The notes below the pieces were generated by a model. The model searched no databases, had not been told where the DNA came from, and worked only from the letters and a program-made list of their open reading frames with translations. From positions 1-34,340 of IMG/VR virus record IMGVR_UViG_3300028025_002804: 34,340 nt of DNA, one strand, 5' to 3'. This document shows positions 1-34,340 of this stretch, piece after piece. Position 1 is the stretch's first letter. Each line of letters opens with the position of its first letter. The stretch is from a virus. The position numbers were made by a program, and so were the translations under genes.

Positions 1-441
1 CTCCTGAAGCGTTTTGAGGCCGAATTTGCCTCTATTACTAAGTACAAAGACAGGGTAGTTAGAGAAGCCAAAAACAGCGGCAGCCTACCTTATGTAGAGA
101 CTATCTTCGGTCGCCGTAGGTACATCCCAGGACTAAGAAGCAATGACCGCATAGAACTCTCCCGTGCCGAACGTCAGGCGTTTAACACCATGATTCAAGG
201 CTCTGCCGCAGACGTCATGAAACTTGCTTTAGTCCGTGCCCACTCTTGCTTTTTAGATGAGCCAAACATTAACATTATTCTTACGGTGCATGACGAACTT
301 GTGACCATCACACCAAACGACCGTGCCGAAGAAACAGCCAATGCTATCCGTAACTCAATGGAAGGAATAAAAATTAAAGAGATTACCGTGCCATTGATTG
401 CAGACGTAAAGATAGTGGATAAATGGGGTGAGGCTAAATGA
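1..441 (+). CDS. polA: DNA polymerase I (family A), C-terminal part
   Basis: The frame is open from base 1, so only the last 146 residues are present. The segment holds the family A polymerase hallmarks: a T-x-F-G-R-R-R-Y-I-P motif, R-x-E-L-S-R-A-E-R-Q-A-F-N (O-helix end), Q-G-S-A-A-D-V-M-K, and the catalytic V-H-D-E (motif C, bases about 286-297). The family copies DNA 5' to 3'; the missing part lies upstream, and whether it carries an exonuclease domain cannot be told. It overlaps the next gene by 4 bases (ATGA), so it heads or sits inside the replication operon. Confidence 0.95.
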   Translation, partial: LLKRFEAEFASITKYKDRVVREAKNSGSLPYVETIFGRRRYIPGLRSNDRIELSRAERQAFNTMIQGSAADVMKLALVRAHSCFLDEPNINIILTVHDELVTITPNDRAEETANAIRNSMEGIKIKEITVPLIADVKIVDKWGEAK

Positions 442-872
442 GCCTATTTAAAAGGAGAGCCCCAAAGTACAAAAAAATAACTTCTGTAAAACAAATTAAA
501 ACGCATTTGCGAGAGTTTATATTAGACTCCCAGATTCCTGATGGAGATAGCATCAGCGTAGAACTAGGTTGCTCACCAATAAGTGATGAGTTACTAGAAC
601 GTGAAGAAGAAGAAAGCGACATTCGTGTCGAAAGAATTAGTTTTTTGATACCGCTCCTTTACGGATACGCTGCCCTCTTCTCAGAGGCGTTTGTATCCAC
701 TATGGCTCCACCAGAAGATTTAAAGAAAGACCCTGATTTGGCTAAACTTATAGACGGCATGACCCGTGAGACTCGCAAAGTTTTTGAAGAGTCAATGGCA
801 CATCTACTAGTAGGCTCAGTATCACAGATGGTAGACCTTGGTCTTCTAGAACTACCGAAAGGAAAAAGATGA
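438..872 (+). CDS. hypothetical protein, 144 aa
   Basis: Not recognised. The start overlaps the polymerase stop as ATGA, with AAAGGAG-like bases only inside the gene, so translation is probably coupled. The N-terminus is basic, residues about 52-62 are very acidic (EREEEESD), and a hydrophobic stretch at about 66-88 (FLIPLLYGYAALF) could be a buried helix or a single membrane segment. The C-terminal half is helical and ends in a basic KGKR tail. Placement between polA and a zinc-ribbon gene suggests a replication accessory role only by context. Confidence 0.75.
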   Translation: MSLFKRRAPKYKKITSVKQIKTHLREFILDSQIPDGDSISVELGCSPISDELLEREEEESDIRVERISFLIPLLYGYAALFSEAFVSTMAPPEDLKKDPDLAKLIDGMTRETRKVFEESMAHLLVGSVSQMVDLGLLELPKGKR

Positions 873-1249
873 ACAACGCTGACTGGTGGGCTAAAAAACT
901 TGGCAACCCACAACCACAAGTAGGTCGCCCAGACCCATCACCAACTATGCCTCCAAGCCAACAACCTTTGGCCCAGATGCCTTCCTTTCAACGTTCTCCA
1001 GACCCAACGGAGAGAGCACAAAGTGCACGCCAGACTCAGGCGTGTCCTGAGTGTAATTCTGCCAATTACATGGCGGTTCAAAATGCGGCACCTAGATGTT
1101 ATGACTGTGGGTATCCCATACAGCAATCGGGTTCACGGTATGGCTCGCTTACGGGGGCTCATGTTGATGGTGCTACGAAGCAAGCGGCAGGTAACGACGT
1201 ACAAAGCAACTGGAACCCACAAGGAATCATCGGAAGGATTGACGGATAA
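869..1249 (+). CDS. zinc-ribbon protein, 126 aa
   Basis: Two CxxC pairs, C59/C62 (CPEC) and C77/C80 (CYDC), form a zinc-ribbon knuckle pair. The first 45 residues are rich in Pro, Gln and Ser and likely disordered; the C-terminus ends with a WNPQGIIGRI segment. The start overlaps the previous stop by 4 bases and is preceded by GAAAGG. Zinc ribbons of this kind bind nucleic acid or protein partners. No specific function is recognised. Confidence 0.75.
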   Translation: MNNADWWAKKLGNPQPQVGRPDPSPTMPPSQQPLAQMPSFQRSPDPTERAQSARQTQACPECNSANYMAVQNAAPRCYDCGYPIQQSGSRYGSLTGAHVDGATKQAAGNDVQSNWNPQGIIGRIDG

Positions 1250-1407
1250 TGAATAAACTAACAGCAGAATGGCTGCAAGCACGTTCAGAACTGGTTGCCA
1301 TACTAGTTCGTGAAGGAATTATTGAGTCCCATAATGGGACCGCAGGTTTTTGGAGAGCAGATGAATGGGTATCCATTTACGACCTTATGGAGGAGAGCCA
1401 TGTCTAA
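1249..1407 (+). CDS. small hypothetical protein, 52 aa
   Basis: A short frame starting at the TAATG junction with the preceding gene and ending in a stop 8 bases into the next one. The product begins MNKLTAEWLQARSEL and contains a GFWRADEWVSIYDLM segment, rich in Trp and acidic residues. It fills the only gap between its neighbours with no spare bases, which is the main support. Function unknown. Confidence 0.6.
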   Translation: MNKLTAEWLQARSELVAILVREGIIESHNGTAGFWRADEWVSIYDLMEESHV

Positions 1408-1534
1408 CGAAGAAGTATTTGGAATTGTATTTTTAACCGCAATCATATCTTCAATGTTTTGGGGAATAATTTGGTCAATTTCAACAATTGAAAGACTAAA
1501 GTCACTTTTACGCAAGAAAGACCTAAATGATTAA
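1400..1534 (+). CDS. small membrane protein, 44 aa
   Basis: Residues 6-28 (VFGIVFLTAIISSMFWGIIWSI) form one transmembrane helix, followed by a basic tail (ERLKSLLRKKD), predicting an inner-membrane peptide with the tail in the cytoplasm. The start at 1400 is chosen over an upstream in-frame ATG because GGAGGAG lies at 1388-1395. It overlaps the genes on both sides by 8 bases. Role unknown. Confidence 0.65.
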   Translation: MSNEEVFGIVFLTAIISSMFWGIIWSISTIERLKSLLRKKDLND

Positions 1535-2579
1535 CGCAGATGCCTTAAAGGTAATGGCACAACTAAACAAACGCTTTGGTGTAGACACCATTGTAATTGG
1601 AGGGAACATCCGAAATGACCTTATCAAAAGAGCAACAACTGGCTCTACAACTTTTGACTACATCCTCGGAGGCGGTTTCCCTACAAACCAGTGGAACGAA
1701 CTCGTTGGTGAACCTTCTCACGGAAAAACTGCCATCGCCCTCAAAACGATTGCCGCAAACCAAAAAATCAACGAAGACTTCACAACCGTCTGGGTTGCCG
1801 CAGAACAATGGGTCCCAGAGTACGCAGAGATGGCAGGAGTAGATACTAGCCGTGTTATTGTCATTGAAACTAACATCATGGAAGAGGCGTATGATGTGGT
1901 TATTGCTTTTGCCGAGTCTAAGTCTGTTGACGCTATTGTTATCGATAGCCTACCTGCTCTCGTGCCTAGTCCAGAAAACGAAAAGAATATGGACGAAATG
2001 ACCGTTGGTCGTGGAGCACTTATCACTAACAAGTTCTTCCGTAAGGCTGGAGCCGCTATGAAGCGTAGCCTAACCGAAAGCGAACGTCCTATTTTGGGAC
2101 TAATCATCAACCAGTATCGTATGAAAATTGGTGTGATGCACGGAGACCCTCGCACAACTCCAGGAGGTCAGGGTAAAGATTATGCTTTCTTTACTCGCTC
2201 AGAAGTTCGTCGTGACGAGTGGATTGAGGCTGGTACTGGAGTCAATAAAACTCGTGTAGGCCAGCGTATCAAAATTAGGACTCTGAAGAACAAGACTGCT
2301 CCACCTAGCCGTACAGCATATGTGGATTTCTATTTCTCAGACCACAGTATTTATTCCGCAGGTGATTATGATGTTGCTAAAGAAGTTGCCGCTATGGCAA
2401 TCGTCAAGCAAATTGTAGACCGTAAAGGTGGTTGGATTTACTATGGTGACCGCAAGTGGCAGGGACAAGAGGCTCTTGTTAATTCTATTCGTGAAGAAGT
2501 AGACTTCTTTGAAGAGTTGCGAGAAAAAGTTCTTACAACACCAGACAGTTTCGTAGGAGGAACAGACACAGATGAGTAA
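1527..2579 (+). CDS. recA: RecA-like recombinase
   Basis: 350 residues, close to bacterial RecA length. Walker A is GEPSHGKT at 61-68 and Walker B is AIVID at 136-140; the region around 203-217 (QYRMKIG...TTPGGQG) matches the RecA/UvsX L2 loop and filament segment, with the order of motifs as in RecA. RecA proteins coat single-stranded DNA and catalyse ATP-dependent strand exchange. It sits with nuclease and resolvase genes, forming a phage recombination module. The start overlaps the previous gene by 8 bases. Confidence 0.93.
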   Translation: MINADALKVMAQLNKRFGVDTIVIGGNIRNDLIKRATTGSTTFDYILGGGFPTNQWNELVGEPSHGKTAIALKTIAANQKINEDFTTVWVAAEQWVPEYAEMAGVDTSRVIVIETNIMEEAYDVVIAFAESKSVDAIVIDSLPALVPSPENEKNMDEMTVGRGALITNKFFRKAGAAMKRSLTESERPILGLIINQYRMKIGVMHGDPRTTPGGQGKDYAFFTRSEVRRDEWIEAGTGVNKTRVGQRIKIRTLKNKTAPPSRTAYVDFYFSDHSIYSAGDYDVAKEVAAMAIVKQIVDRKGGWIYYGDRKWQGQEALVNSIREEVDFFEELREKVLTTPDSFVGGTDTDE

Positions 2580-2820
2580 TCCAGAATTTGTTTTAAATGA
2601 TGATGAGTGGTCCAAGAACCTAGAAACCGCTTACGAAGAGTACATGTGGAACTGTGAGTCTATGGTTGACGGTGAAGAGCCAGATGAGTTTACTGAAACT
2701 CTTTCAGGCGAGCCATTCTGTGGATGTTCTACTTGCTACACTCGTGAACAGTTGTTTTTCTTGGTGCCTAGAATTATCAAGGCCTACAAAGAAGGTAAGA
2801 TTACCCTCAATGAAGAGTGA
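2572..2820 (+). CDS. hypothetical acidic Cys-containing protein, 82 aa
   Basis: Starts 8 bases inside the recA end, preceded by GTAGGAGG. Strongly acidic. Cysteines at 28 and then 50, 52 and 55 (CGCSTC) could bind a metal. The last third is helical (QLFFLVPRIIKAYKEGK). Not recognised; position between recA and a nuclease gene suggests a recombination accessory. Confidence 0.7.
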   Translation: MSNPEFVLNDDEWSKNLETAYEEYMWNCESMVDGEEPDEFTETLSGEPFCGCSTCYTREQLFFLVPRIIKAYKEGKITLNEE

Positions 2821-3130
2821 GGGTCAAAAGAACTCCCAGAAGCACGAGAAACGTCTCGCTAAGGCAGTTGGAGGGCAAACCACTGCGGCTTCTGGGGCTT
2901 TTTGGTCTCGCAAAGGCGATGTACGAAGTAAGACACTTCTTATAGAGCACAAGTGGACTGGTAAGTTATCTAAAACTATCCAGTCTAAAGAGTTAAAAAA
3001 GATAACAAATGAAGCCATCATGGATGGAAGATTGCCAGTATTTGGTATTCATCTTGACGGGGAAGATTACGTCATCCTACTGGAAACAGACTTTTTAGAA
3101 TTGTGGGACAAACTTGAAACTTCCTCATGA
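2810..3130 (+). CDS. Holliday junction resolvase-like PD-(D/E)XK nuclease, 106 aa
   Basis: The pattern E13...G36-D37-V38...E46-x-K48 is the PD-(D/E)XK nuclease core: EKRLAKAVGG, then RKGDV, then LIEHKWT. Order and spacing resemble small archaeal and phage Holliday-junction resolvases. The ATG at 2810 is preferred because the frame upstream lies inside another gene and the conserved helix begins just after it. It overlaps the preceding gene by 11 bases. It would cleave branched DNA left by recombination. A second, RuvC-type resolvase lies at 5422, so the roles may differ. Confidence 0.7.
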   Translation: MKSEGQKNSQKHEKRLAKAVGGQTTAASGAFWSRKGDVRSKTLLIEHKWTGKLSKTIQSKELKKITNEAIMDGRLPVFGIHLDGEDYVILLETDFLELWDKLETSS

Positions 3131-3464
3131 TGACGACTACTCTTGGTACGATACCGCATCGTGTACAGCCAAAGGCGTAGACCCAGAAATTTTTTATCCT
3201 CCAAGGGATAAAGAACTTTATAGAAAGCAAGCCGATAAAGCAAAGTCGTATTGCTATGGTAGTGTTGGAAAGCCATCATGCCCCGTAAGGCAACGGTGTT
3301 TATGGCAAGCCATCAATACCGATGAACAGCATGGTATTTGGGGCGGCATGTCTCACAGGGAAAGAAACGCCTTTGTTCGTAAATGGCAAAGACAGTATAA
3401 GAGCAAAATGACTTTGAAAGAATATATCTTTCAAGTAAAGGAGAATGGAAATGACAGTAACTGA
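3114..3464 (+). CDS. whiB: WhiB-family Fe-S transcription regulator with expanded Cys loop
   Basis: Cysteines at 17, 47, 56 and 62 and the GIWGG turn at 74-78 followed by S-x-R-E-R are the WhiB signature. WhiB proteins bind a 4Fe-4S cluster and act through the main sigma factor. The usual C-x2-C is here C47-x8-C56 (an insert of six residues), while C-x5-C is kept. The start is TTG at 3114: a stop at 3096 blocks anything further upstream and no in-frame ATG precedes the conserved SWYDTASC segment. It overlaps the nuclease gene by 17 bases. Confidence 0.88.
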   Translation: MKLPHDDDYSWYDTASCTAKGVDPEIFYPPRDKELYRKQADKAKSYCYGSVGKPSCPVRQRCLWQAINTDEQHGIWGGMSHRERNAFVRKWQRQYKSKMTLKEYIFQVKENGNDSN

Positions 3465-4305
3465 CGCAGAACTTAAAAGGTTCTTAGACGCAAAGAAAAC
3501 TCGTTCACGCCTACTAGGTGACATTGAACGCTATTTGCAGAAGAGACCTAAAGGAGACCGTAGCACTACTGTGCTCCATCCTTCAGAAATGATTAAAAAA
3601 GACTTTTGTCTTCGTGGGTCGTATTTCCTATTGAAGGGATACCCTAAGGTTGCCGCTAATCCTGGCCTAAAGTTGCAAAGTATTTTTGACACTGGTCATC
3701 AGGTTCACGCTAAATGGCAGTCATGGTTTCAAGAGATGGGTGTTCTCCACGGTAACTTTAAGTGCCTAGTGTGTAACAACTTGACTTGGGGAACTTCACC
3801 AGAGGCTTGTGCTAACTGTGGAAGACCTGACCGCTTGGAATACGCCGAAGTAACGTTGAGAGATGATTCACTTCGTATTGCTGGGCATACTGACGGCTGG
3901 ATTAAAGGTATTGGTAACGATACCTTGATTGAGATTAAATCAATTGGTCCAGGAACTATTCGGTTTGGTTCTCCATCAATCATGGCTGAGGCTGAGGGAG
4001 ACTTGATGAAGGCTTGGGGACGTATTACTCGCCCATTTGCTGACCACATTCTTCAGGGACAAGTTTATCTAGAACTGATGAACCGTATGGGTCATGAGAT
4101 TGATGAGATTGTATTCCTGTACGAATTAAAGGCTGACCAATCGTTTAAAGAGTTTTCTGTTAGACGAGACTTTGAGTTGGTTCAACATGTTTTTGAAAAG
4201 GCTCAAAAAGTGGTTGATGCGGTAGAGGCAAATACTGCCCCTAAGTGTAACAACAATTTGGGTGGAACTTGCCCACAGTGTTCAGCGTACAAAGATGTAG
4301 AGTAA
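3451..4305 (+). CDS. Cas4/RecB-like Fe-S exonuclease
   Basis: 284 residues. Nuclease residues: H86 (TGHQVH), D148 (GHTDG), E161-I-K163, and Q204 (LQGQVYL). Cysteines C53, C266, C274 and C277 match the split Fe-S cluster of Cas4 and AddB-type exonucleases. A zinc ribbon (C105/C108, C120/C123) is inserted between the first Cys and the catalytic core. ATG at 3451 is preferred over 3445 because AAAGGAG at 3437-3443 is 7 bases away from 3451 but only 1 from 3445. No CRISPR array or cas1 is visible, so this is a phage recombination exonuclease rather than an adaptation protein. Confidence 0.85.
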   Translation: MTVTDAELKRFLDAKKTRSRLLGDIERYLQKRPKGDRSTTVLHPSEMIKKDFCLRGSYFLLKGYPKVAANPGLKLQSIFDTGHQVHAKWQSWFQEMGVLHGNFKCLVCNNLTWGTSPEACANCGRPDRLEYAEVTLRDDSLRIAGHTDGWIKGIGNDTLIEIKSIGPGTIRFGSPSIMAEAEGDLMKAWGRITRPFADHILQGQVYLELMNRMGHEIDEIVFLYELKADQSFKEFSVRRDFELVQHVFEKAQKVVDAVEANTAPKCNNNLGGTCPQCSAYKDVE

Positions 4306-4309
4306 ATCT

Positions 4310-4771
4310 ATGGGTGCATTAGAGAAGTTTCAAAACTGGGGCTTACACTTCAGTAAGCCCTCGTCAGAGCAAGTAACTTTGCCAGAAGACATCACAGCCT
4401 CTAATTCAGAAGAACTAGGGCTCCTATTCACTAGGCTGACCGCATGGACAGACTACATTGCGTCACAGTTTGCCATGGCTCAACTAGAGGAACGTGCTGC
4501 TTTGAAGAAGAAAGAGTTCACCGAAAACACGATGTTAATGAGGCGTATGAACGCTGGAGTTAAAGGAGAACGTGTAACCACAGTTAAGGCTGAAGTTTCA
4601 GTTCATCCCGATGTTGTCGCTCTAGACAATGACTACGAAGAAAAGTACGCTTATCGTAAGTTAGTAGAGATGCTTCTCAATAACCATGAGCGAGATATTC
4701 AATTAGTCAGCCGTGAAATTACTCGAAGGTCAAATGACTCTAGAGCGACCAGAAAAGAGTATGGAATTTGA
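4310..4771 (+). CDS. hypothetical helical protein, 153 aa
   Basis: Not recognised. Almost wholly alpha-helical and charged, with a likely coiled coil around 56-80 (MAQLEERAALKKKEFTENT) and a basic C-terminus (ITRRSNDSRATRKEYG). It lies 4 bases after the Cas4-like exonuclease, a position often taken by recombination partners of the exonuclease, but no such family motif is visible. Confidence 0.75.
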   Translation: MGALEKFQNWGLHFSKPSSEQVTLPEDITASNSEELGLLFTRLTAWTDYIASQFAMAQLEERAALKKKEFTENTMLMRRMNAGVKGERVTTVKAEVSVHPDVVALDNDYEEKYAYRKLVEMLLNNHERDIQLVSREITRRSNDSRATRKEYGI

Positions 4772-4872
4772 ATTTAATTCTTCAAGGAGTTATAGCGTTT
4801 GTTTTGATTGGAATAGTCGTTGCATTAGCCTACTGGGTAGATAAACGAGCAGATTATGAGGATTACGAATGA
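4768..4872 (+). CDS. small membrane protein, 34 aa
   Basis: A TTG start overlaps the preceding TGA as TTGA, and its own stop overlaps the next ATG as ATGA, so it exactly bridges its neighbours. The product has one hydrophobic helix (ILQGVIAFVLIGIVVALAYW, about 4-23) and an acidic/basic tail DKRADYEDYE. Probable inner-membrane micropeptide. The second small membrane protein of this operon, after the one at 1400. Confidence 0.55.
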   Translation: MNLILQGVIAFVLIGIVVALAYWVDKRADYEDYE

Positions 4873-5432
4873 TTATTGGACTTAGTGGCTATGCCCGTAC
4901 AGGTAAAGATACAGTTGCCGAGTATTTAGTTGAAAACCACGGGTTCACTCGATTAGCGTTTGCTGACCCTATGCGTGAAGCACTCTATGCCCTAAACCCA
5001 TCACTGGGTACATCACGCATGGAGTTGCAGGACATTATTTACAGTTATGGTTGGGATGGATACAAGGACACTCTTTTTGGGGAAGAAATCAGAGGTCTTC
5101 TTCAACGTATGGGTACTGAAGTTGGGCGTGAAATGTTTGGCGATACCTTTTGGGTAGATTATCTAATGAATAAAGCCTTAGAAGTTAAAGGAGACGTCGT
5201 AATTTCGGACGTTAGGTTCTTGAATGAGGCAAACGCAATCAAGATGATGAATGGTCAAGTTTGGAGAGTTAATCGCCCAAATGTCATAGCCGCTAACTCT
5301 CATGCCTCAGAGATAGAGATGGATTCTTTCAATAACTTTGACGTGGTAATAACTAACGACACCACCATTGACGAACTATTTTTAGAGTTAACAGGTTTAA
5401 TGAACGGGATTAAGAGTCATAATGGCAGTTAA
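4869..5432 (+). CDS. deoxynucleoside monophosphate kinase
   Basis: P-loop GYARTGKDT at residues 7-15, followed by the F-A-D-P-M-R segment and an internal Q-R-M-G-T-E-x-G-R motif at about 79, as in phage dNMP kinases related to T4 gp1. The family transfers phosphate from ATP to dNMPs, supplying dNDPs for replication. 187 residues, complete. The later VVISDVRFLNEA segment fits the Walker-B-like strand. Together with the class II ribonucleotide reductase at 16120 it forms the nucleotide supply of the phage. Confidence 0.85.
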   Translation: MIIGLSGYARTGKDTVAEYLVENHGFTRLAFADPMREALYALNPSLGTSRMELQDIIYSYGWDGYKDTLFGEEIRGLLQRMGTEVGREMFGDTFWVDYLMNKALEVKGDVVISDVRFLNEANAIKMMNGQVWRVNRPNVIAANSHASEIEMDSFNNFDVVITNDTTIDELFLELTGLMNGIKSHNGS

Positions 5433-6000
5433 GGAGTTCAACGGAGGCCTGAAAAGCAGCCAAGAAATAACTATTGGCATCGACCAATCACTAACAGGGT
5501 TTGCACTCTCAGCGGTTTCCGTTGAAACTCCGACAGACCACCTTACTCAAGTTTACAAATCTCCGTATAAAGGCGTTAAACGCCTTGCAGATATCCAAGA
5601 GTGGCTGGACTCTGAACTAGAAGGCTTTTTACTTAAAGGCAATAACATACTTGACATTGCCATGGAAGGCACCGTTCTATCTAGTCATTCTGCCCTTGTT
5701 TTAGGTGAGTTATCCGCAACAGTCAAACTGGTGCTATGGAACTTTTTTGACGACCACCTTAAAACCCCCCTTCAAATTCCACCAATGACCCTCAAAAAGT
5801 ATGCTACGGGTAAAGGAACTGCTAAAAAGCAGGAGATGCTCCTACAGATGTACAAGCGTTGGGGAGTAGAGTTTAATGATGATAACGCCGCTGATGCGTA
5901 TGCCCTAGCCAGATTGGCTGGAGGGCATGGAATTTCAGCCTTTGAGACTCAGATTATTGAGCAAATAAAAGACCCTAAGTATAGGGACACAACAGACTAA
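5422..6000 (+). CDS. RuvC-like Holliday junction resolvase
   Basis: RNase-H-fold motifs in order: GIDQSLTGFA with D21, IAMEG with E82, a basic LKKYATGKGTAKKQEM segment at 124-139, and DDNAADAYALA with the last acids at 153, 154 and 158. These match the RuvC catalytic acids and the K-rich helix. The family makes symmetric cuts in four-way junctions. It overlaps the kinase gene by 11 bases and closes this operon; an inverted repeat follows. Confidence 0.85.
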   Translation: MAVKEFNGGLKSSQEITIGIDQSLTGFALSAVSVETPTDHLTQVYKSPYKGVKRLADIQEWLDSELEGFLLKGNNILDIAMEGTVLSSHSALVLGELSATVKLVLWNFFDDHLKTPLQIPPMTLKKYATGKGTAKKQEMLLQMYKRWGVEFNDDNAADAYALARLAGGHGISAFETQIIEQIKDPKYRDTTD

Positions 6001-6012
6001 TTCGCAGGTATT

Positions 6013-6049
6013 CTTAGTTGTAGGGATGGCACACAATTCGACAACTAAG
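6013..6049. promoter_or_regulatory. inverted repeat before the SpoVS-like gene
   Basis: CTTAGTTGT (6013-6021) and ACAACTAAG (6041-6049) form a perfect 9-bp inverted repeat with a 19-base centre, ending 8 bases before the ATG at 6058. It could be an operator, a leader hairpin covering the start, or a weak terminator of the upstream operon (no T run follows). The half-site is unlike the ACTAACA palindrome of the - strand region. Confidence 0.5.
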
Positions 6050-6057
6050 GACTACAA

Positions 6058-6351
6058 ATGTCAGAAGAAAACGTCGCACCATCCACGGTAGAAGATTTTC
6101 TACGTGTAAGTGCAAGTTCTAACGCACAATCTCTAGCATCCGCTATTGCACATGCAATCTACGATAACCGTCAGGTAAAACTGCGTGCCGTAGGTGCAGG
6201 TGCGGTAAACCAAGCAGTTAAGGCCCTAGCAATCGCAAGAGGCTATGTAGCCCCACGAGGACTAGACCTAACCTGCAAGCCTGGATTCACCACTATCGAA
6301 TCTCGTGATGGAGAAATCTCGGCAATTGTGTTTGCCATTTCAGCAAGTTAA
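6058..6351 (+). CDS. SpoVS-like (Alba-fold) protein
   Basis: 97 residues matching stage V sporulation protein S from residue 14 on: FLRVSASSNAQSLASAIAHAI, then VKLRAVGAGAVNQAVKALAIARGYVAP, then a GLDL strand and the FTTIESRDGE loop. SpoVS is a small, probably nucleic-acid-binding protein needed for sporulation and division in Bacillus; here the function must be different or unknown. AAGGA lies 7 bases before the ATG. It stands apart from the operons on both sides, behind its own inverted repeat, so it may be regulated separately. Confidence 0.88.
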   Translation: MSEENVAPSTVEDFLRVSASSNAQSLASAIAHAIYDNRQVKLRAVGAGAVNQAVKALAIARGYVAPRGLDLTCKPGFTTIESRDGEISAIVFAISAS

Positions 6352-6388
6352 AAAAGGTTTACTCTTATAGAGAGATAAAGGAGCCATT

Positions 6389-6799
6389 ATGGCAACCAAG
6401 TACAGTGTTGGACACGCAATGCGTCGTCGCAACGGAACCCCTTCAAGCACACTAGAGGCAGCAGGAAATATGAAAGCACGTAACCACATGACCCACCACG
6501 AAGCAGTAGATGCAGCCGCTCAGGTAGGAAGCCCACGTCTTCCAATGAGTGCAGCCCCAGCACTTCAGGGAACACTAGTTCCTAAAAAGAGCACACAGGC
6601 TGGCGACCCTACCAATCCTGGAAGCAAGGCTAACCGCCAGAACATTGAACGTATTGGTGCAACATACCGCATCACAGTTCCGTTTACTCCAACCATTGAC
6701 CCAGCGGCTGGACCAACTATGGCTAACGCTAAAATGATTCCATCTGTTTCTGGTCGAACAAACAACTTCGGTCAAGAAGTCCAGACCTCAACACTATAG
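6389..6799 (+). CDS. hypothetical protein, 136 aa
   Basis: Not recognised. Good ribosome binding site (AAAGGAG at 6377-6383). Rich in Ala, Pro, Gly and Asn with a basic N-terminus (MRRRNGTPSS), low in aromatic residues, and a likely extended C-terminal part (PTIDPAAGPTMANAKMIPS). This composition resembles minor structural or decoration proteins of phages, but no family is evident. First gene of a run of about 14 closely spaced small genes. Confidence 0.7.
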   Translation: MATKYSVGHAMRRRNGTPSSTLEAAGNMKARNHMTHHEAVDAAAQVGSPRLPMSAAPALQGTLVPKKSTQAGDPTNPGSKANRQNIERIGATYRITVPFTPTIDPAAGPTMANAKMIPSVSGRTNNFGQEVQTSTL

Positions 6800-6801
6800 C
6801 C

Positions 6802-7062
6802 ATGGGTCTAGCAAGACAGACAGAAGACCCTGACAGACTGCATAGCGGAATAGAGCAAGACCGCTATACAGGTACTGAAAGTGGTGGAACTTCTTACCAA
6901 AAGGAATACCGCACATCATTTCAGACTGCGGGTGGTTCCTTCACGACCAAAGGTCTAACTGGTGGTCATAAGGACCGTGTTATTGGTTTGAGCGGTCAAA
7001 GCCGTTCAAGCCTAGTTAACTGGGATGCTGGTGCAACTAGTTCCCCAGGGTTTACTCAGTAA
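6802..7062 (+). CDS. hypothetical protein, 86 aa
   Basis: Starts 2 bases after the preceding stop with no clear Shine-Dalgarno sequence, so translation is likely coupled. Composition is rich in Gly, Ser, Thr and Gln (RYTGTESGGTSYQKEYRTSF), predicting a mostly extended or disordered chain. Unrecognised. Confidence 0.65.
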   Translation: MGLARQTEDPDRLHSGIEQDRYTGTESGGTSYQKEYRTSFQTAGGSFTTKGLTGGHKDRVIGLSGQSRSSLVNWDAGATSSPGFTQ

Positions 7063-7069
7063 GGAAATA

Positions 7070-7714
7070 ATGAGTAGTCTAAGTAACGCAGAATTTGCGG
7101 ACAGCATCAACACTGGTGGTGGTGCGTCTATCAACTTTGCAACTCGTGAGCCTGTTGAAGGCAAAGGGTTTATGGTTGGTCAGATGCCTCCTGGTGGAGT
7201 TGAAGATGTACGTCCATTGCCAGCAAAGGCAGAAGACATCGCTGATTTTGCGGAAAAGAACTCTACTCTAGCCGAAAGCCACCCAACTGCTGCTCATGGA
7301 GCATGGGTAGATTCTACTGACCCTTCTAAGTTCACTCAGGACGTATCAGTTCAAGTTCCAACCCCAGCAGAAACATCTAAGATGGGAGTTGAACAGAAGC
7401 AGATTGCTGCTTATGCTCTACCTGGAACTAGAGTTTCTAAGAACCGCCGTATGCGTAGAGCATGGGGTGGTGACGTGCTACTTCACACAGCGGACCTTGG
7501 TGCCACTGATGTTGACCCACAATACCGTCCAGGAGCACAAGACATCCCTGGAGGTAAAGGAAGTTTCACTAAGAACCAGTATGCTAACCGTGATTGGGAC
7601 AAGACTGCTGGTACCACAACTAACGGTGGCACAACAAAGCCTCAGAAAGTTAAGTACGAAGACATTCTTCGTAAGATTAACGAGGCTCGTGCTATGAGAC
7701 TTCGTGGTGAGTAA
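7070..7714 (+). CDS. hypothetical protein, 214 aa
   Basis: Start at 7070 is chosen because AAGGA stands at 7061-7065; an in-frame ATG at 7025 lies inside the previous gene without an RBS. Long low-complexity stretches of Gly, Pro and Ala; a basic segment KNRRMRRAWGG near the middle; a short helix with charged residues at the C-terminus (YEDILRKINEARAMRLR). Unrecognised. The stop overlaps the next start as TAATG. Confidence 0.7.
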   Translation: MSSLSNAEFADSINTGGGASINFATREPVEGKGFMVGQMPPGGVEDVRPLPAKAEDIADFAEKNSTLAESHPTAAHGAWVDSTDPSKFTQDVSVQVPTPAETSKMGVEQKQIAAYALPGTRVSKNRRMRRAWGGDVLLHTADLGATDVDPQYRPGAQDIPGGKGSFTKNQYANRDWDKTAGTTTNGGTTKPQKVKYEDILRKINEARAMRLRGE

Positions 7715-8241
7715 TGGCTGGAGCAACCAACAACTTTAGTCCTAACCAGAACTGGCAGTCACTAGGCGGCAACGGTTTCATAGGCTATAACAACCAAGGT
7801 GGACAGGGTATCCCTGTTGCTCGTGGTGAACTTGACTCTATCCGTATCGGTACAGGACGTGTTCCTTCAGCCGAATACCCTGACGGTTATTTAGGAACTA
7901 TTCGTTCCCGTAGAGATGACCGTATTCTTGACTCTGTTAAGAGTCGTATTGGGCAGAAAGCCTATCAGCGTGGTGTTCACAAAGGTGAACGCATTGAGCC
8001 TTCAATGTATTTCTGGTCACCAGAGTTTAATGACCAAATGGGCATCCAACGCCAATCTAAAGCCAAGTATGACGCTAAGGCTGGTGTTTGGCGTGTACCT
8101 AAGGCTGGACCTCAGTTCCAGTTAACTCCTGCTCCTCATCTAGTTAACGATGGCAAGGCAAATACTGTTGCTAATGAGCCTAACGCCATGAACATGATTC
8201 GTGCCGCTCAACTAGCATACTTAAAGCCAGTGTGGAGATAG
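7714..8241 (+). CDS. hypothetical protein, 175 aa
   Basis: TAATG junction with the previous gene. Asn/Gly-rich N-terminus (NQNWQSLGGNGFIGYNNQGG), a basic middle, and a conserved-looking YFWSPEFNDQMGI stretch. No catalytic motif. The neighbouring proteins share this Gly, Asn, Pro-rich style, suggesting they belong to one complex or particle. Confidence 0.7.
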   Translation: MAGATNNFSPNQNWQSLGGNGFIGYNNQGGQGIPVARGELDSIRIGTGRVPSAEYPDGYLGTIRSRRDDRILDSVKSRIGQKAYQRGVHKGERIEPSMYFWSPEFNDQMGIQRQSKAKYDAKAGVWRVPKAGPQFQLTPAPHLVNDGKANTVANEPNAMNMIRAAQLAYLKPVWR

Positions 8242-8242
8242 C

Positions 8243-8617
8243 ATGGGTGCGTCTTATTCATTTGATGGTCGTTATGACTATACCAAGCCTTGGGTAAATA
8301 CCCCACAAGAAAACGTAGAGGCATTACCTCCAAAATGGAGTTACAACGGGCCATGGGCATCGAACATGGAGCGTTTAACTCAGCAAGCGTTAATGGCGGC
8401 AACACTTCCTGGAGCAGTCCTACAGGAACAGGTTAGACCTCCATTACCTCAGATTAGACTTTTCCCTGACCGTTTTGGTTTCGGGAACAGATTACAACCT
8501 GATATCAACGATGTGATTTCGTTGGACAGAGTTTATACGGAACCTAGAGTTTCGTGGTACAGCGGAAGCCCAGCAGGGTATTCTGGTAGCAGCAGAGATA
8601 GTTTAGGAAGTAACTAA
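8243..8617 (+). CDS. hypothetical protein, 124 aa
   Basis: GGAG at 8233-8236 precedes the ATG. Aromatic- and Pro-rich (YDYTKPWVNTPQ, RLFPDRFGFGNRL), with a Ser/Gly tail (SPAGYSGSSRDSLGSN). Unrecognised. Stop overlaps the next start as TAATG. Confidence 0.65.
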   Translation: MGASYSFDGRYDYTKPWVNTPQENVEALPPKWSYNGPWASNMERLTQQALMAATLPGAVLQEQVRPPLPQIRLFPDRFGFGNRLQPDINDVISLDRVYTEPRVSWYSGSPAGYSGSSRDSLGSN

Positions 8618-9456
8618 TGGCAGAACAACCAATGCCTACCCCTTCAAGAGGTAAAGGTAACTATGTAGTGGGTCGCCCATACCTTAAAGGCGGTGTAGGT
8701 AACGAAACTCCTAAGGCACTACGAGGTGTAAGCAAAGGAGATGCTCCTGGCATCGTAGACGACCTTAATGCCGAAGCATCATACAATGATTGGTCTAACC
8801 ACAAAGCATCTGGCCACCTAAACGAACTTCACCAGTCACTAGAATACTTACACCAAGGTGCCGAAAGCCGTGGTGCAGCAGTACTAAAGAGCCGTGTAGG
8901 AGAACTAGCGGACATTAGAAGCAAACACGGATTTACTTTGCATGAAGATGTTACTAATGGCGTTAGGGAAATTGCTGACCGTCTAAGCACAATGGACGTT
9001 TCATCTCTGCCAGACCACGCAAAGCCTCACCATGCCGCAGCACTAGAAGCAGCCAATAACTTTCTGAGAACAGCAGAACCTGTTCACACTACCGAAGATT
9101 CCTCTAACTATTATTCACAGCAAAAGAAAGATGCCGCTAAAACATCTATCATGATTGAGCCAGAGTATCGTGCCAATATTTACGACTACCCGCACTCTAG
9201 GACAGACGAGGCCCCAGTCCCAAAGAATGAGCCTTTGAGCGAAACAGCGTCAATTGGTTCTAATGGTGAAGTGTCTATGGGAACCGCAAGACGCCAAAGT
9301 TGGCTAGACATGATGAAGTCAACTCCTAGTGGTAAATACGCACTAAGAGCACAAGGCAAACTACCTGATTACGAAGCATCTCGTACTCCTGAACAAATTG
9401 CCGCTAAGGCCGCTGCCCGTAAGGCTAAAAATGCTGCTAAGAAAGCAGGTAACTAA
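8617..9456 (+). CDS. hypothetical protein, 279 aa
   Basis: Helical and hydrophilic. Residues about 55-155 are rich in His and Ala (HLNELHQSLEYLHQGAESR; DHAKPHHAAALEAANN); the C-terminus is an Ala/Lys helix (AAKAAARKAKNAAKKAGN), a type that binds DNA or RNA nonspecifically. No family recognised. Overlaps both neighbours as TAATG. Confidence 0.7.
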   Translation: MAEQPMPTPSRGKGNYVVGRPYLKGGVGNETPKALRGVSKGDAPGIVDDLNAEASYNDWSNHKASGHLNELHQSLEYLHQGAESRGAAVLKSRVGELADIRSKHGFTLHEDVTNGVREIADRLSTMDVSSLPDHAKPHHAAALEAANNFLRTAEPVHTTEDSSNYYSQQKKDAAKTSIMIEPEYRANIYDYPHSRTDEAPVPKNEPLSETASIGSNGEVSMGTARRQSWLDMMKSTPSGKYALRAQGKLPDYEASRTPEQIAAKAAARKAKNAAKKAGN

Positions 9457-10571
9457 TGCCTGAGAGTTATGAAGAAAGACGTGCCAGACGTGCAAGTCGT
9501 GCCGCATCAAATGAGCGTGACCCAGAGAAGTTAAAGCAGTGGTACGAACTTGCTGCTGAAGGTGCACCAGATTTGGACATTAAACCAGAAGACCCTGATA
9601 AAGAAATTCAAGCGTCTGCCCGTGAAATTGCTGCTCCAAGGAAAGAAAGAAAGCGTGCTGCGTCCACTGGTGGCGGTGGCGGTGCTCCTCTAGACGAAAA
9701 CATTATTGTTCCTGAAGCAGGAACAGCAATTGACGTTAAATCAAATAGAAACTTAAAACCTTTAACTCCATTAGGTAAAGATAAGCACAAACTTATTTAC
9801 GCAAGAACGGAAGCCACAAGAACTGCCCAAAGCAAAGGCAGAGAAACACCTACTCAAGAAGAACTTGATTATCACGGTAAAGAGTGGGATGCAATGCCAG
9901 CCGAAGAGCAGTACCATTGGCAACAAAGCCCGCATGGCAAGAAGGCTACAGCGGAAGCAATTGCAAACCCTGAATCTGTTGGAAAAGCCAGACAAACAGC
10001 AGCACAAGAGAATCTTGCAGGACGAGTCCATGAAGCAGAAGTTAAAAGACCTAAGATTGTGGCAGCAGCATTTGATTCTCCTGAAGCGGCTAAAACTTTT
10101 CAAACATCAGGAGTATTAAATGATGAAGACGGCAACCCAGAACGTGACTGGAGAAAACCTTGGAATCTAGTTAAGATAACTAGTTTACAAGAACGTAATG
10201 TAAATTCCAGATACCAGCACATCTTAGGTAAAGCCCTACACACAGACCCTCAACATCATCAAGCACTTAGCGACCACATTGATGAGTTAATTAACCGTTC
10301 AAACTCTAGTGCTCCAGCACATCTCCAAGGCAATCAGTTTAACGTTAAAGACGGTTTGGCTAATGCTGCCAAAGAATCGTTGGCACGTTCTGCAATGGCT
10401 CATGCTTTAGGTATGAAGGACGCTGCTATCAGCCACTTTAGAACCGCAGTGACTCATGCAGGTGATTTAGCCCAAGCAGTCCATGGGGTTAATAGTCAGC
10501 CACTTAATGACTGGGATAACCAAGAAGGTATCCAGTCTAAATACGTTAAGTCAGTAAACGAGGCTAAATAA
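9456..10571 (+). CDS. hypothetical helical protein, 371 aa
   Basis: Highly charged. The N-terminus MPESYEERRARRASRAAS is related to that of the 90-residue protein at 11670. A Gly-rich linker (STGGGGGAPLDE) lies near residue 71. The C-terminal 150 residues contain His-rich helices (GKALHTDPQHHQALSDHIDE). Codons and repeats look like its neighbours. No enzymatic motif seen. TAATG junction upstream. Confidence 0.7.
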   Translation: MPESYEERRARRASRAASNERDPEKLKQWYELAAEGAPDLDIKPEDPDKEIQASAREIAAPRKERKRAASTGGGGGAPLDENIIVPEAGTAIDVKSNRNLKPLTPLGKDKHKLIYARTEATRTAQSKGRETPTQEELDYHGKEWDAMPAEEQYHWQQSPHGKKATAEAIANPESVGKARQTAAQENLAGRVHEAEVKRPKIVAAAFDSPEAAKTFQTSGVLNDEDGNPERDWRKPWNLVKITSLQERNVNSRYQHILGKALHTDPQHHQALSDHIDELINRSNSSAPAHLQGNQFNVKDGLANAAKESLARSAMAHALGMKDAAISHFRTAVTHAGDLAQAVHGVNSQPLNDWDNQEGIQSKYVKSVNEAK

Positions 10572-10573
10572 CA

Positions 10574-10771
10574 ATGAAGCCAGTACCTAACCGAGCGGGT
10601 AAGAGGGTTGGGAAAATCGATGTTCAAGGTGCCAAGTTAAGGGCCGAAAGAGCAGCGTTAAATGCGGCTAGTGGTAAGTTTGCCACAGGAGCACAGGGCA
10701 ATCCTGGAACCAAGCGTGCCAGAACTCGTAGTGCATCCAAGAACAAGGCAATCAGAGAGGACCTGTCATAA
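10574..10771 (+). CDS. small highly basic protein, 65 aa
   Basis: About one quarter Arg or Lys (GTKRARTRSASKNKAIRED at the C-terminal end), suggesting binding to nucleic acid. Its N-terminus MKPVPNRAG is shared with the protein at 11228 (MEPVPNRAP). Starts 2 bases after the preceding stop. Unrecognised. Confidence 0.6.
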   Translation: MKPVPNRAGKRVGKIDVQGAKLRAERAALNAASGKFATGAQGNPGTKRARTRSASKNKAIREDLS

Positions 10772-10971
10772 TGCTTGATGGAGATGGAATGGAAACCTTA
10801 GAGTTACAGGCATACAAAATCGCCCAAAATGCTACAATGTATAGAGGGTCAGCACCATGTCCGTTATGCGGCGTGATTGTTAATCCTGTAGAGTTTATGT
10901 ATAACAAGGGGTTATGTTCTCCTTGTAAAGAAACTCGTTTGAGTAACCGAATTAAAGGAAAGATGGCATAA
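10771..10971 (+). CDS. zinc-finger protein, 66 aa
   Basis: Two CxxC knuckles, C30/C33 (CPLC) and C49/C52 (CSPC), form a small treble-clef or ribbon site, followed by a basic tail LSNRIKGKMA. TAATG junctions at both ends. A second in-frame ATG at 10789 would remove six residues before the fold. Function unknown. Confidence 0.65.
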   Translation: MLDGDGMETLELQAYKIAQNATMYRGSAPCPLCGVIVNPVEFMYNKGLCSPCKETRLSNRIKGKMA

Positions 10972-11228
10972 TGCTAGTTAATTCAAACCGCACTGGCCCT
11001 AAAGACATGACCTCGTTGGCAATGGCTGCCCAGTCTTATCGCAAGTTGCGTGAAAGTCAGGAAGCAGTTCAGGCTGGTAACCCTAGAGCACAGGGTGCAG
11101 TTGATGATGCCTTTGAAGAGTTGGCTGAGATGCACCGCCACCCTGAAACTGGTGCAGTTGACGCCGCAGGATTGCAGAACACCCTAGAGTACTTTAAGTC
11201 CCACTACGCAAAAGGAAAGTCAGTCTAA
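10971..11228 (+). CDS. hypothetical helical protein, 85 aa
   Basis: Predicted all-helical (MAAQSYRKLRESQEAVQAG, VDDAFEELAEMHRH, AGLQNTLEYFKSHYAK), with an N-terminal MLVNSNRTGP that loosely echoes the NRA motif of its neighbours at 10574 and 11228. TAATG junctions at both ends. Unrecognised. Confidence 0.6.
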   Translation: MLVNSNRTGPKDMTSLAMAAQSYRKLRESQEAVQAGNPRAQGAVDDAFEELAEMHRHPETGAVDAAGLQNTLEYFKSHYAKGKSV

Positions 11229-11452
11229 TGGAACCAGTACCTAACAGAGCCCCTGCTGCGTATACCCCAGACCAGTCAGCATGGCTAGAAGAAGCCCACA
11301 AATTTACAAGCAAAATGACTAGCAAAGCAAAAGTTAGTCAAAATTTTGAGTCATTAATGGAACTATCTAACCGAGGTGCAGGGTTATTTGGTGATGGAGT
11401 AAAGGCTAGTGACCATTTACTGAAGTATAAAGCCTCAAGAAAGAAGAAGTAA
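11228..11452 (+). CDS. hypothetical basic protein, 74 aa
   Basis: Begins MEPVPNRAPAAYTPDQSAW, sharing the M-x-PVPNRA start with the protein at 10574; the rest differs. Helical and basic, ending KYKASRKKK. Starts at a TAATG junction. Unrecognised. Confidence 0.6.
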   Translation: MEPVPNRAPAAYTPDQSAWLEEAHKFTSKMTSKAKVSQNFESLMELSNRGAGLFGDGVKASDHLLKYKASRKKK

Positions 11453-11454
11453 TC

Positions 11455-11667
11455 ATGGCAGTTAACACATCACGTTCAATGAACAAGAGCCTTACAGAAG
11501 GTGCAACTGACGGTAAGTACCGTAAGGTTCGCCCAGACACTGAGGTAGGAGACCTAGCAGGTCACGAGAAGTTGGTTGATGACCGTCAGAGCCTTCACCC
11601 ATTCTTCGGATATGGTTTCACTACTAGTGAATACCCTACCGAGGCTCGTGCAGTTCCAGGAAAGTAA
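11455..11667 (+). CDS. hypothetical protein, 70 aa
   Basis: Hydrophilic chain with a DDRQSLHPFFGYGFTTSEYP segment in the middle; no cysteines. Starts 2 bases after the preceding stop. Unrecognised, supported by continuity of the gene run and by the RBS-like AAGAAG just upstream. Confidence 0.6.
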   Translation: MAVNTSRSMNKSLTEGATDGKYRKVRPDTEVGDLAGHEKLVDDRQSLHPFFGYGFTTSEYPTEARAVPGK

Positions 11668-11669
11668 TC

Positions 11670-11942
11670 ATGCCAGAATCAGCATACGAAAGAGCACGTC
11701 GCCACTCACAGGCGTCTGAGTTTCCTTATGGAGTAGTAGAAGACAGGCATGGTAACGTCAATCCTAGAATGTTATCTTGCGATAATTGCGGTGATTACAA
11801 AGAACCTGACCAAATGGTGCACACCACCGACAACGAGATTAACCCTATTGGCGATACTCTGTGCCCAACTTGTCACGAAGATGCCACTGAGCCAAACCCT
11901 GAAATTGTGGAAAGACGTAGCGGCGGCTATCCAACTATTTAA
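11670..11942 (+). CDS. zinc-ribbon protein, 90 aa
   Basis: C37/C40 (CDNC) and C65/C68 (CPTC) form a zinc ribbon. The N-terminus MPESAYERARRHSQAS resembles MPESYEERRARRASRAAS at 9456, suggesting a duplicated signal or binding segment. The C-terminus is acidic and Pro-rich. Last gene before a 24-base gap with a fresh RBS. Confidence 0.65.
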   Translation: MPESAYERARRHSQASEFPYGVVEDRHGNVNPRMLSCDNCGDYKEPDQMVHTTDNEINPIGDTLCPTCHEDATEPNPEIVERRSGGYPTI

Positions 11943-11966
11943 CCCAACACTAATAAGGAGCATAAA

Positions 11967-12536
11967 TTGGCAGAAGAATTCAAACCCGTAATCGGGTCTA
12001 AACCTATTGACGGACCTATCATCCGTCTACTCGTATGTCTAGTCTGTGAAACTATTGAAGAACTCCCAGACTACGAGGGTCCAGTCCAATACGACTATCT
12101 CCTAGAAATCTCCGTAGAGAAGCACAAGTTTCCGTCAGGTGAAGAGCACAAGGGCCGTTTGTTTAAAGTTCCAGTTAAATCTTGGGCTAACAGCAAAGAC
12201 AAGAAAGAAATCCTTGACCAGTTGAAGGCTGGTGGGTCAAGAGGGTTAGATGAACTAGACCCTGAAAAGAAATTTTACGAAACTAAAATGACATTCGCTC
12301 AAGAAGCAATGTCTTGCTGGGAAAAACACAATCGTGTAACCCTGTCCACTGGATGCGAAGACTACGAGTCTCCGTCTAAACGCCTACTACCTGACACTGC
12401 TAAAGAGCGTGGAGAGTTAGGTTTACCAAAGCCTGAACACCTACAAGGTCCAAAGGTGTTCTCATGTCACTTCTGCCCATATCACGGGCAGGTTATCCAA
12501 CGTCGCCGTCAGATTGCTGGCCTCTACAACAAATAA
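11967..12536 (+). CDS. hypothetical protein with two Cys pairs, 189 aa
   Basis: TTG start at 11967, supported by AAGGAG at 11955-11960 and no in-frame ATG before the fold. C24/C27 (CLVC) near the N-terminus and C167/C170 with His168 and His173 (CHFCPYH) near the C-terminus could form one zinc site bringing the ends together. A basic tail QRRRQIAGLYNK follows. No family named with confidence. Confidence 0.75.
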   Translation: MAEEFKPVIGSKPIDGPIIRLLVCLVCETIEELPDYEGPVQYDYLLEISVEKHKFPSGEEHKGRLFKVPVKSWANSKDKKEILDQLKAGGSRGLDELDPEKKFYETKMTFAQEAMSCWEKHNRVTLSTGCEDYESPSKRLLPDTAKERGELGLPKPEHLQGPKVFSCHFCPYHGQVIQRRRQIAGLYNK

Positions 12537-12544
12537 GGAGTATA

Positions 12545-12658
12545 ATGGCTAAAGCAAAAGGTGCCACTAATGACAAACGTCAAAACGGTAAAGCATCAAA
12601 GAAGAGACCAAAAAGATTCGACGCAATCAAGCGTCGCCTAGTAAACAAGGAGCAGTAA
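12545..12658 (+). CDS. very basic micropeptide, 37 aa
   Basis: Preceded by AAGGAG at 12535-12540 and ending in a TAATG junction. About 40% Lys or Arg (KASKKRPKRFDAIKRRL), expected to bind nucleic acid or a negatively charged partner. Starts at the ATG with the RBS rather than the longer frame that runs into the previous gene. Confidence 0.6.
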   Translation: MAKAKGATNDKRQNGKASKKRPKRFDAIKRRLVNKEQ

Positions 12659-12960
12659 TGGCAGTAGAAACCTATTTCCTATTAACCGTAAATGAAGACG
12701 GAACACTAACCTCATACACAGAGATTCCAGAAGAACTACCAGAGCAGAAGCGTGTAGCAACTAACTGGGATGTGTACACAACTGCAAAGCAGATTGTGGA
12801 AGAGTTTGACCGTCAGTTGTTGGTTGACCGAGTTGTTCAGGGTGTCGTAAATGTGTTGATACCTCAAGCACCAGTTGAGCCACCTACCACCAAGGCAAAA
12901 GTTAAAGATGCCCTAAAAGAACGTGGCATTGACCCTGAAAGTACAGCCTCAGCCGAATAA
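12658..12960 (+). CDS. hypothetical protein, 100 aa
   Basis: Two N-terminal strands (TYFLLTVNEDGTLTSY) followed by a long helix (YTTAKQIVEEFDRQLLVDRVVQGVVNVL) and an extended acidic tail. TAATG start. Unrecognised. Confidence 0.65.
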   Translation: MAVETYFLLTVNEDGTLTSYTEIPEELPEQKRVATNWDVYTTAKQIVEEFDRQLLVDRVVQGVVNVLIPQAPVEPPTTKAKVKDALKERGIDPESTASAE

Positions 12961-12969
12961 ACTAGTACC

Positions 12970-13875
12970 ATGACTATTTCTGGTGCTGGTAATCCTACCT
13001 CGTATTTTAGTACGCCTAGCACGGAGTTAGACCCTCAGTTATTTCAGGGGCGTCAACTTCGTGATTGGGTGCGTACAGGTATTGTCAGCATGTTGCAGGA
13101 TTACCTGCACCAGAAGTTTCGTCATTCAGAACTGTGGGCACACCCATGGTTAGCAGGTAGTGGCGTATCGTATCAGTGGTCAGCCGCTAGACAGCCAGGG
13201 GACCTTGATTGTCTTGTAGGTGTAAATTTCACACAATTCCGTCAAGCCAACCCAGAGTACAAAGGCCTAACCGATAAACAGGTTTCAGCAGAAATCAACG
13301 AAGGGTTCAGAGCAGACCTACAGCCTCAAACAGAGGACTGGAACGGGTACGAACTAACGTTTTACGTTAACCCTACAGGCACAGACATCCGCAACATTAA
13401 GCCATACGCAGCGTACGACCTGAAGTACAACGAATGGACAGTCACACCAGACCCAACACAAACAGCCCCAGTAAAACCTGAGTGGGATTCTGTCGTTGAT
13501 AACGATTACGAATTAGCCAGCAAAGCCCACGTCAGATTCACCGCAGCCCTGTCGGACCTACAAGATACCCGTAACGGAGCAAGCCAGCGTAACGCTGAAG
13601 CCAGATTAAATGCAGCCGCACAGCAGGGCAACGCTCTGTATGAAGAGATTCATGGCAATCGTGCAATGGCGTTTTCGTCAACAGGTGAAGGATACAACGA
13701 TTTTAACAATTACCGTTGGCAAGCAGGTAAGCGTACAGGAACAGTAGATACTCTTAGAGCAATCCGTAAGTACTCCGACGACATGACTAAGACCAGACAG
13801 GCAGCAACCTACGGGGTAGAGTTGCCTGATACAGACACATTAATCCGCAGAGCCGCATTGTATAGGGCTAAATAG
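12970..13875 (+). CDS. nucleotidyltransferase-like protein, 301 aa
   Basis: Residues 62-85 (AGSGVSYQW...GDLDCLVGV) fit the polymerase-beta nucleotidyltransferase signature hG-S-x(n)-Dh-Dh, with G63-S64 and D78/D80; a third acid may be in GYELTFYV. The rest is helical with a likely coiled coil around 190-220. If correct, it would transfer a nucleotide to an RNA, protein or small molecule; the substrate is unknown. No RBS is obvious and the start is 9 bases after the preceding stop. A structural role remains possible. Confidence 0.6.
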   Translation: MTISGAGNPTSYFSTPSTELDPQLFQGRQLRDWVRTGIVSMLQDYLHQKFRHSELWAHPWLAGSGVSYQWSAARQPGDLDCLVGVNFTQFRQANPEYKGLTDKQVSAEINEGFRADLQPQTEDWNGYELTFYVNPTGTDIRNIKPYAAYDLKYNEWTVTPDPTQTAPVKPEWDSVVDNDYELASKAHVRFTAALSDLQDTRNGASQRNAEARLNAAAQQGNALYEEIHGNRAMAFSSTGEGYNDFNNYRWQAGKRTGTVDTLRAIRKYSDDMTKTRQAATYGVELPDTDTLIRRAALYRAK

Positions 13876-13973
13876 TGTCCCTGTTGGAGAACTGTCGGAT
13901 GTGTGGACATGAACTGTATCAAGAAATGTGTGTGGTAGACGATTGCAAATGTGATTGTTTGGCCGCAGATTAG
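13875..13973 (+). CDS. Cys-rich micropeptide, 32 aa
   Basis: GTG start sharing its first base with the preceding TAG. The peptide holds six cysteines (CRMCGHELYQEM, then CVVDDCKCDC), a metal-binding pattern. The next gene begins 7 bases after its stop with GGAAATA between. No strong RBS, so moderate support. Confidence 0.45.
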   Translation: MSLLENCRMCGHELYQEMCVVDDCKCDCLAAD

Positions 13974-13979
13974 GAAATA

Positions 13980-14465
13980 ATGCAAATACTCGTAGAACTA
14001 GAAGGCGTACTAAGAGGTCAAAGAGATGAACCTATAGCCGCTGGCATCATTCTAACCGCCCAGTTAGCCGCCTATAATCAAATCATTTTCATCACCGAAC
14101 TGTCTCAGGTTGAGGCAGAACAGTGGATTAACACCAACAAGGTAGTCGATTACGACCTGTTAGTTGATTCACACATTTCCCTAGTTGATGAGCCGTTGAA
14201 GCAACGGCAGTTAAAGTACGCACGTGCCAGAGGCAACGTAGACTTAGTTATCACTAATGACCCATCATTTTGGGCGTTTGCATTTGAGCAGGGCATCCCT
14301 TGCATGATGTTTGGTGTTCCCTCCTATACCCGCCCAGAGTTCCGCCCAGATGCCCCTAGAAGAGTTAGGGCATGGGCAGACATTGAAGCCGCCATTGCCA
14401 AGCAGAACGAACTAAGAACTAAAGACGTTCGTTTAACCCGTACTGAAACGACTAAGTTCGAATGA
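13980..14465 (+). CDS. HAD-like protein lacking the canonical aspartates
   Basis: N-terminal ILVELEGVLRG resembles HAD motif I (hhhDxDGVL) but has Glu at both acid positions (6 and 8), and DLVITNDPSFWAFAFEQGIPCMMFG at about 88-112 fits the last Rossmann strand and loop (motif IV region). HAD proteins are phosphatases or phosphoglucomutases; loss of the nucleophilic Asp suggests a binding or regulatory role, if the family is right. Stop overlaps the next start by 4 bases. Confidence 0.5.
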   Translation: MQILVELEGVLRGQRDEPIAAGIILTAQLAAYNQIIFITELSQVEAEQWINTNKVVDYDLLVDSHISLVDEPLKQRQLKYARARGNVDLVITNDPSFWAFAFEQGIPCMMFGVPSYTRPEFRPDAPRRVRAWADIEAAIAKQNELRTKDVRLTRTETTKFE

Positions 14466-15964
14466 TTGTATTCGGTGGCGTAGAGATTCCATCTAACCGA
14501 ACCCTGTTGGAACGTAATGGAGTTACAAATGTAATGTTAAATTACTGGGGTCTCCGTAAGCGTGGTTTGCCTAAGACTAAAGCGTATTTAATTGGCGAGC
14601 ATTTCCTCCCTGAGACTAAGGTATGGGTAGATTCAGGAGCCACCCAAGCAGACAAAGCCAACCTATCTAAAGCCGAATTAGAGGCGTATGCCGCTGATTA
14701 TGAAGAGTTTATTTCCCTGAACTATGACCGTATTGAAGGCTGGATTGAGTTTGATTCACAAGTTATGGGATTTGATTGGATTTTAAAACAGCGTGACGCA
14801 TTTGAAAATGACCCAAAGTTGTGGGTAGTTTGGCACGGAAAGTACGGAGCCAATCTGTTGCAGAGATGGGCATCAGAGTACCAGAACATAGCCATACCTA
14901 ATGACGCAATAGAAGCAACACTGAACCTAGCCACAATCACCAGAAACCTAAAGAGGTCTAGTGGAGTTAAGTTCCATGCGTTAGCAACAGCCAAGCCAGA
15001 TAATCTCCGACAGATTCCATTTGATACCACCAGCACCCTGTCATGGTTAAGTCCAATGCGTAGAGGCGAAACCATCATATGGGATGGTAGTAAACTGGTA
15101 CGGTACCCAAAAAGCATGAAAGCCCAAGCACGCCTCCGTTACAAATCCGTAGTAGAACGTGCAGGGTTAGATTTTCAGAAGTTCGTTTCAGACGACACAT
15201 TAGAGGCAACAAGAGTTGCAATATGGTCGTATTTACAGTTAGAGGCAAATGTGGACAAAGATAAACCAGACCTAAGAGTCATACAAGGTGGCAAAAAACC
15301 ACCAATAGTATCTGATAACAATGATGACACCCTATACAGTGGTTTGATGGAATTAGGGGGGGTAGGTTCTGATAACAGTGTGGTTGACATGCGGAATTTT
15401 GAACGTGCAGAAGTGGTGCAAAGAGACCCTCAAGAGATGACTGCCATGCCTGTTTTCGGGTATGAAATGAAGACTGTTGTAGAGAATCAAGATGGTCGTG
15501 ATGTACTAAAACAAGTACCAGTTGTGAACGCCCAAGGAGCAAGTTTACGTCAGTGCGACACCTGTTTTGTGGCAGCAAATTGCCCTGCATTTAAACCTCA
15601 AAACACATGTGCGTTCAACCTGCCAGTAGAAGTAAAAACACCTGAACAGTTGAAGTCATTGAACACCGCAATGTTAGAGATGCAAGCCCAGAGAGTAGCA
15701 TTTATGCGGTTTGCAGAAGAAACCAATGGTGGATACGCAGACCCTAACCTATCTCAAGAGATGGACAGATATTTCAAAATGTTAGAGAAGTTGAAGGCGT
15801 TAGATGAGAACAAAGAATTCATTCAAATCACCGCTCAACGCAGTGCAGGTCAGGGTGTATTGAGTGCCATTTTTGGTGACAGAGTTCAAGCCGCAAAAGA
15901 GATTCAACCAGTGATTTCTGAAGAACAAACCACCATGATTATCAAGCAACAGATGGAAGAATAG
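14462..15964 (+). CDS. TGT/DpdA-like protein with C-terminal Cys cluster, 500 aa
   Basis: Residues about 40-215 look like the TIM barrel of tRNA-guanine transglycosylases and phage DpdA: VWVDSGA (55-60), WVVWHGK, IAIPN, then FHALATAKPDNL (171-182) and IPFDTTSTLSW with D188, where TGT carries its catalytic Asp. DpdA inserts 7-deazaguanine bases into phage DNA. No preQ0 pathway gene (folE, queD, queE, queC) lies in this window. The C-terminal part has C365-x2-C368-x5-C374-x8-C383, suggesting a metal or Fe-S site, and a helical tail. Assignment rests on motif order seen by eye. Confidence 0.55.
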   Translation: MIVFGGVEIPSNRTLLERNGVTNVMLNYWGLRKRGLPKTKAYLIGEHFLPETKVWVDSGATQADKANLSKAELEAYAADYEEFISLNYDRIEGWIEFDSQVMGFDWILKQRDAFENDPKLWVVWHGKYGANLLQRWASEYQNIAIPNDAIEATLNLATITRNLKRSSGVKFHALATAKPDNLRQIPFDTTSTLSWLSPMRRGETIIWDGSKLVRYPKSMKAQARLRYKSVVERAGLDFQKFVSDDTLEATRVAIWSYLQLEANVDKDKPDLRVIQGGKKPPIVSDNNDDTLYSGLMELGGVGSDNSVVDMRNFERAEVVQRDPQEMTAMPVFGYEMKTVVENQDGRDVLKQVPVVNAQGASLRQCDTCFVAANCPAFKPQNTCAFNLPVEVKTPEQLKSLNTAMLEMQAQRVAFMRFAEETNGGYADPNLSQEMDRYFKMLEKLKALDENKEFIQITAQRSAGQGVLSAIFGDRVQAAKEIQPVISEEQTTMIIKQQMEE

Positions 15965-15970
15965 TATCTG

Positions 15971-16017
15971 ATAACATCTCAGCATGTTATTCGGAACATG
16001 GTTCCCCCCAATATTGG
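15971..16017. promoter_or_regulatory. three consecutive inverted repeats before the reductase gene
   Basis: ATAACAT-CTCAGC-ATGTTAT (15971-15990), GGAAC-ATG-GTTCC (15993-16005) and the palindrome CCAATATTGG (16008-16017) follow one another within 47 bases. They may terminate the upstream operon or bind a regulator of the ribonucleotide reductase promoter just downstream. No poly-T run is present. Confidence 0.45.
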
Positions 16018-16025
16018 CATAAAAT

Positions 16026-16054
16026 TTGCGAAGTTAGTAGAAGGTCTGTAGGCT
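16026..16054 (+). promoter_or_regulatory. candidate sigma-A promoter for ribonucleotide reductase
   Basis: TTGCGA (16026-16031) and TAGGCT (16049-16054) are separated by 17 bp, fitting an actinobacterial housekeeping promoter (TTGnnn, TAnnnT). Transcription would start near 16061, giving a leader of about 60 bases. Not tested. Confidence 0.4.
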
Positions 16055-16074
16055 ATTCTACGAGACAATAGAAC

Positions 16075-16090
16075 TCCCACAATCGTGGGG
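16075..16090 (+). promoter_or_regulatory. leader hairpin before ribonucleotide reductase
   Basis: TCCCAC-AATC-GTGGGG forms a 5-bp GC stem with one extra wobble pair, 30 bases before the ATG, followed by TATTTAATAAAA. It could be a weak terminator or attenuator in the leader. An upstream imperfect stem (GTAGAA 16037-16042 with TTCTAC 16056-16061) overlaps the candidate promoter. Confidence 0.35.
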
Positions 16091-16119
16091 TATTTAATAA
16101 AAACAGAAAATGGTGGCTT

Positions 16120-18156
16120 ATGGTTAACTTCTCCTTCAAACTTGCAGATGATTTCATCTCAGGATACAAGAACAAGAAAGCCCCATTCGGTTACAGCGAC
16201 GTTGCAGGAAACTCCGTAGGTGAGATTACATTCCTCCGCACTTATTCTCGTCTAAAAGCAGACGGCACCAAGGAAACTTGGTCTGAAGTATGTGAGCGTG
16301 TAATCAATGGGATGTACTCTTTACAAAAAGATTGGGCTAAGTCTTCACGCTTACCTTGGTCAGATGCAAAAGCAGCGGCTTCAGCAAAAGAAGCCTTTGA
16401 CCGTCTATTCAACTTAAAGTGGACACCTCCAGGACGTGGGCTTTGGGTTATGGGTACCGACATTGTGAACGTCCAAAAGAACTCAGCGGCTTTGCAAAAC
16501 TGTGCTTTTGTATCTACTAATGAAATGACTAAGAACAATCCTGCCAAGCCTTTCGGATTCCTTATGGAGGCTTCTATGCTTGGCGTTGGAGTTGGCTTTG
16601 ACGATAAGGGTGCAGACAAAGGTTTTGAAATTCATGAGCCTCAGGGAACTCAGGTCTACAACATTCCTGATACTCGTGAAGGCTGGCAGGAAAGCACCTC
16701 GGCTTTGATTAACTCTTTCTTGAAACCTGACCAATCGGCTTTGGAATTCAACTATGACGAAATTCGTCCTTACGGAGCACCTATTGCTACCTTTGGTGGA
16801 ACCGCTTCTGGACCTGCCCCACTCAAGAGGCTTCATGAGCAACTAGTCAAAATGTTCTCAGGTCGCAAAGGCGAAACTCTTACTCGTAAAGACATCGCAG
16901 ACATTGGAAACTTGATTGGTGTCTGTGTGGTCTCTGGAAATGTTCGTCGCTCTGCTGAACTGCTTATTGGTCGCATTGACGATGAGGACTTCTTGAACTT
17001 GAAGAACGCTGAACGCTTCCCTGAACGAAACTCTTACGACCCTGAAAACCCAGGATGGGCTTGGATGTCTAACAACTCTGTTGAGGTCTCTGTCGGAACG
17101 GACTTCTCTCCTATCGTAGACGGAATTGTCCGTAACGGAGAGCCTGGGGTTATCTGGATGGATACTTCTAGGGCTTACGGAAGGCTTGTGGATGCTCCAA
17201 ATAACAAAGACCACCGCATCATGGGCTACAACCCTTGTGCTGAACAGTCCTTGGAGTCTTTTGAAATGTGTACGCTTGTAGAGACTTACTTGAACAGACA
17301 TGATTCGCTTGAAGACTTCAAGAGGACTTTGAAGTTCGCTTATCTTTACGCTAAGACTGTGACTTTGCTTCCTACTCACTGGGAAGAGACTAACTCCATT
17401 ATGCAAAGAAACCGCAGAATAGGAACTTCTATCTCTGGTATTGCAAACTTTGCAGATAACAAGGGACACCATGTGCTTCGTCAATGGATGGATGAGGGCT
17501 ATAAAGTCGTCCAAGGCTACGACAAGACTTACTCTGAGTGGCTTGGTATTCGTGAGTCCATCAAGACTACTACTGTAAAGCCTTCTGGCACTGTCTCTAT
17601 CTTGGCTGGTGAGAGCCCAGGAGTTCACTGGACTTCTGGAGGAAAGTTCTTCAATCGGGCTATTCGCTTTGGAAATAATGACCCTATGCTTCCTCTTTTC
17701 AAAATGGCTAACTATCGGGTTGAACCTGCTTCTGAAAGCCCAGACACAACTTCTGTTGTCTTCTTCCCAATCAAGAGCGGTGCTTCTCGTTCTGAGAAGG
17801 ATGTCTCTATCTACGAGAAGATGGCTTTGGCTGCTACGGCTCAACGCTATTGGAGCGACAACTCTGTAAGCGTCACAATCACCTTCGACACAAACAAAGA
17901 GGCTGATGCTGTCGGAACTGTCCTTCACATGTACGACGGGCAGTTGAAGACTGTATCGTTCTTGCCTATGGGCAACGACACTTATCCGCAGATGCCTTAC
18001 ACGCAGATTACGGAAGACGAGTACGAGGCTTATGGTATGCAACTATTTCCTATTGACTTTGCGGGAGTTTACGCTGGTATGGCTTCGGACGCTATTGGCG
18101 AAGCGTATTGCACAACGGATGCTTGTGAGATAAAACTCATAAAGGATAACCAGTAA
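16120..18156 (+). CDS. nrdJ: adenosylcobalamin-dependent ribonucleotide reductase (class II, monomeric type)
   Basis: 678 residues of the Lactobacillus leichmannii RTPR type. Reduces ribonucleotides to deoxyribonucleotides using adenosylcobalamin. Seen: C128 (QNCAF), C373 in NPCAEQSLE as the thiyl-radical Cys with N371 and E375, C384 eleven residues later, matching the 408/419 spacing of the Lactobacillus enzyme; GGTASGPAPL; VSGNVRRSAELLIG; KPSGTVSIL. The C-terminal C664-x4-C669 is the redox shuttle pair. It needs no small subunit and works without oxygen. Own promoter and terminator suggest a single-gene unit. No cobalamin riboswitch is recognised in the short leader. Confidence 0.95.
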   Translation: MVNFSFKLADDFISGYKNKKAPFGYSDVAGNSVGEITFLRTYSRLKADGTKETWSEVCERVINGMYSLQKDWAKSSRLPWSDAKAAASAKEAFDRLFNLKWTPPGRGLWVMGTDIVNVQKNSAALQNCAFVSTNEMTKNNPAKPFGFLMEASMLGVGVGFDDKGADKGFEIHEPQGTQVYNIPDTREGWQESTSALINSFLKPDQSALEFNYDEIRPYGAPIATFGGTASGPAPLKRLHEQLVKMFSGRKGETLTRKDIADIGNLIGVCVVSGNVRRSAELLIGRIDDEDFLNLKNAERFPERNSYDPENPGWAWMSNNSVEVSVGTDFSPIVDGIVRNGEPGVIWMDTSRAYGRLVDAPNNKDHRIMGYNPCAEQSLESFEMCTLVETYLNRHDSLEDFKRTLKFAYLYAKTVTLLPTHWEETNSIMQRNRRIGTSISGIANFADNKGHHVLRQWMDEGYKVVQGYDKTYSEWLGIRESIKTTTVKPSGTVSILAGESPGVHWTSGGKFFNRAIRFGNNDPMLPLFKMANYRVEPASESPDTTSVVFFPIKSGASRSEKDVSIYEKMALAATAQRYWSDNSVSVTITFDTNKEADAVGTVLHMYDGQLKTVSFLPMGNDTYPQMPYTQITEDEYEAYGMQLFPIDFAGVYAGMASDAIGEAYCTTDACEIKLIKDNQ

Positions 18157-18172
18157 AGGAACACTAAAGGAG

Positions 18173-18206
18173 AACCCCCTAACCAGTAGGTCAGGGGGTT
18201 TTCTTA
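18173..18206. terminator. intrinsic terminator between converging units
   Basis: AACCCCCT (18173-18180) pairs with AGGGGGTT (18193-18200) over a 12-base loop and is followed by TTTTCTT on the + strand. This is a strong terminator for the reductase gene; the stem may also stop the long - strand unit ending at 18204, though the T tract there is interrupted. Confidence 0.85.
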
Positions 18207-18536
18207 TGCTTCTAGGATAGTGTTTTCGTCTACAAGACGAACGAGGTCTCTTCTGCCACCGCTTTCAATGAGCATGTTCAAGTACTCTTGGACACGAGTA
18301 GGAGACTTCCGTAAGATGTTGCGTTCCTTCATGGTAGTACCGCCCCAGATGCCCCACTCATTATTTCTCATGGCGTAGCCTAGGCAGGTCTCTACTATCG
18401 GACACTTGGAACAAACGGCTTTGGCTTCTCTTGTAATCTTTACATGGTCTTTACCCTCAGGCATGAACATCTCAGGGTCTTCACCAAAACATAGTGCCTT
18501 GGTGGTATCAAATAATGGTTCTTTATCTTTTGCCAT
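18204..18536 (-). CDS. whiB: WhiB-family Fe-S transcription regulator
   Basis: 110 residues with canonical C16, C42-x2-C45-x5-C51 and the GIWGG turn at 62-66 followed by TMKERN. WhiB proteins carry a 4Fe-4S cluster and act with the main sigma factor. Start at 18536 (MAKDKEP) is preferred to a longer in-frame start because GAAGAGG lies 10 bases upstream and the stop of the small gene before it is 2 bases away. Last gene of the long - strand unit that begins at the repeat near 23034. Confidence 0.92.
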   Translation of the reverse strand: MAKDKEPLFDTTKALCFGEDPEMFMPEGKDHVKITREAKAVCSKCPIVETCLGYAMRNNEWGIWGGTTMKERNILRKSPTRVQEYLNMLIESGGRRDLVRLVDENTILEA

Positions 18537-18538
18537 TT

Positions 18539-18673
18539 TTATTTTCCTCTTCTCATGGATTGTCTTAGTTGTGGCTTGATGAAGCCATACCAACGATTCT
18601 TAGCCCAAACAATGTACGCCCCAACAGGGTAGCGTAGCAGTCTGTACGATTGACGATGCCTAGGGTTGCTCAC
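18539..18673 (-). CDS. small basic protein, 44 aa
   Basis: GTG start at 18673 with a textbook AAAGGAG five bases upstream, inside the end of the regulator gene; it stops 2 bases before the WhiB start. The product (begins MSNPRHRQSYRLLRYPVG) is rich in Arg, Tyr and Trp and ends LRQSMRRGK. It fills a gap that would otherwise be empty. Unrecognised; perhaps nucleic-acid binding. Confidence 0.6.
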   Translation of the reverse strand: MSNPRHRQSYRLLRYPVGAYIVWAKNRWYGFIKPQLRQSMRRGK

Positions 18674-18920
18674 TGTTCTCCTTTAGGTATTCATAGATTT
18701 TCATGTAGTCATGCACTTCTCCTATGAGTTGAGTAGTGCTAATGTCTAGCCCTTTGGCTATTGCCTCCAGCATCTGATTACTTGCTTGCTTGTTGCCACG
18801 CTCAATGTCTGAGAGATGACCTAAAGATACGCTAGACCTTTTGGAGACCTCTCGGAGAGTTAGGCTTCTATCGGTACGAAGTAGTCGGATGGTATCTCCG
18901 ACAGCACTATTTAGTCTCAC
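18660..18920 (-). CDS. XRE/ClgR-like helix-turn-helix regulator
   Basis: 86 residues. The helix-turn-helix runs over about 10-45: IRLLRTDRSLTLREVSKRSS, VSLGHLSDIERG, NKQASNQMLEAIAKGLDI, closely matching the actinobacterial ClgR group, which controls clp protease genes. Here it is too short to hold more than the DNA-binding domain. GTG start at 18920 overlaps the preceding stop by 4 bases, with GGGAGAG upstream. It is a dimer-forming family, hence one candidate for binding the palindromes of this region, though ClgR sites differ. Confidence 0.88.
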   Translation of the reverse strand: MRLNSAVGDTIRLLRTDRSLTLREVSKRSSVSLGHLSDIERGNKQASNQMLEAIAKGLDISTTQLIGEVHDYMKIYEYLKENSEQP

Positions 18921-19129
18921 CAGTCTCTCCCAACATCTACGCTGTTCTCAGCACCGCACTCGTTGCACTCAACGATTACTTCGTCCGAACGGCTACTGCC
19001 AACAGCATCAACATCCTCGTTGTACTCTTCACACTTACTGCAATCAAACGATACAGTCATGGAGACTTCATCGTCCCATGGTGTGGCTGTCTTCCAGCCG
19101 TCATAGCCTCCGCCAATGTCGTAACTCAT
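18917..19129 (-). CDS. zinc-ribbon protein, 70 aa
   Basis: C30/C33 (CSKC) and C55/C58 (CNEC) form a ribbon; the remainder is strongly acidic (WDDEVSMTVSFD, YNEDVDAVG). Starts at a TAATG junction. Unrecognised; typical of the acidic small proteins of this strand. Confidence 0.65.
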   Translation of the reverse strand: MSYDIGGGYDGWKTATPWDDEVSMTVSFDCSKCEEYNEDVDAVGSSRSDEVIVECNECGAENSVDVGRDW

Positions 19130-19353
19130 TAGTCCTCCTTGTGTTTGATGCCATGTTCAGCATCTATCTCTTTATGAATGTCCTTGCGAAGTTTAGGCAA
19201 GATAACTCGCTTGAATACAACTCCGTAAAGTAATCCGATGATTAGCACATCTTGAATGATTGTCCACCCTAGTTCGGCTAGGATGTGTGATGGGTCAGTG
19301 AAGATTTCCCAAGCGTGTTGCCAGACAGACTCTCCAGCGTGTTCGTGTTCCAT
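19129..19353 (-). CDS. membrane protein, 74 aa
   Basis: One hydrophobic helix at about 29-52 (GWTIIQDVLIIGLLYGVVF), followed by a basic then mixed tail (KRVILPKLRKDIHKEIDAEH) facing the cytoplasm. His- and Glu-rich N-terminus. TAATG junctions at both ends. Could be a small inner-membrane effector; unrecognised. Confidence 0.65.
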   Translation of the reverse strand: MEHEHAGESVWQHAWEIFTDPSHILAELGWTIIQDVLIIGLLYGVVFKRVILPKLRKDIHKEIDAEHGIKHKED

Positions 19354-19583
19354 TAGTTATTCTCCTCTTTGGTCGCTTGAGCCTCTACTTCCCCGTTCCA
19401 TTGGATAGCACCAATCACAACGGCTAATGCGAGTCTAGGGGTTAGTTTATCTAGCCCAAGTACAGGGTTGTTTAGAGACTGTGTAATCATCTCTACGATT
19501 TCGTCACGCTGATTAGCACGACCAATCAGGTACGACTCAAGGTCTTTGACTCCTTGAGCATTTAGGTTCTTCATCTTACCCAT
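19353..19583 (-). CDS. hypothetical protein, 76 aa
   Basis: Helical (VKDLESYLIGRANQRDEIVE; TPRLALAVVIGAIQW). Ends EENN from the GAGGAGAAT-type RBS of the next gene. TAATG junctions at both ends. Unrecognised. Confidence 0.65.
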   Translation of the reverse strand: MGKMKNLNAQGVKDLESYLIGRANQRDEIVEMITQSLNNPVLGLDKLTPRLALAVVIGAIQWNGEVEAQATKEENN

Positions 19584-19891
19584 TAGTTCTCCTCCTTGTT
19601 GAACATTTGAAACAGGTCAATCATGCCATCGGTGCATGACTCGTGGATTGGTTGTCCATAAATAGATTTGGCAGGTTCACCATCATACTCTGTATAACAG
19701 ACAACGCAAGTTTTGGATACAGGTGTGTCTAGTAAAACATTCTTTGATACTTCATGAAACAGAACTTCTAGTTGTGCGGTTGTCCAATCGTGTTCAGAAC
19801 GCAAGTGGTACTCTACTGCATCTTTCATTCGTAAGTGTTCAGCCTTCATGCCAGCAGTGTAGATGCTTGAAACAGCACCTAACTTACTCAT
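19583..19891 (-). CDS. hypothetical Cys-containing protein, 102 aa
   Basis: Helical N-terminal part with several His; C62/C65 (CVVC) and C86 with H83 may hold a zinc. Ends NKEEN. It overlaps the preceding gene by 8 bases. Unrecognised. Confidence 0.65.
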   Translation of the reverse strand: MSKLGAVSSIYTAGMKAEHLRMKDAVEYHLRSEHDWTTAQLEVLFHEVSKNVLLDTPVSKTCVVCYTEYDGEPAKSIYGQPIHESCTDGMIDLFQMFNKEEN

Positions 19892-20168
19892 TACTCACCT
19901 CTTTTGGATTGGTGTAGTAATCTAGCCTGAACTGCTCCACTAGGATTCCGACAGACACCATGCTTGAGTTTCTAAACTGTATCTCATCAGGCAACTCTAG
20001 TTCTTGGTTCATGTCTCCGTTAGCATTGACTATCTCAATGGCTTCTATGAGTAGGGGTATCATCGTAGCGGGTACACTTTGGCTGAATAGCGTTATGTGC
20101 CATGATAGTTTATCCTCTATGCTCAATGGTGCTTTTGCGATTTCTTCTGCTATCTCTGCTGATTTCAT
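19884..20168 (-). CDS. hypothetical protein, 94 aa; paralogue of the gene at 32682
   Basis: Start at 20168 is chosen for AGAGGAG 6 bases upstream. Along its length it aligns with the protein at 32682-33026: IAEEIAKAPLSIEDKLSWH versus LAEDLAGMENITLEQQITWH, then P-x-x-M-I/V-...IEAIEI/IKAIEL, then LPDEIQFRNSSMVSV versus LPEGITWRGNTFASV. So the two belong to one phage protein family of unknown function. Confidence 0.7.
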   Translation of the reverse strand: MKSAEIAEEIAKAPLSIEDKLSWHITLFSQSVPATMIPLLIEAIEIVNANGDMNQELELPDEIQFRNSSMVSVGILVEQFRLDYYTNPKEVSNE

Positions 20169-20283
20169 TTGTTCTCCTCTGTTGTTCATTATGTTCTCCA
20201 TAAGCCATGAGTTTTTGATACCCACGACCTGCAAAGAAGCCTGTGATTAGTACTAGTAAAGTAAAGCCGTTGAAGATTACCAT
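20110..20283 (-). CDS. small membrane protein, 57 aa
   Basis: Starts at a TAATG junction with AAGGAGAAC upstream. N-terminal helix (VIFNGFTLLVLITGFFAG, residues 2-19), then a basic tail with many Arg, Asn and Gln. It overlaps the next gene by 59 bases in another frame, so the tail may be less constrained. Supported by RBS, coupling and the membrane helix. Confidence 0.55.
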   Translation of the reverse strand: MVIFNGFTLLVLITGFFAGRGYQKLMAYGEHNEQQRRTNEISRDSRRNRKSTIEHRG

Positions 20284-20489
20284 TAGTTCTCCTTGTGCTT
20301 GTTGATGTGTCGGTAAAGATGCTCTCGGATAACACTATCCACTGCATCATTCATTTCTTTTTGCAGGTCGTTCTGTATAGCCACCCACTCTTCATCAGTA
20401 GGTACTGGTGCAGTTGAACTCAACTCATCCAGTTCAACTTCAAAATCCCAACGAGTGTACTCATACACCACCATTGTTCTTATCTCCAT
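20283..20489 (-). CDS. hypothetical acidic protein, 68 aa
   Basis: A short strand start (MVVYEYTRWDFEVEL) followed by long acidic helices (DEEWVAIQNDLQKEMNDAVDSVIREHLYRHI). Ends HKEN at the GGAGAACTAATG junction with the next gene. Unrecognised. Confidence 0.65.
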   Translation of the reverse strand: MEIRTMVVYEYTRWDFEVELDELSSTAPVPTDEEWVAIQNDLQKEMNDAVDSVIREHLYRHINKHKEN

Positions 20490-20498
20490 TAGTTCTCC

Positions 20499-20636
20499 TT
20501 ATGAGTAGTTGTGGTTGCAGAATACACGACCACATTCTGGGCATGTCTGCTTCTCGCAGTTGTGGCACATCTCGTACTTGTCTAGTGTGGCTTGAGTTGT
20601 TTCCTCATCACACTCTGGACAATAAACTTTATCCAT
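20499..20636 (-). CDS. zinc-binding protein, 45 aa
   Basis: Three CxxC pairs plus one Cys: CPEC near residue 6, CHNC at 24-27, CPEC at 32-35 and C40, ending CNHNYS. A double zinc-ribbon peptide. TAATG start; the next gene follows with AAGGAGAAC. Unrecognised. Confidence 0.6.
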   Translation of the reverse strand: MDKVYCPECDEETTQATLDKYEMCHNCEKQTCPECGRVFCNHNYS

Positions 20637-20851
20637 TAGAGTTCCTCTCGTAAGAACATAGCCACTATCTCGTCAATGTGGATTTCAATGTTGTCTTCAT
20701 GCTTCCAACAAATAGTCTCCCACTCATCATCACTGAATGTGATGTCGTTGTTATGCTCAACATCAGCCCTAACCCACCAACCAGTGAGAGCAATCTCTTC
20801 GTTAGGGTCAAGTTTGGATAGCATTTCAATCGCTTTGCTTACTGCGGTCAT
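20636..20851 (-). CDS. hypothetical acidic protein, 71 aa
   Basis: An N-terminal helix (VSKAIEMLSKLDPNEEI) followed by Trp- and acid-rich segments (TGWWVRADVEHNND; FSDDEWETICWKHED). Domain looks alpha/beta. TAATG junctions on both sides. Unrecognised. Confidence 0.65.
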   Translation of the reverse strand: MTAVSKAIEMLSKLDPNEEIALTGWWVRADVEHNNDITFSDDEWETICWKHEDNIEIHIDEIVAMFLREEL

Positions 20852-20982
20852 TAGTCCTCCTCAGGCTCTAAAGCGTAGTCTTCTACGCAGGTTATGCAGA
20901 CTGGATAATCAAATCTAAAGTCAAGGGTGTCTGGCTTGCCCTCTTCGTACTCGGTGTCGCATACTTCACATGAAGTCATCAT
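20851..20982 (-). CDS. small Cys-pair protein, 43 aa
   Basis: CEVC and CITC pairs separated by about 20 residues form a minimal zinc ribbon; tail acidic (EDYALEPEED). Starts inside the previous gene's end; two adjacent ATGs (20982, 20979), with AAGGTGG about 6 bases upstream. Ends at a GAGGAGGACTAATG junction. Confidence 0.55.
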   Translation of the reverse strand: MMTSCEVCDTEYEEGKPDTLDFRFDYPVCITCVEDYALEPEED

Positions 20983-21397
20983 TATTTACCACCTTTGCAA
21001 ACTGCTCTGCACAATAGTCAGCCTGTTCATACGGGTTCATAACATAGTCAGGAACACCCCGTTCGGATGAGTGTTCAATCACAGTTGGCGTTGAAGGTAA
21101 GCCGTTGAAGATAGTCCATAGTCTGTCGGAGATTTGGTGTTCGTAGTCCTTTAGGAATCCGTCAAGCCCGTACCATGAGTCATCATCTTCAAAGTACCCG
21201 AAGCCTAGTCGCAGTTTTGCGGACTCCTCAGGTGTAAGTTCAATCAAACCTACTTCACGCTTATCCACTGCATTACCCTCAGTGATACAAAGGTAGATTT
21301 CAATGTACCAAGGGTCAGCATAGGCATACTGTCCGTCAGCCTGTTCTACTTCTTGCCTAAACACATTCAGGTCGTAATCTAATAATGTCTCCAACAC
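20966..21397 (-). CDS. hypothetical acidic protein, 143 aa
   Basis: Very acidic, rich in Tyr, Trp and Asp (YFEDDDSWYGLDGFLKDYEHQ). N-terminal alpha/beta part, later helical. Starts with GTG at 21397 (AGGAG 3 bases before) or TTG at 21394 (6 bases); both give almost the same protein. No family named. Acid-rich folds of this kind include DNA mimics, but nothing specific supports that here. Confidence 0.7.
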   Translation of the reverse strand: MLETLLDYDLNVFRQEVEQADGQYAYADPWYIEIYLCITEGNAVDKREVGLIELTPEESAKLRLGFGYFEDDDSWYGLDGFLKDYEHQISDRLWTIFNGLPSTPTVIEHSSERGVPDYVMNPYEQADYCAEQFAKVVNNDDFM

Positions 21398-21403
21398 AAA
21401 CTC

Positions 21404-21733
21404 CTACTCGTCTTCTTCTTCGTCTTCGTACTCGTCATTGCTTGATACAGTGATACAGATGTGATTGCTCATGTCTTCAAGTTCAGGTTCACGAGCAACT
21501 TCGGTGATGAAGTATCCAATGCGATTTACAAAGTGATACCCAGCACAGATGATAGTGCCAGCCTCATCACCATCCATGTAAGTCCAGATGTTCTCGTTAG
21601 GTTGGCTACGAACAAACTCCAACTCATCTCCATAGGTTTCAAACATGATGCCATCCCATGAAGCGTTATCGTCTAAGTGATTGGTGATTGGCTTGAATGT
21701 CTCAGCCCAGTCTTCAATGTCGTAATCTCTCAT
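21404..21733 (-). CDS. hypothetical acidic protein, 109 aa
   Basis: Start at the TAATG junction (21733), not an upstream ATG at 21745. Alternating strands and aromatic residues (WDGIMFETYGDELEF; ENIWTYMDGDEAGTIICAGYHFVNRIGYFITE), then an acidic tail of Glu and Asp. Unrecognised. Confidence 0.7.
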   Translation of the reverse strand: MRDYDIEDWAETFKPITNHLDDNASWDGIMFETYGDELEFVRSQPNENIWTYMDGDEAGTIICAGYHFVNRIGYFITEVAREPELEDMSNHICITVSSNDEYEDEEEDE

Positions 21734-21936
21734 TAGTCTTCCCATCTACTCAGGTCTTCACCATCAAGGATGGCTACGACATACTCAAGCCTCTCACTAT
21801 CTCTGAGGTTAGCAAGGGTCTCCCACTGCTCCTCAGTCAAGCGGTCAGGCTGGAAGATTGCGATTGCTCCTACTCCATACGAGCCGTCAGCATCTACATA
21901 AGCCATGTCTGGTATTACGAGTTCTTTGATTTCCAT
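21733..21936 (-). CDS. hypothetical acidic protein, 67 aa
   Basis: Strand-rich start with a GSYGVGAIAIF segment then helices (LTEEQWETLANLRDSERLEYV). TAATG at both ends. Unrecognised. Confidence 0.65.
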   Translation of the reverse strand: MEIKELVIPDMAYVDADGSYGVGAIAIFQPDRLTEEQWETLANLRDSERLEYVVAILDGEDLSRWED

Positions 21937-22124
21937 TAGTTCTCCTTCATCTCAGTAGGCTCATCCCAATCGGTTTCGCCAGACTTCCAGAACTTCTCTG
22001 AGTTAGGTAGGTCATCAACATCTATGATGTCCCCCATAAGTTCCTTAGCGTGTTCAAGGCTATCTGCCTCAAAGGTAATGATGTTCTTGGTGTATTCGTG
22101 TTCTACGAACTGATACTTAGGCAT
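21936..22124 (-). CDS. beta-helix fold small protein, 62 aa (EVEA-type family)
   Basis: Pattern: strand (YQFVEHEYTKNIITFEA) then helix (SLEHAKELMGDII) then an acidic tail with Trp. The same layout, with a V/F-E-A at the end of the strand and EA/HA in the helix, is found in the genes at 22124, 27091 and 28876, so they look like paralogues. Small domains of this layout are often protein interaction modules. Ends MKEN. Confidence 0.6.
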   Translation of the reverse strand: MPKYQFVEHEYTKNIITFEADSLEHAKELMGDIIDVDDLPNSEKFWKSGETDWDEPTEMKEN

Positions 22125-22303
22125 TAGTTCTCCTCCTGCTCTTCTACTTCGCCAATCTCAATCTCTCCATCCACGAAGCCGTTGTCTTTACGGACATCAT
22201 AGAAGACTGAGGAGATTGCCTTATTGACCATCTGCCATGCTTCATCTGCACTGTCCGCTTCAACCTCGTAGTATGCCGAGATGTCTACATTGTATGTTGC
22301 CAT
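22124..22303 (-). CDS. small acidic EVEA-type protein, 59 aa
   Basis: Starts MATYNVDISAYYEVEADSADEAWQMV: strand, then V-E-A, then an EAW helix, like the proteins at 27091 and 28876. AAGGAGG lies 7 bases before the ATG. Acidic tail ends EEQEEN at the GGAGAACTAATG junction. Unrecognised function. Confidence 0.65.
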   Translation of the reverse strand: MATYNVDISAYYEVEADSADEAWQMVNKAISSVFYDVRKDNGFVDGEIEIGEVEEQEEN

Positions 22304-22317
22304 GTGTTTCCTCCTTG

Positions 22318-23004
22318 TTAGTTGTTGTTCATCTCAATAAACTTGTTCATCAAACGCTGGAACTCCTGAACGGGAAGTCTTACCTCGCCCTTCTGAGATG
22401 TGATGTATTTATCTGCACCAGACCCGTCATTCCAATCCAACCACTGCCCCGTTGCCTGAACTCTTACAGTGGCTTCAAGCCTTGCCTTGCTACCGAGCAA
22501 CTGCTCAATGAACTTAGCAATCTTCTCTGCTGTGTTCTCAGCCTGTTCGTTAGCCTGAGCATCCTTAGCATTGGCGATTTCTTTTCTGCGGTTGTATTCA
22601 GCATCACGCTTCTCCCGTTCAATACGGGCAACCTCAGCCTCAGCATCAAGACGAGCCTGTTCAATAACCCAAGCATCCTGATACTCCTTGGCATCACCAA
22701 TGAAGTCTCGTGCCTTGACTACGAAGTATTGCTTCTGAACGACCTCCTCATTAGCGTCATTACGGCTTAGGTGTTCTTGGTAAACGAGAAAGCCATAGGT
22801 CTTACCTGAGTAAGTGCGGTTGAAGGCTAGTGGGTCAAAAGAGGTCAGGTAAGTTGTTGCATACTGGTAGTCGTTTGCTCGCTTTACATAACTAATACGG
22901 CTAGGGTCAATGTCTTCAAAAGTCTTCTCGTGATTAGACTTGCCGTTCCTAACGACAGCCCATAGGTTGCTGGTAGGTTTTGATGTGATGTCTTTGGTTA
23001 GCAT
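22318..23004 (-). CDS. hypothetical protein with central coiled coil, 228 aa
   Basis: Mixed N-terminal domain (about 1-110), then a charged coiled coil at 110-180 (EQARLDAEAEVARIEREKRD; QANEQAENTAEKIAKFI), then a C-terminal strand region with a Gly-Gln-Trp segment. First gene after the leftmost promoter repeat (-10 at 23034-23039), with GAGAGG upstream. The unit continues through about 18 more genes to 18204. Unrecognised. Confidence 0.8.
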   Translation of the reverse strand: MLTKDITSKPTSNLWAVVRNGKSNHEKTFEDIDPSRISYVKRANDYQYATTYLTSFDPLAFNRTYSGKTYGFLVYQEHLSRNDANEEVVQKQYFVVKARDFIGDAKEYQDAWVIEQARLDAEAEVARIEREKRDAEYNRRKEIANAKDAQANEQAENTAEKIAKFIEQLLGSKARLEATVRVQATGQWLDWNDGSGADKYITSQKGEVRLPVQEFQRLMNKFIEMNNN

Positions 23005-23033
23005 TTGTAATCCTCTCGGTTTGGTGTTGCCTC

Positions 23034-23073
23034 ATCATAAGGTCAGGACACTAACAGGTTGTTAGTTCCCAAA
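23034..23073 (-). promoter_or_regulatory. palindromic promoter repeat 1
   Basis: Reference copy. On the + strand: palindrome core ACTAACA-GGT-TGTTAGT at 23050-23066, flanked by GGAC and TCCCAAA; on the - strand, 10 bp past the core, TATGAT (23039-23034) resembles a -10 box, with TGAGGCAAC following. The palindrome covers the place where the -35 box would be, and no good -35 is visible, so a regulator (activator or repressor) binding it is likely. The layout (core, 10 bp, -10) is identical in 14 copies. Drives the unit from 22318 to 18204. Confidence 0.8.
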
Positions 23074-23082
23074 AGGTTTGGG

Positions 23083-23129
23083 GGTAGGGATGGCGGGTGC
23101 TGAGGAGGCATACCACTACCATCCCCACC
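23083..23129 (-). terminator. hairpin after the VWA gene
   Basis: GGTGGGGATGG and CCATCCCTACC (- strand; 23129-23119 and 23093-23083) form an 11-bp stem with one mismatch and a 25-base loop directly after the TAG at 23132. Downstream bases on the - strand run CCCCAAACCTTTT. Probable terminator separating the VWA unit from repeat 1. Confidence 0.5.
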
Positions 23130-23131
23130 TC

Positions 23132-25147
23132 CTAGTGAGCAAGGTGGCGGTCAATAGCCACTTGCACTAGGGAACGACCTAGGTGAACTAGGTCGCTGGC
23201 ATTACGGACATGGCTTACAATCTCTGCACCATGCAGGTTCTTCTCTTGCAGGTCAAGGTTGTAGTTAGCCAACCACGCTAACGAGGTAAGCACACCACCA
23301 TCTCGCATCTCTCGGATACTCTGCTCGCTTCGTTCTAGGGAGGATGCGTCCCACTCGCCATCAGTGATAACGATTAGCAACTTGATTGCACGATTGCTGT
23401 TCGCCAGCAAGCCCTGAGCATACTGCAAGGACTTCGTAGGGTTCGTGCTACCATGCACTCCGACATAGGTCATCCTGTCCCCAGCCCGTTCGTCAGGGCT
23501 GTAAATCATCATGTCGCTATCGCTATACCCAACAACACTTGTAGTGGCGTTGATTACATCCAAGGCTCTCTTGATTGCCCACATTGACTCGGAAGCCTGT
23601 CGTATCTGTCCACTCATTGAGCCAGACACATCCAGAAGCACTACTGCTTCAATGTCTGTGGCATCAGCCCTGCCGTTCTCGTAGCGGTCAAACGCTTCAT
23701 CAAACTCGCAACCCTGTTCCCAGCGAGAAGGGTTGATGCGACCAGTGTCTACTCGTCTGTGCCATGCAGGGTCAAAGTCTGCTCGTAGTCTTCTGAGTTC
23801 AGATGCAAATGCTTCTGCACCATCAACTGCTTCGGGAGATACTGGCTGTTGCTCGGCATACTTGTAGTGAGCAGGGTCAGGCAATCTCTCGCCTTCAAGC
23901 AAGATGTCTCCGTTGTAGATGTCTATGTCGTTGTTGAGTTTATCGTCAAGGCGTTCAAGGCTCTCGTCTAACTTGTTCTGCAACGCATCTTGAAGTTCCT
24001 TCTCTAACGCCTCTAACTCTTCATCAGAACTAGGGTTCTTGCTCTCGGTGTTGGTGTCTGTTGTGTGGTCATCAGCACCATCATCTGAGTCCGCTTCGCC
24101 CTCACTCTCATCATCTGAGTCTGAGTCTGAGTCTGAGTCTGAGTCATCTTCGCCCTCACTCTCGTCATCTGAGTCTGAGTCTGAGTTATCTTCGCCCTCG
24201 TCATCTGAGTCTGAGTCTGCCTCGTCATCTGAGTCATCATCCTCGTCATCTGAGTCATCACCTTCACCTGAGTCAGTGTCTTCGTCTGAGTCCCAGTCAT
24301 CCTCATCCTCATCCTCGTCATCCCAGTCCTCATCATCTGAGTCATCAGGGTTCACATCATCATAAGGTGAGTCATCCTCTTCCACATTCTCCGAAGCGTC
24401 CTTCTGCTTCTTAGAGGATAGGGGCTTGCTGTTGATGTCTGTGGTGTGTTCTGTATCAGACCTAACATCGTGTCCATGAGGGTTGTCCATGGTCAAGTCC
24501 TTAGTCAGTTCGTGATAACGAGCAACAAGGTCTTTACCTACCTCAGTGTCGGCAGGGTTGCTCATGTTCAATGCTCGGAACTGGTCAATGATGTCTTCAA
24601 GTTCTGCTACTCGGTCAGGGTAAAGGAACATGTCCCTAGCAATCTTGCGAACATTCTTGTCCAGATACTTACGACCATGGATAAGTGGGAACGCCATCTG
24701 GTAGTGGTGAGGCGTTGCCAGCAAGTAGTGGTTCATGGTCGCTTCAAACCAGTCTCGGATGCTCGGATACAGGGCTATCAACTGGCTCTCTATACGCTGG
24801 TCTTCTAGTGCGTTCCAAGCCTTAGACAAGTCTCTCTCAATGACCCAATCACGAAACTCCGAGCCAACACGAGGGCTTAGGAGGATGTGGCTAATCTCAT
24901 GCAAGGTAAGACCTTTGAGTGAAGCGACACCCTGCTTGGTAGTGAGGTCAGCGACTAGGTTCTCCTGAAACCAAATGCGGTTGGTGTCTGAGAACGCTGG
25001 TGCTGAACCAACTCTTGTGAGTTTCACACTTACAGGTCGCAAGGTGAAACTGGATGAGAATGATTGGATGACCTGAACCATACGAAGCAACCTCTCTCGG
25101 TTGCGGTCAGCCAACGCTTGCTTGTTCTGTTCCCAATGTATCTGCAT
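23132..25147 (-). CDS. VWA-domain protein with N-terminal HExxH (CobT-like partner of the MoxR ATPase)
   Basis: 671 residues. N-terminal part contains TLHEISHILL with H83-E84-x-x-H87, a zinc metallopeptidase-like motif. Residues about 265-370 are an Asp/Ser/Glu low-complexity linker (see repeat at 24104). The C-terminal von Willebrand A domain starts near 495 and has the MIDAS motif DVSGSMSG with D506. It overlaps the MoxR gene as TAATG, so the two are co-translated; MoxR-VWA pairs act together on metal centres or protein complexes (for example CobS/CobT of cobaltochelatase). The target is unknown. Confidence 0.85.
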   Translation of the reverse strand: MQIHWEQNKQALADRNRERLLRMVQVIQSFSSSFTLRPVSVKLTRVGSAPAFSDTNRIWFQENLVADLTTKQGVASLKGLTLHEISHILLSPRVGSEFRDWVIERDLSKAWNALEDQRIESQLIALYPSIRDWFEATMNHYLLATPHHYQMAFPLIHGRKYLDKNVRKIARDMFLYPDRVAELEDIIDQFRALNMSNPADTEVGKDLVARYHELTKDLTMDNPHGHDVRSDTEHTTDINSKPLSSKKQKDASENVEEDDSPYDDVNPDDSDDEDWDDEDEDEDDWDSDEDTDSGEGDDSDDEDDDSDDEADSDSDDEGEDNSDSDSDDESEGEDDSDSDSDSDSDDESEGEADSDDGADDHTTDTNTESKNPSSDEELEALEKELQDALQNKLDESLERLDDKLNNDIDIYNGDILLEGERLPDPAHYKYAEQQPVSPEAVDGAEAFASELRRLRADFDPAWHRRVDTGRINPSRWEQGCEFDEAFDRYENGRADATDIEAVVLLDVSGSMSGQIRQASESMWAIKRALDVINATTSVVGYSDSDMMIYSPDERAGDRMTYVGVHGSTNPTKSLQYAQGLLANSNRAIKLLIVITDGEWDASSLERSEQSIREMRDGGVLTSLAWLANYNLDLQEKNLHGAEIVSHVRNASDLVHLGRSLVQVAIDRHLAH
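24104..24345 (-). repeat. Ser-Asp/Glu coding low-complexity repeat
   Basis: On the + strand repeats of TCTGAG and TCATC units (for example five TGAGTC in a row near 24116-24147) encode the acidic Asp-Ser linker of the VWA protein. The hexamer runs leave open frames on other strands, which are by-products. Such tracts change length by slippage, so the linker length may vary between relatives. Confidence 0.8.
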
Positions 25148-26523
25148 TAGTTGCTCTCCTCTGTGATGTTTAGTTCCTGAGCAATGTTGCTCTTCTGTGT
25201 ATCAAGGTGCATAGCCACAGCCTCTCGTTCTTCTGGTGAGAAGTTGGCGAGGAAGCGGTTGATAGCGAACTGGTAGTTGTATGTCTTCGCTTGCTTGACG
25301 AAGTTCAACAACATACGAAGACCTACTCTGGTCTTGTGTCTTGCTGGCTCGGTCTTGGACAAGTAGCGGAGGGCTGTTGCAATCTCCAACAGGGCTGGGC
25401 TAGGTATCAACTGAGCCTCAATCTTCGGGTCATCCTCAAACTCCAACTTCACATTGAAGCGGTCAAGCAGGGCTGGGTCTTGCTGTCTTGTGCCAACATA
25501 CCTTGACCCGACATTCTGGTCTGCAATGAAGATAGTGTTTGGGTGAACAGGGATGACCTCGTTGAGTGTCTCAATCTGCAACTGCTTCTCTTCCAAGATA
25601 CCTAGGAACAGGGTTGAGTTGGCAGGAAGCATACGGCTAAACTCGTTGAGCAATACGATACCGCCATGTTTGATGATGGTGGCAAATCGTGAGTAATGCC
25701 AGTCCCAGCCACCCTTGCCATCAGGAAGCAAACGCCCCTCAGTTTCCGCCTTGGATAGTGAGCCGTCCATTTCCAAACGAACAAACGGAAGCCCCAGCAC
25801 CGAGGCTAGATTGACCACAGCCTGAGTTTTACCTACACCAGCCTCACCAGAGAACAAGAAGTTATCGCCAGAGGCAATACCACGAGTAAGCATGTCCACT
25901 TCGCCAATGCCGTCAAACTCCCGTTCAATGTGGAATGGCTTGGCAGGAACGCTGAGGTTAGCCCAAAGACGAGGTGCTTGACCAGATGTAATCATCTGTG
26001 CCACAGGTTCAGATGTTGTCCCAACACAAACATCTTCAACAGGTGTTTCAATCATGATAGGGGTGTCCTTTACGATAGCAACGGATGGTGCTTCATCAGA
26101 GCCAATGAACGCATTGCTCTTGGCGTATCTGGCTAAGTGATTAGGCTTGTGGTCAGCAGTTCTGCATACCTCACCGAACACCTCGTCAAAGGTGCTGATG
26201 TTGATGTCTGTCTGAGGCTGAACTGCACGAGCCAACTTCTGCAACAGAGTTGTAGGCTTGCCGAATAGTTGTAGGTCTCTCTCGTCATTGGCAGTCATGA
26301 AGACAGCGACAGGTTTGCCAAGCACGACATCCTTCTCGGCTTCAAGCCAAAGGTCAGCACGACCTAGACGGGACACTGGAAGCCATGCCCCAGCAGAGCC
26401 TCGCATCTTGGTTTCGTTGCCAAGAACACGAGTAAAGATAAACGGCTCGTCTCCACTAGGGATGACGGCAGTTTGGCGAATACCATGACTATCATGGTGA
26501 GATTGCATGATTACTGCATACAT
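25147..26523 (-). CDS. MoxR-family AAA+ ATPase
   Basis: 458 residues. A roughly 200-residue N-terminal part precedes the AAA+ domain: Walker A GEAGVGKT at 226-233, Walker-B-like GIVLLNEF about 282-289 (Asn where Asp is usual before Glu), sensor segment TIFIADQNVG, and GTRQQDPALLDRF typical of MoxR and CobS-like ATPases. It works as a hexamer that remodels a partner, here probably the VWA protein encoded next to it. Unit is started by repeat 2 with GAGGAGG before the ATG. Confidence 0.87.
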   Translation of the reverse strand: MYAVIMQSHHDSHGIRQTAVIPSGDEPFIFTRVLGNETKMRGSAGAWLPVSRLGRADLWLEAEKDVVLGKPVAVFMTANDERDLQLFGKPTTLLQKLARAVQPQTDINISTFDEVFGEVCRTADHKPNHLARYAKSNAFIGSDEAPSVAIVKDTPIMIETPVEDVCVGTTSEPVAQMITSGQAPRLWANLSVPAKPFHIEREFDGIGEVDMLTRGIASGDNFLFSGEAGVGKTQAVVNLASVLGLPFVRLEMDGSLSKAETEGRLLPDGKGGWDWHYSRFATIIKHGGIVLLNEFSRMLPANSTLFLGILEEKQLQIETLNEVIPVHPNTIFIADQNVGSRYVGTRQQDPALLDRFNVKLEFEDDPKIEAQLIPSPALLEIATALRYLSKTEPARHKTRVGLRMLLNFVKQAKTYNYQFAINRFLANFSPEEREAVAMHLDTQKSNIAQELNITEESN

Positions 26524-26556
26524 ACTTTGCCTCCTCAGGCTGATTGGTGTTGCTTC

Positions 26557-26596
26557 ACTATAAGGTCAGGACACTAACAGGTTGTTAGTTCCCAAA
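26557..26596 (-). promoter_or_regulatory. palindromic promoter repeat 2
   Basis: Core 26573-26589 (GGT centre), -10-like TATAGT at 26562-26557 (- strand). Leads into GAGGAGG and the MoxR/VWA unit. The gene upstream (26597) ends just outside the repeat with TAG rather than inside it. Confidence 0.8.
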
Positions 26597-27088
26597 CTAT
26601 TCCGTCCAGATGTAGTCATAACTTGTAGGTGCTACACCTGTGTCTTCTTCCCAACCGAACTGCGAATACCATGCGTAGTTCTTACATAGCAACGCTTGTC
26701 GGTGTGAAGAAGTTATGCTGTCCAACAGGTCTCCTTTATCCATCCATGACGGAAGAGGTGTTGGTTGTTCATCTCTTACGAGATTGAGGGTCAAGGCTCG
26801 TTCATAAGTGCGTTCAGCCTTGTCGTAGATAGTGGATTTATACCCACGAGACTTCCATTCAATGACCATAGCCCCAATGTATTCAAGCAAAGCGTCCTCG
26901 TGTCCTCGCCACATCTTTACGGCAGGGTGATTACGCCAGCCCTTAGGCTCTCGTCTGTTGCCCTCAGGGTCAAGAGCAAGGTTGGTCATCATAATCTGCC
27001 AGCCCTCTAAGGCTTGCTTGTTCAAGCGTTGGTTGTCCAACACTGAGGCAACCTTAGTGAAGTCAGCATACGGAAGAAATGTCTGCAT
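26597..27088 (-). CDS. MSMEG_6728-like pyrimidine dimer DNA glycosylase family protein
   Basis: 163 residues with the family's N-terminal MQTFLPYADFTKVASVLDNQ, R-L-N-K-Q, the GWRNHPAVKMWRGHEDALLEY segment at 50-71 and a C-terminal SHRQALLCKN stretch. This is the actinobacterial family related to T4 endonuclease V (pyrimidine dimer glycosylase); it would repair UV lesions in phage DNA, although family activity is inferred from relatedness. ATG at 27088 starts right after the TAA of the preceding gene, next to a half-palindrome. Confidence 0.82.
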   Translation of the reverse strand: MQTFLPYADFTKVASVLDNQRLNKQALEGWQIMMTNLALDPEGNRREPKGWRNHPAVKMWRGHEDALLEYIGAMVIEWKSRGYKSTIYDKAERTYERALTLNLVRDEQPTPLPSWMDKGDLLDSITSSHRQALLCKNYAWYSQFGWEEDTGVAPTSYDYIWTE

Positions 27089-27101
27089 TGTTAGTTCCCA
27101 A
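27088..27101 (-). promoter_or_regulatory. half-palindrome at a gene junction
   Basis: The + strand TTGTTAGTTCCCAA matches the right half of the promoter repeat, but no left half or -10 follows. It carries the -GN TAA end of the gene at 27091. Probably a remnant of a lost cassette boundary or a fusion of two cassettes. Confidence 0.5.
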
Positions 27102-27336
27102 CTTCATTAGGCTCGTCATAGGTTTCCTCAGGGTGAAGTGAGTTGCCCTCGCTATCAGCGAGACCCGTCTCTTCTGTCCAGAACTCAGGCAGGAAGTCAG
27201 CGTTATCGTCTATTAGTTCCCAATAATCTCCATGACCTGTCTCTGCTACGAGTTGGATAGCCTCAACAGCATTACTCGCTTCTACCTCTGTTTGATACCA
27301 GATTGTAGCCTTCTGTTGCACCTTGTATGTAGCCAT
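27091..27336 (-). CDS. small acidic EVEA-type protein, 81 aa
   Basis: Starts MATYKVQQKATIWYQTEVEA and continues with SNAVEAIQLVAETG, aligning with the protein at 28876 (YRIQQKATIWYETRVEADTPEQAIDKI): clear paralogues. Acidic Trp/Asp-rich second half. Start at the TAATG junction (27336), not at an upstream ATG. Ends EVGN from the half-palindrome. Confidence 0.7.
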   Translation of the reverse strand: MATYKVQQKATIWYQTEVEASNAVEAIQLVAETGHGDYWELIDDNADFLPEFWTEETGLADSEGNSLHPEETYDEPNEVGN

Positions 27337-27587
27337 TACTTCACCAACTGCCAAGTCAAATCGTCTAGCACTCTATCAAGTGATAGTTGGTTCTTGTCTA
27401 GCCACGCCTCAAAGTCTTCTGTGAGTGTCTGCTCAACAATGTCGTAGCCGTCATGGTCAGTGTGAGTGAGGATTACATGTTGCTCTTGACCCTGCCACTC
27501 AAAGTCAATGTCTCTTGTCCATGCTGTGTATTCATGGTCAAACAATGTGATTGTGATTGCTTGTGCTACTTCCTGCTCTGTAAGCAT
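27336..27587 (-). CDS. hypothetical protein, 83 aa; paralogue of the next gene upstream
   Basis: IDFEWQGQEQHVILTHTDHD then EQTLTEDFEAWLDKNQLSLD resemble SVWFKWRGTKQSCFMQVEDG and ETTYTDEFQEWLDEHLDEYD in the protein at 27587. So a tandem duplication. Predicted strand-turn-helix fold. TAATG start. Unrecognised. Confidence 0.65.
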   Translation of the reverse strand: MLTEQEVAQAITITLFDHEYTAWTRDIDFEWQGQEQHVILTHTDHDGYDIVEQTLTEDFEAWLDKNQLSLDRVLDDLTWQLVK

Positions 27588-27901
27588 TAGTTGTCCTCCT
27601 CGTCAAAGGTGATGTCGTATGAAGCAGGGATTAGATTGCCTACATCAAACATGTATTCAAGGCTGTCGTATTCGTCCAAGTGTTCGTCTAGCCACTCTTG
27701 GAACTCGTCAGTGTAGGTGGTCTCGGTGATTAGCCAATAGCCGTCTTCAACTTGCATGAAGCAAGACTGCTTAGTGCCACGCCACTTGAACCAGACACTT
27801 CTGCCAATGTTGCTACCCAACCAATCGCCCTCAATCCTAGTGAGAACTACATCAGGTATGAAGTCGTTGTTGTTTGGTGGTTCGTATTCGTAGTGTTTCA
27901 T
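27587..27901 (-). CDS. hypothetical acidic protein, 104 aa
   Basis: Start at 27901 follows GAGGAGG; an ATG at 27928 further up lies in the -10/leader of repeat 3 and is not used. Shares the F-x-W-x-G...EF-x-x-WLD core with the gene at 27336. Ends DEEDN at the TAATG junction. Unrecognised. Confidence 0.7.
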   Translation of the reverse strand: MKHYEYEPPNNNDFIPDVVLTRIEGDWLGSNIGRSVWFKWRGTKQSCFMQVEDGYWLITETTYTDEFQEWLDEHLDEYDSLEYMFDVGNLIPASYDITFDEEDN

Positions 27902-27926
27902 GTTTGCCTCCTCAGGCTGTCGTTTC

Positions 27927-27966
27927 ATTACAGGGTCAGGACACTAACACCTTGTTAGTTCCCAAA
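27927..27966 (-). promoter_or_regulatory. palindromic promoter repeat 3
   Basis: Core 27943-27959 with CCT centre instead of GGT; -10-like TGTAAT at 27932-27927. Drives the 27901 to 26597 unit. The stop of the upstream gene (27955) lies in the palindrome. Confidence 0.8.
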
Positions 27967-28203
27967 AGTTTCCTCAGCAATCTCGCTAACGATTGTGAAA
28001 TCAAACTCATCATTGTTCGGGTCAAAGGCTCGCTGGAACTCAGCCTCGTCCTGAAAGTAGAACCATACACGCTGGTCAAAGCCGTCATGCTTGGACAAGT
28101 CCTCATACAACTCAGGGTCGTTGAGGATAACAACCATAGCGTCAGTATCGCCAGCCACTTCCTCATCTTTCCAGATGTATTCCACCCAAGTAGTTCTCTC
28201 CAT
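27955..28203 (-). CDS. hypothetical acidic protein, 82 aa
   Basis: Rich in Asp, Glu, Phe and Trp (VEYIWKDEEVAGDTDAMVV; QDEAEFQRAFDPNNDEF). C-terminal TFGN-TAA is read from repeat 3. TAATG start. Unrecognised; one of the acidic proteins of this strand. Confidence 0.65.
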   Translation of the reverse strand: MERTTWVEYIWKDEEVAGDTDAMVVILNDPELYEDLSKHDGFDQRVWFYFQDEAEFQRAFDPNNDEFDFTIVSEIAEETFGN

Positions 28204-28442
28204 TAGTTCTCCTCCACAACCTCAATGGTAATCATGCTGTAAAGTTCATCACGATTTACGCCATTGTTGATAATCTCCCATAGTTCGTTTCGTAGGAGAG
28301 TAATGAGTTGTGTCTTAGGTCTAGGCACAAAGTCTTCGTCTTTGTCCTCGTCCTCAATCTCGTATTCATCTTCCCAATCAAGATAGTTGTTCTCGTCAGG
28401 AGTGTATTCAGCAAATACACCAACACGATAAGTTTTAGCCAT
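28203..28442 (-). CDS. hypothetical acidic protein, 79 aa
   Basis: A YLDWEDEYEIEDEDKDED segment makes it very acidic; then PRPKTQLITLLRNELWEII, a helix. Ends VVEEN at the TAATG junction. Unrecognised. Confidence 0.65.
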   Translation of the reverse strand: MAKTYRVGVFAEYTPDENNYLDWEDEYEIEDEDKDEDFVPRPKTQLITLLRNELWEIINNGVNRDELYSMITIEVVEEN

Positions 28443-28876
28443 TAGTTAGCCTCCTTAGGCTTGATTGTGTTTCCCCAGAAGTCAATGACTTCACCTAGGG
28501 TTGTTGCTTGGTCAAAGATTGAGTTGATGTCTATGATAATCTCCTCGCCCTTGCTGTTGATAGCAACTGCTATGCCATTGAAGTAGCGTAGTTTTTCGTT
28601 GCCTACCTCTTGAATAATCGCTACGGAGTTCTCTTGGAGGTGTCTAGCAAAGATAGCCGTCCATTCAATCTCATCTCCGTCAGCATCTTCGGTGTAGTAA
28701 TCGCACCAAGGGAAACTGCCGTCTTCACCTGTATCAGCAACGAACAGAGCAACGAACTCAGGGTTATCGTCCCTGCTTACAACTTCCAACGGGTAGTTTG
28801 CTACCTCGTTCTTGAACGCTTCAATGTCTTTGACCTTGAAGTAGTTGGTTCTCGCATTAGCGTAATAGTTAGCCAT
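28442..28876 (-). CDS. phage hypothetical protein, 144 aa (MANYYANARTNYF type)
   Basis: Start at 28876 (TAATG) rather than an upstream ATG at 28915. Begins MANYYANARTNYFKVKDIEAF; the last part (EKLRYFNGIAVAINSKGEEI) is strand-rich. Similar YY-x-x-AR-x-NYF proteins are a family I recall from phages and plasmids, with no known function. Acidic throughout, alpha/beta fold. Ends KPKEAN. Confidence 0.72.
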   Translation of the reverse strand: MANYYANARTNYFKVKDIEAFKNEVANYPLEVVSRDDNPEFVALFVADTGEDGSFPWCDYYTEDADGDEIEWTAIFARHLQENSVAIIQEVGNEKLRYFNGIAVAINSKGEEIIIDINSIFDQATTLGEVIDFWGNTIKPKEAN

Positions 28877-29073
28877 TAGAACTCGCCTTCTTCCTCGTTC
28901 TCGTCCTGCCACCAAAACTCGTCTTGGAAGTCAGTTGTATCTATGACTTGCCACCAATCTAAGTCAAGGTTGGTTTCAGGGTCTCGTATTTTGTCTATTG
29001 CCTGTTCTGGTGTGTCTGCTTCAACACGAGTTTCATACCAGATTGTAGCCTTTTGCTGTATTCGGTATTCCAT
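28876..29073 (-). CDS. small acidic EVEA-type protein, 65 aa
   Basis: MEYRIQQKATIWYETRVEADTPEQAIDKI matches the paralogue at 27091. The C-terminal half is Trp-, Asp- and Glu-rich (LDWWQVIDTTDFQDEFWW). First gene after repeat 4, with AGGAGG before the ATG. Confidence 0.7.
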   Translation of the reverse strand: MEYRIQQKATIWYETRVEADTPEQAIDKIRDPETNLDLDWWQVIDTTDFQDEFWWQDENEEEGEF

Positions 29074-29097
29074 GTCTGCCTCCTTAGCAGTTGTTTC

Positions 29098-29136
29098 ATC
29101 ATAAGGTCAGGACACTAACAGGTTATTAGTTCCCAA
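29098..29136 (-). promoter_or_regulatory. palindromic promoter repeat 4
   Basis: Core 29114-29130; GGT centre, with TATTAGT (one change) in the right half. -10-like TATGAT at 29103-29098. Leads to the 28876-27955 unit. The upstream gene's stop lies at 29126-29128 inside the palindrome. Confidence 0.78.
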
Positions 29137-29251
29137 GTTCTTCGTGTGTTCGTGATACATCTTTGTTCGTGGCATAGCAGTTGTAGCAGGTGTAGCCGTC
29201 TTCTATGAGGTCATCATCTAGTTCGGCACAATGGCAAGTTGTATCTTCCAT
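29126..29251 (-). CDS. small Cys-containing protein, 41 aa
   Basis: TAATG start with GGAGAAC. CHC at 6-8 and CYNC at 22-25 (TCHCAELDDD; YTCYNCYATN) suggest a small zinc site. Ends LGN-TAA within repeat 4. Unrecognised. Confidence 0.6.
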   Translation of the reverse strand: MEDTTCHCAELDDDLIEDGYTCYNCYATNKDVSRTHEELGN

Positions 29252-29607
29252 TAGTTCTCCTTTACTTCTTCAAGCGTCCCAACACAAACATCACAAGTGC
29301 CTTGGCACTCAGGTAGATAGGGGTCAGGCTTAGTCAGCACTCTAACTCTTTGAACATACATGCTGTCCAAAGATTGCTCGCCATGGCAAGACGGACATAG
29401 TAATCTGCCGTCAGTTGTAAGTGTGTTCTCGCCAAAGAAACGCCAGCAATCGCCACACTCCCAAGCATAGACAAGGTAGTCAGCCTCAGCCTCGTAGGTC
29501 TCAAACTTATACAGGTCTTCGTCATGGTGAGGACAGACGGCATAGTAATCAGGTGAGACATCATCAAATGAAACTTCTGTATTACAGCGATTACAATAGG
29601 TAGCCAT
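29251..29607 (-). CDS. multi-zinc-ribbon protein, 118 aa
   Basis: Cys pairs CNRC near 5, CPHH, CGDC at 51-54, CPSC at 71-74 and CDVC near 106 give at least two zinc ribbons. Acidic linkers. Start at 29607 (TAATG) rather than the upstream ATG at 29676. The VCVGT segment is encoded by a 15-base motif (29276-29290) found at other places in the window. Ends VKEN. Confidence 0.7.
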   Translation of the reverse strand: MATYCNRCNTEVSFDDVSPDYYAVCPHHDEDLYKFETYEAEADYLVYAWECGDCWRFFGENTLTTDGRLLCPSCHGEQSLDSMYVQRVRVLTKPDPYLPECQGTCDVCVGTLEEVKEN

Positions 29608-30029
29608 TAGTTGTTCTCCTCTGTGTAGTAGCAATCTTCGCATGACTTGTCTTCTCTTATGGTGAGGTGTTCGCATGACCCAAGGTGGATTGCTCGTTCT
29701 ACTGCCTCGGTGATGTTGCCAAAGATTTCATCACTCATGTCCATACACAACTCGTCATGGCATACCTCAAACCAAGGGTTGTTGTCCCAGAGCAACACGA
29801 GGCTATCACTAGCCTCAGCCACCTTATCGTCAGTGTCTAAGCCAACGCTGATGAAGTCGCTAGTGTATCGCAGGGTGTGTTCTTCGCCACTAGGGTCGGT
29901 GTAATAAACTCTCATCTCCCCAGCACGATAGACTTTGTAGCCATTACCCTCAGCCTCGTCCCACACTACTTCCATGTCGTGAGACCAAGTGTAAAAGATG
30001 TCGGTCTGTTGTTCAGGATTACCAATCAT
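29607..30029 (-). CDS. hypothetical acidic protein with C-terminal Cys, 140 aa
   Basis: Strand-rich N-terminal half (IFYTWSHDMEVVWDEAEG; YYTDPSGEEHTLRYTSDFISV); helical C-terminal half with CHDELCMDM and SCEDCYY cysteines. First gene after repeat 5, with GAGGAGG. Unrecognised. Confidence 0.7.
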   Translation of the reverse strand: MIGNPEQQTDIFYTWSHDMEVVWDEAEGNGYKVYRAGEMRVYYTDPSGEEHTLRYTSDFISVGLDTDDKVAEASDSLVLLWDNNPWFEVCHDELCMDMSDEIFGNITEAVERAIHLGSCEHLTIREDKSCEDCYYTEENN

Positions 30030-30046
30030 GTTTGCCTCCTCAGGTC

Positions 30047-30086
30047 ATTACAGGGTCAGGACACTAACACCTTGTTAGTTCCCAAA
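30047..30086 (-). promoter_or_regulatory. palindromic promoter repeat 5
   Basis: Core 30063-30079 with CCT centre; -10-like TGTAAT at 30052-30047, as in repeat 3. Leads to the 29607-29126 unit. The upstream stop (30075-30077) lies in the palindrome. Confidence 0.8.
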
Positions 30087-30263
30087 GGCTAAGAGATACT
30101 TACTTGCGAACGCCTCAGCCTCAGTAGGTGTATCGCATTGTTCGTGGAAGTCCCATACGAACTCTAAACCTCCGTTAGACCTCCGTCTATACAACGCCCA
30201 GCCACCAGCCCCGTTCCATTGAAGAACGAGGTCAGGTCTAGCGAGGATAGTGTAGCCCTCCAT
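30075..30263 (-). CDS. hypothetical protein, 62 aa
   Basis: Compact strand-rich start (YTILARPDLVLQWNGAGGWALYRRR), then helix (TPTEAEAFASKYLL) and AFGN-TAA read from repeat 5. TAATG start. Less acidic than its neighbours. Unrecognised. Confidence 0.65.
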   Translation of the reverse strand: MEGYTILARPDLVLQWNGAGGWALYRRRSNGGLEFVWDFHEQCDTPTEAEAFASKYLLAFGN

Positions 30264-30442
30264 TAGATTTCCTCTACCATGATGTCCCAGCGTCTATGAG
30301 TGAGGTCAATGCCCTCTTCGTCAAGGATACGAGACACTGCCAGCAACGCTAGGTCGTAATCGTCAATGTCTTCCTTGTCGCTATCAACGCTAGTTATAAA
30401 AGTGGTGCTGTCTGTGATTAGTGAGACGGAATAAGTCCTCAT
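30263..30442 (-). CDS. small acidic protein, 59 aa
   Basis: MRTYSVSLITDSTTFITSV then a helical DSDKEDIDDYDLALLAVSRIL and a short strand. TAATG at both ends, good coupling. Layout resembles the strand-helix EVEA proteins but similarity is weak. Unrecognised. Confidence 0.6.
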   Translation of the reverse strand: MRTYSVSLITDSTTFITSVDSDKEDIDDYDLALLAVSRILDEEGIDLTHRRWDIMVEEI

Positions 30443-30819
30443 TAGTTCTCCTCTGTGATGTAGGTGATTGCTTTGCTGATTGCCTCAGGGATTGTATTGC
30501 CCCAAGCCTCTTGTAAGAGTTCTTTGTCTGTATCGTAGATACTTGCCCTAAAATCGTTAGGGTTTTCGCTTACCAAATCAACCCAGATACTTACGCCCTC
30601 CAAAACGAACTTGTAGTCGTTGGTTGCTAGGTCAGGCTCGTCCTCTTCGTCTTCAACCTCTACGGACATAGCCTTAGCATAACTTTCCCACTCTTTTTCA
30701 GGGTCGTTTATCCAATCGTTAGCCTCTTGCTCAGTATCAAATGTTGGAGACCAACTTACAGGTATCCAGCCATAGCCAGACCCGTAATCTACATACACTT
30801 TCCAAACTACCTTGCTCAT
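30442..30819 (-). CDS. hypothetical acidic protein, 125 aa
   Basis: N-terminal strands VVWKVYVDYGSGYGWIPVSW, helix EQEANDWINDPEKEW, acidic linker EVEDEEDEPD, then a second strand region and helix (GNTIPEAISKAITYITEEN). TAATG at both ends. Unrecognised. Confidence 0.68.
   Translation of the reverse strand: MSKVVWKVYVDYGSGYGWIPVSWSPTFDTEQEANDWINDPEKEWESYAKAMSVEVEDEEDEPDLATNDYKFVLEGVSIWVDLVSENPNDFRASIYDTDKELLQEAWGNTIPEAISKAITYITEEN

Positions 30820-34340: not shown

Follow-up and report, generated by a model that had tools for sequence, protein, structure and literature searches.

The locus and its transcription unit

The DNA analysed here, a viral stretch of 34,340 nt (the window), carries on its minus strand a gene for a MoxR-class AAA+ ATPase and one for a VWA protein with an N-terminal HEISH motif, as the initial annotation had described them. 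The two open reading frames share one base at position 25147, where the sequence TAATG combines a stop (TAA) with a start (ATG), an arrangement that agrees with the co-translation proposed earlier. The features of the locus are as follows.

14462..15964, plus strand: queuine tRNA-ribosyltransferase-like gene; a neighbour in the backbone that served as a linkage control
16120..18156, plus strand: class II (adenosylcobalamin-dependent) ribonucleotide reductase (RNR); PHROG 367, E 2e-139
23040-23073: next copy of the 34-nt palindrome
23132..25147, minus strand: VWA protein gene, 671 aa
23615..23632, minus strand: MIDAS motif DVSGSM, residues 506-511, completed by Thr568 and Asp596
23948..24460, minus strand: Asp/Ser/Glu-rich linker, residues about 230-400, predicted to be disordered from its sequence and low pLDDT
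24788..24808, minus strand: LEDQRIE, residues 114-120, with a candidate third zinc ligand (Glu); both Glu residues invariant in 131 homologues
24887..24901, minus strand: HEISH, residues 83-87, predicted zinc site
25147..26523, minus strand: MoxR-class AAA+ ATPase gene, 458 aa
25642..25665, minus strand: Walker-B-like GGIVLLNE, residues 287-294, in which Asn precedes the catalytic Glu
25825..25848, minus strand: Walker A GEAGVGKT, residues 226-233, conserved in the relatives' alignments
26563..26596, minus strand: 34-nt palindrome resembling a promoter/operator, upstream of the pair
26597..27088, minus strand: pyrimidine-dimer DNA glycosylase; neighbour of the pair, used as a control for linkage

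The palindromic promoter said to precede the pair was found again as a 34-nt element present in 12 copies in the window (up to 3 mismatches allowed; 0 expected by chance), all of them oriented like the leftward genes. Because copies lie at both 26563-26596 and 23040-23073, the ATPase and VWA genes are bounded as one unit. The pair had also been placed "beside" a B12-dependent reductase. The RNR is indeed a genuine class II enzyme, but it is convergent with the pair, ends 5 kb away and belongs to a separate operon. No recognised structural gene adjoins the pair in the window, where many ORFs have no assignment.

Motifs, predicted folds and the relation to CobS/CobT

The ATPase, which matched AAA_5 (E 6e-15) and PHROG 249, comprises a beta-rich N-terminal domain (residues 1-135), a disordered link and an AAA+ domain (about 190-450). 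Glu294 was invariant in the alignments, and the Asn that precedes it was common: the 61 relatives with parsed Walker motifs divided into 37 with NE and 24 with DE. When the predicted model (pLDDT 84.7) was used for fold searches, CbbQ2 (Z 22.6) and NorQ (Z 22.4) headed the results, with rmsd values of 2.5-3.0 over about 240 residues; the next-best fold family reached a Z of 15. CobS structures were missing from these results, and the ranking is thus no test against CobS. Sequence profiles placed CbbQ/NorQ (1e-29 to 6e-32) ahead of CobS (1e-22), and in a quick tree calculated without bootstrap, 30 phage ATPases formed a clade of their own (SH-aLRT 97), separate from CobS (SH-aLRT 100). The curated CobS model TIGR01650 gave 11.6 bits (E 0.11) against a cut-off of 558.55 bits.

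The VWA protein matched VWA_CoxE (E 1.6e-6). It consists of an HExxH domain (about residues 1-235), an acidic linker (about 230-400; pLDDT mostly below 50 at residues 260-369) and a pre-VWA segment followed by the VWA/MIDAS domain (about 420-670). His83, Glu84 and His87 were identical in all 131 homologues, as were Glu115 and Glu120, a residue pattern like that of gluzincin-type zinc metallopeptidases; Arg118 was kept in 130, and the MIDAS residues Asp506, Ser508, Thr568 and Asp596 in 128-130. The HExxH motif was likewise present in 49/49 VWA partners that had been picked by their ATPase alone, in all 10 distant actinophage/plasmid relatives, and in both published "CobT" phage relatives examined. 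In the model of the whole protein, the N-terminal domain is confidently predicted as a helix-sheet-helix arrangement with HExxH inside a helix. Fold searches, which used the whole protein and were dominated by its VWA domain, returned Rea1-MIDAS (Z 21.3) and NorD (Z 17.4 over 217 residues); NorD was the top Foldseek match. Viral matches included the VWA proteins of HVTV-1, HCTV-2 and HHTV-2, and ATV ORF892. Together, the models predict a NorQ/CbbQ-type fold for the ATPase and a NorD/Rea1-type fold for the VWA domain.

How close, then, is this pair to the cobaltochelatase chaperones CobS and CobT? The shared AAA+/VWA architecture, as claimed initially, is real: among solved structures, the VWA family profile matched CobT best (E 8e-9, in part through a low-complexity linker), and CobT's MIDAS-bearing VWA half aligned with the family (HHalign 96.4%, E 1.1e-9). 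The HExxH motif had rightly been called unusual for such proteins, since it occurred in 0/30 genuine CobT sequences vs. 131/131 viral homologues. The profile comparison that had been suggested gave a divided answer: the VWA half is CobT-like, but the CobS and CobT models missed and CbbQ/NorQ stood ahead of CobS. For the VWA protein, TIGR01651 (CobT) gave no match at E 1, and CobT_C scored 16.7 bits, under its 21-bit cut-off. The N-terminal domain of CobT is colinear with the HExxH domain (HHalign E 0.014, score 22.9, compared with 17.3 or less in the column shuffles that were completed); it has QMALR-like letters at the HExxH position, and its EQARVE matches LEDQRIE. This comparison of profiles is only suggestive of homology between the two domains. 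At the level of sequence, the protease signature is intact in phage proteins deposited as "CobT" and absent from genuine CobT.

Distribution of the pair and its linkage to the RNR

The pair is a member of a large viral family, and CobS/CobT are among its closest cellular relatives. Neither window protein, used as a single query, gave a match in IMG/VR; the relatives there were found by alignment-based searches. A 7-sequence alignment run against 84,980 genomes returned two matches only, one with a phage-like replication layout (L152) and one on a 5.7-kb contig (L153). The ATPase-VWA order was adjacent in 139 of the 146 loci that hold both genes, far above chance. In Gordonia and Brevibacterium phages, the pair lies in a replication block, together with genes for primase, helicase, SSB and DnaE, and the same is true of haloarchaeal Hardycor1 (PMC7911831). 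Such a position proves neither early expression nor function.

Co-occurrence with nrdJ had been put forward as a check on a B12 link. An RNR accompanied the pair in 75 of 91 related IMG/VR records and in DSL-LC01, and it was convergent with the pair within about 10 kb in 97/97 cases. We nevertheless dropped this co-occurrence as support for a B12 role, because unrelated backbone genes at the same loci were linked nearly as often: 29/41 for the RNR vs. 26/41 for the tRNA-modification (queuine) gene and 26/41 for the pyrimidine-dimer glycosylase. An RNR large chain was found in none of the six complete pair-bearing Gordonia/Brevibacterium genomes, and at E 1e-5 nothing matching the pair turned up in the phages of Mycobacterium (686 records) and Streptomyces (305) that carry a class II RNR. 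Between DSL-LC01 and the window phage, the RNR is 76% identical, the VWA protein only 21% over 126 residues. A candidate exchange of RNR class, with class I replacing class II while the pair was kept, was also rejected; two records had a PF00268 match, and neither had the large chain.

A probable remodelling machine and its rivals

We favor, at a probability of roughly 55%, the reading that the pair is a viral MoxR-class ATP-driven remodelling machine of the NorQD/CbbQO/midasin kind, equipped with a metallopeptidase-bearing adaptor. The protein-remodelling alternative raised by the initial annotation is in line with the AAA+/VWA architecture and with the evidence found here. The ATPase would act as a hexamer with its VWA/MIDAS adaptor, as in NorQD (for which there is a finger-in-pore precedent, PMC13036017), CbbQO and midasin. 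The adaptor's HExxH domain most likely binds zinc and either cleaves or grips a protein that ATP-driven movement would deliver to it or unfold beside it. In those relatives where the surroundings are visible, the pair's neighbours are genes of replication and nucleotide metabolism; a protein active in the replication/takeover phase, whether encoded by host or phage, therefore seems a likelier client than a cobalt chelatase, and the machine would presumably work in that phase. As to an anti-defence machine, the other alternative proposed earlier, the evidence points neither way.

A role in the virion, as a chaperone of assembly or maturation with proteolytic processing of structural proteins, is unlikely. 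It has been proposed for a jumbo-phage MoxR-vWA-metallopeptidase pair of the same architecture (Iyer et al. 2021, PMC7824862), and the match to ATV ORF892 goes with a precedent in the tails of Acidianus two-tailed virus; yet the complete Gordonia/Brevibacterium genomes hold the pair outside their structural block, and the window offers no recognised structural neighbour. We regard a contribution to cobalt insertion or to the supply of B12 as quite improbable. According to this explanation, proposed for viral cobST (Liu et al. 2021, PMC8651126), phage CobS/CobT would join host CobN in inserting cobalt and so feed the phage's own class II RNR. The CobT match and the syntenic RNR speak for it. 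Against it stand the invariant HExxH that CobT lacks, the sub-threshold CobS/CobT models, the position of the ATPase outside the CobS clade, the near-equal linkage of the control genes, and the RNR phages and pair-bearing phages that have one without the other. Moreover, CobN was found in 0/45 related phage records and in only 43 of 198 sampled Actinomycetota genomes.

Could the HExxH domain instead be catalytically inactive, a structural metal site in a pure chaperone? Many of the peptidase-like domains fused to VWA in related conflict systems are dead (PMC7159879), and CobT indicates that the domain may lose its site. We think this very unlikely here, as the catalytic Glu is as invariant as both His residues (131/131), and a structural site would not need it. 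Least probable is a maturase or reactivase of the phage RNR, suggested by analogy, which might for example expel damaged cobalamin. MoxR-VWA pairs do activate metalloenzymes (CbbQO as rubisco activase, NorQD in metal insertion), and synteny with the RNR is strong in the window phage's lineage. However, six complete genomes keep the pair without any RNR, the RNR and VWA proteins have differing histories, and the peptidase site would be left without explanation.

The remodelling reading bears on how viral "cobS/cobT" genes are counted. They are routinely taken to be auxiliary metabolic genes that serve vitamin B12, and ecological claims have been built on that. It is possible, if doubtful at present, that the viral "CobT" proteins tested here, those of actinophages, of RHEph10 and of Microcystis phage Mae-Yong1326-1, work as active zinc proteases driven by ATP, the protease residing on the adaptor rather than on the ATPase. 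In that case cellular CobT, whether descendant or cousin, would have lost the zinc site. Two published readings, cobalamin supply and chaperone-peptidase, are in conflict, and a protease signature that is invariant in viruses and absent from real CobT, together with the backbone-linkage control, now renders that conflict testable.

The architecture has already been published for jumbo phages, and viral "CobST" have been published as B12 genes. The jumbo-phage pair (ASV44728/ASV44729; PMC7824862) likewise has a MoxR ATPase adjoining a vWA protein with an N-terminal metallopeptidase in tailed phages, a likeness of architecture; the present phages are actinobacterial, and the published virion-assembly role is a proposal. 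The CobS/CobT of haloarchaeal tailed viruses and cyanophages (PMC8651126) are also an ATPase-VWA pair, and the predicted structure here matched the VWA proteins of HVTV-1, HCTV-2 and HHTV-2. The publication presents them as cobalamin genes and calls their annotation as peptidases a mistake, whereas here HExxH is invariant and the B12 links are unsupported. The CobT-like and AAA-ATPase genes deposited (GenBank, SEA-PHAGES) for phages of Gordonia, Brevibacterium and Microbacterium are full-length homologues with HExxH and MIDAS. They are 26-31% identical, and their ATPase is without the extra N-terminal domain; in the Gordonia and Brevibacterium phages the gene order is identical to that of the window pair, but the six genomes tested have no class II RNR, unlike the window phage. 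The AAA + DUF3150 + VWA triad of conjugative MOBH/IncC plasmids also places an ATPase and HExxH-VWA module on a mobile element, beside recombination genes; it has an additional DUF3150 gene, on which we found no literature, and in the tree its ATPases fall together with CobS (SH-aLRT 95). As for cellular CobS/CobT, the VWA half of CobT is alignable; CobT has no HExxH, its ATPase lies in a separate clade, and the phage records are without CobN. NorQ/NorD and CbbQ/CbbO, of the CGN subfamily of MoxR, provide the closest solved folds for the ATPase, and the NorD VWA is among the closest for its partner; they form a separate clade in the tree, and their partners are tied to metalloenzymes of respiration or to rubisco.

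The gene pair and its viral distribution

The initial annotation described ATPase and VWA reading frames in the window; both are present as described and overlap by one base:

25147-26523, minus strand: MoxR-type AAA+ ATPase, 458 aa, with Walker A GEAGVGKT and Walker-B-like LLNE
23132-25147, minus strand: VWA protein, 671 aa, carrying the motifs HEISH (residues 83-87) and LEDQRIE (114-120) as well as a complete MIDAS and an extended acidic linker
16120-18156, plus strand: class II (B12-dependent) ribonucleotide reductase (RNR)
18204-18593: WhiB regulator
14462-15964: queuine tRNA-ribosyltransferase-like protein (PHROG 887, E 5e-57; without a Pfam hit), immediately upstream of the RNR gene within a conserved block
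23040-34183: 12 copies of a 34-nt palindromic element, e.g. 26563-26596 and 31032-31065

The IMG/VR virus record is linear (34,340 bases) and probably a fragment. The WhiB regulator and the RNR, whose nearest relatives are in actinobacterial phages, point to an actinobacterial host. The palindromic element (core CTAACA-GGT-TGTTAG) lies in the leftward gene block, with every copy oriented as those genes are; a comparison of the copies near 23021 and 26544 shows a TATGAT/TATAGT-like hexamer beside each. Because the two genes overlap and are flanked by two copies, it is reasonable to infer that they are co-transcribed. The core pattern was absent from every other virus locus fetched, and the elements look like a phage-specific promoter/operator set.

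Profile-based scans of IMG/VR returned 145 VWA and 57 ATPase relatives, and the two genes were adjacent in 139 of the 146 loci containing both. Homologues of the pair also occur in Gordonia and Brevibacterium phages, with the same gene order in all six examined. Among 84,980 cellular genomes, just two loci matched: one (L152) is surrounded by genes for primase, DnaB and DnaE, and the other (L153) is a 5.7-kb contig. At the sensitivity of these scans, the family is essentially viral. The window ATPase carries an extra beta-rich N-terminal domain of no assigned family (residues 1-135, MYAVIMQS...), which many IMG/VR relatives share and the Gordonia/Brevibacterium phages lack.

An invariant HExxH signature

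In the VWA protein, H83, E84 and H87 of the HExxH motif, together with E115 and E120, are identical in 131 of 131 aligned homologues; R118 is kept in 130, and the MIDAS residues in 128-130. Because the pattern used in the first scan itself contained HE, the motif was recounted in VWA partners picked solely via their ATPase, and 49 of 49 distinct proteins had it. It also occurs in two plasmid VWA proteins and in proteins of phage DSL-LC01, of Microbacterium phages and of the Gordonia phages Phendrix, Sixama and GMA2, all of them more remote homologues over their full length (HHalign 100%, E 3e-41). Proteins deposited as CobT in Rhizobium phage RHEph10 and Microcystis phage Mae-Yong1326-1 have it too. 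The motif had been called unusual for CobS/CobT, and indeed none of 30 genuine proteobacterial CobT proteins contains it.

The VWA halves of CobT and the phage family are homologous (HHalign 96.4%, E 1.1e-9). The alignment of their N-terminal domains is colinear but weak and puts EQARVE of CobT at the position of LEDQRIE; we offer as a suggestion, not a result, that the CobT domain may be a dead relative of the HExxH domain. The RHEph10 protein (L231:1016-3526, deposited as cobalt chelatase CobT) has HEVAH in its N-terminus and a VWA half closest to cellular CobT, and is a possible evolutionary bridge. Conjugative MOBH/IncC-type plasmid loci (L147, L148 and L149) encode an AAA ATPase together with DUF3150 and VWA proteins next to RecT/exonuclease or transfer genes; both plasmid VWA proteins checked (L148 and L149) contain HExxH. 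A longer cluster of similar make-up is present on a Comamonas plasmid.

The proposed link to B12-dependent ribonucleotide reductase

The initial annotation proposed that the pair could aid cobalt insertion or B12 supply, and co-occurrence with the class II RNR is indeed frequent in related records: 41 of 48 and 34 of 43 in IMG/VR, and also DSL-LC01. In the 97 fetched loci showing both, RNR and pair are always convergent and 3-10 kb apart. This link looks strong but reflects a conserved genome backbone in the window's lineage, because other genes are nearly as frequent: of the 41 dereplicated loci whose flanks were long enough, 29 contain RNR, 26 the queuine tRNA-ribosyltransferase-like gene, 26 a pyrimidine-dimer glycosylase gene and 23 a 161-aa gene of unknown function.

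Outside that lineage the link vanishes. None of six Gordonia/Brevibacterium phages with the pair has a class II RNR or any RNR large chain. Class II RNR is encoded in 1,205 phage records; the large groups of Mycobacterium and Streptomyces phages among them gave no pair match at E 1e-5, and these include phage Gaia, whose RNR is 58% identical to the window's. The RNR of DSL-LC01 is 76% identical to that of the window, its VWA protein just 21% over 126 residues. CobN was found in 0 of 45 phage records and in 43 of 198 sampled actinobacterial genomes, a sample not tied to the phage's host and so not decisive. Two loci of the pair's relatives (L030 in virus record G012, L052 in G032) have no class II RNR; they carry a class I small-subunit-like gene (PF00268), and an RNR large subunit is absent from both records.

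Placement among known MoxR-VWA systems

The profile of the ATPase family matched in the order midasin, CbbQ/NorQ (6e-32 to 2e-29), CobS (1e-22) and MoxR (9e-16). Its predicted structure (pLDDT 84.7) matches CbbQ2 and NorQ with Z 22 over ~240 residues, the next family reaching Z 15; the VWA model (pLDDT 77.5) reaches Z 21.3 against Rea1-MIDAS and Z 17.4 against NorD. A quick maximum-likelihood tree places 30 phage ATPases in a clade apart from CobS, CbbQ/NorQ and MoxR, and the plasmid ATPases fall with CobS. A cyanophage study put phage MoxR ATPases in the CGN subfamily (PMC9964418).

In NorQD structures, a VWA finger sits inside the ATPase pore and a linker twists (PMC13036017). A conserved segment, SGRLNxxR, precedes the phage VWA domain in the region aligned with NorD, making a NorQD-like coupling plausible. 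The predicted HExxH peptidase domain, on its long acidic linker, would act on the remodelled client, with putative zinc binding and proteolysis.

Liu et al. 2021 found cobST to be common among viruses, suggested that host CobN is hijacked and regarded the peptidase annotation as a mistake (PMC8651126). Iyer et al. 2021 described a jumbo-phage MoxR-vWA pair with an N-terminal metallopeptidase and proposed a role in virion assembly (PMC7824862). Our data favour the architecture of the latter over the cobalamin reading. The pair lies in the replication block of Gordonia/Brevibacterium phages, as it likewise does in Hardycor1 (PMC7911831), which argues mildly against a structural role.

The pair is real, conserved and widely misnamed, and of a kind already described; what is new is that the protease signature is invariant and is missing from CobT, and that linkage was controlled for. 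The pair is not CobS/CobT proper and not clearly NorQ/CbbQ, the ATPase clade being separate from both; profile, fold and tree together mark it as a viral clade within their shared superfamily.
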